From Stygiolobus caldivivus (GTDB lineage Archaea; Thermoproteota; Thermoprotei_A; Sulfolobales; Sulfolobaceae), in assembly GCF_019704315.1 (NCBI RefSeq), contig NZ_AP024597.1:2392501-2456500 (forward strand): a stretch of 64,000 nt of DNA, written 5' to 3'. Position numbers and translations under genes: made by a program. The notes under the pieces were generated by a model. The model searched no databases and was not told the DNA's origin. It saw only the letters and a list, made by a program, of their open reading frames with translations. This document shows positions 1 through 64,000 of the stretch, one piece after another (the stretch's first letter is position 1; every line of letters begins with the position of its first letter).

Positions 1-388
<388 letters not shown>

Positions 389-511
389 CGGGGCGGGAGG
401 GCTTTTCACCACCCTCTGGCTCTCCTCTGTCAGAGGCAAGGTGACCGGAGTTATCCCCATGAGGGGTTCTGACTCCGGCTTTCTTGCCCCTCCATTTGTA
501 ATTGTGAGTCT

Positions 512-539
512 CCCCGGCGGGAGTTGTGCTCCCGCGGGG
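512..539 (-). other. hairpin in the pre-16S leader
   Basis: The arms CCCCGGCGGGAG and CTCCCGCGGGG can pair around a five-base loop (one bulged G), a very GC-rich hairpin at the start of the 16S leader transcript, just downstream of the predicted transcription start. Leader hairpins of this kind are common in Sulfolobus rRNA precursors. The role here (initiation-proximal structure or processing) is inferred from position only. Confidence 0.6.
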
Positions 540-570
540 TCATCCGCGAAATATACATTATATGAAAACT

Positions 571-580
571 GTATTTAAAG
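571..580 (-). promoter_or_regulatory. rRNA operon promoter (TATA box)
   Basis: On the minus strand the sequence CTTTAAATAC forms a good archaeal TATA box in an AT-rich stretch. Counting about 25 bases downstream puts transcription start near 546-550, at the purines of the CGCGGATG sequence just before the leader hairpin. This gives a leader of about 160 nucleotides before mature 16S. Confidence 0.7.
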
Positions 581-1156
581 CTTACTTAGCGGTAAAACAT
601 AGTATAGCCGTAATTTGACGTCGGTGAGATTTATTAGGGGTGGGTGGTAGAAGTAAATTTTCTCACTTTTTGTGTCTGGTGTATTTACTTTAGCAAGTAA
701 ATTAGGTGGACTGACCGCGTTATTTGAGGCTTGGGGTTTGGAGGAACTGTGGAGACAGACTAGTAGTATTGACGTGTAAATTGAGAATAACTCCCGGTAT
801 TTTAGAGCCGTGTGAGGCCTTAATTTGTGTTATCTAAGTAAACTGCAGGGGTAGGTATTATGTGTAGTTTGGAGTGCGTTTATTAAACGGGGGAATACTA
901 GCGGTGTCACAGATCAACTTACCCGTCCCCGGCCTTTGCAGTGGCCCGCTGTGAGGAAACATGGTTTACACGGTAGGTACATAGTACAGCACCCCTTTTA
1001 CGAGGGGCTTAACACGATAGTCTGTTGTACATGGGGTTTATGGCTACTTTCTCGCTGGTCGACGTAATAAGATGGTATTGTTGTTGGGTAATTCTTTTTT
1101 CCTTGTCGAGCCCTTTCAACTCTTCGCCATTAAAATTATTGTACTTAGTAGGGAGG
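581..1156. other. non-coding stretch upstream of the rRNA promoter
   Basis: No open frame with normal starts and coding character was found on either strand. The stretch is rich in G and T on the plus strand and holds small hairpins, for example CACCCC/GGGGCT-type arms near 990-1010. I see no gene here. Confidence 0.5.
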
Positions 1157-1430
1157 AGGCATTAAGGACTAATTATAGTAGTTATCCTACTTTTACCTTG
1201 TAATACGAAATACTCTGTGTTAATGGTTAGGTCTGGTGTTAGTTGGAAAAAATGTGAAGGCTGAAAGGGGCTGAGGACTGCAAAGGGCGAGCTAAGCAAG
1301 GGGGAACTCTTCAGCCTGAAGGGCGTAGAGGGGATCTCCGGTTCGTTGAAAACCGTTTAGGAGACACACGGACCATGATGAAAACCTTTAAGACGTGTTA
1401 AAGTAGGATAACTGCTAATATAAGGGAGGT
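1157..1430 (+). ncRNA. candidate structured non-coding RNA
   Basis: Two arms about 200 bases apart, TAGTAGTTATCCTACTTT (about 1176-1193) and AAAGTAGGATAACTGCTA (about 1399-1416), pair over some 18 bases. The only irregular position is a U-G wobble if transcribed from the plus strand, and an A-C mismatch on the other. Inside lie nested stems: GGTCTG (1230) with CGGACC (1374), AGGCTGAA (1258) with TTCAGCCT (1317), and TCTCC+GGTT with AACC+GGAGA (about 1334-1362). A TATA-like CATTAAAATTATT at 1126-1138 would start transcription near 1158. I do not recognise the family; it is not RNase P or SRP RNA by motif. The paired ends could instead be inverted repeats of a small mobile element. Confidence 0.35.
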
Positions 1431-1626
1431 CTTACTAGTAGTAATAACTACGACGGCTGTTCCCTTAAGGTAGACGTGTTTGGGACGCTTTGTCGTGTGT
1501 TAAGGGGGAATAGTCTTCTTTTCAATATATTTCAATTACTCAGTGTCCTTGAGTTAGCTTGTCCCTTAGGCTTTGGCTGGGTTTAGACTGCAAGAATGTT
1601 TTTTGTTATGTAGTATTGTTATACCC

Positions 1627-1720
1627 GGTCGGTTAATAAAGGGCGACGGTGACGTGAGTGTAGGGCCAAAATTCGCCGAGCAAGGGGATTTGCATTGTCC
1701 TTTAACCCCTGTATGAGTAA
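1627..1720 (+). repeat. dispersed intergenic repeat, short form (copy 1)
   Basis: The copy shares GGTTAATAAAGGGC, GTGTAgGGCCAAAA and a right-hand TTGTCCTTTAaCCCCTG with the copy at 60153-60250. The left part TAAAGGGCGA can pair with the right part TTGTCCTTTA with two G-U wobbles, so the pairing is kept although both arms differ from other copies. The flank GTTATACCcGGTC also matches the flank of the 5822-6105 copy. Confidence 0.6.
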
Positions 1721-1901
1721 GGGAGGAGTTTTCGGGAGGAGTTTATGAGCCAATTTCAATTCATTTAAAATTTCTCTTGTTCTTTTTTACGTATATAATC
1801 TGTAATTTTAGATCTTTTGAACTGTTACGAAAAGGTTTATTTTCTGTTTTTTAGTCGATTGGCATGTGTCTGAAACTGCAATAGCAATAGGAGGAGAGGG
1901 A

Positions 1902-3368
1902 ATGACAATATCATTAATAAGCGAACTTGCTGAACTTCAGCTGCTAATTGAAAAAGAGCAGATTCAGTGCGTAATTAATACGTTGAAAACATGGTATAAG
2001 GAAAAGGAACTAACACCCGATGCGACACCTACTGTTCCTAATGAGACTATTAGGCCGGCGATTTCTGCAGCCTACGGCGTTTTTGACAAGGACGTTAGTT
2101 TGCCGGACATTTTCGGCCACGGGATAATAACTACTGTTAAGGGTAAAGACGGTGATCATTTAGCATATATTGGTAGGGTTAACCCTAATTGGGCCGAAAT
2201 AGTGGTAGCACAGGGTGGTTTTTGGAGGACGAGGTATTTAGGGGTACGTTTCGCTAATTATTTGAAAGAGGATATGAAAAAGGCTGTAAACGCGTTATCC
2301 TCATATACTTATAACATGGGTTTGACTGCGGAGATAAATGATGTAGAGATAGCAGTAGTGGACTTGGGTAGTGTAAAGGACGTTTTCCCTCAAGGTTGGG
2401 TTAATCCGGCAAATATGAGCACTTGTACTCAGTCGCCAAACGTCTTAGGGTCAATAGAGGACTTCATAATGAACTTCCTCAATGAGTACTTGGTAAATTA
2501 TAGGTTTACACTAATACCGTTATACACTGGAAAACTGTTAAAGGGTTTTAGGTCTATTAATATTTCCAGCTGGGGATATGATAAGAAGCATTCGTTTTAC
2601 AGTATTCCTCCAAAAGAAGTATTAGGTCCCAAGTTAGCCGGTATTAGTGAAAACCCGCCTACCTTGTACGGCACTTTCACCATAAAAGCGGTAAAGATAA
2701 TTAAGTATTCACCCATAGTAGCCCCGGCAAACTTTATCGCAGATTCTATAGAGGAGTATTATCATGTACCTTATTCCGACCTTGATATTCTTAAAGCGGG
2801 TATCGGTGCGCCTATGCAGAGTAGCCTTTGGTGCGGGACTAATGGCTGTTCAAACTACGGGAATTTTGCACTTAGTGTGGGTATTTTGAGTATGGGGTTG
2901 GGTAAGATAGGGCCCTTGAACTTGGGGAAGCAGTACAATTATATCGGTATCCCTATACCTGACTTTTCTAACATGACCTTTGACGAAATTCAGTCCTACT
3001 TTAAGGAGGTACTTAACGCGGAAAGGATCATAAAGTTAGCCTTTGTCTTTGGTACTATTCTAACTTCAATTTATGAGGACTACAAGAAGAAGTACGGTGA
3101 TTTGTTTGCGGAGTTCGTTTACCAATGGTTACCAGTGACGGATAACGAGAGCGAGGCTAAACAAGACGCTGAAGGACTTGTAAATATAGCCCAAAAAATA
3201 TACGATAGGGCTAGGGAGGAGATAAACGCCACGAGGTCTTATAGGGCTTTAAGCTACGTTGAGGAATGCCTATTAACCGTTGCAAACCCTTATGGTGAAC
3301 TAGATGAACAAGTTAAGAATGTAGTAAATTGTGCGTTTAATGAAGCCTTTGGTGGTGAAGAAGAGTGA
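1902..3368 (+). CDS. uncharacterised protein, first of three tandem paralogs
   Basis: A 488-residue protein of no family I recognise. It shares motifs with the next two genes: C-x-I-N-T-L-K-x-W near residue 22, an N-x-T-I-R-P-A segment, FGHG near 70, IGRVNPNW near 90, V-V-A-Q-G-G-F, a D-I-L-K-A-G-I-G-A-P-M-Q block, and a C-terminal helical module (FVYQWLP, VNIAQKIYDRAREE, EECLLTVANPY). No signal peptide or membrane segment is evident. ATG 1902 is chosen because GGAGGAGAGGG at 1890-1900 is a strong ribosome-binding site and it gives the same N-terminal length as the paralogs. A GTG at 1866 is an alternative if the mRNA is leaderless from the TATA-like sequence near 1833. Sense-strand codons are rich in G and T. 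Confidence 0.75.
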   Translation: MTISLISELAELQLLIEKEQIQCVINTLKTWYKEKELTPDATPTVPNETIRPAISAAYGVFDKDVSLPDIFGHGIITTVKGKDGDHLAYIGRVNPNWAEIVVAQGGFWRTRYLGVRFANYLKEDMKKAVNALSSYTYNMGLTAEINDVEIAVVDLGSVKDVFPQGWVNPANMSTCTQSPNVLGSIEDFIMNFLNEYLVNYRFTLIPLYTGKLLKGFRSINISSWGYDKKHSFYSIPPKEVLGPKLAGISENPPTLYGTFTIKAVKIIKYSPIVAPANFIADSIEEYYHVPYSDLDILKAGIGAPMQSSLWCGTNGCSNYGNFALSVGILSMGLGKIGPLNLGKQYNYIGIPIPDFSNMTFDEIQSYFKEVLNAERIIKLAFVFGTILTSIYEDYKKKYGDLFAEFVYQWLPVTDNESEAKQDAEGLVNIAQKIYDRAREEINATRSYRALSYVEECLLTVANPYGELDEQVKNVVNCAFNEAFGGEEE

Positions 3369-4468
3369 AGGGCTTGCTTGCAGGGAATGTTTTTATAGTC
3401 CTACCGGACGATTTGGAAACTGAGAACGGGGAAGTTAAGTGCGTTATTAATACTTTAAAAGAATGGTCTGGAAAAAGGTACATTAATATGGTCGCTAACC
3501 ATTATACTGTTCAAAACATGACTATAAGGCCCGCAGTTATATCCCCCTTCTCCCTTTTAAATAAGGGAGTGAGTAAGGGTGACCTTTTCGGTCACGGTGT
3601 GTTGATAAGGACTAAGGATGGGCATTTAGTCTTTATCGGCAGGGTTGACCCTAACTGGACTGGAGTTGTTGTAGCTAGGGGCGAGTTTTGGAAGGCTAAG
3701 TACCTAGGTGTAATGGACTTCAAACCTTTTGGTGTGATAGACTTCGGTAATATAGTGAAGGATTGGGTTAACCCGGCCAGTTCTAAGGTAGTTTCGTATG
3801 TACAAATCCCTTTATATACTGGTAATTTATTGTTGAGTAAGCTTAAGAAGATACCTACGAAGCCTATAGTTGTTGCCTCACACCTCACTTTTCGCACATC
3901 TGATCCGCCCTTTATGTACGGCTCAATTATAAAAGACGGACTAGTCATTAACACGGATTTCATTATAGAAGATATGGAACATTTCCCCGCAAACTGTCCA
4001 CCTCTCGATATACTCAAGGTAGGGATCGGTGCACCTATTCAAGGCGGGTGTGGGTACGGTAACGCTGGCTTAATCGTCGATATTGTAGATAACCACTATG
4101 TCGGCGTCCCTACACCAGACCTTTCGAGCATGACTACTGGTGAAATCGCGGAGTATTTTAAGGACGTGTTGGGGGTCGACTTTAGTCCCATCTTTGAATT
4201 CGGTGATGTCCTTACCGAGGTTTATGAGAAGTATAGTAAGTACGGTTTCGGGGACTTTGTTTACAGGTGGTTGCCTATTGGTAAGAAGGGGGAGGCTGAG
4301 AGGATTTTTAACATAGGTAAGAAGATTTATGAGAGGGCTAAGGAAATGGCGAACAACGAGTACCTGGACAAGTGCTTTTTGGAGTACGCTGATCCCTACT
4401 CAAATATAGATAAAGAGGCGAGGATTGTATATTGCTGTACTAGGTGGGGTTATGGAAGTTTGGTATGA
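3365..4468 (+). CDS. uncharacterised protein, second of three tandem paralogs
   Basis: A 367-residue paralog of the preceding gene. It starts at a GTG overlapping the upstream stop (GTGA), which implies translational coupling. It keeps CVINTLKEW, N-M-T-I-R-P-A, FGHG (near 74), IGRVDPNW, V-V-V-A-R-G, D-W-V-N-P, I-P-L-Y-T-G, D-I-L-K-V-G-I-G-A-P-I-Q and the helical C-terminal module (FVYRWLPIG, NIGKKIYERAKE, KCFLEYADPY). It is shorter than the first protein mainly in the middle and lacks part of the region between the GRV and DWVNP motifs. Function is unknown; no catalytic motif I can name is present. Confidence 0.75.
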   Translation: MKGLLAGNVFIVLPDDLETENGEVKCVINTLKEWSGKRYINMVANHYTVQNMTIRPAVISPFSLLNKGVSKGDLFGHGVLIRTKDGHLVFIGRVDPNWTGVVVARGEFWKAKYLGVMDFKPFGVIDFGNIVKDWVNPASSKVVSYVQIPLYTGNLLLSKLKKIPTKPIVVASHLTFRTSDPPFMYGSIIKDGLVINTDFIIEDMEHFPANCPPLDILKVGIGAPIQGGCGYGNAGLIVDIVDNHYVGVPTPDLSSMTTGEIAEYFKDVLGVDFSPIFEFGDVLTEVYEKYSKYGFGDFVYRWLPIGKKGEAERIFNIGKKIYERAKEMANNEYLDKCFLEYADPYSNIDKEARIVYCCTRWGYGSLV

Positions 4469-5780
4469 AGGAGGGGTATTGAAGGTAATTGGCAATAAAG
4501 ACCCTTGTATTTCAAGTTTTATAGACAAGTGGAGGAAGGAGGGGTTATTGGAGTGGTATTCTACGAGATTTACGGTGGCTAATGTCACTTTGAGGCCCGC
4601 TATAGCCTTTCCCTTTGCGGTCCTTGAGAGGAGTGATGACTTCGGTCACGGTATTCTCGTCAAGACTAAGGATTCTAACTTGTTATATATAGGGAGGGTT
4701 AGCCCTAACTGGTTAGGGGTTTATGTTGCACAGGCTGGGTTTGTGAGGGGGAGGTTTGTAGGTAGGGCGTTTAAGAATGACGAGCTGGGCATTATTAACA
4801 TGGGTATTGTGGGGGATTGGGTCAATCCTTTGATCGGGAGAAGGGTTAATGTTTTACGCGTCCCACTTTACACAGAAAACGTATCGAGGCATATTAAATC
4901 ACGTAAATGGAATTATGTTAACGGTTATTATGAGGGTAGGTCTGTTAGAGTTACAATTACAAGAATTAGTAGGGAGTTACCTAGGGTTTATACTGACGTT
5001 AAGCCTGTAATTGGTGCAGTTATCCAGTCCGGTGATTGTACAAGTTATGGTGATGTGGGGATAGTCGCTGGGTCTGATGGAAAATGGGTTCCTATAGCTG
5101 ACTTCGGTAAGATGACTGTTGATGACGTTGTGGAGTATTTGAGGGGGTATGTGGATCTTGAGGTGGTCGATTCAACTATACCGGGGGTTGAGAAGCATGA
5201 GGATGTAGTTGTTGAATTTGTTTACGAGTGGTATCCTATTAAGGGGGTTGGTGAGTTGGTTTCTTTTGCTGAAAGGGTTTTGGGGAGAGTTAGGGAGGAG
5301 ATAAGTAAGCAGGGGTTTGAAGACTCTTTAAGGTATGTGGATGAGTGTTTCTTGTCAATTGCTAACCCAAATGAAGACTTTTACAAGAATGTTGTCGACG
5401 TGGCTGAATGTGCTGTTAATAAGAATCACGGCTCTTTTACTATGTCTTTTACTTTTGGTAGCTTGATCTCGGTGATTTATGAGGAGGTTAAGGATATGTA
5501 TGGTAAGGATATAGCTAAGTTTGTGTATACTTGGTCTCCTATAACTGGCGATGACATCGAGGCTTGGAAGAATGCCGAGGAGTTGGTTAATATTGGTAAG
5601 GAGGTTTATGAGAAGGCTAAGGAGGAGTTAGTTAAGTGTGGAGATGTTGAGGCTTTAGAGTGTCTTGGTTATTGTTTGGTGAATTGCAGTCCTTATCTTG
5701 AAGGGGAGATAGATGAGAAGGCTAAGAATGTAGCTTGCTGTGCTGTTTTGACGTCTTTTGAAGGGTGTGAGAAGGAGTGA
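4452..5780 (+). CDS. uncharacterised protein, third of three tandem paralogs, with a duplicated C-terminal module
   Basis: A 442-residue paralog of the two preceding genes. It carries N-V-T-L-R-P-A, FGHGI (near 63), IGRVSPNW (near 80), Y-V-A-Q-A-G-F, D-W-V-N-P, V-P-L-Y-T and I-G-A-V-I-Q. The C-terminal helical module occurs twice, beginning at FVYEWYPI (about residue 255) and FVYTWSPI (about 356), each followed by a Y/V-x-K/R-A/V-K/R-E-E helix and a cysteine-containing strand (DECFLSIANP; GYCLVNCSPY). The start at 4452 follows GGTGGGG and overlaps the upstream gene by 17 bases; an ATG at 4425 is the alternative. Codon use is visibly G/T-rich (GTT, GGT, TTT) compared with the purine-rich sense strands of the core genes further right. 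Confidence 0.75.
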   Translation: MEVWYEGGVLKVIGNKDPCISSFIDKWRKEGLLEWYSTRFTVANVTLRPAIAFPFAVLERSDDFGHGILVKTKDSNLLYIGRVSPNWLGVYVAQAGFVRGRFVGRAFKNDELGIINMGIVGDWVNPLIGRRVNVLRVPLYTENVSRHIKSRKWNYVNGYYEGRSVRVTITRISRELPRVYTDVKPVIGAVIQSGDCTSYGDVGIVAGSDGKWVPIADFGKMTVDDVVEYLRGYVDLEVVDSTIPGVEKHEDVVVEFVYEWYPIKGVGELVSFAERVLGRVREEISKQGFEDSLRYVDECFLSIANPNEDFYKNVVDVAECAVNKNHGSFTMSFTFGSLISVIYEEVKDMYGKDIAKFVYTWSPITGDDIEAWKNAEELVNIGKEVYEKAKEELVKCGDVEALECLGYCLVNCSPYLEGEIDEKAKNVACCAVLTSFEGCEKE

Positions 5781-5821
5781 AACGCGTGGTCGAAGAGGTG
5801 AAAGTGAATATTGCGGAAAGT

Positions 5822-6105
5822 TATGCTTTATCAGGAACCGAAGGGCAACGTCAATTCTCTTCCTTAACAATTTTTGGCCTTACACTGACCGCACTGTTAC
5901 CCTTTATTAGCTGACCTGGTATAACATAAATTTCTTCATTAACAAAATTTTCATTATGAAAAATAAGTATCACAGGCTCAACTGTCATAGAATGCTTAAT
6001 TAAGGTTACACCTAGGTTACACTGTGTATTGGGCTCTCTGTGTTGTTACAAAAACACACCGAAAAGCCCTCTTAGCCCATGTTATCAGGGCCTTTCACGA
6101 TCTAT
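5822..6105 (-). repeat. dispersed intergenic repeat, long composite form (copy 2)
   Basis: The first 96 bases (5822-5917) are the short repeat on the minus strand: the complement of TTTTTGGCCTTACACT and CCCTTTATTAG matches the copy at 60153-60250 at roughly three bases in four. The next 190 bases match 8511-8685 in order: GTATAA-x2-TAA-x-TT-x-CTT, then ACTGTCATAG, AATGCTTAAT, CTAGGTTA, GAAAAG and TCACG blocks. The two regions are therefore copies of one unit of 270-285 bases. No coding potential is visible. Confidence 0.7.
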
Positions 6106-6567
6106 TGTGGTTCCCATTTGCCTGACTATGGTAGGCTTATAACATTAAACATACACTTAACAATGTTAATACATAGCACGTGTAAAAGCGTAAAGTGAAG
6201 GGTTAATAACCTAGTTTATACAGGTTAGTCTTTCGTATACTGTATTATTTGTCCACAAATTATACTAATTCGACAGTATGGTATTTCAATTTATAACGGA
6301 GACGTGAGCGACCCGGTTATCATAAATTACGAAATTATTTGCGACCACATCTAATAAACTGGTTTTATATTACTTTATTTCTCGTAATTAAATGGATTTA
6401 ACCCTGAATAAACGTGTTTTATGACTTTTTACTTTATTTAGTTATTTACATTTATTACGCATTAGATACTGTCTCGAGTATAGTGTTGAGAGGCGCAGTG
6501 GACCATAGACGCCGATATTAAATACAGGTGTCTTGTCCTTTAAAGTATGACGGGGTATGAGAAGGCA
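6106..6567. other. non-coding stretch
   Basis: This AT-rich sequence between the repeat and the PIN gene has no convincing open frame. TATA-like tracts occur around 6360-6440, but no matching gene start follows. The end of the stretch holds the 3' side of the minus-strand PIN gene. Confidence 0.4.
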
Positions 6568-7452
6568 TTAGTGCTTAGCAATTAACTCGTTAATGCCCTT
6601 GATCTCTAGCTTATTTTTTAATATTTCGTAAGCTTCCTCGGCGTGTGCTTTGAAGTTACCTCGCGGGTCTGCACTCCCTATTATAATATCGTTCAAATGT
6701 TCCAATACCGTATCATACATTCTTTGAAAATCACTGTCGTCCGTAACAAAGACGACCTCGTCATAGAGTCCTCCACGTAATGACAAGAAAAGGTATTGAA
6801 ATATTATCTGGTCATTCCTACTTGGTGTCTTCTTATATTTTTGAAATTTTAACTTGCTTATATATTTATTAATACTTTCATAAATTAGTTGAATTTCCTT
6901 GATAATATCAATGTTTACAAGTATTTTAATATCATTAAATATTGTGCATTTTTCCCTGATTGTACTTTCTACGCTAGCTATATAGGCCGTTAAGTCTTCA
7001 GTTTTCCTTGTTAAAGCTATATGATTAGTAAGGGCTTCCAAATCGGAGTTTATTAACTTATCTTCCAAGTTTATAAAGAACGCCTTTGCAAGCATTTGTC
7101 TTATTCCTGCAGGAAGAATTTGTCCATTATATTTGCTTTTTCGTATCTGTTCATAGAGTTGGTCAAAGTCCTTCCTTATATCGTCGATGATTCGTGATTT
7201 CTCTTCAATGTCCAGTTTGTTCCAATTAGGCTTGGATAGTATTATTTTCTCATAAATTACATGTGAGGCCATATTATAGGCGTCGTTAATTATAGTCTCA
7301 AATTCAGATAAGTTTAAAGGGAGCACGACGCATTGCCCCTTACTTAACGAGTTGATAAAACCTTCGATAGCCGGGTTTTCATTCAAAATTTTCCTATATA
7401 CCCATTTTACGAGAATATTAGTATCTAAGAAAAAAGCTTTATTTTTACTCAT
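6568..7452 (-). CDS. PIN-domain nuclease with a large helical insertion
   Basis: A 294-residue protein with PIN-fold acidic residues: FFLDTN (D10), NLSEFE (E50), D214 in NDQIIFQ, and VTDDSDF (D238, D239, D241). PIN proteins are usually metal-dependent ribonucleases; VapC toxins are about 130 residues. Here about 160 mostly helical residues lie between the second and third acidic positions, so it is not an ordinary VapC. It starts 8 bases before the stop of the upstream gene, so the two are co-translated. The target is unknown. The pair could be a toxin-antitoxin-like or defence module, or a housekeeping RNase with a partner. Confidence 0.8.
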   Translation of the reverse strand: MSKNKAFFLDTNILVKWVYRKILNENPAIEGFINSLSKGQCVVLPLNLSEFETIINDAYNMASHVIYEKIILSKPNWNKLDIEEKSRIIDDIRKDFDQLYEQIRKSKYNGQILPAGIRQMLAKAFFINLEDKLINSDLEALTNHIALTRKTEDLTAYIASVESTIREKCTIFNDIKILVNIDIIKEIQLIYESINKYISKLKFQKYKKTPSRNDQIIFQYLFLSLRGGLYDEVVFVTDDSDFQRMYDTVLEHLNDIIIGSADPRGNFKAHAEEAYEILKNKLEIKGINELIAKH

Positions 7453-8149
7453 TTTTTACCACATGGAGCTTTGAAAAAAGGTAATACCCCCAGGAGTCTT
7501 TTGAGGGCATGGGTGTCTTATCAGCTACTAGTACATGCAGTAGTGCCCCGCTCAGCTCGGATATGTAGGGGAATACTTCTTTTTTCTTTATGTAAATTAG
7601 TATAGGCATCCCCAAAAACCCTACTAGGAAATTAGCCATGTTGAATGTGTATTTAAGCTGTGAGTCCTTCGTCTTTATGTTAGGGTTAGGTATGTTTATT
7701 TTACGCAGTTTTAGGTATGTCGATGTCACGAAACGTAAATATAATGAATAATAAGTGGTTATCAGGAAATTAGGGCTGTTTGAGTTTAATACCTCGTTAT
7801 AAAACTTCTCTTCGTTTTCCTTTAACCCGTTAATGAGTTTCCTTAAGCCCTCCATTACCATTTCTCTGTATTCCCCTATAGTCGTGTTGTTTTCTAATAG
7901 CGAGTTGTATAGTTCAAAATCCTCCTTTATTTTTTCAGTCTCTTCTGACAATACCCTTAACTTATCCTCATCTTCGGGGTTTAGGGCTAACGTCAATAAC
8001 CCTTCATAAACCTCGAACAAATTTTTCTCATACTTCTCAATCAAATAATCCTTCATCTTCTCTAAATATTGGACAGGGAAGTTCCTATTTTTCACTCCTT
8101 GTAAAGAGTTATAATATTCCTCAAAAGGGATTGAGAGTTCTTCTGACAT
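7445..8149 (-). CDS. uncharacterised helical partner of the PIN nuclease
   Basis: A 234-residue protein, probably all-helical, rich in Glu and Lys with long charged helices (about residues 30-140). A more hydrophobic segment follows (NMANFLVGFLGMPILIYI). No DNA-binding motif typical of VapB or other antitoxins is visible, and I do not recognise the family. ATG 8149 is chosen because the TATA box CTTTATAAAT at 8171-8180 lies about 26 bases upstream, giving a leaderless mRNA. It is the first gene of a two-gene operon with the PIN gene and overlaps it by 8 bases. Confidence 0.65.
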   Translation of the reverse strand: MSEELSIPFEEYYNSLQGVKNRNFPVQYLEKMKDYLIEKYEKNLFEVYEGLLTLALNPEDEDKLRVLSEETEKIKEDFELYNSLLENNTTIGEYREMVMEGLRKLINGLKENEEKFYNEVLNSNSPNFLITTYYSLYLRFVTSTYLKLRKINIPNPNIKTKDSQLKYTFNMANFLVGFLGMPILIYIKKKEVFPYISELSGALLHVLVADKTPMPSKDSWGYYLFSKLHVVKNE

Positions 8150-8170
8150 GGTCATCGATCTATAATACAT

Positions 8171-8180
8171 ATTTATAAAG
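8171..8180 (-). promoter_or_regulatory. TATA box of the PIN operon
   Basis: CTTTATAAAT on the minus strand lies about 26 bases before ATG 8149, the normal spacing for a leaderless Sulfolobales transcript. This decides the start of the first gene. Confidence 0.6.
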
Positions 8181-8273
8181 CACTCCACAAAAAACTTTTC
8201 TCTGACTACCCTATAGTTGACCCGGTTTTCCCCTTAACTCTTCCTTTAGACTCATGAGGACGTCCAATGTATA

Positions 8274-8370
8274 ATTATACCTTGTTACGGACTAAAGGGC
8301 AAGGCCTTATCCTCCTGCCTAGCAAATTTTTACCCCCTACATCAACGACACAGCCCCCTTTTATTATACT
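8274..8370 (-). repeat. dispersed intergenic repeat, short form (copy 3)
   Basis: In plus-strand order it reads ATTATACcTTG, then GGACTAaAGGGCAA, then TTTTTA-C-C, ending CCCTTTTATTATA. This lines up with the reverse complement of the copy at 60153-60250. It is more diverged than copies 1 and 2. Confidence 0.5.
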
Positions 8371-8395
8371 CGGCCAATTTTATACTCGGCCAATT
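8364..8395. repeat. 16-bp tandem direct repeat
   Basis: TTATACTCGGCCAATT occurs twice without a gap (8364-8379, 8380-8395). An inverted match CCGAGTATAAT lies at 8500-8510, so the second unit and this match flank the interval like terminal inverted repeats. Confidence 0.85.
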
Positions 8396-8412
8396 CATAA
8401 AGGACAATAACA

Positions 8413-8685
8413 CCATTATACTTTGTAAGGTATCAAAGGGCTAAGGTTTTCTCTTTAATACACCGGTGGTTTTAAGTTACCATGCACTTTAAACTTCGAC
8501 CGAGTATAATGTAATTTACTTTGTTAATAGAATTTTTATATAAAAGCAATTATTACAGACTTAACTGTCATAGTAATGCTTAATCGGGAGTATATCTAGG
8601 TTATACTACGTATTAAACTCTATACTTGAAAACCTTACTAGAAAAGCTCCCTTAGCTTAGGTTATTGGGGTCGCTCACGTATCCA
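8413..8685 (-). repeat. dispersed intergenic repeat, long composite form (copy 4)
   Basis: Blocks shared in the same order and spacing with 5822-6105 are ATTATaCTTT, AGGGC-AA, GACC-x2-GTATAA-x2-TAA-x-TT-x-CTT, AATTTT, ACTGTCATAG, AATGCTTAAT, CTAGGTTA-AC, GAAAAGC-C-CTTAG and GG-C-x2-TCACG. The distance from the first block to ACTGTCATAG is about 159 bases here and 168 in the other copy. It ends just upstream of the HEPN gene's 3' side. No open frame is present. Confidence 0.65.
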
Positions 8686-8786
8686 AAGCCTTACTGGTCG
8701 ACCGCGCCCCACAAGTCCCGAAAACGCTGGTATTAATAGGCACTGAAGGAATAGGGCGTAAAGTATAGGTGGTATATTCCCCTACC

Positions 8787-9164
8787 CTAGCCTAGTCCAA
8801 AATTTCTCTTCAACCACTCGACCACTTCCGTTGCAGATTTTAAACACTCTTCAGCTTTCCTCCTGTTATAATCAGCGAACTGCGAATAGCGGGACATTAC
8901 GTAGTGGGGTGTTAAGAAATCGCAGTCGTGTAGTATGTTTTGGGGGACGTCTATGGATAGTTCGTCCCTGACCCTCTCCGCCAGTTCTCCTAGGTCATGG
9001 GTAAAAGGGAAAACCCCCTTGTGTTTGACTAAAATACCTTTTAATGCGAATTCGACACTCTGCTGGCTCCCGAAGCACACGAACCAGTAATACCCGTCTT
9101 CTAAGTGCTTTTTAGCTAAGTCGAGGAACTCTTTGCTCTTCTCGAACCAGAACTTCTCTACCAT
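8787..9164 (-). CDS. HEPN-domain protein
   Basis: A 125-residue HEPN protein of the kind paired with minimal nucleotidyltransferases. Helices of the family are recognisable: FEKSKEFLDLAKKHLEDGYYWFVCFGSQQSVEFALKGILV, then a PFTHDLGELAERV helix, and a C-terminal SRYSQFADYNRRKAEECLKSATEVVEWLK. The RNase motif R-x(4-6)-H of HepT toxins is not visible in the last helices; the RY motif of MNT-associated HEPN proteins is. ATG 9164 is chosen over the upstream ATG (9233) because the family begins here and a TATA box (GTTTATATT, minus strand, about 9187-9195) lies about 26 bases upstream. Its partner is read divergently from 9199. Confidence 0.85.
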   Translation of the reverse strand: MVEKFWFEKSKEFLDLAKKHLEDGYYWFVCFGSQQSVEFALKGILVKHKGVFPFTHDLGELAERVRDELSIDVPQNILHDCDFLTPHYVMSRYSQFADYNRRKAEECLKSATEVVEWLKRNFGLG

Positions 9165-9167
9165 TAT

Positions 9168-9195
9168 CTTTAAATCCAGTGTAGGTAATATAAAC
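9168..9195. promoter_or_regulatory. interlocked divergent promoters of the HEPN/MNT pair
   Basis: The 34 bases between the two start codons hold CTTTAAATC (9168-9176, plus strand, 27 bases before ATG 9199) and GTTTATATT (9187-9195, minus strand, 26 bases before ATG 9164). Each box sits next to the other gene's start, so the two transcripts probably compete for promoter occupancy. Confidence 0.65.
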
Positions 9196-9198
9196 GCG

Positions 9199-9498
9199 AT
9201 GGGCTTTGAGGACTTTGTTGATAAAGTGGTCAAGTATTATACCGGTAAGGTTACGGTGGTCCTTTTTGGGTCTAGGGCTAGGGGGGATCACTGGGAGTCT
9301 AGTGACTACGATATTATGGTCTTTCTCGAGAGAGTTGAAGACCCGGTCGGGGAAGCTACAAGGCTCTACTCCATGAAGAGGGGTTTTTCTGCAGATATCC
9401 TCGTCTTAAGTGCAGATAAGGTTAAGGAACCGGTGGTCGTTAAAATGCTTGAGCACAAAAAAGTCATTTATGATGGGCTAAACATATTTGACGACTAG
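9199..9498 (+). CDS. minimal nucleotidyltransferase (MNT) paired with HEPN
   Basis: A 99-residue protein with the polymerase-beta-type nucleotidyltransferase motif VVLFGSRARGDHWESSDYDI: GS followed by D-x-D, the metal-binding acidic pair, and a later acidic strand SADILVL. In characterised MntA/HepT systems the MNT AMPylates and neutralises the HEPN toxin. Whether that holds here is inference, because the HEPN partner lacks an obvious R-x(4-6)-H motif. ATG 9199 is chosen because it follows a TATA box at leaderless spacing; upstream codons in frame overlap the HEPN start. The divergent arrangement with its partner is unusual. Confidence 0.88.
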   Translation: MGFEDFVDKVVKYYTGKVTVVLFGSRARGDHWESSDYDIMVFLERVEDPVGEATRLYSMKRGFSADILVLSADKVKEPVVVKMLEHKKVIYDGLNIFDD

Positions 9499-9603
9499 CC
9501 CTAGCCGATAGGCTTAGGTGTCATAAAATTGTTTAAAAGGGATAGGCTACCCGGCTTTATAGGGTTTAACCGTTTATTACATGTCACAAGCTATAAAAGC
9601 CAA

Positions 9604-9690
9604 GGGATAAAATAAGGGCACTGTTAAGACACTTGATCTATAAGACCTACATTAGGGTTTATGCCTTGCCCTTTACAATATGAGGGAGTT
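9604..9690 (+). repeat. probable degenerate copy of the dispersed repeat (copy 5)
   Basis: The arms AAGGGCA (near 9614) and TTGCCCTTTA (near 9665) are placed as in the other short copies, but the middle is poorly conserved. It lies immediately before copy 6. Confidence 0.3.
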
Positions 9691-9697
9691 ATACCCA

Positions 9698-9790
9698 CAG
9701 TTAATAAAGGACAATAGCGTTATTGGTGTAAGGCGTAAAAATTGGGGGAATACAAGGGCTCACCCTTTAGCGTCTAACTGAGTATTAAGG
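9698..9790 (+). repeat. dispersed intergenic repeat, short form (copy 6)
   Basis: CAGTTAATAAAGGaCAA, GGTGTAAGGC-x-TAAAAATT and a right part CACCCTTTAG followed by GAGTATtA align with the copy at 60153-60250. The preceding ATACC also matches the flank of copies 1 and 2. Arm pairing is weaker than in copies 1 and 7. Confidence 0.55.
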
Positions 9791-10261
9791 CTGACATCTA
9801 GGGGATACAGGTGTAGGGTATGTTAGGATCATGTGTAGTATGTATACTTTCAGAGTTTGGCTAAGTGTAGAGTCTTTTCGACAGCGAAATTAGTAGGTAT
9901 AGAAGGTTTTATTTCAGTCCTCAAAAGGGGTAGGGCTCGGTCAAGTATACGGACGGGAAAGAGCGGACAGGTCGTTAACTCTAGAAGAGAAAGGGGTAAG
10001 CTGTATTGCGTCGTAAAGGAGTTATATCATGTGGCTATGTCCAATAGGGGTGAATTACCTTTTGCGTTTATTGGGACTGTAAACTGAAAACTGTCTTAAG
10101 ACGCGTCGTATCATTTGATAAGCCGGTCATGGACCTCTAGTTGGAGTATGCGGTGTTAATTGGGAACATCACTAATGCCTTCTTTTTCGGTCGGGTATCA
10201 GCGTTAGGGTGTTTATTTTTAGACCTAGATTTTCTTTTTTATCCTCTCCAGTCTTTTTCCT
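9791..10261. other. non-coding stretch
   Basis: A 76-codon open frame at 9857-10087 is present but has no promoter, no recognisable domain and an Arg/Ser/Gly-rich, non-protein-like composition, so I do not call it. I see no RNA gene. Confidence 0.45.
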
Positions 10262-10639
10262 TCAAAGTTTTTCGCGAAACTGTCTAATCCCCTCCTTAAA
10301 AATCGTAGAATTTACTAAGCTTAAAGGTAGGTCTGCTTCAAATTCTATTAAGACCTCACTGTCCTTAGCTGTGATTGCTAATTCGCCTAGCCTGGGTTTT
10401 TCAAAGCCCATAACTCCTATAACGTATTTTACCTTTCTTTCCGAAGCGGGCTTGTTTGCATACCATATTAAAGGGGGAGTAAGGACAAGCCCCCCGCGGA
10501 TGGGGATCTCAGCTTTAATTTTGTCCTTGACCTCGACGTTAGGCGCGTTGGACATTTCCTTAAACGTGAAGATAGGGTCTTCAAATACCTTGAGTGCTAT
10601 TTTCCCGTCTCGGGTCTTTGTGTGCTTCCCGTACTTCAT
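10262..10639 (-). CDS. conserved-looking hypothetical protein
   Basis: A 125-residue soluble protein rich in beta-strand-forming residues with no cysteines. It opens MKYGKHTKTRDGKIALKVFE and contains a proline-rich GLVLTPPLIWY segment. I do not recognise the family. The minus-strand reading is preferred to a longer plus-strand frame over the same DNA: it has protein-like composition, an ATG preceded by AT-rich promoter-like sequence, and no runs of Ser/Leu/Phe typical of antisense frames. It stands alone, with non-coding DNA on both sides. Confidence 0.6.
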   Translation of the reverse strand: MKYGKHTKTRDGKIALKVFEDPIFTFKEMSNAPNVEVKDKIKAEIPIRGGLVLTPPLIWYANKPASERKVKYVIGVMGFEKPRLGELAITAKDSEVLIEFEADLPLSLVNSTIFKEGIRQFREKL

Positions 10640-11013
10640 TTTAATTTCACTTTTTTGTAATATTTTTTCCCGAATATATGCTATTTATTACTATTATGAT
10701 GTATAGAGAGATCTTTAATACTTACTGAGATAAATACAATACAAATTACAATAAATTAACTGTTTTCCCCGTTCTTGTTACAAGAAGAAAACTATGTATC
10801 ACATCGATATACTAATTTTAGCTGTAAATTGTCAGGAAGACAGTAATTTACGGTCATAGTGTTGTTATTAAGTTATAAACTGGACATGAAAAGAGCTTAA
10901 CTTGGGGCTACCGGGACAAGGACTTAACATGTCTTAACTGGTACATCGAGACTTTATAGCTCAGTGGCGACACTATGTTCACGCTCACGGTGAAAGTAAA
11001 AAACCAATAGTTT
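10640..11013. other. non-coding stretch with hairpins
   Basis: The inverted arms GTAAATT/AATTTAC (about 10824-10850) and GACATG/CATGTC (about 10883-10938) are visible. The segment 10838-10925 (ACAG, GTCATAGT, GAAAAG, CTTAaCTTgGG) faintly resembles the second half of the long repeat at 5935-6105. No gene is seen. Confidence 0.35.
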
Positions 11014-11595
11014 TCACAAGAATACTTCTATTACTATCTCATCCCCGTCTTTAAGGTTTAATTTTTCTCTCAGGAAATAGGGTGAGATCACTTCAATTAC
11101 GCTTTTAGGATGTGTAGTCCTAGTAGGGATGACTATAGCCGAAGGTGACAAGGAGTTCACCGAAGCGGGGAAAGCTTTGACACTGCCTAAAACGCGGTCG
11201 GGTTCTCTGTGTTCTGGAATTACTATCCCTTTATTCGCATCGAGGAGGAGCCTGTTCTCCATAGAGTTCCTGTCATATATTACTGCGTTGAGCGTCCCGG
11301 GGTATGGCTGAAAACCTAAGAACTTCTTGAACGCTTCACTATAATAGGGCAAGGAGAGGAAGAATTTCCCCTCGCCCAGACCTGAAGTGACTTTAGCCCT
11401 TATTTTTATGATCCTACTTATCTTTAGGATCTCTTCGAGGTTTTCTACGCACTCCCTAAAAGCCCTTTCTCCCTCTTCTGTTAGCCTTATGGTCTCCCCT
11501 TCTTTGGAGATCGCCCTAGTTATTATACCGTTGTCTTCTAGCTCCTTCAGTTTTCTTGATACTGTCTGCTGTGATATACCTAAGAGTTTAGCCAT
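11014..11595 (-). CDS. ribK: CTP-dependent riboflavin kinase with N-terminal winged helix
   Basis: This archaeal RibK phosphorylates riboflavin to FMN using CTP. The first part is a winged-helix DNA-binding domain ([25 protein letters not shown]). The C-terminal DUF120 kinase domain includes [14 protein letters not shown], the FQPYPGTLN motif and a C-terminal [12 protein letters not shown] strand. From ATG 11595 the protein has 193 residues but lacks the first helix of the wing. That helix (reading [15 protein letters not shown]) is encoded in frame upstream, where no ATG, GTG or TTG exists before the TGA of taw1 at 11671. An ATA at 11643 is a candidate start. It is the last gene of a taw1-ribK operon. 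Confidence 0.85.
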
Positions 11596-11670
11596 ATCTT
11601 GCTGAGTGATAGTGTTATTAAGGGCCGCTTTTAAGATCCTTATTACTTCACATGATAGGTTAAGCTCTTT

Positions 11671-12762
11671 TCAACTCACACCCTCCGAACAATCTTGTTC
11701 GGCTTCCTTATATTCTCCACTTAAATCGTCTTCTACGTCTCTTGTAGACCAGTCCCACTTATCGGTCCACGCATTACCGATCTGTATCGGTCTGTCCAGT
11801 TTACTGAGGAGTACTATCCTACTGGGCACGTGTTCGGAGAGGATCTTGTAGCCCGTATAGTCGGAAAGGAGTTTCGCGAATTCTCTCACTTCACTGTGCC
11901 TCGGCATTGCGTCCTTGGTCAGCCTGTAAGTTGAAGGTCCTACATGCATGTAGGCTTTTACTTCAATATAAGTGGGCTGGGAAAGTTCCATGAGTTTTGC
12001 GAATTCCCTTGCGTCTTCTTCACTCATATTAAACCCTTTTATCATGGTCATCCTGATCACGGTGGGCGAACTGAAGCTGGGCAAAATCTTCAGCGTCTCC
12101 ATTACTAAGTTCCAAGAGTTTGCCACTATAGGCCTGTTGATCACCTTATGTTTTCTCTCGTTAGGTGCTTGGAGGGAGACAAAGAGTTGGGTGGGTTCCT
12201 CCTCAAGCCCTGCAAGGATATCGGGCCTGACACCACTGGTAACTAGGAATGTAGTCATCCCCCTCTTGTGGTATTCGGCAATCAGTTCTCCGAGCCTGTT
12301 GTACAAAGTGGGCTCTCCGGTGAGGCTAATTGCGACGTGTTTAGGTGTTGTGGCCTCTTTGGCTTTTTCCTTAGGGACTCCTTCTCTCCCGAAATAGCCT
12401 GAGACGGCCCTCTTGTGTTCTTCTATGCTTTTTTCAGCTATGATGTCGGGGTCGTCTTCTATCGGGATCTTAGTCTCGTCCCAGTCTAGGCCTATGTCCT
12501 CAGGTTCAAGCCTCCAGCAGTGGACGCACCTGAACCAGCACCAGGCAGCTGAAGGGGACATTTGGACGCACCTGTGGCTTTCAATACCGTAGAATTTGCC
12601 CTTGTAACAATACCTCCCGCTGGTAAGTGCTTCGTGAGTCCAATGACATTTTTTGTATACTGAGTGACTGCCTACGATATGGTATTTCTCTTTTTCTAGT
12701 TCTTTCATTATCACGCTGAGCGTATCTATCCTAAAGGTAGATTTACTTTCCATTAGACTCAT
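11671..12762 (-). CDS. taw1: tRNA 4-demethylwyosine synthase (radical SAM, TYW1/Taw1)
   Basis: The enzyme converts N1-methylguanosine at position 37 of tRNA-Phe to 4-demethylwyosine using pyruvate, in wyosine-type base synthesis. The radical SAM cluster motif C-x3-C-x2-C is seen in [12 protein letters not shown] (about residues 74-85). An upstream cysteine segment ([21 protein letters not shown]) could bind the second cluster. Later motifs are [17 protein letters not shown] and [10 protein letters not shown]. The length of 363 residues suits archaeal single-domain Taw1, which has no flavodoxin part. The stop is in the same frame as ribK downstream. GatA lies upstream on the same strand, 23 bases away. 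Confidence 0.93.
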
Positions 12763-12785
12763 GTATGTGTGTGAGGTAAAAAACT

Positions 12786-14183
12786 TTAAAGGTTAGCTGT
12801 AAGGTCGCGGTAGCCTAGTACTTTCTCGGTCGCTTTAGATAAGGAAATGAGGTAGTAGTCCGATAGGTACCTACCCATCATCTGTATACCTACTGGCAAA
12901 TTGTTATAGAAACCAGCAGGCTGTGAGAGTGCGGGTATCCCTGCCAAGTTTGCTAATACTGTATTAAGGTCTATCGCGTACATTTTCACCGGGTCGTCAA
13001 TTACTTCACCTATTTTAGGCGGTAGTACGGGCATTGTAGGGGAGAGGATTACGTCATACTCTTTGAGGAGGTTGTCTATTTCGTCCTTTATGAGGCGTCT
13101 GACCTTTAGCGCCCTTATATAATACTGGTCGTAATAGCCTGCACTGAGTATAAAACTACCTAACAAGATCCTCCTTTTTACTTCCAGCCCGAACCCTTCT
13201 CCTCTGTTCTTGGCGAAAGTCTCTTTCCATGTCCCGTCGTAATATTTACTGTACCCGTACCTCACACCGTCAAACCTGGCTAAGTTGGAACTCGCCTCTG
13301 ACATGGCTATTATGTAATAAGACGGGAGCGCGTAGTCCGCGTATTTCAACTCAACTTCCTCAATAGTCGCGCCTTCGCTTGAGAGCTTGTCTATGGCTTT
13401 TTTAAATACTGCTTGCACTTCTGGTTGGGAGGCTTCTAAGATGTTTTTTAGCAATGCGAACTTAGTTTTGCTGAGTTCTCCCTCAACCTTAGGGGGGTGC
13501 TGGGGTATTGTAGTTGCGTCCCTCCAGTCTTCTCCCGAAATTACAGAGTAGAGGAGTTCAAGGTCTTCAGCGTTTTTAGCCATAGGCCCTATCTGTTCCA
13601 GGCTGTTGGCATACGCTACTAGCCCGAACCTACTTACTGTACCGTAAGACGGTTTCAGCCCGAACACGGCGTTAAATGCGGCTGGTGCCCTTATTGAACC
13701 CCCGGTGTCACTACCTAAAGCTATGTCTACTATTCCACTAGCTAGGGAAGCCCCGCTACCGCCTGAAGAGCCCCCAGGGGTCCTTTCTAAGTCCCATGGG
13801 TTACGGGTGGGACCGAAATAGCTGGTCTCAGTGGTGGAACCCATTGCGAATTCGTCCATGTTCGTCTTACCGAGGATAACGGCTCCTTCTTCCTTTAATT
13901 TTTGGATTACGGTAGCGTCAAAGGGTGGGACGTAATCTTCTAACATCTTTGAGGCGCAAGTTGTCCTAAGCCCTTTAGTCGATATGTTGTCCTTTACAGC
14001 GATGAGTACTCCTCTCAGTTTTCCCTTTCTGGTTAGTGACTCTTTCACTTCCTTGAGGACTTCTTCCTTTGGTCTTAGGGTTATAAATGCCCTTACTTTA
14101 TTCTCCACTTTTCCTATTCTTTCATACACTTTTTCGACGTATTCTTCTGCGTTTTTCTCTTCTGGGGCTATCATTTTAATCAC
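12786..14183 (-). CDS. gatA: Glu-tRNA(Gln)/Asp-tRNA(Asn) amidotransferase subunit A
   Basis: The glutaminase-type amidase subunit supplies ammonia to transamidate mischarged tRNA. The amidase Ser-cisSer-Lys triad is visible: K64 in AVKDN, S139 in the TPGGSSGGS glycine/serine loop, and nucleophile S163 in SDTGGS. The 465-residue length is normal. It overlaps gatC by 8 bases, so the two are co-translated. No gatB is in this window, although the GatDE system is (50728-53956). In crenarchaea GatCAB is expected mainly to serve Asn-tRNA. Confidence 0.96.
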
Positions 14184-14463
14184 CGTATGTCCTTGGGCCT
14201 ACTATGTAGCCGTTTTCTTTCCTCTTTACGTTTTGCAGGGCTTCGTCTCTGGTGAGGGTCTTTAATGGTTCGTCTTTTCTGAGTTTTCCTGACGAGAGGG
14301 GGTGGAATAGGGGCTCCACGTTTGTGAGGTCTAGTTGGTTTATTTTATCGAAGAACTGTAAAATATTTTGCAGGTCTTTTTTAAGCTTGTCTTTTTCTCC
14401 TTCCTTTATTTCGATGAGGGCTAAGTTCTGTAATTTTTCGAGGAGTTTCTCATCAATCTCCAT
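14176..14463 (-). CDS. gatC: Glu-tRNA(Gln)/Asp-tRNA(Asn) amidotransferase subunit C
   Basis: A 95-residue small subunit that stabilises GatA against GatB. The family signature is clear: an N-terminal helix [13 protein letters not shown], then [24 protein letters not shown], and the C-terminal LR-DEP and [14 protein letters not shown] segments. It overlaps gatA by 8 bases downstream and cutA by 11 bases upstream, forming a tight cutA-gatC-gatA cluster. Confidence 0.93.
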
Positions 14464-14776
14464 CTTTTTTCACACTCTCTGTTAGCCACGATAAGTATTC
14501 TGGTAGTCCGGAATTAAAGTCGATTGCTATAACTTCTGGGACTTGGTATGTGTGTAGTTCCTTTATCCTCTTTATTACTTTTTCCTTTACCTCACTCCTG
14601 GTCTTTATCACCAAGAGTACCTCGTCGTCTTCTGTTGTTTTCCCTTCCCAGACGTAAAATGACTTGATATAGGGGACTATGTTTACGCAAGCCACGAGCC
14701 TTTCGTCCACGAGTGTTTTAGCTATTTTCTTTGCGTTTTCCATTGTATTCGTAGTCGAAAATAGGAGAGTATACAC
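14453..14776 (-). CDS. cutA: divalent-cation tolerance protein CutA
   Basis: A 107-residue CutA1-family protein, a small trimeric ferredoxin-like protein of unclear physiological role often linked to copper tolerance. Signature pieces are FSTTNTMENAKKIAKTLVDERLVACVNIVP, SFYVWEGKTTEDDEVLLVIKT and HTYQVPEVIAI. It begins with GTG at 14776, about 25 bases after the TATA box CTTTTAAATTT on the minus strand (14795-14806), so the mRNA is leaderless. It heads the cutA-gatC-gatA cluster and is divergent from the gene at 14812. Confidence 0.95.
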   Translation of the reverse strand: MYTLLFSTTNTMENAKKIAKTLVDERLVACVNIVPYIKSFYVWEGKTTEDDEVLLVIKTRSEVKEKVIKRIKELHTYQVPEVIAIDFNSGLPEYLSWLTESVKKDGD

Positions 14777-14779
14777 GAA

Positions 14780-14806
14780 GATAATTTAAGCTCAGAAATT
14801 TAAAAG
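14780..14806. promoter_or_regulatory. interlocked divergent promoters, cutA and the gene at 14812
   Basis: Within the 35 bases between starts, ATAATTTAAG (14781-14790) lies 26 bases before GTG 14812 on the plus strand. GAAATTTAAAAG (14795-14806), read on the minus strand, lies 25 bases before GTG 14776. Confidence 0.55.
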
Positions 14807-14811
14807 GACTC

Positions 14812-15189
14812 GTGAGAATAAAGGACTTCCTTGAGGTAGCACCGTGGAAGGGAATTGAGGAGGCCCTGTTCTTGGGGTTAAGTGAAGCGGAAGAACTGGG
14901 AAAGTATTTCTTAGGTTTTACCCTTTCTAACGGGCACGGGATAATCTTGTTTGTTGACCCGTATGGGGCAGAAATAAGGGGTGTTTATTTGGCTTTGCCT
15001 GAAAAGTCTGAGGCCCAGTACCTGAGGTTTTGTTGTTTATATAAAGGTAGGGTAGGTAATACCATTTTTATTTACGAGATAGTTAATTTGTCTGAATACA
15101 TAAATACTGTAAAGTCAGAGAGTATTATTTACGAAGAAGTGATCAAAGGTGAGCTTGAGGACTTTTTATATACAGCGTTGGTTGGATGA
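14812..15189 (+). CDS. hypothetical protein upstream of the XPB helicase
   Basis: A 125-residue soluble protein of unknown family, probably mixed alpha/beta ([29 protein letters not shown]). GTG 14812 fits leaderless transcription from the TATA box at 14781-14790. Its 3' end overlaps the start of the XPB gene by 41 bases in another frame, so the two are very likely one transcript and may be functionally connected. I cannot assign a function from the sequence. Confidence 0.65.
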
Positions 15190-16774
15190 CGACACTTTTA
15201 GGAAGTTACTATCGTTCTCGAGGTTTATTACTAGGGATCCCACAAAAGGCTCAGTATTTGTAATCGACACAGAGAGGGCTAGGAAGAACAGGCTTAAGGC
15301 GGACGACATAAGGGCGATACTGCAGGAAATCGGTGTTACAGTGGACGAAAAGGAGTTGAAAGAACTTGAAAAAGAGTTACCCAACTACGATGTGGAGTTT
15401 GTTTTAAGGAACGAGAAAGTAATCATAAGGCCCCACGTATACCTAATGGACCTAGTCAAAGACTATTATGAGCAAGGGATATTAAAGTACAATAAGGGGG
15501 AAAAGGTCTTCGAGACTTACCCTTATTATTATCAGTTCCTTAAGACCCGGTTTGAGGAAAACGGCCTTAAGGTTAAAGGTCTAGAGTTAAAAGTAAGAGA
15601 TATTAACATAAACCTTAAAGCGGAATTGAGAGAATATCAGAAGGAAGCTCTGGATATCTGGTTAGAAAAGGGCTCAGGAGTTATAGCATTACCTACCGGT
15701 GCCGGAAAGACTGTGATAGGGGTAGGGGCCATAGCCCATGCTAAGAGGTCAGCCCTAGTGGTCACTTTTACCAAGGAACAGATGATGCAATGGAGGGACT
15801 CAATACTCAGGTTTACCGATGCTGAAAAAGCTATGATAGGGCTTTTCTATTCGGGTGAAAAGAACATTAAACCGATAACGATCACCACTTACCATACAGC
15901 TTATAGGCATATGGGAGAATTAGGGGATAAGTTTGATGTCCTAATAATCGACGAAGCACACCACTTACCGGCTGATAAGTTTAAAGTCATAGCTCTAGGT
16001 TCTTTTGCTTCAAGGAGGTTAGCCTTATCGGCGACACCCGTTAGAGAAGACGGTAAGCATGAGGAGCTTTTCAAGCTAATGGGCGGTCTGATATATTTTA
16101 AGACCCCACAGGAGTTGATAAAAGGGGGTTTCCTTGCCCCTTATGAGATAACCCAAGTTAGAGTCGATATGACCCCACAGGAGAAGCTTGAGTATAACAA
16201 GTTGTTAAGTAAGTTCAGGAGTTTATCAAAGGGTAAAAAGGTTTCACAGTTGTTAGAACTTGTAAAGAAAGGAGACGAGGAAGCAGTAGAGGCTATGAAA
16301 GTCTATAACGAGATGAAGAAGATCACTAACCTAGCTAAGAACAAGGTTGAAAAAGTTAAGGAGATAGTTGAAAAGGAAAAAGGTAATAAGATCCTTGTTT
16401 TCACCCAGTACGTTGAACAAGCTGAGGAGATAGCTAAGTCCTTAAACGCCTTCCTGATAACCGGGAAGATGAGCAAGAGTGAAAGGGAGAAAGTCCTTTC
16501 GGTATTTAAGGGTATGAAAAGTGGTGTGTTAGTCTTGACTACTGTCGGTGACGAAGGTCTCGATATCCCGGATGCAAGTGTTGGGATTATTGTCACGGGT
16601 ACGGGCTCTAGGAGGCAGTTTATCCAGAGGCTAGGTAGGCTATTGAGGCCCAGTAATGGTAAAAAGGCTAAGTTATACGAGTTAATAACTAAGGGGACTG
16701 CTGAGGAGTACCAAGCTGTAAAGAGGAAGGAGATAATTCAGGAAGACTCATTGTTCCCAGACGGAGATATGTAG
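15149..16774 (+). CDS. XPB-family DNA helicase (SF2)
   Basis: An archaeal XPB-type helicase implicated in DNA repair or promoter opening. Order of motifs: an N-terminal damage-recognition-like domain ([15 protein letters not shown] to about residue 130), Walker A LPTGAGKT (about 182), DEAH box LIIDEAHH (about 266), SATPVRED, a thumb-like charged helical stretch (about 350-405), then [23 protein letters not shown] and the motif [12 protein letters not shown]. The 541-residue length is slightly above typical. Archaeal XPB is often followed by the Bax1 nuclease, but here the next gene is convergent and unrelated. GTG 15149 is used because the [12 protein letters not shown] block begins the family. 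Confidence 0.93.
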
Positions 16775-17235
16775 TAGTATAAGGAATAGGCTAGCGGTTT
16801 AAAGTAATTTTTGAGTTGGGATGTCGCAACTGTAACTGTTTCTCCGCTTAAAGCCAATAATGGGGCATTGTCAATTTCCAGTATAGGGACCCCTTCTACA
16901 TCGTCTATGACCAGTTTTACTTTACCTAAGGCATGCTTAAGGCTAATTGCAGGTAAAAACCTGGGGCATTTTACTTCTATTTCGCCTTCAACTTCCCTTT
17001 TACCTTCTTTGAATGTGACTTTTTCTTTCCCGTTAACTGTGTACCCCTCTACCCAGTTTGGGCTTTCAATCTCGTTTTCGCAGTCGGGGGATATGACAGA
17101 GAGTGGTGGGAATTCTAATATGAACCCGCGGATCTTTAGTAGTGCTGGTTGTACTAATATTATATCTCCTTGCTTTATTTCTGTTTTTTTCTCTGCTGGT
17201 CTACAGATTTTCATCCCTTTATCTACGTAGGGCAT
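16738..17235 (-). CDS. hypothetical protein convergent with the XPB helicase
   Basis: A 165-residue, beta-rich protein ([24 protein letters not shown] and [24 protein letters not shown]). It has three cysteines but no metal-site pattern and no signal peptide. I do not recognise it. Its 3' end overlaps the XPB gene's 3' end by 37 bases in convergent orientation. Protein-like composition and an ATG at the start of the hydrophilic N-terminus make it a likely real gene. Confidence 0.6.
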
Positions 17236-17336
17236 TATTATGTTAAGTTTAAAATACCATCAATAAATAGTTATTTGATGAAAGTACTTGTAAGGTCTGA
17301 GTTATGATGATTAACTAGGCTGTTGAGTGGTTGGAG

Positions 17337-17615
17337 ATGAGGTGGTTAAAGAAGAGGGAAGTAGTCATCTATTTTCTGCTCCAAAAAAAGTTCGGTACTA
17401 ATGAGTTTAATGTAGGTGAGGCACTAGAGTACCTTTCACCGTATTTTTCAAAGAAAGTGAGCTTGAACGTTATCCGTTATTTTTACAATACTGGGATCCT
17501 TATAAAAACTGGCGAGTTAAGGTATAAACTAATCCCTTGGGACGAGTATATGTTAGATGTGTCTTTTAAGTATTTAAGAAGGAGGGCTACTCTTCATCAT
17601 AAAATTCGATCGTAA
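17337..17615 (+). CDS. small hypothetical protein, possible winged helix
   Basis: A 92-residue basic protein (MRWLKKREVVIYFLLQKKF, then EALEYLSPYFSKKVSLNVIRYFYNTGILIKTGELRYKLI). The helix-helix followed by a short beta-wing-like segment suggests a winged-helix fold; this is inference from the pattern. ATG 17337 is chosen over TTG 17331, which lies two codons earlier. The end overlaps the convergent gene at 17587 by 29 bases. Confidence 0.6.
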   Translation: MRWLKKREVVIYFLLQKKFGTNEFNVGEALEYLSPYFSKKVSLNVIRYFYNTGILIKTGELRYKLIPWDEYMLDVSFKYLRRRATLHHKIRS

Positions 17616-17913
17616 TTTTTACTTTTACTTCTTTGTTGCTTAGAGGCGGGATACTTTGCCCTAAGTCCACTCCTACTACTACTGGGTTACCTAATGAGTC
17701 TGTGAACTTGACTTCAGCTACATACTTCTTTGAGGGCCCTTGGTTTAATGATTTCATTAGCTCTTCGTATATCCTGCTCAGAGCCATTTGAAATGATATG
17801 GGGCTTGCTAAATCCTCAGGTTTTAACTGTATTGGTATAAATCCTCCCATTATTTCCCCGATCTTTGCTTTTCCTTCAAATTGCACTTTGTATGAAGGTT
17901 GTGAGGAACTCAT
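17587..17913 (-). CDS. hypothetical protein near alba
   Basis: A 108-residue protein of alternating beta-strands (YKVQFEGKAKIGEIMGGFIPIQ, YVAEVKFTDSLGNPVVVGVDL, VKVKITIEFYDEE) with a helix in the middle. No family recognised. ATG 17913 is chosen because the TATA-like TTTTAATTA at 17946-17954 predicts transcription start near 17925, downstream of the earlier GTG at 17937. It lies 57 bases beyond the stop of alba on the same strand. Confidence 0.6.
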   Translation of the reverse strand: MSSSQPSYKVQFEGKAKIGEIMGGFIPIQLKPEDLASPISFQMALSRIYEELMKSLNQGPSKKYVAEVKFTDSLGNPVVVGVDLGQSIPPLSNKEVKVKITIEFYDEE

Positions 17914-17994
17914 ATTATTCAATACTATAGTTGTCACGCGTGATAATTAAAATTATGTCTAAGAAAAGCGCGGGATAAAAACGCTTTATTACCT

Positions 17995-18288
<294 letters not shown>

Positions 18289-18463
18289 ATATATCACCCG
18301 AATCGCAATAACAGATACTTACTAGGGTAATAAAGTTATCTAAGAGAGTAGTGTAGGTAAGAATAGCGGAAAAAATACACTTAAGAAATATATAAGCCAG
18401 ATAGCACGATATCACTCACTTCTATGTCTTATAAAATCATACTGTATAAATGCAACATTTAGC

Positions 18464-21400
18464 ATGGTCAAGATTAGGTACTTATTTGGATGTCCTAATT
18501 GTAATGGCCCAATAGATTCGGAAAGGCTTTTAAAGGGATTGCCTTGTGAGTCGTGTTTACCGGGCTATTCCGAGGCTCTGGATATTAAAGCGATATACGA
18601 CCTGCTGGTTAAGAACTCGACCTTGAAAAGTTACGCTGAGCTCTATTATAACTTTGAGATGTATGAGGAGTTGTCAAGCCTATTCAAGAAAATAGTGGGC
18701 AAAGAACCTTGGCCTCTGCAGAAGTATTGGTTAAGGAAATTGCTTAGGGGCGAGAATTTTTCGCTATCTGCACCTACCGGGATAGGTAAAACTACGACTT
18801 TGATGGTATATTCTATATATAGAGGTGAGACCACCTTATTTGTAGTACCTACGAACTCTTTGAGGGATCAAATATGCCAGAGGTTAAAGGCTATCACTCC
18901 TGATGTATCCTGCGGGAACCCAGAAGACGGTAAAATAAACGTGACGTCTTTCTATTCCATAAACCGTAATACGGAGAAATATGCCAGCCTGAAGCCTAAA
19001 GTAGTGATCGTGGACGATGCCGATATGATCCTTAAGAGCGGTAAGACTACTGAAAGGATAGCTACAATCCTTCAGATACCCCAGGACGTATTTGATAAGG
19101 CTGTACAGTTAGTTAAATTAAGGAGGATCCTGTCCTTTAAGGAAGACCGAGAACTATCACAGAGAGTAAGGGAATTAGAAGCTCAAGTATACACGTGGAG
19201 GCCTGTGACACAGTTTGTCGTATCCAGCGCTACTTTGAGACCTAAGGGGTCTAAACAACTTGCCCTGAGGACTTTGGCGGGTTTTGAGCCTTCCACCGTC
19301 CAGATCTATAGTAGGAATATAATAGACTCATATCAAGACGGACTGGACTTAGTAAACCTATTAGATAGGCTGGGTGATGAAGGGGCCTTAATACTAGTAT
19401 CAAGAGACTTCGGGAGGGCAAAGGTAAAAGAGATAGTTAACGAACTTAACGAGAGAGGGTTTAGGGCTATTCAGGCTGTATCAGGGAGGAAGTTCATGGA
19501 TAAGTTCTCTTCCGGTGAAGTAGGGTATTTAGTAGGGTCGGCTAGCTATTACGGTGTAGCTGTAAGGGGGCTGGACGAGCCTAAGAGGTTAAAATACGTA
19601 ATATTTTACGGTGTCCCGAAGACTAAGTTACCCTTAGAGGACTCTTTAAATAACCCGTTTACCGCGTTAAGGGTAGCTGATGCTTTATCGCTCGATGTCG
19701 GTAATCTGAGGAAAAAAGTGCTATTGCTTTCCCCTTCTGAAGTCCAAGCTATAAAATTTGCACTTAGAAACTCGGAGACGTTAAACGGTAAACTTGAAGA
19801 GTTGAGGAAATCACTGAGCTATTTGAAAGAAAACGTAATTGAGGTGCTCAAAAGTAAAAAGCCCTCGGTATTAAAGTTAGACAATTTCACAGTAGAAAGA
19901 GAAGGCAGGAGGTATTTTATCCTCATACCGGACGCCATAACTTATATACAGGGCTCTGGTAGGGCTAGCAGGATCTTACACAACGGGTTTACTTTAGGGC
20001 TAAGTGTGGTCTTAGTCGATAAGCCTGAGCTCTTTGAAATCCTGGCGAAGAGAGTTAAGGGGTTATCTTATGATACAGAATTTAAGAAGTTTAACGACCT
20101 CGACCTAGATAGTATAAAGAGAGAAGTAACGGAAAGTAGGAATGGCGGGTCTAGGAGTTTAGACATTAAGACAGCATTAATAGTCGTCGAGTCCCCTACT
20201 AAGGCTAAGACTATTTCAAGGATTTTTAGCAGAGGGGTTAGGAGGGAGTTATACGGCGTTCCGGTGTATGAGAGTATAATAGTAGACAAAAACTCGGTTA
20301 TTGTAGCTAATATAGTGGCTTCAAAGGGACACGTAACCGATCTCACGACCGAGGAGGTAGGTTATTATGGGGTCGAGGTCGATAACGAGATAAGGGCCAA
20401 CTATTCTCCTATATATAAGTGTTACAACTGCCTTAAGACAATAACTAAGAGAGTTGACTCTTGCCCTTATTGCGGTTCAACGTTAGTTTATTCGTCAGAG
20501 AGAATTATAAATGCGATAAGGCTCCTTAGTTCTGACGTAGATGAAGTCTACGTCGCTACAGACCCTGACCAGGAGGGCGAGAAAATTGCCTTTGACCTCT
20601 ATGCACTTATAAGCCCATATAATAAGAACGTGTTCAGGGTAACATATCACGAAATAACTAAAAACGCCATATTAGAAGCTATCAGGAATAAGTCGTGGTT
20701 TAACCTCAATGCGGTTAACTCACAACTTGCGAGAAGGATTGAAGACAGATGGATAGGGTTTGAGCTTAGTAGTGCCCTTAAGAGTATTATAGGGGATCAA
20801 AATAACGGTAGCGGTAGAGTTCAGGGACCGGTACTCGGTTGGATAGTAGATAGGACAAACGAATATAAGAGGAACACCGGTTGGATGGTCTATGTCAAGG
20901 TAGGAAATTATGTGATCAGGAGGTTATTTAAAAGTAAGGCTGAAGCTGAGGATTTTGTAAAAAGACTTAACGTTAAAGTACTGAAAGTTGGGGAGAGAGA
21001 GGAAGTTGTTAATCCTCAGCCTCCATACACTACTGATGCTCTACTGATTGACGCTTATAATAGACTCGGTATAAGTGCTCCTTTAACGATGAGGGTAGCC
21101 CAAGAACTGTTTGAGAGTGGGTTGATCACTTATCATAGGACGGATAGTATACACATATCACCTTTAGGTGTTAACATAGCTAAGGAGTACTTAATTAGGT
21201 CAGGGCTTAACCAAGATTTTCAAGGCAGGAGTTGGGGAGAGAGCGGTACGCATGAGGCTATACGCCCGACCAACCCGATGGACTTGAATGACCTGCAGAG
21301 GGATATAGAAGAAAACCCGTTCAAATATTATATTAAATTTACGTGGGTTCACTTCAAGGTCTATGACCTGATCTTCAGGAGGTTTATAGCGAGCCAAATG

Positions 21401-21925
21401 GGACCTGCTAAGGTAATTTACGGGAAGTTCAGGGTAACTTTAACCGGTAACGATGAGGAGTTGATAGAGGTGCCAATACTTGTAGAAGGCGGGTTTTCAA
21501 AAGTCTATCCGGTTAAGGTCTACTCGCTGGACGGAAGCGAGGTGACGAGTAGTATTAGGAAGGGTTCTTCTGTGCCTTTGCTGGGTTATGCTGAGGTCAT
21601 TAAGTTAATGAAAGAGAAAAACATAGGTAGACCGAGTACTTATGCTAAAACTGTTACGTCATTAATAAGACACGGATATGTAATAGAGACTAAAAAGAGG
21701 TCTTTTCTATTAGCCTCTAAGAGAGGTATTAAGGCTTATGAGGTGCTTAGAAATAATTTTGCTGAATTCGTTAGTGAGTCAAGGACTAGTCTTTTGGTAG
21801 ATACTATAGATAAAATATCTAAGGGAACGCTTGACGTTGACGTTTTCATAAAGGATCTCTTCCAGGAGGTTAACAGCGGTATTAGGGTGTTAATAAACTC
21901 TCCTGAGCTTAAGGAGCAGATATGA
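18464..21925 (+). CDS. reverse gyrase (helicase-topoisomerase fusion)
   Basis: It introduces positive supercoils into DNA and is a hallmark of hyperthermophiles. Order: N-terminal zinc finger (C10, C13, C28, C31), SF2 helicase with Walker A APTGIGKT (about 104) and VVDDAD (about 185), SATLRP, and the helicase arginine motif in [17 protein letters not shown] domain follows with [10 protein letters not shown] (about 575) and [10 protein letters not shown], a second zinc finger CYNC-CPYC (about 650), and the catalytic tyrosine in [10 protein letters not shown] (about 890). The 1153-residue length fits the Sulfolobales TopR2 type better than the longer TopR1, as does its position next to alba. 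A TATA box CTTATAAAAT near 18425 precedes it. Confidence 0.97.
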
Positions 21926-22162
21926 AACTCTCCTTTTGTCCTTTACTTCACTACCTATATCAATTTTCTCTAATTTTACTCCTTCTTTTAGTCGTTCCAC
22001 GAGTTGGTTATATATATCTACTACCTTATTTATCTCAAAGCCATTCCCTTTTACTTCTACTTCTTGGGAACCTTGGTTGAACATTGTTATTATATCTAAG
22101 ACATAATCTTCTATACTTTTAGTCCTCCCAACTATAATCTCGTTAGGTTTTTTCTCACTCAT
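21890..22162 (-). CDS. alba2: Alba-family protein, second paralog
   Basis: A 90-residue Alba-fold protein. [52 protein letters not shown] follows the Alba strand-helix-strand-helix order, but the GKKPVMNY loop is replaced by GRTKSIEDY, as in the divergent Alba2 type. Its 3' end overlaps the reverse gyrase 3' end by 36 bases in convergent orientation, so Alba genes flank the topoisomerase on both sides. Heterodimerisation with Alba is known in Sulfolobus and is inferred here. Confidence 0.9.
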
Positions 22163-22287
22163 CTGAGATCGTATAGTTGATTAAGTCCGAAAAAATAAAT
22201 CTGTGCTTTCAAAGTTTAACGGTAAGTGTAACCCTGACCTCATCAGTAACACGGGCCAGAATCACCGGTCTTTATCGAAGGGCTTCA

Positions 22288-25092
22288 TCATCCGAATTTT
22301 AGACTCTGTATATAACTTACAGCGTTTAAGACTAAAAATCTGGCTATACTCTTTTTAACAAAGTAATATTTGGGGGATATCGATATCACAAGCGAATCGT
22401 TAGGGTCTTTTAACTTTAGTTCTAATATTTCGTCATATGGTATACGCTTTAAGAACTCATCTGGATTATTTACTAGGTCTTTAACTCTGAACACTGTTTC
22501 AGTAGTACCTTCTGACTGGTAAGCCCTCATGACTATAACATAGGACTCATCGAGGTTTATAGGGTTAAAGGAGTTGTAATAGTCATCTGACTCAGCAACT
22601 TCTTTCAAGTCTTCCATTAATGCCCACCTCACCTCATGGGTATCAACATCAATAAAACTGCACGTCCTATGCCTGGAATTCGGCTTCCTCATTTTCTTTA
22701 ACCTGAGTTCTAATGTCTTTTTAGATATTCCTAGCATTTCGGATAGTTCTTCTACAGTATATGCACCACCTTTTAAGGCCTGATAAAGACGGACAGAGAG
22801 GTCTGAGATCCACGGTTTAATAGGTGAGTGGCTTAAGACCGCCTTACCCAAAGGAGATAACCCGTTAACGTTAATAATACTTATCTTCCCTTCCTTGATA
22901 GCTTTCACGTATTTTATGGTACCGTTAATACTGAAGTACTTATTTACAGTTTGTTTTAATGCCTCTTCTAGGACAATTTTGTCTTCTGAACTAGTGATTT
23001 TATTAATTTTGCCATAGCTGTATTGTATTTCTTTAAGTGTAGCAAAGAAGAGAGGTGACCTTTTTATTGACCTCATTAGGACTGATTTAAGTTGTTTTTC
23101 ATCCATTTTAATCAGGTCTTGTAGTAGGTCTTTGTCAACGCCTTTGATGGAGAAACCGTAGATGGATGACCTTGCTGAAACATTTAAGGAGTACCTTTTA
23201 GTAGCTAAATATAAGAGGGCATGTGATAATGTGTTCGCTATTTTTTCGTTTATTAGTGTTGCATATACTATTTCATCGTTCTCGTTTTCAATGTAAATAG
23301 TCTTTGTATTTGGCAGCGGTAATTGGTGAAGTACATAGAAATCAATAAATTTCTTTATAGCATTTTTTGATTCTTCATCTATTAATTTTTCTTCAGCCAA
23401 ATAATCGTTTACGTTGAATAAGACTTTTTCTATTTGTTTTGGCAATAAACTGGATTTAGATATATTTTCACCTTTCCAAATAGGTATTTCACCGTTTCCA
23501 GTATTTGCGGGCGCAACACTGATCTGCATCTTATTTATATCGACATTAACTATTCTCCAGAGTTTTCCGCTTATCCTTACTATATCGTTATTTCTCAAAT
23601 GTTTGTACACGTATACTGCGTCTATCTCACCTATGGACTTATTTTCATAGCGTAAACTGAATGTCTCATCAGCACTGATAAACGAGAAGAATTCCGAGAA
23701 GTCTTTCATCCATGTGATTTTGTTATCTTTATCAAACCTCCAGATCTTAAAGAATGTTTTACCTATTTTCAGTTTGTCTTTATCTTTTTTAAGGAGACCG
23801 CTTTGAACCATATAGTCTATAAGGGATAGGAACTTTTCGAACTTAAGACCTTTATAGTATGTTGAAGATTTAATTAAGGAATATAATTTATCTATGTCTA
23901 TTTCACCGTATTGTAACGTTATACCTATTATTTCTCTAGCTACTACGTCCATGTAAGGCATATATTTAGGCGGTTCAACAATTCCGGACTTAGCTAGTTC
24001 ATAAAGGGATATTGCCTCTAATACATCGTAGTCATATAAACATATGATTTCCCCTTTTGAAACTCTGTTGATCGTATGCCCGCTCCTACCTAGCCTTTGG
24101 AGGAAAGAGGAGACGGTAGGAGGTGGCCTATACATGATTACTTTTCTTATGTCGCCTATATGTATTCCGAGTTCTAGTGTCCTAGTGCATATCACGACAT
24201 CAGCTTTACCTTCTCTAAGGCTACTCTCGACTCTGATTTTTTCCTCTTTAGATATTGATGAGTGGTGAATGAATATATTTTTTAACTTACTTCTTTCTAA
24301 TTCTTCATATAACCTTTCCGTACTAAACCTAGAATTTGTGAAAAGTAGTGTAGGCTTCTCTACTAGCTGGTTGACTAGTTTTGCCGTAGAACTCCATAGG
24401 TCTTCTCCGTCCTTTGGCTTTACTTTAACTATTTTTACCTCAAAGTCCCTAGCTCCTTCTACTTTTATGACCTTACTTTCCCTTAATGAAGAACCGAAAA
24501 CTAATTGCGCTACTTTCTGTTCGTTCCCGATAGTAGCTGAAAGCCCTATCCTCTGAAAGTCATAATTCGTGAACTCCTTTAATCTTTCAAGGAGAACCGA
24601 TAACTGCGCTCCTCTCTTTGAATTGACCAGTTCGTGTACCTCATCTATTATGATCCATTTGATATTCTTATAATTCTCTCTAAATTTACTAGCCCAATCT
24701 AAGTCTATTTCTAGTCCTTCTGGTGTTGTAACCAAGATGTGGGGGACCTTTTTTAACCTTAAACTTTTCTCCTTCTGGGGGACCTCTCCGTGTTTTCTGC
24801 TTACGGAGAAGCCGAGTTTTGACGTCCACCATTCTATACGCAAAGTAATGTCATTTATTAAAGCCTTTAACGGAGTAATGTAAAGGACCGCTACAGGTTT
24901 TATTTCGGTCTTAAGCATAATGTTAAATATTGGAAGTAATGCGGCTTCCGTTTTTCCGTAACCTGTAGGTGCTATTACGAGGACGTTTTTTCCTTCCATT
25001 ATCGGAGTAAATGTTTCCTTCTGAACTGCGGTTAGGTCATCCCATCCTTTTTCCTTAATGAGAGACTGCAGTTTACAGTGTAATCTATGCAC
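22288..25092 (-). CDS. Lhr-type SF2 helicase
   Basis: A 934-residue ATP-dependent helicase of the Lhr group. Motifs: Q-motif-like LTAVQKETF, Walker A APTGYGKTE (about 40), DEVHEL box IIIDEVHEL (about 145), SATIGNE, FTNSRFSTERLYEEL, TRTLELGIHIGDI and QRLGRSGHTINR. A long C-terminal half has a winged helix and a further wHTH (TVEELSEMLGISKKTLELRLKKM, about 775). Lhr proteins act on nucleic acid duplexes and forks in repair or RNA metabolism. It ends in NAVSYIQSLKFG. The promoter lies in the 69-base gap shared with the divergent small zinc protein gene at 25162. Confidence 0.92.
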   Translation of the reverse strand: MHRLHCKLQSLIKEKGWDDLTAVQKETFTPIMEGKNVLVIAPTGYGKTEAALLPIFNIMLKTEIKPVAVLYITPLKALINDITLRIEWWTSKLGFSVSRKHGEVPQKEKSLRLKKVPHILVTTPEGLEIDLDWASKFRENYKNIKWIIIDEVHELVNSKRGAQLSVLLERLKEFTNYDFQRIGLSATIGNEQKVAQLVFGSSLRESKVIKVEGARDFEVKIVKVKPKDGEDLWSSTAKLVNQLVEKPTLLFTNSRFSTERLYEELERSKLKNIFIHHSSISKEEKIRVESSLREGKADVVICTRTLELGIHIGDIRKVIMYRPPPTVSSFLQRLGRSGHTINRVSKGEIICLYDYDVLEAISLYELAKSGIVEPPKYMPYMDVVAREIIGITLQYGEIDIDKLYSLIKSSTYYKGLKFEKFLSLIDYMVQSGLLKKDKDKLKIGKTFFKIWRFDKDNKITWMKDFSEFFSFISADETFSLRYENKSIGEIDAVYVYKHLRNNDIVRISGKLWRIVNVDINKMQISVAPANTGNGEIPIWKGENISKSSLLPKQIEKVLFNVNDYLAEEKLIDEESKNAIKKFIDFYVLHQLPLPNTKTIYIENENDEIVYATLINEKIANTLSHALLYLATKRYSLNVSARSSIYGFSIKGVDKDLLQDLIKMDEKQLKSVLMRSIKRSPLFFATLKEIQYSYGKINKITSSEDKIVLEEALKQTVNKYFSINGTIKYVKAIKEGKISIINVNGLSPLGKAVLSHSPIKPWISDLSVRLYQALKGGAYTVEELSEMLGISKKTLELRLKKMRKPNSRHRTCSFIDVDTHEVRWALMEDLKEVAESDDYYNSFNPINLDESYVIVMRAYQSEGTTETVFRVKDLVNNPDEFLKRIPYDEILELKLKDPNDSLVISISPKYYFVKKSIARFLVLNAVSYIQSLKFG

Positions 25093-25161
25093 TAATAATC
25101 ACCGTTATTTTAATGCACAATACACCGCTATTTTTAAAAATTTAAATTCTCCGTTTCTTGT

Positions 25162-25401
25162 ATGAAAGTGAATTTAGAGTGTATAGTATGTGGAAGGAAG
25201 TTTCCAGAAGGGCAAGGTATTAAGTTGACGGTTAAAGGTGAGGATTACTATTTTCACAGTAAGGCTTGTGCATATAAGTTCCTAAGAGAGGCTTTGTATA
25301 CTATAGATATGGATGAAGTTTCCGGGATATTTAGAGAACTCAAAAAGAAATACAGGGAAATTAACGAAAAGAAAAAAGAATCAACAAAGAAAGTCATATA
25401 G
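25162..25401 (+). CDS. small zinc-binding protein (TRASH/L24e-like)
   Basis: A 79-residue protein with C8-x2-C11 in LECIVCGRKF and a later H-S-K-A-C pair in DYYFHSKACAYKFLREAL. This is the treble-clef layout of TRASH, YHS or ribosomal L24e-like zinc domains. A charged C-terminal helix (RELKKKYREINEKKKES) follows. It is divergent from the Lhr-type helicase. The exact role is unknown; metal sensing or nucleic acid binding are the usual roles of such domains. Confidence 0.75.
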   Translation: MKVNLECIVCGRKFPEGQGIKLTVKGEDYYFHSKACAYKFLREALYTIDMDEVSGIFRELKKKYREINEKKKESTKKVI

Positions 25402-25499
25402 ATCCGTTACTCAGCCTTCATCATTTTTTCTCAGTGTCCGCTATACTCTTCACAATTTAAATCAGCTTTATTAGAGTTTAAAATAATTTTCATATCGGA

Positions 25500-27883
<2,384 letters not shown>

Positions 27884-27918
27884 ACAGAGTAAATAAGGAT
27901 ACAAACCGTGTGATAATT

Positions 27919-29514
27919 ATGTCATCTGAGAAATATACAAGTATTTCACCTGCTGAATTTTTCAAGAGAAACCCTGAGCTTGCAGGTTTTAGTAACCCTG
28001 CGCGTGCACTTTACCAAACAGTTAGAGAACTGGTTGAAAACGCATTAGACGCTACCGATGTCCATGGGATTTTACCGTCAATTAAGGTCTTAATTGAGCT
28101 TAGTAATCCGGAGAAGCAGGTATACAAGGTCAATGTAGAAGATAACGGTATAGGCATACCCCCACATATTGTCCCTAACGCTTTTGGTAGGGTCCTTTAC
28201 AGTTCTAAGTACGTCTTGAGGCAAACTAGAGGGATGTACGGACTAGGTGTTAAGGCTGCGGTATTATATAGCCAAATGTATCAGGATAAACCTGTTGAAG
28301 TCTACACATCACCGATAAATTCCAAAAGGATCTACTACTTTAAACTCAAAATAGACGTAACTAAAAATGAGCCGGTAGTTATTGAGAGGTATTCGGTCTC
28401 GAACGATAAAGGGTGGCATGGGACTTCCGTCACATTATATCTAGTTGCAGATTGGCAGAGGGCAAAAAGTAGAGTCTACGAATATATTAAGAAGACTTAT
28501 GTTGTTGCACCATATTCTGAAATTACGTTTAGAGATCCGGACGGAAATGTGGTTTATTACGAGAGGATAACAGATAAATTACCTAAGCCGCCTGAAGAAG
28601 TTAAACCGCACCCTTACGGAGTCGATATTGAACTGATTAAATACCTCATTAATCAATTAAAGAAACCAGTCCCAGTAAGAGAGTTCCTAATTAATGAGTT
28701 TCAGAGTATAGGTGACATTACGGCCGATAAAATTCTCGAGCTAGCAAATATTACTAAGACTAAAAAAGTAAACAACTTGACTGATGAAGAGATCTCTAGA
28801 CTAGTAGAAGTAATGAAAAAGTTTGAAGATTTCAGACCACCTTCTGCTGAAGCCTTATCAGTAATAGGTGAGGACATAATCGAACTTAGCTTGAAAAAGA
28901 TCTTTAACCCAGAGTTTGCTGCAGCTATTACCAGAAAACCTAAAGCATATCAAGGCCATCCGTTTATTGTAGAAGCCGGGATCGCATATGGGGGTGCAAT
29001 ACCGCCCTCACCAGAGCCTGTAGTACTAAGATACGCTAATAAGATACCATTAGTATATGACGAGAAGTCAGATGTAATATGGAAAGTAGTTAGTGAGGAA
29101 ATAGACTGGAAGAGATACGGAATAGAAGAAGACCAACCCCCATTAGTTATTATGGTTCATTTATGCAGTACTAAAGTCCCATATAAGAGCGCGGGAAAAG
29201 AAAGCATAGCTGACGTAGAAGAGATAGAAAAAGAAATAAAATTAGCTGTAATGGACGTGGCTAGAGAACTTAAAATATATATAAGTGAGAAAAAGAAGGA
29301 AGAAGAAGCAAAGAAAAGACTTATTACCTATCTAAAGTATATACCAGAAGTAAGTAGAAGCTTAGCCATATTTATGGTTAATAATAAAGAGAAATTGAAC
29401 GAAGCCCAAAATTCGTTAAGGGAGAAGCTACTTGAGTTAGTACTAAAGAGGCTTGAAATTGAGGATAAGCAGTTATTAGAAGAAATTAAGAATTATAAGG
29501 TTGAGGAAGTATGA
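27919..29514 (+). CDS. top6B: DNA topoisomerase VI subunit B
   Basis: The ATPase subunit of the A2B2 type IIB topoisomerase, which passes DNA through double-strand breaks. A GHKL ATPase domain at the N-terminus has RELVENALDA (N-box), EDNGIGIPP (G1), and TRGMYGLGVKAA (G2). A helix-two-turn-helix and transducer domain follow, with the conserved lysine in SKR-Y-K-like and PPSPEP regions. The 531-residue length is normal. ATG 27919 (MSSEKYTSISPAEFF) is preferred to the ATG three codons earlier. It overlaps top6A by 4 bases (ATGA). Confidence 0.97.
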   Translation: MSSEKYTSISPAEFFKRNPELAGFSNPARALYQTVRELVENALDATDVHGILPSIKVLIELSNPEKQVYKVNVEDNGIGIPPHIVPNAFGRVLYSSKYVLRQTRGMYGLGVKAAVLYSQMYQDKPVEVYTSPINSKRIYYFKLKIDVTKNEPVVIERYSVSNDKGWHGTSVTLYLVADWQRAKSRVYEYIKKTYVVAPYSEITFRDPDGNVVYYERITDKLPKPPEEVKPHPYGVDIELIKYLINQLKKPVPVREFLINEFQSIGDITADKILELANITKTKKVNNLTDEEISRLVEVMKKFEDFRPPSAEALSVIGEDIIELSLKKIFNPEFAAAITRKPKAYQGHPFIVEAGIAYGGAIPPSPEPVVLRYANKIPLVYDEKSDVIWKVVSEEIDWKRYGIEEDQPPLVIMVHLCSTKVPYKSAGKESIADVEEIEKEIKLAVMDVARELKIYISEKKKEEEAKKRLITYLKYIPEVSRSLAIFMVNNKEKLNEAQNSLREKLLELVLKRLEIEDKQLLEEIKNYKVEEV

Positions 29515-30668
29515 CGGAGCTTACATCTAAAGTAGACCGTGAAGCTAGGAAGAAGGCTTCTCAGGTTCTTAGGGACTCTTTCCTTAAAGTAGTGGAGCAG
29601 ATAAACAAAGGAGAACCCCCTATAATGGACATACCGAAGAGGACGTTATCAAATACTGTATATGACGAAAAGAGGGGCTTGTTAATATTAGGCAAAGACA
29701 AGTTAAAGAGAAACTTTCTAGATTTAAATGAGGCTAAGCGTTTCATGCAAACTACCTTGATGGCTAGTATAATATATGATGCACTCATTAACGACGAATA
29801 CCCAACAATACGTGATCTCTATTACAGAGGAAAACACTCGATAATTCTCAAAGGACCTAATAAAACTTATGAGGAGAACACATGGGATGAACAGAAGGAA
29901 TCTGATAGTGTAATTGTAGATATTGAGGTATTTACAAATCTACTTAGAGAAGATATGCTGATCCTCAGCAAAGAGAAAGGAAAAGTTGTGGGTGATATGC
30001 AGATAAGGAGCGGAAACGACGTTATTGACTTAAGCAAGATGGGACACGGAGCGTACGCTATTGAGCCGACACCGGACTTAATCGATTTTGTAAATGTAAA
30101 TGCTGAATTCGTATTAGTCGTAGAGAAAGACGCAGTGTTTCAACAACTCCATAGGGCCGGTTTTTGGAGACAATACAAGGCTATTCTGATCACTAGTGCA
30201 GGTCAACCAGATAGGGCAACAAGGAGGTTTGTAAGGAGGCTAAATGAGGAGCTTAAACTCCCAGTTTACATCTTAACTGATGCTGACCCTTACGGATGGT
30301 ATATTTATAGTGTGTTCAGGATAGGTTCTATTTCATTATCATATGAAAGCGAAAGGTTGGCAACACCTAATGCTAAATTCTTAGGTGTTTCAATGACAGA
30401 TATTTTCGGGGATAGGAACAAGAAGGCTTATCTTTCGGAGCAGGAGAGGAGGAATTACATTATAAAGGCTAAAGATGCTGACGTTAAAAGGGCTTTAGAA
30501 ATTAAGAATTATGACTGGTTTAAGACGAAGGGGTGGCAACATGAAATCGAGATCTTTCTTGATAAGAAATCGAAGCTAGAGATAGAAGCAATGGCTAGTA
30601 AGGGGTTAAAGTTCTTAGCTTTCCAATATATTCCTGAGAAAATTAAGACCGGCGATTTTGTCAGTTAG
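29511..30668 (+). CDS. top6A: DNA topoisomerase VI subunit A
   Basis: The Spo11-like DNA-cleaving subunit. The catalytic tyrosine lies in TIRDLYYRGKHS (about residues 97-108). The TOPRIM metal site is in VLVVEKDAVFQQL (E) and LTDADPYGWYIYSVFRIGS (D-x-D). The 385-residue length is normal. It directly follows top6B with a 4-base overlap, so both subunits are made from one mRNA. Confidence 0.97.
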   Translation: MTELTSKVDREARKKASQVLRDSFLKVVEQINKGEPPIMDIPKRTLSNTVYDEKRGLLILGKDKLKRNFLDLNEAKRFMQTTLMASIIYDALINDEYPTIRDLYYRGKHSIILKGPNKTYEENTWDEQKESDSVIVDIEVFTNLLREDMLILSKEKGKVVGDMQIRSGNDVIDLSKMGHGAYAIEPTPDLIDFVNVNAEFVLVVEKDAVFQQLHRAGFWRQYKAILITSAGQPDRATRRFVRRLNEELKLPVYILTDADPYGWYIYSVFRIGSISLSYESERLATPNAKFLGVSMTDIFGDRNKKAYLSEQERRNYIIKAKDADVKRALEIKNYDWFKTKGWQHEIEIFLDKKSKLEIEAMASKGLKFLAFQYIPEKIKTGDFVS

Positions 30669-30721
30669 AGTCAGACGAGACAGGTTATTTCATCGATCAA
30701 ATATATGGGGTTCTTCATCCC

Positions 30722-30883
30722 TTATTCAATGTATTCTAAGATGTCATTAAAAGTGTTTCTCCTGCACACTTTACAGTACTGGTAAATAGCGGGTTGCTTA
30801 CTTATATCAAAACTAATATTTATTGTCCATTCTGTCTTGCAGTTTCTACACCTTACTTTCCACGGCATACCCTTATATATCAT
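30722..30883 (-). CDS. small zinc-ribbon protein
   Basis: A 53-residue protein with two C-x2-C pairs, VRCRNCKTEW (C12, C15) and YCKVCRRN (about 37, 40), the layout of a zinc ribbon, and a C-terminal helix NTFNDILEYIE. ATG 30883 is used; a second ATG five codons later (MPWKVRC) is also possible. An AT-rich TATA-like sequence precedes it. It lies alone between convergent top6A and the divergent aIF5A gene. The function is unknown; nucleic-acid binding is plausible. Confidence 0.7.
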   Translation of the reverse strand: MIYKGMPWKVRCRNCKTEWTINISFDISKQPAIYQYCKVCRRNTFNDILEYIE

Positions 30884-31019
30884 TATTTAGTAAAAATAAG
30901 TTGCTGTGAAGAGGTTAGACTAGCTGACCTATGATGAAGGGCCAAAGCTCGGAGCTTACTCAGTTCTAAACTTCGTGAAAATGACAAAAGAGTTTAAAAC
31001 CTAATGTGTTTTAGGATTA

Positions 31020-31427
31020 ATGGGAGTAATCGTGAGCATTCAATATACTACAGTTGGCGATTTAAAAGTTGGAAGTTATGTAGTTATAGATGGAGAGCCT
31101 TGTAGGGTTGTGGACATAACAAAAGCTAAAACGGGGAAACACGGGAGCGCAAAGGCTAACGTAGTGGCAATAGGAATTTTTACTGGGCAAAAAAGGACTA
31201 TAATGGCACCTGTAGATCAGCAAGTCGAAGTCCCTATAATCGAGAAACATGTGGGGCAGATCCTCGCCGATAAAGGTGATACAGTCCAAATAATGGATTT
31301 GGAAAGCTATGAGACATTTGATATTGAGAGACCTAAGGAAGCAGAACTTTCAGATAAGATAAGGCCTGGGGCAGAAGTAGAATACTGGGATGTAATGGGA
31401 CGTAGAAAAATTGTAAGGGTTAAATAA
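31020..31427 (+). CDS. eif5A: translation factor aIF5A
   Basis: A hypusine-containing elongation factor that helps the ribosome through difficult peptide bonds. The hypusine loop KTGKHGSAK is intact, and the OB-fold half ends GRRKIVRVK. The TATA box AGTTTAAAAC (30991-31000) predicts transcription start at about 31021, so ATG 31020 would be leaderless (135 residues). Comparison with known Sulfolobus proteins, which begin MSI-YTTVG, suggests GTG 31032 as an equally good start. It is followed after two bases by srp54, with which it probably forms an operon. Confidence 0.96.
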
Positions 31428-31429
31428 CC

Positions 31430-32767
31430 TTGCTTGATAACCTCAAAGACGCAGTAAAGAAGTTTTTAGGTTCCTCCGATTACAATAAGGCTGTAAATGA
31501 TTTCATAAAAGATCTCCAAATTTCTCTAATAAAAGCAGATGTAAACATTAAGCTCGTAAACGAACTCACCACAAAAATAAAGAATAGACTGTCAAGTGAA
31601 AAACCACCTTCAACAATAGAAAGAAGGGAGTGGTTCATTTCTATAGTTTACCAAGAACTATCTAACCTCTTTGGAGGGAATAAAGAACCCGATATAATGC
31701 CTAAAAAGTTGCCTTATGTAATTATGCTAGTAGGTGTACAAGGGAGCGGAAAAACTACAACCTCCGGTAAATTAGCTCTATTTTATAAGAAAAAAGGGTA
31801 TAAGGTTGGTTTAGTCGCTGCTGATATTTACAGACCGGCAGCTTATGACCAGCTGATCCAAATTGGTAATCAAATTAATGTCCCGGTTTATGGAGAGCCT
31901 GGAAATAAAGATGCAGTACAAATAGCTAAAAATGGCGTTGAAAAATTTCTTAAAGAAAAATATGACGTGATCATCGTAGATACAGCTGGAAGACACGGAT
32001 ATGGTGAGGAGGTAAAACTACTGGAAGAGATGAAATCGATTTATGAGAGTATAAACCCTGACGAAGTGATCCTAGTCATTGATGCTTCGATAGGACAAAA
32101 GGCTTATGACTTAGCTTCCAGGTTCCATGCAGCAAGCCCGATAGGGTCTATTATAATTACTAAAATGGACGGGACTGCAAAGGGTGGAGGGGCTCTTTCA
32201 GCCGTAGCAGCTACTGGGGCTACTATAAAGTTTATAGGGACGGGAGAAAAACTAGACGAACTAGAAGTATTCAACCCTAAAAGGTTTGTTTCTCGTATAT
32301 TAGGCATGGGAGATATTGAAGCTATAATAGAAAAAATGAAGGGAGTAGAAGAATACGAGGAACTGGAAAAGAAAATGGAGGATGTACTAACTGGTAAAAC
32401 TAAGCTCACATTAAGGGATGTTTACAAGCAGTTGAATGCTATGAGAAAAATGGGACCCCTAAATAAGATCCTTCAGATGATCCCCGGTTATAGTATCTTG
32501 TCCCAGATCCCTGAAGAACAGTTAAAGCTCGGAGAGGAAAAGATCAAGAAATTTATGAACATAATGAATTCCATGACTTATAAAGAGCTAGATAACCCTG
32601 ATATAATCGATAAGTCTAGGATAAGGAGGATTGCTAAGGGCTCTGGGACAACGCCTGAGGAGGTAAGAGAGCTGCTAAAGCAGTACGAAATGACAAATAA
32701 TTTATTAAAAATGATGAGGAGGAAGAAAGGGCTTGCAAAACTCTTTGAAGGGAGAGATATTAAATAA
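31430..32767 (+). CDS. srp54: signal recognition particle GTPase SRP54
   Basis: It binds signal sequences and 7S RNA and targets ribosomes to the membrane. The N domain is helical (to about 95). G-domain motifs: GVQGSGKTTTSGKLA (about 105), DIYRPAAYDQL, DTAGRHGYGEE (about 185), TKMDGTAKGGGALSA. The methionine-rich M domain (about 300-445) includes LRDVYKQLNAMRKMGPLNKILQMIPG and IAKGSGTTPEEV. The start is TTG at 31430, three bases after the aIF5A stop. The 3' end overlaps the next gene by 35 bases. Confidence 0.97.
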   Translation: MLDNLKDAVKKFLGSSDYNKAVNDFIKDLQISLIKADVNIKLVNELTTKIKNRLSSEKPPSTIERREWFISIVYQELSNLFGGNKEPDIMPKKLPYVIMLVGVQGSGKTTTSGKLALFYKKKGYKVGLVAADIYRPAAYDQLIQIGNQINVPVYGEPGNKDAVQIAKNGVEKFLKEKYDVIIVDTAGRHGYGEEVKLLEEMKSIYESINPDEVILVIDASIGQKAYDLASRFHAASPIGSIIITKMDGTAKGGGALSAVAATGATIKFIGTGEKLDELEVFNPKRFVSRILGMGDIEAIIEKMKGVEEYEELEKKMEDVLTGKTKLTLRDVYKQLNAMRKMGPLNKILQMIPGYSILSQIPEEQLKLGEEKIKKFMNIMNSMTYKELDNPDIIDKSRIRRIAKGSGTTPEEVRELLKQYEMTNNLLKMMRRKKGLAKLFEGRDIK

Positions 32768-33824
32768 GGCAATAGGCTTGCTCTCTAAATATCCTCTTTG
32801 CGATAGCTGTTTAGGTAGATGCTTCGCTAGACTCAGCTACGGACATAGTAATGAAGAAAGGGGCAAGGCAATAAAGCTTGCCGCCCTAATGGAATTAGAT
32901 AGGATGATTAAAGAGCATGAAGTGAATAACTTAGAGGAGTTAAAGGAGATCTTTTACAATATCGGTGAGGAAGCTTCCCCTCTCTTTTCCTTATATTTCA
33001 GCGGAGAGTTTCAAAAGAGAGAATGCTATATATGCGGAAATAGAATAAAAGAAATCAAAGAAAAATTTGAGAAAAAGGCGTTGAATATTCTGAGAGAGAA
33101 AGGATATAAGACCTTCGTATTGGGAGTAAACCTACCTCGTTACTTAAAAAGGCTAGAGGAGGAATTTATAGTAAATAATGACCTAGTTTATTATGAAAGT
33201 ATTAAGAATGAAATAAAACGGGATGTAGGTAAGAGGATAAGCGAAAAAGGATTTACTCCGGCTTTCGAAGAAGCAGAAGTGGAACTAGTTTATGATTTTG
33301 AATATGACACAGTAATTGAGGTTAAGAAGACGTATAAAACACTGGTATTTTACAATAGGCTATCCAGAGGTATACCGATATCAAGGTGGTATGCTAAAGA
33401 TGGGAAGTCCCTAGAAGGGTTTCTTGCTAACTCTAAGTTGTATGTACCTTTTTCTGAGCCATCAGAGTATAGAGTATTAGAAGAGTATCCACTGATAATA
33501 GAAGGAGAGGTGAAAGACATTGCTGGGTACTATTTCAAGAGCTACGGGAAAGTTCAAGGGAGAGAATTATCTACGATATTTACCCTAAAACCTAGTAACA
33601 AAACTTATAGGATTACGATCTACTCCAATTTAGAAATTAGTGAAGCAATTAAGATATATGAAGGGGTCTATGATTTATTCATTACTGTCAGAAATGCAGA
33701 AGAATTAAAAGCTAAGATTGCTGAACTTGAAAATAAGGGAGTTAAGATAATAGGTATTGACCTAGTGACTACATCAGGTAAGGTGAATACGTTATATAGT
33801 ATTTATATAAAGGATAATAGATAA
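32733..33824 (+). CDS. Pus10-like THUMP-domain protein lacking a visible catalytic motif
   Basis: The first 200 or so residues look like the N-terminal half of archaeal Pus10. There is a zinc site CDSCLGRCFA (about 24-33) with CYICGNRI (about 97), then a THUMP-like region through EEEFIVNNDLVYYESIKNEIKRDVGKRI and the YNRLSRGIPISRW segment. Pus10 normally continues into a pseudouridine synthase domain with a G-R-E-D-x-D-V-R active-site motif; I do not find that motif here. The C-terminal 150 residues end with a short alpha/beta domain (AKIAELENKGVKIIGIDLVTTSGK). It may bind tRNA without modifying it. It overlaps srp54 by 35 bases; a TTG at 32745 is an alternative start. Confidence 0.7.
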   Translation: MQNSLKGEILNKAIGLLSKYPLCDSCLGRCFARLSYGHSNEERGKAIKLAALMELDRMIKEHEVNNLEELKEIFYNIGEEASPLFSLYFSGEFQKRECYICGNRIKEIKEKFEKKALNILREKGYKTFVLGVNLPRYLKRLEEEFIVNNDLVYYESIKNEIKRDVGKRISEKGFTPAFEEAEVELVYDFEYDTVIEVKKTYKTLVFYNRLSRGIPISRWYAKDGKSLEGFLANSKLYVPFSEPSEYRVLEEYPLIIEGEVKDIAGYYFKSYGKVQGRELSTIFTLKPSNKTYRITIYSNLEISEAIKIYEGVYDLFITVRNAEELKAKIAELENKGVKIIGIDLVTTSGKVNTLYSIYIKDNR

Positions 33825-33831
33825 GATAAGC

Positions 33832-34632
33832 GTGAACGTAAACGTAAACGGAAAAAAAGTTATTATCACAGCTTCTAGCGAAGGGATAGGTTTCGGTATT
33901 GCTAGAAAGCTGGCTAAGGAAGGCTGCAGATTAGTAATATCTTCCAGAAATGAAGAGAAATTAGAAAAAGCAGTGACAAGCCTTAAAAAGTATAATCCAG
34001 AGGTATATGGTATTGTATCAGATCTGAGTAAATTGGATACACTAGATAAATTAGTGGAATTTTCAGTTGAAAAATTTAATTCAGAGATAGACGCTCTCAT
34101 TTTTAATACCGGGAATCCTCCTTCCGAACCATCTACTTTTGACGAGGCTACTATAGAAGACTGGTCGTATTCCGTTAATTTGTATCTACTTAGTGCAATA
34201 AAACTAACTAAGCTTGTTATCCCTTATATGGTAAGGAAAAAAAGCGGTAGAATAATCTATTTATCTTCATGGACAGTTAAGCAACCGCAGAGTATTTTTG
34301 TCCTAGCCGATGTATCTCGCTCACCTGTCCTCCAACTGGCTAAAATAATTTCAAAGGATTATGGTAAGTTTAATATCACAGCAAATGTAGTCCTGATGGG
34401 TAGTTTCGAAACAGAAGGGGCTAAGAGGAGTTTGAGAAGATTGGCTGAGAAAGTCGGTATAAATTTTGAAGAGTTATGGGAAAAGGAAGTCGTTTCCCGT
34501 TCTCCCTTAAAAAGGACTGGTGACGTAGAGAAAGAATTAGGGTCTTTAATTACGTTTTTACTATCTGATTATTCAAGTTATATTACCGGTTCTGTTATTC
34601 AGATCGATGGAGGTACTTCCGATGCCCTTTGA
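33832..34632 (+). CDS. short-chain dehydrogenase/reductase-like protein without the catalytic Tyr/Lys
   Basis: A 266-residue Rossmann protein of the SDR family. The nucleotide loop is TASSEGIGFGIA near residue 13, followed by DLSKLDTLDKLVEF, and N-x-G replaced by FNTGNPP. The SS of SGRIIYLSSW is present, but the Y-x-x-x-K motif position reads A-D-V-S-R, so Tyr and Lys are both absent. The C-terminus keeps the SDR ending YITGSVIQIDGG. Either it has lost dehydrogenase activity or uses another mechanism. It begins with GTG seven bases after the Pus10-like gene, so it is probably co-transcribed with the srp54 group. Confidence 0.8.
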   Translation: MNVNVNGKKVIITASSEGIGFGIARKLAKEGCRLVISSRNEEKLEKAVTSLKKYNPEVYGIVSDLSKLDTLDKLVEFSVEKFNSEIDALIFNTGNPPSEPSTFDEATIEDWSYSVNLYLLSAIKLTKLVIPYMVRKKSGRIIYLSSWTVKQPQSIFVLADVSRSPVLQLAKIISKDYGKFNITANVVLMGSFETEGAKRSLRRLAEKVGINFEELWEKEVVSRSPLKRTGDVEKELGSLITFLLSDYSSYITGSVIQIDGGTSDAL

Positions 34633-34761
34633 CCGAGACTTAATACTCGATGCAAGAGAGTTCACCGTAGCAACCTAGCACTCTGTCGCCTCATTGGTAA
34701 CCGCGCCTCGAAATATGACAGTCTAACTAACTCTATAAAAAGGAAGTTATAATATCACGTT

Positions 34762-34830
34762 ACTTGGAGGCTTGAAGAGTGTAATAGCCCAATATATACA
34801 CTCTTCAAATGTCGTTAAGTCTCCAATCGA
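34762..34830 (+). ncRNA. candidate small hairpin RNA between the SDR gene and cren7
   Basis: A perfect 12-base inverted repeat, TTGAAGAGTGTA (34772-34783) with TACACTCTTCAA (34797-34808), is enclosed by a second stem TTGGAG (34764-34769) with CTCCAA (34821-34826). A TATA box CTATAAAAAGG at 34732-34742 would start transcription near 34762, exactly at the base of the outer stem. No small open frame fits. It is not a terminator of the usual archaeal T-rich kind. The family is unknown; a regulatory site for a dimeric protein is the alternative explanation of the palindrome. Confidence 0.4.
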
Positions 34831-35005
34831 GCTAAGAATGTTACAGATATGAAATGGGGGATCTTCTAAGAAGGGGCACTTGCAACTAGATTCACCGTCC
34901 TCGCTAAACGGTTTTCCCTATTCATAGCTTTTGACTGATAAAGGAGTCCTTCAAGGTATCTTTAACTTACTGATGGTATTATCCTTTGCATGAGTTGTAA
35001 AAAGG

Positions 35006-35014
35006 TTTTTAAAG
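35006..35014 (+). promoter_or_regulatory. TATA box of cren7
   Basis: The TTTTTAAAG tract lies about 25 bases before the ATGATG at 35032-35037. Transcription should begin within 10 bases of the cren7 start, so the upstream ATG at 34990 cannot be used. Confidence 0.55.
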
Positions 35015-35043
35015 TTGCCTATAATAGTATAATGATGATTGGT

Positions 35044-35220
35044 ATGGCTGAGAAAAAGGTTAAAGTGAAAACACCAGGTGGTAAAGAGATGGAATTGGCA
35101 CCAGAAAAGACGTGGGTACTAGCTCCTAAGGGGAGAAAGGGTGTTAAAATAGGACTATTTAAAGACCCCGAAACAGGTAAGTACTTTAGGCATAAATTAC
35201 CAGACGATTATCCAGTTTGA
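35044..35220 (+). CDS. cren7: chromatin protein Cren7
   Basis: A 58-residue crenarchaeal DNA-binding protein with an SH3-like fold that kinks DNA in the minor groove. The sequence is nearly the family consensus: [55 protein letters not shown], including the [10 protein letters not shown] strand and the YFRHKLP end. ATG 35044 (MAEKKVKVK) is chosen from the family length; ATG 35032, four codons upstream, is possible because the TATA box predicts transcription start near 35035. Any longer form is excluded by that promoter. Confidence 0.95.
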
Positions 35221-35310
35221 TTTATCACATTTTACGCTTTATAATAGAAGAGAATACATTTTTAATATTATATTAGCGGCCGGAGTGAGAGAGTTGAGCT
35301 TTAATTTTAA

Positions 35311-36012
<702 letters not shown>

Positions 36013-36015
36013 AAT

Positions 36016-36291
36016 ATGTCAATAATGGACGAAGAGGAATTTAAATTAATTAGACAGTACAGAAGTAAGGTAGATTTATCAACAGTAGAAGCAATACTAG
36101 AAGAGATAGAACAAGATTACATGCATAGCGGTAATTTGACTTCCTCAATAATTTTTACCTACACTAACCATATGGATGCTATAAAACAAAATAAGGAGTT
36201 TTATGAATTACTTTCAAAAGTTTTGGAAAAATATTCTAAGAGAATTGGGCTTGAAAATATTTCTCAACTCGTAATAAACTCCCTCAAATAA
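36016..36291 (+). CDS. small helical hypothetical protein downstream of pyrH
   Basis: A 91-residue, acidic, all-helical protein (EEFKLIRQYRSKVDLSTVEAILEEIEQDYMHSGN and YELLSKVLEKYSKRIGLENISQLVINSLK) without cysteines or membrane segments. It is not recognised. The three-base gap after pyrH indicates an operon. The frame has clean protein-like composition through the stop. Confidence 0.65.
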   Translation: MSIMDEEEFKLIRQYRSKVDLSTVEAILEEIEQDYMHSGNLTSSIIFTYTNHMDAIKQNKEFYELLSKVLEKYSKRIGLENISQLVINSLK

Positions 36292-36355
36292 TGCGGATTT
36301 CAAACCTTTCTTTACCATTTTATTTATAACCGCATTACTATCATAAACTTTACAA

Positions 36356-37738
36356 ATGAAAGTAGGAATCCTTGATTCTACCCTTAGAGAAGGAGAACAA
36401 ACACCTGGAGTTGTATTCACTGTAGAGCAAAGAGTTGAGATCGCTAAAGCGTTATCTGATATCGGAGTTCAAATGATTGAAGCAGGACATCCAGCGGTTT
36501 CTTCCGACATATACGAAGGGATAAAGAGAATCGTAAAAATGAAAAAAGAGGGGATAATTAACTCAGAAATACTCGGGCATAGCAGGGCCGTTAAAAGAGA
36601 TATTGAAATAGCTGCTGAATTAGAAGTCGACAGAATAGCGATATTCTACGGGATAAGTGATACCCACCTTAAAGCTAAACACCATACCACCAGAGAGGAA
36701 GCTTTGAATATTATCGCTGAAACAGTGAGCTACGCCAAGAGCCACGGAGTAAAAGTTAGGTTCACAGCTGAGGACGCTACGAGATCCGATTATAATTATT
36801 TGCTCGAAGTAATAAAGACAGCCAGAGGTGCTGGTGCAGACCGTATTAGTATCGCAGATACCGTAGGTGTTTTGTATCCACCTAAAACTAGAGAACTATT
36901 TAGAGATCTAACATCAAGGTTCCAAGACGTAGAATTTGACATACATGCACATAATGACCTAGGTATGGCAGTCGCTAATGCCCTAGCTGCCGTAGAGGGT
37001 GGTGCTACAATAATACACGCTACTGTGAACGGGTTGGGTGAAAGAGTAGGGATAGTTCCCTTACAAGCTGTTGCAGCTGCTCTAAAATACCACTTTGGAA
37101 TAGATGTAGTAAAGTTAGAAAAATTACCAGAAGTTGCAAGTATAGTTGAAAAATACAGCGGGATTGCTATGCCGCCTAACTATCCAATAACTGGAGATTA
37201 TGCCTTCGTACACAAAGCAGGTATACATGTTGCTGGAATACTAAACGATCCCTCTACCTACGAATTCATGCCACCTCAAACGTTTGGAAGGAGTAGAGAT
37301 TACGTAATTGATAAATACACTGGTAAACATGCACTTAAGGACAGATTTGAAAAATTAGGCGTTAAACTATCAGATAGTGAACTGGACCAAGTTCTAGCTA
37401 AGATAAAGGCTAATCCAAGCGCAAGATTTTATCGTGATGTAGACCTTTTGGAGCTAGCAGAAAACGTGACTGGAAGAATACTAAAACCAAGGCCTCCTGA
37501 AAATATTCAAGCAATAGTATCAGTTAAATGTGACTCAAATGTCTACACTACAGCAGTAACTAGGAGATTATCGGTGGTTCAGGGGGTCAAAGAGGTGATG
37601 GAGATCTCCGGGGATTATGATATAATTGTAAAAGTAGAGGCTAAAGATACCAATGAATTAAACCAAATTATAGAGAATATAAGATCCGTCAAAGGTGTTA
37701 AGTCTACTTTAACCTCGCTTGTATTAAAGAAGTTATGA
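36356..37738 (+). CDS. homocitrate synthase with C-terminal RAM domain
   Basis: It condenses acetyl-CoA with 2-oxoglutarate, the first step of the alpha-aminoadipate route to lysine. DRE-TIM metallolyase motifs: LDSTLREGEQTPGV at the N-terminus, HIHAHNDLGMA-type DIHAHNDLGMAVANALAAVEGGA (about 200), and VNGLGERVGIVPL. The final 75 residues (IQAIVSVKCDSNVYTTAVTRRL through VVQGVKEVMEISGDYDIIVKVEAKDTNELNQII) are an Lrp/AsnC-type RAM domain, the usual amino-acid-sensing module. In Sulfolobales this class serves lysine synthesis; 2-isopropylmalate synthase is the alternative. The ATG follows an AT-rich promoter-like tract. Confidence 0.9.
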   Translation: MKVGILDSTLREGEQTPGVVFTVEQRVEIAKALSDIGVQMIEAGHPAVSSDIYEGIKRIVKMKKEGIINSEILGHSRAVKRDIEIAAELEVDRIAIFYGISDTHLKAKHHTTREEALNIIAETVSYAKSHGVKVRFTAEDATRSDYNYLLEVIKTARGAGADRISIADTVGVLYPPKTRELFRDLTSRFQDVEFDIHAHNDLGMAVANALAAVEGGATIIHATVNGLGERVGIVPLQAVAAALKYHFGIDVVKLEKLPEVASIVEKYSGIAMPPNYPITGDYAFVHKAGIHVAGILNDPSTYEFMPPQTFGRSRDYVIDKYTGKHALKDRFEKLGVKLSDSELDQVLAKIKANPSARFYRDVDLLELAENVTGRILKPRPPENIQAIVSVKCDSNVYTTAVTRRLSVVQGVKEVMEISGDYDIIVKVEAKDTNELNQIIENIRSVKGVKSTLTSLVLKKL

Positions 37739-38022
37739 AAATAAACTAAGTTGGTCTAAAGAAATAGATAGTAACAAATCCTCAAGAATAAAAAAGTTAA
37801 AAACCTTTTGAATATAACATATAACAAACTATAGTATTTTTACGCTTTTTGGTTGTTTTAGGCTTAGATCAAGTTACAGTATGTATATGTACTCTTCTCA
37901 AAAAACATTTATCACTATCCGTGACTCCTATTATGCCGAGATAATCGAGCTGTTTCAGTAGGAACAGTTTAGACTAAAAGTTTCAGTAATGTGACTATAC
38001 CTTTTGAGAAATATCAGAAAGT

Positions 38023-39189
38023 ATGAGAAGGAATAAGAGAGGAATATCTAGCATACTAGGGGCTGTGATATTTATACAAATAGTTTTACTATCATTACTC
38101 TTGCTCGCAATAATACAAGAGAGGCTGGGAAGTGCGTCTAGCAGTATAATTCAAAAATTAGATTACTACTCACAGACCTCACCTATTTCTGTTGTAGAGG
38201 CTAACGGGAACTACATGCTAGTGTCTGCAAACCCTGAAGATATCTGCTATATAATATACCCTAATAACTTTACACCGGTACACAAGAAACTATCTCTACC
38301 GATTAGCGTTAGCTCTGTACTTTATACATATCCTTGGGCACTGATAATTACGAATAAAGGTACGTGGTATAATATTTCACTAGAAGGAGTTACCCAAGAT
38401 TCTGATTCTTTGATTACACCACACATGAATAACGTGGGGTTACCCTATCTAGGGAAAATCCCTATTCAGTTCTCAAAACCTTGTTGGAACTATACTCGTG
38501 GGATAAACTCACCAGACCCGCTGGCAATAGTCCCCATAAATAAAACTTTTATAGTCCAAAACGGGGCGTCTCAGTACAACTTGTCGTTCAGGTATGCTAT
38601 TACTAACGCAATAATTGAAATTAATCCACCTAAAAACACTAAATGGGTAAACTTAACGCTAATCCCTAAGTACGTTACTAAAATTTATAATTATCCTAAC
38701 GAATCCTCTATTGTCGATTGTATTTATACTGTGGGAATTTACCTTCCCGTCTACAGTCCATCTTATACAAATCCTCTTTCTGATGTCAGGTACGGTTATA
38801 GCGATGGATACGTTTATTATCCCCTCAAGGTGTATACAGCTGGCGAATACTTATATAACGGGTACGGAATTTCTAGTAATATTTACCAGTATTCGTATAT
38901 TGGGGACATTGGTGTCAGCTCAGGAGAATACCCTATAGCTTCATACCCTCTTCTAATGCCTGCTCAGTATGATATAAGCCTTATACAAGTGGATATTAAT
39001 TTGTACAACTCATCAGTTAGTGCTTATCTCATGTTTGGTTACTGCAACTATTATACTTTTCACTACATTACTGTTTACAAGTGGTACTTCGATCAAATGG
39101 TAAAACTTTATGGGGCTAACTTTCTACAAAATTCACCTATATACATCGCAGTGCCTGAAGGCGTATATGTAGTTGAAATTAGTTATTAG
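38023..39189 (+). CDS. large secreted or surface protein with type IV pilin-like N-terminus
   Basis: A 388-residue protein starting MRRNKRG followed by ISSILGAVIFIQIVLLSLLLLAII, which fits a class III signal peptide: a basic n-region, cleavage after Gly7, and a hydrophobic H-domain that would form a pilus core helix. The rest is Tyr-, Ser-, Asn- and Pro-rich with many N-x-S/T sites and beta-strands, typical of glycosylated extracellular archaeal proteins. It is much longer than ordinary pilins (120-200 residues). No assembly ATPase or peptidase gene lies next to it. It may be a minor pilin, adhesin or tethered surface protein. Confidence 0.75.
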   Translation: MRRNKRGISSILGAVIFIQIVLLSLLLLAIIQERLGSASSSIIQKLDYYSQTSPISVVEANGNYMLVSANPEDICYIIYPNNFTPVHKKLSLPISVSSVLYTYPWALIITNKGTWYNISLEGVTQDSDSLITPHMNNVGLPYLGKIPIQFSKPCWNYTRGINSPDPLAIVPINKTFIVQNGASQYNLSFRYAITNAIIEINPPKNTKWVNLTLIPKYVTKIYNYPNESSIVDCIYTVGIYLPVYSPSYTNPLSDVRYGYSDGYVYYPLKVYTAGEYLYNGYGISSNIYQYSYIGDIGVSSGEYPIASYPLLMPAQYDISLIQVDINLYNSSVSAYLMFGYCNYYTFHYITVYKWYFDQMVKLYGANFLQNSPIYIAVPEGVYVVEISY

Positions 39190-39214
39190 AACGATCTAAT
39201 ATTTTAGGTAGAAG

Positions 39215-39913
39215 TTAAGATTCTTTTTTGTCATTACAATATCTCCTTACTATTTCTTGGATTATGGAAGAAGTACTAGAATGCTCATACTTAATCACTC
39301 TTTGAGGAAACCTTACAATTTTTACCTCTTTTAGACCTCTCTTAGCTAATTCATCAAGGATCTTTTTCTCATCTGCATTCTGATCTGGTCCCAAGAGTAA
39401 GACGTTCGGGCGTACTCTTTCGACGCTTTTTAGGAAATCGTTTTCGTCACCTAGAAATGCGTCATAGACATATCTTATGCTCTTTATTACCTCAAGTCTC
39501 TGATTCTCGTTATTTATTGGCTTTCTTCCCTTTATTTTCTCTGAGTTTTTATCCCTAGCTACAGCCACATATACTAATCCGTACTTAGAGGCTTCTTTTA
39601 ACAGCTCTATGTGTCCTGGGTGAATTATATCAAATGTCCCCGCTACGAAAACCCTCTTAGCTATTTGTGAGTCTAAATCGATATTTTCATTGAACAATAT
39701 TGAATCGAGAAGACCTTCCGCATACACAATATCAACTAAAGCTGTAACGTAATCCCCTTTTTCCAGATAGTATCTAGCGTCTTGCGTATATTGCCAAGCT
39801 AGGTCATAGACTTTTCTATATTTATCTCTTGACGTGGCAGGTATTTTTCGTAATCTTTCTTCCATTCCTTTAATGTATTTTTCAGCCCTGTTTTTTACTT
39901 CTTCATCAAGCAT
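39215..39913 (-). CDS. cytidylyltransferase with N-terminal DUF357 domain (probable FAD synthase)
   Basis: 232 residues. The first 90 are an all-helical DUF357-type domain ([59 protein letters not shown]). The rest is a nucleotidyltransferase with [21 protein letters not shown] (H-x-G-H) and an S-x-T-S-S-I-I-type HSSTSSII end. In archaea such cytidylyltransferases make FAD from FMN, which would complement the RibK encoded at 11014; other substrates are possible. It overlaps the upstream dphB by 19 bases. Confidence 0.85.
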
Positions 39914-40671
39914 TTTAATCCCTCTAGTTCCATAAAATGTAATGATTTAGAAGGATATACTATAATGTGTGGTTGAGGCTTAAATTTATAGTCGAATACT
40001 TCATGTACTTTCATTGCAACTACCTCTTCATCTTCACAACCTAATCTTTCACCTATGATGATTGGGTCATCCAACGATAAGACGTTCTTTCTCTCTATTT
40101 CTTCCATCTTTATTAAGAGGTTAATCGCTTCTACAGCATTCATAGGGGTATTATCTCTTATATCGAGATAAAAAATTGTATGAAGATTACGTTCCTGGTT
40201 CTCCTTTAGAGTTTTATAGGGTGTAGTGTCTACTTTATTGTCAAAGGGATATACAATTGTAACAGACTTCCCAAAGCGGTATGATGAGAGCAGACTCTTA
40301 GAGATTATATAACAATGGACAGATACACCTGGGACGATAATATATCCGTGACCTCTATTTTTTACCTCTGACACAAGGCTTGAGTGGGTAGTAGCGATCA
40401 TTGGATCGCCTATTGTAGCGATGGCAACATTTTTACCTTCATCCAGAAGGCTTAGTATGTTCTTGAAATTGTTTTCTAAAAGTGTTCTGTTAGCTCTGTA
40501 TATAGGTACCTCTTTTTTCAATAAAGTGGACACAGTTTCTTCATTAATATCGCAGGATAAAGAAGTATACGAATCGAGGTATATGAAGTCTGAAGTTGAA
40601 AGCTCATCTATTGCTTTTTGAGTAATAAATTTACTGGACAAACCTAAACCTATGAGCTTTAGTAATGACAC
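39895..40671 (-). CDS. dphB: diphthine synthase
   Basis: A SAM-dependent methyltransferase that methylates the diphthamide precursor on elongation factor 2. This tetrapyrrole-methylase-fold protein of 258 residues has LKLIGLGLS at the start, [30 protein letters not shown] (SAM site), [12 protein letters not shown], and a C-terminal [20 protein letters not shown]. These blocks are characteristic of archaeal DphB. It overlaps the downstream FAD-synthase-like gene by 19 bases and is divergent from the phosphoesterase at 40728. Confidence 0.95.
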
Positions 40672-40727
40672 GTATAAAAAAGATGTTTATTAGATTTAAG
40701 ATTTAGTATTACACTATAAGGAGAGAT

Positions 40728-41477
40728 ATGATAAGTATTAGTCCCGAGATTTACGTTGCGGAGGATCTACCAGTGTTGTATATTAAACCTTTAGATTCCG
40801 TAGTCCTTTCAGATGTCCACATTGGGTATGAGGAAGATATGGCAACAAAAGGAATATTTATACCTAAAATACAGAAAAAAAGATTTCTAACCATATATAA
40901 AAGGGCCCTTAAAATATTCAAAACTAATAAGTTAATTGTAAACGGTGATTTTAAGCATTCTTTCAGTAAGCTGAGCAAGCAAGAAAAAGCAGAATTAACT
41001 GAAATATTAACCCAAATTAAGGAAGAAGGAATCGAGTTAAAAATAGTAAGGGGAAATCATGACAATTATATATCTACAGTATCAGATAAATTTGACAATA
41101 TTGAACTTGTAGAAGAAATAAATTACGATAAAATAGTAATATTTCATGGGCATAGAGACATAGAAGTAAAACCAGAGTTTATTTATATTATAGGACATGA
41201 ACATCCTAGACTAAGCATAAAGGACAAACTGGGGTTTTCTCATAAGATCCAATGTTTCTTAAAAATGCCTCTTTCTAACAATAGTACCGTAATTATTTTA
41301 CCAGCTACTGGAATTTATCAGTCAGGGAACGATATATCACTAATCCACACTAACTATATGTCACCTATTATAAGAAAAAACGGTATCTTAGAAAAAGCCA
41401 GACCTTATGGGGTTATAGAAGGTCAAGGAATTATGGAGTTCCCAGAATTAGGGCTTTTAAAAGACCTGATAGTTTAA
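40728..41477 (+). CDS. metallophosphoesterase
   Basis: A 249-residue calcineurin-like phosphoesterase. Metal-binding motifs occur in order: [15 protein letters not shown] (D-x-H, about residue 30), VNGDFKHSF (G-D-x-x-H), [12 protein letters not shown] (G-N-H-D, about 105), FHGHRD and IIGHEHPRL (G-H-x-H, about 150). This type is widespread in archaea and sometimes lies beside Lhr-type helicase genes, which is not the case here. The substrate is unknown; nucleic-acid or nucleotide phosphodiesters are likely. Confidence 0.9.
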
Positions 41478-41499
41478 AAACAAGTTATTTATAAATGTC

Positions 41500-41508
41500 T
41501 TTATAAAC
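41500..41508 (+). promoter_or_regulatory. TATA box of tbp
   Basis: TTTATAAAC is centred 23 bases before the ATA codon at 41527. A second TATA-like ATTTATAAATG lies at 41486-41496. The predicted transcript starts at or a base or two from the ATA. Confidence 0.6.
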
Positions 41509-41526
41509 TATTTTTAGGTGGTCTAA

Positions 41527-42114
<588 letters not shown>

Positions 42115-42137
42115 GATATTGTAAGATAGGTGAAAAC

Positions 42138-42377
42138 ATGGCATTAAAACACCAAAAGTATCAATACGTCCAAATAAGTCCGGACAAATTTATAAAAATA
42201 AGAGTGTTTAAGTCTAGGTTAGAAGAGTCTAATCCGCCAGAAGCATATTTAATCCTTAATAGATGGGTTAGAAGAGTCCCAAGAGACGCAAAGACTATTA
42301 AAGTGGAAGACCTACCGGTTGAGATAAGGGAGAAACTGGGATTAAAAAGCGAAGAGAAGGAAGAGACTAAGAAGTAG
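42138..42377 (+). CDS. small basic hypothetical protein downstream of tbp
   Basis: 79 residues (KHQKYQYVQISPDKFIKIRVFKSRLEESNPPEAYLILNRWVRRVPRDAKTIKVEDLPVEIREKLGL). It is beta-rich and basic with a highly charged tail (KSEEKEETKK). The family is unknown. It starts at ATG 42138, 23 bases after tbp, preceded by GGTGAA as a possible ribosome-binding site, so it is likely co-transcribed with tbp. Its end overlaps the convergent DUF373 gene by 11 bases. Confidence 0.7.
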   Translation: MALKHQKYQYVQISPDKFIKIRVFKSRLEESNPPEAYLILNRWVRRVPRDAKTIKVEDLPVEIREKLGLKSEEKEETKK

Positions 42378-43428
42378 CAGAAGTAGGATTAAATTTATAT
42401 TTTTCTATAATATTCATCAGAATATAAATTGATATCAGTACTAATGTGGTGATTGATAGGGAATAAATAGTTTGTAGCCCTACTTCTGCTGGATTTTCCT
42501 CTAAATTTCTAGCAACTATAACTATTATATAGTAAATTATAACCGTGGAAAATATTCTAAATATATCGTGCCATACTTTCACGTCTTTAGCTATTATCCT
42601 ATTTACTGCTTTTCCTCCAAATAGGACTACAGACGCAAAAACAATATACGGAGATATACTTAGTAGTACTTGTAATTCTGTAACTGCATCATAACTCTTT
42701 AAACCTATAAACACGAAGTATCCGTTAATTATTCCCGCAATTACAGCAATTAATGCAATAATCGATACTATAACCATTATTGTTGAATTCTCCCACCAGT
42801 TTTCAATTAAATCATCTATTCCGAGCCCTCTAATTATTAAAGCAGTAGCTACAACCATCATAATTATGGGTCCTGCGTATGCGGTCAAATTTAACAACGA
42901 AAATAAGCCTAAAATAAACAATATTATACCGGGGACTCCTAAAAAAATCCTTGAGAACCTTGGTTCTGATAATGCTTTCTTTATGTATCTCCCTAATAAT
43001 ACGTAAGTCTCCTCAACGCCTCTGTATTGTTCAACTAATACTCTTTCTATCCCAGCTATTGGTAATCTAGATTGTATTATAGGGATTGCTTTTGCATCTT
43101 CTGGACTGTCATAGACGACTATTGCCCTTGAGGGGTTCACTTTTTTAATTACTTCGTCTAATTTTCTTGAAAACTCTAACTGACTTTCTAGTGAGCTTCC
43201 TTCGGATCCAGAAATAAATGCTATCTCAACGTCCTGGCCGTTATCATGCATCTTTTTGAATATATTATAAGCTACTATCATAGTGTTTAGGTCTGAATCG
43301 GTAGGTATCTTCTCTTCGGCAATCTTTATGGCTTTATAGGCTTCACACCCTCCTATAACGGGAGTCTTGATCCCTATCCTACCTAGATCGTCGTCAATAT
43401 CAATGTAAATTATCAGAATCTTCTCCAT
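42367..43428 (-). CDS. DUF373 family membrane protein
   Basis: A 353-residue archaeal protein of the DUF373 family. The N-terminal 150 residues are a soluble alpha/beta domain (MEKILIIYIDIDDDLGRIGIKTPVIGG, then FISGSEGSSLESQLEFSRKL and AIVVYDSPEDA). Six or seven transmembrane helices follow (IFLGVPGIILFILGLFSLL, IIMMVVATALIIRGL, IMVIVSIIALIAVIAGII and others). The function is unknown. ATG 43428 is chosen; ATG 43437 is three codons earlier. It overlaps the upstream coiled-coil gene by 29 bases, so the two are a translational unit. Confidence 0.85.
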   Translation of the reverse strand: MEKILIIYIDIDDDLGRIGIKTPVIGGCEAYKAIKIAEEKIPTDSDLNTMIVAYNIFKKMHDNGQDVEIAFISGSEGSSLESQLEFSRKLDEVIKKVNPSRAIVVYDSPEDAKAIPIIQSRLPIAGIERVLVEQYRGVEETYVLLGRYIKKALSEPRFSRIFLGVPGIILFILGLFSLLNLTAYAGPIIMMVVATALIIRGLGIDDLIENWWENSTIMVIVSIIALIAVIAGIINGYFVFIGLKSYDAVTELQVLLSISPYIVFASVVLFGGKAVNRIIAKDVKVWHDIFRIFSTVIIYYIIVIVARNLEENPAEVGLQTIYSLSITTLVLISIYILMNIIEKYKFNPTSATS

Positions 43429-44344
43429 TACTATCATTTTGGTTGTAGTATAATATTAAAAGTTCATCAAATGAAAGCCTCTTGTTGGTCTTCAGCTTCT
43501 CTTCAGCCTGTTTTTTCTTATTCTCTAATATTTCTTTGTTTGCTTGACTAAGCTTTATCTGGTTCTGATAAATATCAGTGACATTTTTAGCGTTCTTAAT
43601 ATTTTCTTTGATTCTATTCAGCTCATCTTTAAGCTGTTGGATTTCTTTAGACTTATTATCTATCTCACTTCTTATAGAAGTTAATTTATCAGATACAGTC
43701 TTAATTTGATTATTAATATCATCTAGTTCTTTCTTTAGTTTATCCCTATCTGCTTTTAGCTGTTGTAGTAATTTCCTTTTTTCAGCCACCTGGTTACCTA
43801 ACTCTAGCATCTTCTGTCTAATTGTAGATAGTTCTACTCTCTTAGCTAACAACTCAGCTCTACTTTCAGTATTTTTCTCCTTCAACGACACTAGTTTTCT
43901 AGCTACTTGTAACTTTCTCTCTAATTCGGCTATCCTTAAAATGATCTTTTTCTCTTCTTCTAACGATAACGTAGAAGTCTGAAGTCTCCATTCTAACTGT
44001 TCTATCCTCCTCATTATTTGCATAGGGTCTAATTTTTCCTTTACTTTTTCAGTGTTTCTCAGCTGCTCAAATTCTTTCCTTATCTCACTAATAACTTGGA
44101 CTAAGTTTTGTTTTTGTGCTTTTAATTGCCTTATTTCTTCTACCTTAGCCTTTAATTCTTCTCTAACTTGAGTTAGTTGCTGTCTTATTGACTTAATTTT
44201 TTCTATTTTTTCTCTCCTTTTTTCCTTTAACTTTTTTATCTCTTCTATTAACTTAGCTTTCTCTTCTTTTAACTTTCTTATTTGCTCATATGCTGCCGAA
44301 AGCTTTTGTTGAATTTCGTCCTCTGACGATTCAGTTGTTGACAT
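43400..44344 (-). CDS. long coiled-coil protein
   Basis: 314 residues, almost entirely Glu/Lys/Gln/Leu-rich heptad sequence (about residues 8-295) with no globular domain until a short C-terminal segment RLSFDELLILYYNQNDSNGE. Such proteins often form rods or scaffold complexes; SMC-like or ribosome-associated roles are possible, but no ATPase motif is present. It is the first gene of a pair with the DUF373 membrane protein, which suggests the coil could be tethered at the membrane. The gap to gar1 (44345-44510) carries promoters for both directions. Confidence 0.8.
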   Translation of the reverse strand: MSTTESSEDEIQQKLSAAYEQIRKLKEEKAKLIEEIKKLKEKRREKIEKIKSIRQQLTQVREELKAKVEEIRQLKAQKQNLVQVISEIRKEFEQLRNTEKVKEKLDPMQIMRRIEQLEWRLQTSTLSLEEEKKIILRIAELERKLQVARKLVSLKEKNTESRAELLAKRVELSTIRQKMLELGNQVAEKRKLLQQLKADRDKLKKELDDINNQIKTVSDKLTSIRSEIDNKSKEIQQLKDELNRIKENIKNAKNVTDIYQNQIKLSQANKEILENKKKQAEEKLKTNKRLSFDELLILYYNQNDSNGEDSDNLH

Positions 44345-44510
44345 TCACTTATCACTTTAATTTAGGGGCTATATTTTTAGTTGTAAATAAACATGGGTTA
44401 ATAAAGTATTTAACCCATAATCTATATCCTAAGCACTACACTGACTAACGTTCTCTAACGTAGGTATTATTATAAATACTATCTAATATACAAAAATCAA
44501 TTCAGATCTC

Positions 44511-44789
44511 ATGACTAAAGTTAAACTCGTAGAAGCTGGGAATTTCTATAAGGATACGCTAGGTAGTAAATGGCTTATAGAAGGGAAAAGGGATATTGAT
44601 TATTCAAAATTTAATTACATTGGAAAAATCGTAGTTACCGAGAGTGGGAAAAGAATAGCCAAAGTACTCGACATCATTGGAAATGTGAATAAACCGTATA
44701 TTCTTGTCGAACCCCTTGTAACGGAAAAGCCCAAGGAAAAGATGTTCATTGAAATAGTAGAGAAAAAGAGAGGAGGTAAGAGAAAATGA
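44511..44789 (+). CDS. gar1: H/ACA RNP protein Gar1
   Basis: A 92-residue component of the box H/ACA pseudouridylation complex, binding Cbf5. The beta-barrel signature is [34 protein letters not shown], and the basic tail KKRGGKRK is typical. It overlaps the downstream tfb by 4 bases (ATGA), an arrangement that couples an RNA modification factor to a transcription factor in one operon. Confidence 0.92.
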
Positions 44790-45676
44790 CTAATATATGC
44801 CCAGTATGCCACAGTCCAAATACGATAACGTTTGACCCAGAAAGAGGAACTAATGTATGTACTAATTGTGGGTTTGTACTCGAAGATGACATACTCATCG
44901 ATCAAGGACCTGAATGGCGAGCATATACAACCGAAGACCGCATGGAAAGAGAGAGGACTGGTTCCCCGATAACTGCTAAAGTACATGATTTCGGGATCAC
45001 GACTAAAATAGGTTATTCAAGGGTTAAGGATAAAGCAAAAATTCATAGGCTAAGGTTAATGCAAAATAAACTAAGAGTACCTGCCAAGGAAAGGAAATTA
45101 GTGACTTACTTGTCTGTACTCAATAGTGAAGCATCTAAATTGAACTTACCAGATCACGTTAAGGAAACGGCAGCCCTCCTCACGAGAAGGTTGATAGAAG
45201 AAGGAAAGGCTAAGAGAATAGAGATGTATACTTTAATTGCTGGAATATTATACTATTCCTGCCAAGTTAACAAAATACCTAAATCTTTGCAAGAAATAAA
45301 GAGTATATATGGGATATCTTCGTCTGATTTGTGGAAGGCATTAGAGAGAATACAAAGCGTAGCTAAGGGTGTCCAGGGTTTTAAACCTACTATAAAGCCT
45401 ACTGAGTATATACCAAAAATAATAGAAAAGCTAAACTTACCTCCCTACGTTTCCACAAAAGCATCGGAACTCGTCGACCTCATGCATAAGAACGGTTTGA
45501 CTAGCGGAAAAGGTTACACTGCACTTGCGGCAGCCAGTGTCTACCTAATAAGCACGTTAATGGATGTTAAAAGGACCCAAAAGGAAGTTGCCGAGGCGCT
45601 TAATATTACTGAGGTGACGATAAGAAATAGGTATAAAGAAATTATAAGTAATTTCGACATAGAAGTAAAATTATGA
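44786..45676 (+). CDS. tfb: transcription initiation factor B (TFB)
   Basis: The archaeal TFIIB homolog that bridges TBP-DNA and RNA polymerase. The N-terminal zinc ribbon is [25 protein letters not shown] (C5, C8, C23, C26 region). The B-finger/linker reads [21 protein letters not shown]. Two cyclin repeats follow: [26 protein letters not shown] and [27 protein letters not shown], with the BRE-reading helix-turn-helix [22 protein letters not shown] at the end. The 296 residues and gar1 linkage suit the main TFB. Sulfolobales have additional TFB paralogs elsewhere. Confidence 0.96.
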
Positions 45677-45721
45677 GAGGGAAAAGTAAATAAGCCAATG
45701 AATATATATATTTATTGGTAA

Positions 45722-45727
45722 CCGGTG
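45722..45727 (+). promoter_or_regulatory. ribosome-binding site deciding the tfeB start
   Basis: GGTGAT, the canonical Sulfolobales Shine-Dalgarno sequence, lies 8 bases before ATG 45736. This rules out the in-frame upstream start at 45715. Confidence 0.65.
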
Positions 45728-45735
45728 ATTTTAAA

Positions 45736-46110
45736 ATGGAATCAAGCTCTTCATCATACGAAGACCTTATTTATCAAAAAATAAAGGAAGCCGGAGAGAG
45801 AGGAATCCCATTAAAGGAACTCATTAAAGAATTAGGTCTAGATAGCAGGACTGCGAATCTTGCAATCCGTAAATTAATGAATAAAAAGGTTATCAGGAAA
45901 AATTCTGTAAAAGAGAACGGTAAAACTGTAGTTAAATATTTTATAAATGAAGAACCTACATTGATAACAGTAAACCTTGATAGTATAACAGAAATACCTT
46001 GTTTTACATGTAAAAACTTAACTAAGTGTGGAAATGGGAGCGTGATATCCCCAACTTCATGCACTTATTTATCCGAATTCATCTTAATGAATATAAAAGG
46101 GGCTAGTTAA
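45736..46110 (+). CDS. transcription initiation factor TFE-beta
   Basis: A 124-residue homolog of RPC34/RPC39 that pairs with TFE-alpha to help open promoters. The N-terminal winged helix is EDLIYQKIKEAGERGIPLKELIKELGLDSRTANLAIRKLMNKKVIRK. The C-terminal part carries four cysteines (PCFTCKNLTKC and PTSC) that fit the iron-sulfur cluster described for Sulfolobus TFE-beta. The start is set by GGTGAT at 45722-45727. It follows tfb after 59 bases with its own TATA-like tract at 45697-45709. It overlaps trm1 by 8 bases in convergent orientation. Confidence 0.88.
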   Translation: MESSSSSYEDLIYQKIKEAGERGIPLKELIKELGLDSRTANLAIRKLMNKKVIRKNSVKENGKTVVKYFINEEPTLITVNLDSITEIPCFTCKNLTKCGNGSVISPTSCTYLSEFILMNIKGAS

Positions 46111-47230
46111 TTTTTATACACTGTATAACTTCCTCAACGTTTTTACTTGTCTTAATTCCGACATTATCAAAATGTGTATTTGAGGCATCGGACAAGCAAC
46201 TTATAACCTTGTTTTTTGCCGGTACATTCTTTTTTAACCTTGAAGATAGAAAATCAAGTTTATAATATGGCTGTGTGTACATTGCTTCATTTTCAACAGT
46301 AGAAACTAGTCTAGTCACATGATTATATACGGGTAAATACGTAAAATTGGATTGTAGTTTATTCTTTACGTCAGAAACAAGGTCAGTATTATATAACTCT
46401 CCTCCCCATGCGGGGCCATAAACTCTCATTAGAGTCCCACATTTAGTACACTTAATACGTTCGTAATACTCAGATCTTTCTCTGTATCCACAGTTAGGAC
46501 ATTCATAGTAATAAACTAATTTAGAAAGTAAATTATCAGCTCTCTTAGCTCCTCCTTCTACTTTAAAAAAGACTCTATAATAGTAATCGTAATAAAAGGA
46601 GAAAATAGGGATTGCAGCTTTTTCTAGTATAGCCGCTTCCCTTATTGCTTTTCCTATTAATCCTCTTACTCCTAACTCCCTAGAGAAACTTAATCTTTCG
46701 CAATAGATATCGTATTTCCTCCTAGCTGAATATTTAGAAGAGCAAACTAGGGCAGATAAGTCAGTAGAAGTTATTGCAACATAACCTCCTCGTACGACTG
46801 CATTGAACGCAGATAAAAGAAATGGTGCAGGGCTCCCAAAAGGATCTATGTCTATAAAATCTGCCTTAATTTCGTGTAGCAAAGCATTTGCGTCTTTGTT
46901 AAATACTTCGCCTTTAACTTTATTTAACTCTATATTTTTATTTATTAATTCTACAGCGTTTTTATCAAGATCATTAAATATAACTTTTTCGACCCCTTCT
47001 ATCTCCTTAAAGTATCTAATTCCCCTTATACCCGAAGCAGATAACGCGTCAACAATCTTTTTCGGTTTTAGTACACTTAATACTACTACGCTTAGGTCTC
47101 TATTTAGTGTCATCTTGGGATTATAAAATACTGGGGCCCAACTAGGGTCAAATTTTCCATCTATTTCATAACTTTTAGGGTCTGGGACTAGAATCTCGGC
47201 TTTTCCTTCTTTTATTTTAATTAATTTCAT
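46103..47230 (-). CDS. trm1: tRNA (guanine26-N2)-dimethyltransferase Trm1
   Basis: It dimethylates G26 of tRNA using SAM. The Rossmann methyltransferase contains VDALSASGIRGIRYFKEI (SAM loop), FNDLDKNAVELINKNIELN and the catalytic-type DIDPFGSPAPFL motif (about 125). The C-terminal domain has a zinc site, CPNCGYRERSEYYERIKCTKCG. The 375 residues fit archaeal Trm1. ATG 47230 (MKLIKIKEGKAEI) is chosen; the ATG at 47245 is five codons earlier. It overlaps the upstream regulator gene by 14 bases. Confidence 0.95.
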   Translation of the reverse strand: MKLIKIKEGKAEILVPDPKSYEIDGKFDPSWAPVFYNPKMTLNRDLSVVVLSVLKPKKIVDALSASGIRGIRYFKEIEGVEKVIFNDLDKNAVELINKNIELNKVKGEVFNKDANALLHEIKADFIDIDPFGSPAPFLLSAFNAVVRGGYVAITSTDLSALVCSSKYSARRKYDIYCERLSFSRELGVRGLIGKAIREAAILEKAAIPIFSFYYDYYYRVFFKVEGGAKRADNLLSKLVYYYECPNCGYRERSEYYERIKCTKCGTLMRVYGPAWGGELYNTDLVSDVKNKLQSNFTYLPVYNHVTRLVSTVENEAMYTQPYYKLDFLSSRLKKNVPAKNKVISCLSDASNTHFDNVGIKTSKNVEEVIQCIKIN

Positions 47231-48134
47231 CGTCGATCTTATCAATATCGTCTAGCGTATATACTACGAAGCTTTCTCTTTCATAAGTTTTGAGGGTCTT
47301 AGGTGTCTTGGCAACAATTATGAGTTCTCCATTTACTTTAGAAACTAGCTTATTTGCTTCATTAAATTTCTTTAAAGATGTTGATACATCCTCAGTTTCT
47401 ACACAGAAGAACATTTTCTTATCATCTTTAGATGCGGCTAGATCTACTGTAGTAAAATCAAACTTTACTATTTTATATCCATTAACTGATAATTTTTTTA
47501 TTAATAAATTAATAATCCCTTTACTATTCTCTCTCCCTACTATAGGTTCGTACTCCTTTTCTTCTGTGACTTTAAAATCATTAATTATATCACCTAAAAC
47601 TTGTTCTCCAAATATATCCACTAATTTTTCTGCCACATCTATTGAGACATATGAGTCCTCTTTTTCATAGTCATAAATAGATATCCTTGATACACCTAAC
47701 TTCTCTGCTAATTCACCTAAACTCATCCCTTTTTCCTCTCTCCTCTTCTTTAGCTCTTTAGAGTCTATTTTAACAAATACTCCGCCACGAGTCTTTAATA
47801 AGAATATTTTTTCACCATTTATTACCTTCTCGAACGTAGAAGAACTCATTACTAAGACCTTATCCCTATCGTTTATCACTTCTTCATCTACTTGTTCATC
47901 TATCAATATGGGTAAGGCACCACTTAAGGTGGCCATCTTTTTAAGGTCTTTTGCTAACTTATTATGACTAGAGTACCTAGTTGAAGTTACTTTTAGAATA
48001 AATGAACGACGTAAGGTTGTATTAATCTTACTTGCTATTATATCTATAGATTTATTTCTCTCTGGGTACTGGATTATAGAGTAATCATAATATCCTCTCA
48101 CTAGCACTTTTTCTATTTCATTAATAGTACCCAT
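47217..48134 (-). CDS. archaeal HTH-type transcriptional regulator
   Basis: 305 residues. The N-terminal part resembles a nuclease-like fold without clear catalytic residues (IDIIASKINTTLRRSFILKVTST). The middle holds a Cro/CI-type helix-turn-helix, ELKKRREEKGMSLGELAEKLGVSRISIYDYEKE (about residues 125-160). The C-terminal domain repeats the N-terminal type (FDFTTVDLAASKDDKKMFFCVETEDVS). This is the conserved archaeal regulator family next to trm1 or UPF0216 genes; its targets are unknown. ATG 48134 (MGTINEIEK) is chosen. It overlaps both neighbours by 14 bases. Confidence 0.85.
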   Translation of the reverse strand: MGTINEIEKVLVRGYYDYSIIQYPERNKSIDIIASKINTTLRRSFILKVTSTRYSSHNKLAKDLKKMATLSGALPILIDEQVDEEVINDRDKVLVMSSSTFEKVINGEKIFLLKTRGGVFVKIDSKELKKRREEKGMSLGELAEKLGVSRISIYDYEKEDSYVSIDVAEKLVDIFGEQVLGDIINDFKVTEEKEYEPIVGRENSKGIINLLIKKLSVNGYKIVKFDFTTVDLAASKDDKKMFFCVETEDVSTSLKKFNEANKLVSKVNGELIIVAKTPKTLKTYERESFVVYTLDDIDKIDDEIN

Positions 48135-48540
48135 TGTCTTCGTCACCACCGGTCAGGTTACCCAGAGGGCTTAATGTAATAAACACAAGCGACTTATAAT
48201 CTTTTATAATCTTTTCTACATCACCTATTGTCATGAAACTTTTTATATCTTTCTTTAGTAAAATTGATATTGCCTTATTTTCCCACTCGGAGCCGTTTAA
48301 AATATATTCACCGACGTTTAAAGTTTTAACAATTACAAACGGTATTTTGACCAGATCCCATAAGTAAAGAGGAAGGTTTTTAGATAATTTATCAAGTTCA
48401 TCCTTCTTAAAAACGTGTTTAAAGCCGCCGTTTACTGTTACATAGTCTTTACCGTCCAATGCCTCTTTCAAGGTTACAAACTCTTGAGGATAATAAGAAA
48501 TAGCACTTTTTAGCCCGATATCAAAAATTTTATCAAACAT
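48121..48540 (-). CDS. UPF0216 (DUF61) family protein
   Basis: A 139-residue conserved archaeal protein of unknown function. Family pieces are EALDGKDYVTVNGGFKHVFKKDELDKLSKNLP, LWDLVKIPFVIVKTLNVGEYILNGSEWENKAI, and the ending FITLSPLGNLTGGDEDNGYY. It lies four bases downstream of fibrillarin and overlaps the regulator gene by 14 bases, within a long minus-strand operon nop5-flpA-UPF0216-regulator-trm1. Context points to a role in RNA metabolism; this is inference. Confidence 0.85.
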   Translation of the reverse strand: MFDKIFDIGLKSAISYYPQEFVTLKEALDGKDYVTVNGGFKHVFKKDELDKLSKNLPLYLWDLVKIPFVIVKTLNVGEYILNGSEWENKAISILLKKDIKSFMTIGDVEKIIKDYKSLVFITLSPLGNLTGGDEDNGYY

Positions 48541-48544
48541 AATT

Positions 48545-49240
48545 TCACTTAAGTTCAGCTAGTACCATAGCATGATCCTTATCATAAGGATCTAACTGTA
48601 TAACTTCTAGTATATCAAACCCTTTTTCCTCTAGTTTTTTAACTTCAGCTTTATATATTTCTTTTGGATCTTTTGTTACATCTATACTCCTAGCCTTTAT
48701 AGCCATCATCAAATAAGCATTGTCTTTCAAGAAGAACTCCGCATTACGGATCGCAATATCTGTCTCGTCTGGTTGTGCAATATCAACATATAGTACATCT
48801 ACATCCTCTACCAAAGCCCTATAGTATTGAGGAAACCTAGCATCAGCTAGGATCGGAAATAGATTAGGTCTATGTTGAGCGACTAAGATTAGCTCTCTCA
48901 CTACTCTAGGAGAAAACTCTACTGCATACACTTTACCTTGCATTTCAACTATATCTGATACATGACTTGGTGTAGTCCCAGACGCTGCCCCTAGATATAA
49001 TACTTTTGAATTCCTGACTATTGGGTTCTTTTTAAGCCCTTTCTGTATTGCTCCTGCAAGCTTGCTCCTAAACGAATTCCACTCTCTATATTCTATTCCA
49101 CTTATTTTGATTAACTTTTCACCGTAAACGTTATGCCCGGGCGCTAAGTTTTTAGTGCACAACCTAGTAGTACCGTCATTGTATACACATTCATAAATGT
49201 TCTCAAACTCTGTTTTCTCTACCTTTACTACCTCTGACAT
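48545..49240 (-). CDS. flpA: fibrillarin-like rRNA/tRNA 2'-O-methyltransferase
   Basis: The catalytic subunit of the box C/D RNP, which 2'-O-methylates rRNA and tRNA at guide-specified sites. At 231 residues it shows [20 protein letters not shown] (SAM loop), [47 protein letters not shown], and [12 protein letters not shown] with the conserved catalytic lysine. It lies 11 bases downstream of nop5, its partner in the RNP. Confidence 0.97.
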
Positions 49241-49251
49241 AATTTCTCACT

Positions 49252-50475
49252 TTACTTGTTTTTCCTTTTTCTTTTTTCTTCCTTTTTACCTTTATGCTTT
49301 GGTTTCGGTTGCTCCTCTTGAACTTTTTTAGGCGGAGGCTGAGCATATTTTGTTTTTATCTCTTCTATCCTCTTCTTTAATTCCTCATTCAGTCTATCTC
49401 CAATAAACCTACCACTAAACTCGTCTACTCTTGCAGCTATTGCTAATTTAGCAGCTAGAGCCCTAGCGATTTTTCCTCTCTGCCACCTAGGTGATGTGTG
49501 AATTTCTGGGTACTGGAAAATAACGCCGTGTTTTGGTGGTCTTCCTTTTTTCCTTAACGCTCTAAATAACGCTTTTTCTGCACCTAGAACTTGTATTGTA
49601 CTTGCAGGCATTTTAGCTAAATCTTCTAGGCTACCTGCTAAACTTAACAACCTCGCGCCTAATGTGGGACCCACTAGAGTTGTAACATTAGGTGCGACTT
49701 CTCTCATCACTGATTCTATATAGTCAGTTAGTTCTCTCCTGATCCTATAAAGTTCTAATATAGTATCGCTCAGCATCCTTACTGACTTTATATCTACATC
49801 AGTTACATCAGCTCCTATACTCTTTTTAGCTGCAGTAAGTAGCCTCTGGGATTTCTCCTTACTTAATCCTAGCTCCTTTAGTCCTTCCTCAGTGATCTCG
49901 TCCCTATGACCAAACTTAGAAACTATATTAGCATACATCTCGTGGTCTTCTATCAAATTATCTAGTTCTGGGAAGTGAATACTATACCATTCCCTTAACC
50001 TTTCAGAGAATAAGTTGATCGTTTTGTCGATATCATCGATCGCACGTATAGCCTGGATAGCTAAAAGATCCCTCTTACTTGCTGCGCCTCTTAACTTACG
50101 CCTAGTGTATTCAAAAGAAACTTCATAAAGAAACGAATATAATTCTTCCTCAGAAGAAGTAAACTTAGTTTCTAATGCTATCTTAGGAAGAGACTGCCTA
50201 AATGCCTTACTACCTATGTTGTGGATTTCCAGGGAAGCTTTTACACCGTTCTTCTGGAGCTCTGGGATTTCGGCTTCATTTTCGACAACGACCTCATCAG
50301 GCTTTAGTTTACTAAGGAGTTCCTTAGCTGAAGGCAATGGCATTCCCTTTTCGTTATCTATCAAAGCCTCAACAACTTTCCCTAAATCTTTTGAATTTAA
50401 CACATAGTCAACTAGCTTACCTTGCTCGTCATATGCAAAGGCTCCTATCGCGTGCTCTACTAAGTATATTTTCAT
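49252..50475 (-). CDS. box C/D RNP scaffold protein Nop5 (Nop56/58)
   Basis: It binds L7Ae-C/D RNA and recruits fibrillarin. The N-terminal domain is followed by a coiled coil (about 150-250) and the Nop domain with [70 protein letters not shown] lysine-rich tail ([22 protein letters not shown]) closes the 407 residues. ATG 50475 (MKIYLVEH) or the adjacent ATG 50478 is the start. It is the first gene of the minus-strand nop5-flpA operon and is divergent from the S30e gene. Confidence 0.96.
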
Positions 50476-50505
50476 CAATTATCAGACTCTTTATTTAACA
50501 TTTAA

Positions 50506-50515
50506 GTTTAAATTT
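50506..50515 (+). promoter_or_regulatory. TATA box of the S30e gene
   Basis: GTTTAAATTT is centred 26 bases before ATG 50537, which fits leaderless transcription. The overlapping ACTTAAATG on the minus strand (about 50499-50507) is placed for nop5. Confidence 0.5.
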
Positions 50516-50536
50516 TTCCTTTACGATATTGTAAAT

Positions 50537-50692
50537 ATGCCATCCCACGGTTCATTGACAAAAGCCGGGAAGGTTAGAAATGCAACACCCAAGATGCCTA
50601 AGAAGGAGAAACACAAGGAAGTACCTAGAGTCAGGAATAGGCTTGAATATGAAAAAAGAGTAGTAAAGGCACAGCAGGTTAAAGCTAGGTAA
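50537..50692 (+). CDS. rps30e: 30S ribosomal protein S30e
   Basis: A 51-residue basic protein of the small subunit. The start [19 protein letters not shown] is the family signature, followed by [17 protein letters not shown] and a lysine/arginine-rich end. The length is normal for archaeal S30e. Its TATA box at 50506-50515 makes the message leaderless. It lies between divergent nop5 and gatD. Confidence 0.95.
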
Positions 50693-50727
50693 TAATATTT
50701 TTAGCCTAACTTTTTCTCCTTATAATT

Positions 50728-52074
50728 ATGTCTGAAACTTACGCAGGTAAGGCACTGGATTTTTTAAAAAGATATAATTTACAAGAAGGAGATACTATAG
50801 AAATTATAAAGAACGGATTGAGAATAAGAGGTATCATAATGCCCTCTTACTCATCGACAGATGATATACTGGTTCTCAAATTAGATAATGGATATAACAT
50901 TGGCATAACCGTGGATAGTATAAACGAAATTAGGGTACTTCAGAAAGGAAGGAAAAAAGACGAAGGAAGAAAAGAAGAAAAGAAAGAGATAGAAAAAGAA
51001 AGTGAAGTTACAATAATTAGTACTGGAGGAACAATAGTAAGCAAAATAGAATATGACACAGGGGCAGTGAGACCAGCACTAACTACGGAGGAAATACTAG
51101 AGTTTATGCCTGAAATAAACGAGATAGCCAAAATTAACGCAACGATTTTATTCTCTATCTTAAGCGAAAACATGAAACCTGAGTACTGGGTAAAAATAGC
51201 CAATGAGGTAAAAATAAGGCTAGATAAGGGAGCTAAAGGAATTGTCATAGCTCATGGAACAGACACCATGACATATACTGCCTCAGCCCTAGCTTTCTCC
51301 TTGAAGAGCTTAACTGGACCGGTCGTCCTAGTAGGATCCCAAAGAAGTAGTGATAGGCCAAGTAGTGATGCACCTATAAACCTCTTCACAGCCGTATTAG
51401 TTGCAAAGAACGCGCCCTTCGCAGAAGTTGTAGTAAATATGCACGGAGAATCTTCTGACACGTATACACTGGTCCATAGGGGAGTAAAGGTCAGGAAAAT
51501 GCACACGAGCAGGAGGGACGCATTCCAGACTATAAATGATCTACCTTTAGCTAAAGTATATTATAGGGAGAGAAAGCTAGAGATGTTAAGAGAAGATTAC
51601 TTAAAGAAATCTGAAACAAACGAAGTAGATCCAAAATTCGAACCGTCTGTGTTTCTTTTGAAATACTACCCCGGATTATCGCCAGATATAGTTGACTATC
51701 TGGTAAGTAAGGGGATTAAGGGAATTATAATAGAAGGAACCGGATTGGGGCATACATCTTCAGACTTTTACGAAGCATTTAGAAGGGCTACAAAAGATGG
51801 GGTTTTTGTTGGGATGACGTCTCAGTGCCTTTTTGGAAGAGTTAATATGAACGTATATACAACGGGTAGACTGTTACAAGATGCCGGTGTCGTACCGCTA
51901 GAAGACATGTTACCAGAAACGGCTCTGGTTAAACTGATGTGGGTATTAGCCCATGAGAAAGATTTAGATAAGGTTAAAGAGCTAATGCTCACTAATTTTG
52001 TAGGAGAAATTAATCCGATCCATATACCTGAAATGTACCCAAGGTGGTACCATGACAGAATTAGATTACAGTAA
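50728..52074 (+). CDS. gatD: Glu-tRNA(Gln) amidotransferase subunit D
   Basis: An asparaginase-type subunit that releases ammonia for converting Glu-tRNA(Gln) to Gln-tRNA(Gln). An N-terminal Tudor-like beta domain ([32 protein letters not shown]) precedes a charged linker (about 75-90). The asparaginase domain then has [20 protein letters not shown] (catalytic Thr), [17 protein letters not shown] (Thr-Asp pair) and [14 protein letters not shown]. The 448-residue length is normal. It overlaps gatE by 23 bases, so the subunits are co-translated. Confidence 0.96.
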
Positions 52075-53956
52075 ACTAGGACTAAAAGTAGGATTGGAGA
52101 TTCATCAACAACTTAATACATCCCATAAACTCTTCTGCAATTGCGACACATCTTTAGGAGAAACTTTTCACGCGTCTTTAGAACGTTACTTAAGACCTTC
52201 ATTTAGTGAATTAGGAGAGGTAGATATAGCTGCATTGTTTGAGTGGCAGAAAGGTAAAAAGTACATATATAATTTACCTAAAAACTCTTGTTTAGTAGAA
52301 TGTGACGAGGAACCGCCTCACTTAATTAACGATGAGGCATTAGGAATAGTTACAGCTATTTCGTTGGCGCTCCACAGCACATTAGTAGATGAAGTTTACG
52401 TAATGAGAAAAATAGTAATAGACGGATCTAATACCTCAGGTTTTCAAAGAACAGCAATTGTCGCTTTAGGCGGTTATATTGAGGTAGAAGGGGAAAAAAT
52501 AGGTATCCAAACAATTGCGCTAGAGGAAGATGCTTCGAGAAAAATTAGTGAAAACAAGGATGAAATTTTATATAACTTAGACAGACTAGGAGTCCCGCTA
52601 ATAGAAATATCCACAGCTCCCGATATCCACACACCTGAACAAGCGGAGAAAGTAGCTTTTGCTATCGGGCAACTTTTAAGGATGACCGGTAAAGTTAAGA
52701 GAGGTATAGGGACTATAAGGCAAGACCTAAATGTATCTATTGGAGGAGGAGTAAAGACAGAAATTAAAGGGGTTCAAAGACTAGAGTTAATACCTGAGAT
52801 AATTAGAAATGAAGCGAGAAGACAGTATGAACTACTAAAAATTAAAGAAGAATTAACACAAAAAAGAGGTGTAACTAAAGAATTTATTGCAGAGAATTTT
52901 AAGCCTACAGATCTAACTTCAATTTTTACGTCTACAAATAGCAGATTAGTGAAAAAGGAACTAGAAAAAGGAGCGTTAGTATATGGCGTAAGGATACCCA
53001 AATTTAAAGGAATTTTTGGATGGGAGCTTATGAAAAATAGGAGGTTCGGAACAGAAGTAGCTGATTATGTCAGGGTTTTAGCCGGATTAGGAGGTATATT
53101 CCATTCGGATGAATTACCTAATTATGGAATAACTCAGGATGAAGTTGATGAAGTCAAAAAGGCATTAGGTACATCAGACGACGACGCATTTGTACTTGTT
53201 GTAGGAGATAAATCTAAGCTCGAGCTGGCTCTTAGCACAATAAGAGATCGGATCATATATGCGCTTGAAGGCGTCCCGAAAGAGACTAGGACAGCACTCG
53301 AAGACGGCACGACCAAATTTATGCGACCACAGCCTGGTTCTGCAAGGATGTACCCAGAGACGGATATACCACCTAGAAGAATAGACTCTAAAATCTTGGA
53401 ATTATCAAAGTCATTTATGCCTGAAAATCCTGAAGTGAAATTAAAGAAACTTATTCAATATGGATTAAGTAGAGAGCTGGCGAATGCTATACTTAACAGT
53501 CCAAGAATAGACCTCTTCGAAGAACTAGTATCCAAATATTCACCTAAAGTCCAACCTAGCATAATAGCCTCAATATTAGAGGTTAACTTAAAATATGTTA
53601 AATCAAAAGGAGCAGATACTTCTTTAATTACTGATGAAATTCTCGAATATATAGTAAAACTATTATATGAAGACAAGATTAATAAGGACTCAGTACCAGA
53701 AATCTTACTTGACTACGCCCTAAGTAAAGGAGACATAAATAAGATAGTAGAAAAGTACTCTAAGATTACTGATGAAGAACTAGAAAAATTAGTAGACCAA
53801 GTTATCCATGAGAACGAGAAAATAATTGAAGAGAAAGGAGATAAAGCATTTAATATAATAATGGGTAAAGTTATGTCTAAAGTCAGAGGTAAAGCTGAAG
53901 GTAAAAAAGTAGCAGATATTATTTCAAAAAGAATGAAGAGTTACCCCCGATCCTGA
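52052..53956 (+). CDS. gatE: Glu-tRNA(Gln) amidotransferase subunit E
   Basis: The archaeal tRNA-binding and kinase subunit related to GatB. It opens [23 protein letters not shown], followed by a conserved cysteine/histidine area and [22 protein letters not shown] (subunit E-specific). Then come [41 protein letters not shown], the AspRS-like insertion (about 270-400), and the helical YqeY-type tail ending [24 protein letters not shown]. The 634-residue length is typical. Confidence 0.97.
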
Positions 53957-54005
53957 GCTGTGATGAAAAGGCATTTGTCGGATTAAATGATGAGCTTGAC
54001 CGCTT

Positions 54006-55067
54006 ATGAAACCGGATGATTTGTTAAAGGTAGCCACTGAATACCCTTTACCTAATATACCTGCAGTAGAACTTGAAGACCAAGACCTGATGATAGAACA
54101 GTTACCCCAACTAATTAGCTATCTAAACCCTTCAAGGATTAGTTGGAAAGAGAACGCTAAAATTATAGGACCTGACGAGACATCTATAGTTACAATAAAC
54201 GAAAATAAAAAGGACGATGAGATAGTATATATTAGAACACCTATCAAAAAAATACAGATGGGTTGGGACTTCAAGATTAATACTCACGATCTGGAAATGT
54301 TGATCCAAGACCTAATTAACTGTAAGGAAGGGGAAAGCTATTTCAACCCATCACCTTGGGTAAGAAAAGACTGGATTGATGATAAGAAAATAATTATGGA
54401 GAACGGTGAAATAACACCAGTAGACAGTATAAGAACTAAAGAGCACGAACTAGAAAAGAGAACCCCGCCGTTCTCCTTCGATACTAAATTCTACAACCCG
54501 ATATATTACTATCTCAACCCCTTTATGTTGAACTCTAGTGAACACATCAATGGGAAATCAAACTCCTACTCCTTGGAATTATCAGGCACGATAACTTTCG
54601 CCAGCGCTCAGGAAATTACTCTATCGAAAGAAAATACCCTTGTAAAAGTTGAAGGGAATTCGGATATTATAATTAGTAAAAGCAACCATTGGAAAGAGTC
54701 AAAGCCTTATGAGCTAGTATGGAACTTGAAGGTTCCCGTAATGCGACTTAACTGTAAACCACCGTTCAGACTATCTCTGTATAAAATATATCCCTCTGGT
54801 GTCTTACCTTTTCTCCTAAAATATAAAGACCATGACCTCACATTAGGGTTAGTGAATCTAAATGACGAACCTGTGATGGCACACATTATGCTAAGTGCAA
54901 GAATCTCTTCAGCTTATATAATTAATGGACAAGGAATAGAGGTGGAAAAAATAGAGTCTGAGTTCGATAGAGTAAGAATACCTATAAGAAAAAATGGTAT
55001 AATATATATTAGACTTACTGTGAAAAAATTATTAGAAAGTTTTCTCAAGAGAAAAATTATAGGCTGA
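54006..55067 (+). CDS. hypothetical protein downstream of gatE
   Basis: A 353-residue soluble protein of unknown family, beta-rich in its second half (SLELSGTITFASAQEITLSKENTLVKVEGNSDIIIS and VPVMRLNCKPPFRLSLYKIYPSGVLPFLLKYKDHDLTLGLVNL). No signal peptide or membrane helix is visible. It has conserved-looking Trp-containing motifs (NPSPWVRKDWIDD, IQMGWDFKI), but I cannot name them. It starts 49 bases after gatE, so it could be in the same transcript. Its 3' end overlaps the convergent regulator gene by 36 bases. Confidence 0.65.
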   Translation: MKPDDLLKVATEYPLPNIPAVELEDQDLMIEQLPQLISYLNPSRISWKENAKIIGPDETSIVTINENKKDDEIVYIRTPIKKIQMGWDFKINTHDLEMLIQDLINCKEGESYFNPSPWVRKDWIDDKKIIMENGEITPVDSIRTKEHELEKRTPPFSFDTKFYNPIYYYLNPFMLNSSEHINGKSNSYSLELSGTITFASAQEITLSKENTLVKVEGNSDIIISKSNHWKESKPYELVWNLKVPVMRLNCKPPFRLSLYKIYPSGVLPFLLKYKDHDLTLGLVNLNDEPVMAHIMLSARISSAYIINGQGIEVEKIESEFDRVRIPIRKNGIIYIRLTVKKLLESFLKRKIIG

Positions 55068-55433
55068 GGAAAGTGTTTCTACAATACAATGGGACATCTG
55101 ATATCCTTGTTTACTCAAAACCTTCTTTCCTTCTGCACATAACATACAGTAGTAAGAAGAGACGGAGTCTGCCTTTTTACCTTGATTTAGGACTACTTTA
55201 GTAAAATTATCTACTAATTCCATGAACTTCTTATCGTTTCTTAATACGTCCTTTATTGCATTACCCCTCCTTTTCTTTATATAATTCTCTACAGCTGCAG
55301 GCGTTATACCCATTAGTTCAGCAGTCCTATATATAGAAACATTATTCTCAACTACTAATTTCTCAGCTATTAATGCCCTAACAGCGGGCAAAATTTCTTT
55401 GACTGAATACTCACAAGGTAACGTAAGTTGCAA
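55032..55433 (-). CDS. predicted HTH transcriptional regulator
   Basis: 133 residues with an N-terminal helix-turn-helix (EILPAVRALIAEKLVVENNVSIYRTAELMGITPAAVENYIKKRRG) and a C-terminal cysteine/histidine-containing segment (YYCMLCAEGKKVLSKQGYQMSHCIV) that could bind a metal or respond to redox. It lies 58 bases beyond the stop of the ribonucleotide reductase gene on the same strand; a regulatory link to that gene is speculative. Confidence 0.8.
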   Translation of the reverse strand: MQLTLPCEYSVKEILPAVRALIAEKLVVENNVSIYRTAELMGITPAAVENYIKKRRGNAIKDVLRNDKKFMELVDNFTKVVLNQGKKADSVSSYYCMLCAEGKKVLSKQGYQMSHCIVETLSSAYNFSLEKTF

Positions 55434-55491
55434 ACTTTCTCAAGGATAAGTTGTATCTTCGTGATTAAAAAATATTAATGCTTTTACTATT

Positions 55492-58014
55492 TCATAACTC
55501 ACAGGTTTTGCACCCTCCACTATAAGTCTCCGATACTTCTACGAATTTGCTCTGTGATATCCTAAGCGAAGAAGGAAGGGGTGACTGTATCTTCTTCTCT
55601 TCTTTCATCTTTTTTTCTACTTCTTCTCTTTCCTTCTTTATGCCGAAGTATATGACTTGCTGTGATTTCGACTTGTCCCTGTATACGGTCACGCCCTTTA
55701 TCCCCAGTTTCCACGCCAACAGGTAAACCCTCTCAACTGTCTCTGGGGGTTCTTCACTCCTCAAGTTTATAGTCTTTGAAGTACCGGAATCGTTCCACTG
55801 TTGCCAAGAGGCTTGGTGTAACAGGTGGAATTCTGGGGAGACTTCATGTGCTGTCCTGAAGACCCTCCTCATTGTCTTGGGCATGAACGGGTTCTCACCT
55901 ATCATACCAGTTTCAGCGACTTTCTTAACTACTTCTGGGTCATCAAGCTCATATTTCCTCAAATACGCTAAGAAGAGTGGGTCAATTTCTATGAATTTAC
56001 CTACTGCTACATTCCTGACAAAGGCTAGGGCAAATAGCGGTTCAATTGAGGAAGAAGTACCAGCGATAATGGATATTGTACCAGTCGGTGCTACAGAGAC
56101 TACAGTAGAATTCCTTATACCGTGTTTAATCCGTTCAGCTTTGAGCTGGTCAAAGTCTAGCCTATCTACCACTTCTGTCAACTTTTTAACGTCTGAGCTT
56201 ACCTTTCCCTCGACCCCTACTATAGAAATAAGGTGATCAAAAGGCATTGCAGACTCCCACACATCTTTATACCGCCTTGAGTCATATGCAGGGAAAGAGC
56301 CCTTCTCCTTTGCAAGCTCTATAGACGCCTTTAAAGCGTGGTAGTAGATGAACTTAGCTAGCTGATAAGACAAGTACACGGCGTCAACACTGTCGTAAGG
56401 GATCCCCAGCTTGATTAACATCCTAGCTAAGCCCATAACGCCGAGACCGACTTTCCTCGTCTTCTTTGTAGCTTCCTCTATCTGTTTTAACGGGTAGCGG
56501 TTCGCGTCTATTACATTGTCTAGGAGCCTCACGCCGTAACGTATAGTCTCAGCTAAACCTTCCCAGTCGATCGTAGGTCTGCCTTCCCTCTCAACTACAA
56601 ACTTCTCCAGGTTAATTGAACCGAGGTTACAGCTCTCCCAAGATAATAGAGGCTCTTCACCGCATGGGTTCGTAGCCTGGATTTTACCGAGGTACCAGAC
56701 CGGGTGTCTCCTGTTTATTGCGTCTATGAAGAGTAGCCCCGGGTCACCGCTGTCCCATGCACCTTTCACTATCTCATCAAATAACTGTCTGGCGTTGACC
56801 CACCGTGTTATTGCACCTTCCTTTTCTGCAATTGCTAAAGCTTCATCGACCGTTATTATTACACTCTCGTCTAGGTATACACTTCCTCCTCTTTCTTCCA
56901 ACTCCCTCAGTATTTCCTCTTGTATCCACTCCTCTTCCATATAACCCCTAGCTTTTACTATATAGTACTCGTAATCTTTACCATTGATCCGGGTCTTCCT
57001 AGGGTTAATTAGGGGGACTGTCTCGCCGCGTTCCACCGCCTGCATAAAGTAATCGTAGACACCTACGGAAATGTTAAAGTTCTGTAGCTGTACGTCTTTT
57101 AGCTGTCCCGTCTTAGCTTTAATGAAGTCTTCAATGTCTGAATGCCATACGTGCATTACTCCCATGTTTGCACCCCTCCTCTTTCCACCCTGCTTTACTA
57201 CGTCCGTAGATACGTCAAAGATCCTCATGAAGGAAATAGGACCAGAAGCTACACCAGCGGTAGACGCTACTACATCACCTTTAGGTCTCAGTTCTGAGAA
57301 GTCGAAGCCTGTACCCCCACCTTGTTGGTGGACTACAGCCATAGCCCTCAATGCGTCATATATCCCTTCACCGTTTGGGGTGACCATTGAGTCCCTGACA
57401 GGGATGACGAAGCAAGCCGAAAGTATCCCAAGCCTGGTACCGCTGTTCATCAAGGTCGGTGTGTTGGGTAGGAACTTTAATTGGCTTAATACCTTGTAGA
57501 ACTCCTCCTCTATCCTTTTTACCTCCTCTTCACCCTTTCCGTATTGTCTCTCTACTCCTGCAAGATACGAGGCCACTCTCCTGAACATCATTTGCGGTGT
57601 TTCAATATAGCGGAGTGTGTTGGGGTCTTTGAGTAAGTATCTAGCCTCGAGGACTTTTAGTGCGTTATAAGTAAGGAGTAAGTCTTTCTCGTCGAACTTA
57701 TTCCACTTCCCCTTTCCGTAAACGTGGTTATAGACCCTCGCTAGGACATAACGTTTTGCTACTTCTATTAGCTCTGGGTGGTCTAGGGAGTGCTCTATCA
57801 GGTTACGCTCTACTATATCCGATATCGTCCTGCTGTCTATTGCATTATCTTTTGAGTTCTGTGCTATATCGTTTAGTATCCCATCCATTACTTCTTCTGG
57901 TAATGAAGGGAGCTTAGAAAATATCTTTTCAGATTTAAACTCCTCGATCGCATTAGAACGTTTAATGACCTTCAATTTGGCGAGAGAGATAACACTGATC
58001 TGCGATTTTTGCAT
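55492..58014 (-). CDS. nrdJ: adenosylcobalamin-dependent ribonucleotide reductase (class II)
   Basis: It reduces ribonucleotides to deoxyribonucleotides. 840 residues: an N-terminal ATP-cone-like domain ([21 protein letters not shown]), then [68 protein letters not shown] (catalytic loop N-x-C-x-E and active cysteine), [12 protein letters not shown], and [20 protein letters not shown]. The C-terminal redox pair is in GGCKTCEL. It contains no intein, although some archaeal homologs do. It is followed by an HTH gene on the same strand. Confidence 0.97.
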
Positions 58015-58152
58015 TAGCTATCATTTATAGCTCTGAACACATCTAAATAAGTAATAAAAGAAATCAACCTCGTATTACCATATGGTTAATACCAAAACGG
58101 TAAGATAAATACTATCTAGAAAAATAGATAAAAAAGGGAAAAATAGAGAAAT

Positions 58153-60090
58153 CTATTTCTGGTTCTGCTGGTTTTGAATCTCCTTGGAAAATTCTTCAAC
58201 TATTTTCTTTAGTTCATCTACTGATGTCTCGTCTTCCAAAGTAGACGTATCACCCAATGATTGACCAGAAATCACACTCCTTACGACTCTCCTCATAATT
58301 TTACCAGACCTAGTTTTGGGCAGTTTAGTTACGAAGTATATTCCACTAAATACTACTATAGGACCCAGTGTATTTTTAACATATTCTATCAAGCTTTTTC
58401 TTAATTCGTCGGAGGGCTGATATCCTTGTTTTAATACTACAGCCGCTACGGCTACCTCTCCTCTAACTGGGTCTGGTATACCTATCACTGCTGACTCCGC
58501 TACAGCTGGATGAGAAATTAGGACGTCTTCGATCTCTCTGGTTCCTATCCTATGCCCCGCTATTTTTAATACTTCATCAGCCCTTCCAAGGATATAGAAG
58601 AACCCGTCCTCGTCTTTTACTGCATAATCACCTGGGTAGTATACCCCTTGGAATTTCGAAAAGTAAGTCTTAACATATCTCTCTGGGTCTCCCCATACTC
58701 CTGCAAGTATGCCGGGCCAAGGTCTCTTTATGACTATATACCCTTTCTCCCTCGCTTTTGTTGGCTTACCTTCCTCGTCAAAGACCTCAGCGTCTACCCC
58801 GGGTAATGGTAGCCCATTAGCACTAGGTTTAAGCATATAGTTTCCTAGTCCAGGCGTTGCAGATATCATAATTCCTCCAGTTTCTGTCTGCCACCACGTA
58901 TCAACTATAGGTAGTTGGGACTTACCCACATTTTTGAAGTACCATCTCCACGCTTCAGGGTTAATTGGTTCACCTACACTCCCTAATAGCCTTAAAGTAG
59001 ATAAATCGTGGGCCTTGACCCATTCTTCGCCATATCTCATCAACGTCCTTATAGCAGTAGGTGAGGTATAAAATACTGTTACACCATATTTCTCTACCAA
59101 TTCCCACCACCTATCTGGGTTAGGATAGTCCGGGACACCTTCATACATTAAAACGGTAGCGCCGTTTTGCAAAGGACCGTATACGATATATGAATGCCCA
59201 GTTATCCACCCAATGTCTGCGGTATTAAAGAATATATCATCATCTCTTAAATCAAAGACCCACTTAGTAGTTAGGTGAGTCCAAAGTCCGTAACCTCCGT
59301 GTAAATGGTAGATCCCTTTTGGTTTGCCAGTAGTCCCAGACGTATATAAGATGAACAAGGGATCCGTAGAATCTGTATTTTCTGGTTCTACTTTTTTATA
59401 TCCTGCTCTCTTTATTAGGTCTTGGTAAAGTACGTCTCTTTCTTCGTTTAGCTCGATCTCTTCGTCTCTCTTTATTACCAGAACTTTTTCTACTGTAGGT
59501 GCTTGAGAGACCGCCTCGTCTATTATCCTTTTTAATTCGACTCTTTTACCCCTTCTTACAGTATGCGATGTTGTTATAACCAGTTTTGCCTTAGCGTCGT
59601 TTATCCTATCAATTACTGCTTGGGTCGAAAATCCTGAGAACACTACACTGTGTATAGCGCCTATCCTAGCACAAGCTAACATGGCTATAGGTAACTCTGG
59701 CATTAACGGAAGATAAATAAGGACTCTATCTCCCTTTTGGATTCCTAAGTCTTGTAAAATTTTCGCAAACCTATTAACTTCATTATATAATTGGAAATAT
59801 GTTAAACTCCTACTTTCCCCTTTTTCGTTTTCCCAATATATCGCGACCTTATTCCCCCTAGTTTTTAAATGTCTGTCTAAAGCGTTATATGTTATATTCA
59901 CTTTTCCTCCAATAAACCAACGGTAAAAAGGGGCATTTGATTCGTCTAGTACTTTCTGAAACGGCGAAAACCATTCTATTTCCTCACTCATTCTTAACCA
60001 GAACTTTTCTGGCTCTTCTAATGACTCTCTGTAAAGTTGTTTATAAGGAGGCTGATAATATCTTTCTTCAAAAGGGAGATTCTCTGGCAT
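58153..60090 (-). CDS. acs: acetyl-CoA synthetase (AMP-forming)
   Basis: It activates acetate to acetyl-CoA with ATP. Motifs: an N-terminal acs domain (FWLRMSEEIEWFSPFQKVLDES, then WFIGGKVNITYNALDRH), FILYTSGTTGKPKG (phosphate loop), DIGWITGHSYIVYGPL, VDTWWQTETGGIMISATPG, GDYAVKDEDGFFYILGRADEVLKIAGHRIGT, and the C-terminal PKTRSGKIMRRVVR with the acetylatable lysine. ATG 60090 (MPENLPFEERYY, 645 residues) is chosen because the TATA-like CTTTTATATTTAAC near 60117-60129 makes earlier starts untranscribed. In Sulfolobales, propionate- or 3-hydroxypropionate-type substrates are possible relatives. Confidence 0.95.
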   Translation of the reverse strand: MPENLPFEERYYQPPYKQLYRESLEEPEKFWLRMSEEIEWFSPFQKVLDESNAPFYRWFIGGKVNITYNALDRHLKTRGNKVAIYWENEKGESRSLTYFQLYNEVNRFAKILQDLGIQKGDRVLIYLPLMPELPIAMLACARIGAIHSVVFSGFSTQAVIDRINDAKAKLVITTSHTVRRGKRVELKRIIDEAVSQAPTVEKVLVIKRDEEIELNEERDVLYQDLIKRAGYKKVEPENTDSTDPLFILYTSGTTGKPKGIYHLHGGYGLWTHLTTKWVFDLRDDDIFFNTADIGWITGHSYIVYGPLQNGATVLMYEGVPDYPNPDRWWELVEKYGVTVFYTSPTAIRTLMRYGEEWVKAHDLSTLRLLGSVGEPINPEAWRWYFKNVGKSQLPIVDTWWQTETGGIMISATPGLGNYMLKPSANGLPLPGVDAEVFDEEGKPTKAREKGYIVIKRPWPGILAGVWGDPERYVKTYFSKFQGVYYPGDYAVKDEDGFFYILGRADEVLKIAGHRIGTREIEDVLISHPAVAESAVIGIPDPVRGEVAVAAVVLKQGYQPSDELRKSLIEYVKNTLGPIVVFSGIYFVTKLPKTRSGKIMRRVVRSVISGQSLGDTSTLEDETSVDELKKIVEEFSKEIQNQQNQK

Positions 60091-60152
60091 TATAAATCTT
60101 TTATTGTTAATCGTAGTTAAATATAAAAGTATTTCCAAGGTTAACATATTCT

Positions 60153-60250
60153 GTCGGTTAATAAAGGGCAACGGTGCCATTAGTGTAAGGCCAAAAACTT
60201 TATTAAACGAGAGAATTGAGGTTGCCCTATAGTCCCTGGCAAAGTATAAT
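60153..60250 (+). repeat. dispersed intergenic repeat, short form (copy 7)
   Basis: This is the best-conserved short copy: TCGGTTAATAAAGGGCAACGG, AGTGTAAGGCCAAAAA, then GAGAGAATTGAgGTTGCCCT and AAAGTATAAT. The arms AGGGCAAC and GTTGCCCT are exact inverted repeats 60 bases apart. It matches 5822-5917 on the opposite strand at about three bases in four. It lies just upstream of the acs promoter. Confidence 0.75.
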
Positions 60251-60439
60251 ATCCGTTAGGTTTGAATGGTTTTTTAATGCAATTGCTACTACATTATGAA
60301 CTTTACCTTAATAACTAATATAGATATTTTAGGATGTATTTTATTAATTTAGAATAGTTATTTTACATTACGAAATATCATCCAAATACAGTGAGTAGAG
60401 GGATTTTAAGCTTAGTAGTTGGTTTAATGAGGACATCGG

Positions 60440-61015
60440 TTAAACCATAAAAGCACCTAAGAAGAACTTTATCTCTAAAAAGGTTAACACAGAAAACAGA
60501 ATAAGTGCTGAGAGTACTTGGCTTAGCGTATGCTCTTTTGCTTTAACTCTAGCCCAGGCTACAATAACGGTTACTATATATAAGAATGCAAAATTTATAC
60601 CGAAAAGCAAAGTAAGAGTGGTGGCTACGCCCGATAACACAGAGATATGGATACTTATTTTGTACACTAAAGTAATTAAAAAAATTAATAAAGTATTTAT
60701 TATATATAAAATTGAAATATATAAAAACAAATTTACACCAGTTAAGTAAAGAATTAAAACGGCAGCTAAATACCCAATAAAAGATAGGAGTATCAAAAGG
60801 CCTCTCTCTTCTCTTTTAGTAACTAATAGATCCGATACTTTTCCTAGTTTCAATAAAATTAATGTAAGCAAAAAAGGGAAAAACGAGAAAAATGTTAACG
60901 TGATAACTAAATCCAATAAGTCATGGCAACATACAGCATAAATCACGATAAAACCTAAAGAAGTAGAGACTGAAGGGTGAAAAATAAGAGAAATCATGTT
61001 CTCGATTCGCATCAT
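60440..61015 (-). CDS. PAP2-like integral membrane protein
   Basis: A 191-residue membrane protein with five or six predicted helices (IFHPSVSTSLGFIVIYAV, LVITLTFFSFFPFLLTLILLKL, LLILLSFIGYLAAVLILYL, NLFLYISILYIINTLLIFLITLVY and others). The segments KISIHISVLSGVATTLTLLFG and WARVKAKEHTLSQVLSA resemble the S-x-H and R-x5-H-x3-D parts of PAP2 phosphatases, with Gln where the Asp is expected. It may act on lipid phosphates, or have lost activity. It stands alone between non-coding stretches. Confidence 0.7.
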   Translation of the reverse strand: MMRIENMISLIFHPSVSTSLGFIVIYAVCCHDLLDLVITLTFFSFFPFLLTLILLKLGKVSDLLVTKREERGLLILLSFIGYLAAVLILYLTGVNLFLYISILYIINTLLIFLITLVYKISIHISVLSGVATTLTLLFGINFAFLYIVTVIVAWARVKAKEHTLSQVLSALILFSVLTFLEIKFFLGAFMV

Positions 61016-61644
61016 GAAATTCTATTCTTAAACTTAATTTAAAATTAAGGTTACGCGCTCGCAGGGATTTCTTAGGTAGCATTTTATGTAAAACCCCTTG
61101 CGTTGACATGTTTCTACTAAATTAGATGTATGTCATTACATACTTCACGATTAGGAGTTAGGGCTCTTAAGTGTTTAGCGTAAAATAAAGTTAGGTGTTG
61201 ACGTAAGCATTCAGGGTAATACTTATGTACAATGGTTTTTAGATAAATGCCACTCAGATCCTAGTCTCCTTTTTATTTAGCGTCTTACTGATTTAAAAGC
61301 CCATTTCATGTGTAAAGGTAACGAATACTCATGTCCTAAAGGTCAGTTACCTCATAAGCTGTAACTCCTATATCTACCCAGAAACCGCACCTCTCACCTA
61401 ACGTTCAAGATAGCTAAAGAAAATCACATAGGTATAGTATCTGTGTAAAATATCAAGGTTCAAGTATAAGGGATAGTAGTTGCCTTTTTACAGCCCTATT
61501 AAGGCAGTAATAGTACTAGAGAATTATTAACATACCGGGAGGCATTGATTGCATTCTTTTAGATTTTTCTATAAAAGAAACCTATTATCATCTCAAAAGT
61601 CTTTTTACTTCTTAGTCCCATCTCTATCGCCCTATACTAGATAG
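61016..61644. other. non-coding stretch
   Basis: No coding frame is visible. It contains small inverted repeats, for example GGTAAC (about 61317) with GTTACC (about 61347), and GCCTT/AAGGC near 61480-61506. An exact match to the dispersed repeat is not evident. The last bases are the 3' flank of tRNA-Arg. Confidence 0.4.
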
Positions 61645-61730
<86 letters not shown>

Positions 61731-61734
61731 GTAT

Positions 61735-63603
61735 TTACATTTTCTCAAGAGGTTTTATTCCTATCGCATTAAGCCCGTTAAATAATACTCTTTCTACTCC
61801 TTTTACTAGAAACAACCTTGTCATCCTTTTAGTTGGATCTTGCTCTTGTAAAACCCTTTCATTATTATACCACCTGTTGAAAATGTCCGAAACTCTCCTC
61901 AAAAAATCTACTAAATCCTCTGGTCTCATTTCATCTGACGCCTTTGCTAGTACCTCTGGGAATTTCGCTATTAGTATTAAAATCTTCCTTTTGTCGCCCT
62001 CTATATCACTTAAGTCTACTTTTTCAATATCTAATCTCTCATAGTTCTTTGACAAGATATTATAAGCCCTAGCGTAAGTATACTGTAAATAAGGACCGCT
62101 ATTTTGGTCGAAATCAACCACGTTATTTACGTTAAACGTAACGGGTTTATTCGCCGAGACAGAAAGGATCACATAACGTATGGCAGCATTTACTATTTCA
62201 TTAATGTTATCTATTTTACCTCCTTTCTCCTGAATTTTCTTTCTAGCTACTTCTTCTACTCTTTCCACTATCTCGTCTAAAGAAATAAACCTTCCAAGCC
62301 TTCCGCTCATTTTCATCCCTTGCAAATTCACCATACCGTAAGAATAATGGATTAAGTTTTTAGCATAATTCTCATAACCTAATAAGTAAAGTGACGCTCT
62401 TAACTGCATCTGGGGAACCGATTGCTGTTCCGCTATCACGTTTATTACCCTATCGGCTTTAAAACTGCTAAATTTCCTAATAGTGTAGGCTATATCTCTA
62501 GTAGTATATAATGAAGTACCATCAGACCTAACGAGGACTAATGGAGGTAGTTGTAAGCCAACAGGAATTGATAACTCTTCTTTCTCATCTTTACTTAATT
62601 CAAGATTTAGAGCCTTAGTCCCCTTATAGTCTATAGACCTCATTAGCGCTTCAGACACTATCTTATTTACCTCTCCGCTCCACAGCAGGTCACTCTCGTA
62701 ATCATAGTCGTCGAAAGATATGTGGAGTTTATTGAGGCTCTGTTCAAATGCTGCTAAGTTGTACTTTACTATTTTCCTTATAATCTGGACAACTTTATCA
62801 TTACTTTTACTCTCATATTGTCTAATTATGTTCTGTATCTGAGCTTCTACATCCTCTATCCTGTTAATTTCATCGGCTAATTTGTTAAATATTTCTGGGT
62901 ATCTTTCCTGATGCTGCGCCGCTATACCTACTAGTTCATCTAACCTTTTAATCTTTTCACGGTATTTCTCATCGTCATTTATTAACTGGAGTTCTTGTCT
63001 TATAGTTTTAATTTCTATTAGGACATTAGTTATTGAGTAAATTATGCCAAACCAGTGGTCAGCCTTAATATTAGAGGGCAGTTCAGGTTCCCCCAAAAGC
63101 ATATAACCTAATGCTAAGATAGCTACTTGTCTCCCTGCATCGTTTACATAGAACCTTGTGTTTACTGCATGCCCCCTTATCTTAAGCATCCTCGATATCG
63201 TATCACCTAAAATCGAGTTTCGTAAATGTCCTATATGTAAAGGATGAATAGGGTTTGCACTTGTATGCTCTACGACTATTCTGAATTTTTTCTCAGCCTC
63301 CTCTATCCCATAATTATCAGGAAAATTCGAGAATAGAAATTTAAACAAGTTCTTCTCGTCAATAAAGGCATTTACGTATATGCCTGATTTCTTAATTTCT
63401 CCTATGAGTTTTTGCCCCTTGTCTACGTATTCCTTACTCAATAACGTTCTATCCTTAGAAACTGAAGGTATAGGTAAAGCCAGATCTCCGACCTCATCTC
63501 TCGTAGGGTATTCAATGTTTTTAAATACCTTATCATAACTAATACCTAACTGTTCCGACAAGATCTTAGAGAATTCGATCTTAGCCTCTCTTATAGGATC
63601 CAC
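61735..63603 (-). CDS. argS: arginyl-tRNA synthetase
   Basis: A class I synthetase charging tRNA-Arg. An N-terminal additional domain precedes the HIGH-type motif PIHPLHIGHLRNSILGD (about 126). Then come the DAGRQ region, a long helical stretch, LQLPPLVLVRSDGTSLYTTRDIAY, the KMSGRLG loop, a VVDFDQNSGPYLQYTYARA block and a DALR-type C-terminal anticodon domain. GTG 63603 (622 residues, M-D-P-I-R-E) is chosen because the TATA box at 63625-63632 lies 25 bases upstream. The stop at 61735 is five bases from tRNA-Arg on the same strand, so the enzyme and its substrate tRNA may share a transcript. Confidence 0.96.
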   Translation of the reverse strand: MDPIREAKIEFSKILSEQLGISYDKVFKNIEYPTRDEVGDLALPIPSVSKDRTLLSKEYVDKGQKLIGEIKKSGIYVNAFIDEKNLFKFLFSNFPDNYGIEEAEKKFRIVVEHTSANPIHPLHIGHLRNSILGDTISRMLKIRGHAVNTRFYVNDAGRQVAILALGYMLLGEPELPSNIKADHWFGIIYSITNVLIEIKTIRQELQLINDDEKYREKIKRLDELVGIAAQHQERYPEIFNKLADEINRIEDVEAQIQNIIRQYESKSNDKVVQIIRKIVKYNLAAFEQSLNKLHISFDDYDYESDLLWSGEVNKIVSEALMRSIDYKGTKALNLELSKDEKEELSIPVGLQLPPLVLVRSDGTSLYTTRDIAYTIRKFSSFKADRVINVIAEQQSVPQMQLRASLYLLGYENYAKNLIHYSYGMVNLQGMKMSGRLGRFISLDEIVERVEEVARKKIQEKGGKIDNINEIVNAAIRYVILSVSANKPVTFNVNNVVDFDQNSGPYLQYTYARAYNILSKNYERLDIEKVDLSDIEGDKRKILILIAKFPEVLAKASDEMRPEDLVDFLRRVSDIFNRWYNNERVLQEQDPTKRMTRLFLVKGVERVLFNGLNAIGIKPLEKM

Positions 63604-63624
63604 AAGATGGCATAAGCCGGTGTG

Positions 63625-63632
63625 TTTATATC
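63625..63632. promoter_or_regulatory. TATA box shared by argS and the gene at 63657
   Basis: TTTATATC, read as GATATAAA on the minus strand, lies 25 bases from the argS GTG (63603) and 28 bases from ATG 63657. No other TATA-like sequence lies at the right distance in either direction. Confidence 0.5.
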
Positions 63633-63656
63633 TTTTTCTCACAGAATATTTGAATC

Positions 63657-63863
63657 ATGAAAAGAGTAGAAGTCCTTATAGTAGATGATTTAAAAGGGTC
63701 TACGAAAGTAAGTGAAAAACAAATTAATGAGGTATTAAGACAATTTAACGACGAGACAATAGATAAAATAATCATTAACAGGGTAACCCTGCCGTCATCT
63801 CTAAACGATGAGGATAACATACTCGGTGTTCATATTATAGTGAGGGAAGTTGCAGAAACGTAA
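63657..63863 (+). CDS. small hypothetical protein divergent from argS
   Basis: 68 residues (KRVEVLIVDDLKGSTKVSEKQINEVLRQFNDETIDKIIINRVTLPSSLNDEDNILGVHIIVREV), an alpha/beta pattern without cysteines. The family is not recognised. The ATG fits transcription from the shared TATA box at 63625-63632. Its end overlaps the next gene by 14 bases, so the two are an operon. A minus-strand frame over the same DNA is rejected because it runs through the argS promoter. Confidence 0.6.
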   Translation: MKRVEVLIVDDLKGSTKVSEKQINEVLRQFNDETIDKIIINRVTLPSSLNDEDNILGVHIIVREVAET

Positions 63864-64000
63864 TATATGCCCTCATTATAAGGGAGGATTTTGTGTATCT
63901 CCAGTTCTAGATAGCCCATCGGACTCAGTTACATCTCCGTCAAGGTGCCAAGGTAATTATAAGTCTTGCAGGTATTATATGGGGACGGAAGGAGAAAGCT
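63850..64000 (+). CDS. cysteine-rich protein, 5' part (runs off the right edge)
   Basis: An open frame from TTG 63850 continues to the end of the window (about 50 residues visible). It reads M-Q-K-R-N-I-C-P-H-Y-K-G-G-F-C-V-S-P, then SPSRCQGNYKSCRYYMG. The spacing C-x7-C and C-x6-C, with CRYY, resembles a zinc- or iron-sulfur-binding domain. The frame overlaps the preceding gene by 14 bases. The start codon is uncertain, because a stop lies only three codons upstream and TTG is the only usual initiator. The function is unknown. Confidence 0.65.
   Translation, partial: MQKRNICPHYKGGFCVSPVLDSPSDSVTSPSRCQGNYKSCRYYMGTEGES

Follow-up and report, generated by a model that had tools for sequence, protein, structure and literature searches.

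The three overlapping genes described here are, on the basis of sequence comparison, a tandem and fast-diverging offshoot of an undescribed multigene family of the Sulfolobaceae, and this family adjoins stable-RNA genes far more often than expected by chance or than an IS element residing in the same genome as some of its copies.

The window genes and their family

The three adjacent, overlapping paralogues proposed in the initial annotation (P1, P2 and P3; Table 1) were all present as ORFs in the window, the 64,000-nucleotide stretch of Stygiolobus caldivivus DNA that was analyzed, and the string of motifs listed for them was found in the three proteins. The GTG start of P2 lay over the P1 stop codon (4 bp overlap), P2 and P3 overlapped by 17 bp, and possible alternative starts were a GTG at 1866 for P1 and a TTG at 4425 for P3. 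Mutual homology of the proteins was strong, with local-alignment scores 89, 72, and 56 SD over shuffles, and the two copies of the C-terminal module in P3 aligned with a score of 78 against a shuffle maximum of 48. The dN/dS ratio between P1 and P2 was ∼0.19 (dN 0.48; dS 2.6, near saturation), consistent with translated genes.

Table 1. Positions of the three window genes, their motifs and modules, and the neighboring rRNA gene.
Feature	Position	Strand	Description or basis
16S rRNA gene, 5′ end in window	1..388	-	Stable-RNA neighbor of the cluster, ∼1.5 kb from P1
GGAGG, likely Shine-Dalgarno of P1	1890..1894	+	Sequence
P1	1902..3368	+	488 aa, ATG start; N-terminal cap, predicted beta-rich core, IGAP loop, C-terminal helical module
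FGHG motif of P1 (most of family: R-H/Q-G)	2112..2123	+	
YIGRVNPNW motif of P1 (most of family: YIGGxSPYW)	2166..2192	+	
IGAP motif of P1	2802..2813	+	
P1 C-terminal helical module, approximate limits	2979..3356	+	AlphaFold models
P2	3365..4468	+	367 aa, GTG start; family member
P3	4452..5780	+	442 aa, ATG start; family member with duplicated C-terminal module
P3 C-terminal module, copy 1	5208..5417	+	Alignment vs shuffles
P3 C-terminal module, copy 2	5511..5747	+	Alignment vs shuffles

An iterated HMM search assembled a dispersed, multicopy family of 71 ORFs and fragments in ∼40 loci, in which many copies have decayed; roughly half of the searched Sulfolobaceae genomes, Metallosphaera among them, contained members. 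When the family profile was built without the window clade, it retrieved P1, P2, and P3 at E = 5.1e-26, 5.6e-11, and 9.5e-9, and reversed ORFs gave no reported match to the same profile at E ≤ 10. The closest relatives of the window genes, at loci L011 and L012, were complete single genes, and a genome of the same genus (G001) had no match to the window region. Relatives had been expected in the Sulfolobales or in their viruses and plasmids; the cellular part of this expectation was borne out, with the Sulfolobaceae as the sole source of relatives found so far, but none was found in the viral, phage, and plasmid collections, for which the queries differed from one collection to another. A description of the family was not found in the open-access literature.

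The earlier statement that no known domain could be recognized agreed with our searches, in which P1–P3 had no accepted match in Pfam, NCBIfam, PHROG, or PADLOC and 13 family members had none in Pfam. Membrane anchoring was not indicated either, there being no consistent transmembrane segment and modest hydropathy peaks (maximum 2.4). Of the mobile or defense-related role suggested for the genes, mobile character was recovered at the level of the family, whereas defense was not, PADLOC giving only a HORMA match in P3. This match (13.5 bits, E 0.012) was attributed to chance, being missing in P1 and P2 and reaching 12.7 bits in Pfam against a cut-off of 27.3. Matches to helical PDB entries, to a tape-measure PHROG, and weakly to phages by tblastn were likewise set aside, as they reflected low-complexity similarity between helices in the C-terminal module.

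Proximity to stable-RNA genes

A tRNA or SRP RNA gene was located within 800 bp in 24 of 37 roughly independent loci, where ∼4.5% would be expected. Another 8 of the 37 loci flanked an rRNA operon, as does the window cluster, and the rRNA operon noticed beside it in the initial annotation fits this family-wide pattern. The subfamily linked to rRNA appears to be an old one inherited vertically, rather than freshly inserted. All four dispersed copies in the genome of the window were 480–791 bp from a tRNA gene (4% for random placement), and all seven family loci of M. javensis were beside an RNA gene.

Such a distribution could also arise passively, if duplicates landed anywhere but were retained solely in spacers that tolerate insertion and are free of operons, as many of those next to stable-RNA genes are. 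Copies occurred on both sides of the tRNA, at distances of 6–800 bp and in all orientations, and a few sat elsewhere (5 of 37 loci had no tRNA, SRP RNA, or rRNA gene inside the limits used), both of which passive survival would accommodate. However, an IS element of M. javensis, for which the same spacers should be equally tolerant, was beside a tRNA gene in only 1 of 16 loci, and HtrA genes taken as controls were so placed in 2 of 18 loci, at one orthologous site. We consider passive survival somewhat unlikely as the explanation.

The duplicated unit and its exchange

The duplicated unit consisted of the gene and ∼70 bp upstream, its own promoter region. Copies were 99.7% identical over 1471 bp in one pair and 95.8% over 1505 bp in another, with unrelated flanks; in the former pair (genome G004) the gene alone was in common, and both units encoded the family gene only, without a transposase or other linked recombinase. 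The tRNA-Pro site was empty in the genomes of four related species, and three genomes had an empty site at tRNA-Gly. One insertion was accompanied by an imperfect direct repeat of 62 bp and a second by none, and terminal inverted repeats were not evident by eye at the unit ends.

The copies might instead be cargo or remnants of tRNA-targeting integrative elements of the SSV or pNOB8 type, in which the family gene outlasts the decay of its carrier. Archaeal integrases prefer tRNA genes as targets (PMC8371274), the family resembles these elements of the Sulfolobales in occupying sites beside many different tRNA genes, and insertion at tRNA genes, as in integrase-borne tRNA islands, was seen in the 24 loci counted above. 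One locus, L023, even contained a fragment of an SSV-type integrase along with an exact second copy of the tRNA-Gln 3′ end, but the family gene was outside this att pair. No further integrase-like ORF was detected across the ∼40 loci, in a search that covered other recombinase classes less exhaustively, and no duplicated tRNA end enclosed the copy in 22 loci tested, apart from matches that were further tRNA genes. Unlike these elements, the family unit is gene-sized and lies outside the tRNA, on both sides of it, and also at rRNA and SRP RNA genes. In two genomes, recent copies had borders at gene length and no surrounding element, and the viral and plasmid collections held no relative, so that an origin from integrative elements appears unlikely.

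A different parallel is offered by the eukaryotic retrotransposons Ty3 and Dictyostelium TRE, which target the flanks of tRNA genes and not the gene itself. The family copies are likewise in the flanks, although their unit lacks reverse transcriptase, integrase, and terminal repeats, and carries an upstream promoter region.

Copies were mosaic, with adjacent blocks 48–100% identical and dN/dS of 0.25–0.46, which shows that copies swap internal segments, apparently by gene conversion, and yet are under purifying selection. Dispersed homologous copies, mosaic identity, and purifying selection are shared with multigene families diversified by gene conversion; a known surface location or a single expression site is not.

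Predicted structure and proposed role

The initial annotation took the overlapping reading frames as a sign of a multi-subunit complex. Overlapping frames do not imply a protein complex, and an obligate heterotrimer of P1, P2, and P3, for which the overlaps and the similar modules might speak, is quite improbable given that L011, L012, and nearly all other relatives are complete single genes. Structure prediction, envisaged for all three proteins, yielded for the window only a P1 monomer model with pLDDT 42, too poor for a structure search.

The model of the relative L091, from a shallow AlphaFold alignment of 11 rows built after a collection scan that returned just two species, had a pLDDT of 66 and pTM of 0.73, and parts of its second half were weakly predicted. 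Compared with solved structures, all 50 matches listed were chymotrypsin-fold proteases, at Z 7.5–8.2 over ∼190 residues (VIA, Z 8.2), although a Z of ∼8 can also be reached by unrelated models; the top viral structural match was a serine protease (probability 0.57, E 0.06). Foldseek against the PDB gave nothing significant (best E 0.086, to cereblon, matches to which were not used), a PDB profile search gave no trypsin match, and hhalign against 18 Sulfolobaceae HtrA proteins gave a probability of 0.2%. A chymotrypsin-like fold had been guessed from motifs ahead of the fold search.

Together with this moderate structural alignment over the protease domain, the strand order and a final helix past the last strand fit the chymotrypsin-fold (PA clan, S1/HtrA) proteases, and the family pattern GAPxxS..C..GLVsG resembles the protease GDSGGPLVC..GIVSWG. 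The family differs in having no significant sequence similarity to these proteases, no conserved catalytic Ser, His, or Asp, and an extra five-helix C-terminal module. In P1, IGAP would map to the trypsin GDSGGP, with Ile at the Ser position, and YIGRVNPNW would be where the fold carries its His loop, with no His there. Among members with a clear motif, the expected Ser position (xGAP) was mostly I, V, or L, otherwise Q, E, or T, and never Ser. A chymotrypsin-like two-barrel core is suggested for the N-terminal 350 residues, followed by the helical module and with no conserved triad. That the proteins are enzymes, as active proteases or other hydrolases with an unusual active site on the conserved Ser249 (95%), Gln104 (92%), or Cys316 (100%), is very improbable despite this conservation and the possible fold, since His, Asp, Glu, and Lys are nowhere conserved in the family alignment, the predicted Ser position is hydrophobic, and the conserved Cys would more simply form disulfides or be structural.

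Taken as a whole, we hold with moderate confidence that this is an undescribed stable-RNA-flanking family of non-catalytic binders in a diversifying cassette. The proteins would act by binding rather than proteolysis, new copies would enter stable-RNA flanks as gene-length DNA by recombination, and these flanks would be transcriptionally open, tolerant sites. Shuffling of a variable central segment would diversify which partners are bound, for instance during conflict with competitors or viruses, and the three translationally coupled paralogues of the window would supply three binders together. More tentatively, the family may represent an archaeal mobile gene of a novel kind, in which a promoter and gene unit without its own transposase or integrase inserts by preference next to tRNA, SRP RNA, and rRNA genes, its product being a non-catalytic chymotrypsin-fold protein with a central segment reshuffled between copies.

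These results bring to light a sizeable protein family of the Sulfolobaceae that has neither a name nor a curated model. Its preference for stable-RNA flanks without a recognizable recombinase raises the testable question of how gene-sized DNA inserts in these archaea, which bears on genome plasticity and on a possible host–virus conflict. If the fold is borne out, the family would represent an additional set of archaeal proteins that have a protease fold but are apparently inactive.

Organization of the P1–P3 triplet and its neighbors

As the initial annotation had it, the window contains three overlapping ORFs (P1, P2, and P3), with overlaps of 4 bp (P1/P2) and 17 bp (P2/P3). Pairwise alignment scores of 56–89 SD over shuffled sequences bore out their paralogy, and the shared motifs reported earlier were confirmed, the C-terminal module occurring in two copies within P3. 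The ATG at 1902 was preferred to the GTG at 1866 as the start of P1 because a GGAGG motif lies upstream of the former. The 5′ end of the 16S rRNA gene is 1.5 kb from the triplet, which is flanked by long spacers (388–1866 and 5780–6540) without ORFs of at least 80 aa; a 28-bp inverted repeat (1169–1196/1397–1424, 82%) lies in the first of these. The genes are best read as a tandem, translationally coupled triplet of one family; the complex of P1, P2, and P3 proposed initially is possible but unsupported.

Genes of the triplet and its surroundings in the window
Feature	Position	Strand	Description
P1	1902–3368	+	ORF, 488 aa
P2	3365–4468	+	ORF, 367 aa
P3	4452–5780	+	ORF, 442 aa
PIN-like gene and overlapping partner gene	6568–7452 and 7445–8188	−	our reading
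HEPN and nucleotidyltransferase (MNT-like) genes	8787–9498	divergent	Pfam, E 3e-32 and 1e-10

The PIN-like gene had no Pfam match. In Metallosphaera javensis (L013:10048–11002), a homologue of its partner was found 1 kb from a broken P1-like member adjoining a tRNA gene, so these two genes may move together with the P1 clade. The HEPN and MNT-like genes are a typical HEPN-MNT toxin-antitoxin-like pair.

Family membership and sequence evolution

P1–P3 had no meaningful match in Pfam, NCBIfam, PHROGs, or PADLOC, in agreement with the earlier statement that no known domain was recognizable, and a search of 40 related genomes plus that of the host yielded few close relatives. Genome G023 supplied an intermediate homologue that retrieved additional host copies, and one of these, used as query in turn, had matches in 16 of 31 Sulfolobaceae genomes. 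Iterating an HMM on the retrieved loci until convergence gave 71 ORFs and fragments. When the window clade was left out of the profile, P1, P2, and P3 were still recovered (E 5e-26, 6e-11, and 1e-8), and no reversed ORF was reported at E 10 or better. Members are usually 450–590 aa long, and several have frameshifts or in-frame stops, so decay is frequent. P1–P3 and two single-gene G023 relatives formed one clade (support 100/99) with long branches. No relative was found among the viral contigs, phages, and plasmids searched. Confinement to Sulfolobaceae is a present impression, not proof, since it is based on a narrow query (P0002; no match in 16 genomes from other families of the order) and one scan of genome contigs, with matches only in M. 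javensis and Candidatus Aramenus.

The M. javensis copies are mosaics: L091 and L092 were 90–100% identical outside codons 180–330 and 48–74% within, and L091 and L094 86–100% identical across most of this inner stretch. Pairwise dN/dS was 0.25–0.46, indicating that the proteins are constrained although the central part varies. The rRNA-linked copies from several genera fell into a single clade, which suggests an old rRNA-linked subfamily besides more mobile tRNA-linked copies.

Genomic location and unit of duplication

Rfam scans showed that almost all copies adjoin a tRNA gene, SRP RNA, or rRNA operon. In the host genome (45 tRNA genes), all four dispersed copies were 480–791 bp from a tRNA gene, compared with 4.4% of randomly placed 1.5-kb genes within 1 kb. 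With obvious orthologous sites merged (n = 37 loci), a tRNA or SRP gene lay within 800 bp in 24, eight flanked an rRNA operon, and five had neither; the binomial tail for 24/37 (∼1e-23 at p = 0.045) is inflated, as the loci are not wholly independent. As a control for insertion tolerance, 16 IS-element places in M. javensis had one tRNA gene, against seven of seven family loci; HtrA control loci had a tRNA nearby in 2/18, comprising one orthologous site. Copies occurred on both sides of the tRNA in every orientation, the 3′ side being commoner. Broken or split members (185, 240, and 297 aa) lie on the 23S side of the host rRNA operon (L014:285–2685), across from the triplet, and family genes thus occupy both flanks. 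A cluster of at least five copies (G012, L070:4358–19780), partly inside a 3-kb inverted duplication (98% identical), had no stable RNA near. A short ORF adjoining another copy (L086:3411–3629; E 3e-4 with the family profile) is probably a further fragment.

Two G004 copies, 58 kb apart with unrelated flanks, were 99.7% identical across 1471 bp, from 72 bp upstream of the ATG to ∼30 bp short of the gene end. An M. javensis pair was 95.8% identical across 1505 bp, from 73 bp upstream of the ATG to 30 bp downstream of the stop. Such gene-limited identity could also be explained by gene conversion alone, but empty sites could not: of two M. javensis copies compared with relatives, a 1.9-kb insert by tRNA-Pro was missing from four other genomes of the genus, and a 2.3-kb insert by tRNA-Gly (copy and IS piece) from three. 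An imperfect 62-bp direct repeat bordered one of these inserts and none the other, and no duplicated tRNA end enclosing a copy was found. An SSV-type integrase fragment occurred in one locus only (L023:614–1471), where the tRNA-Gln 3′ end is perfectly duplicated (1426 and 3258–3330); this att pair excludes the family gene and, with the fragment, is the remnant of an integrated element beside it.

Predicted fold and proposed role

A chymotrypsin-like fold was guessed from motifs prior to structure prediction. AlphaFold modeled the M. javensis copy L091 from an 11-sequence alignment with pLDDT 66 and pTM 0.73 (P1 reached a pLDDT of only 42). Foldseek with the L091 model found nothing significant in the PDB, and the best viral structure match was a periplasmic serine protease (probability 0.57, E 0.06). 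The top 50 after VIA-align re-ranking were chymotrypsin-fold proteases only (thrombin, urokinase, DegQ, and DegS among them), at Z 7.5–8.2 over ∼190 residues (model residues 56–358). Because PDB redundancy swells this list and a Z near 8 is not decisive, this fold is moderately probable. If the fold is right, most members have I, V, or L at the Ser195 position and a few have Q, E, or T. The family alignment had no conserved His or Asp column, the conserved residues being Gly, Pro, Trp, Cys, one Ser (S249), and one Gln (Q104). Sequence-profile comparison with HtrA did not support homology.

The family is best read as non-catalytic binding proteins, spreading and diversifying as gene-sized copies by stable-RNA genes. 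This genomic behavior is well supported and the predicted fold suggestive; that the proteins act by binding, or have any part in conflict, is our inference.
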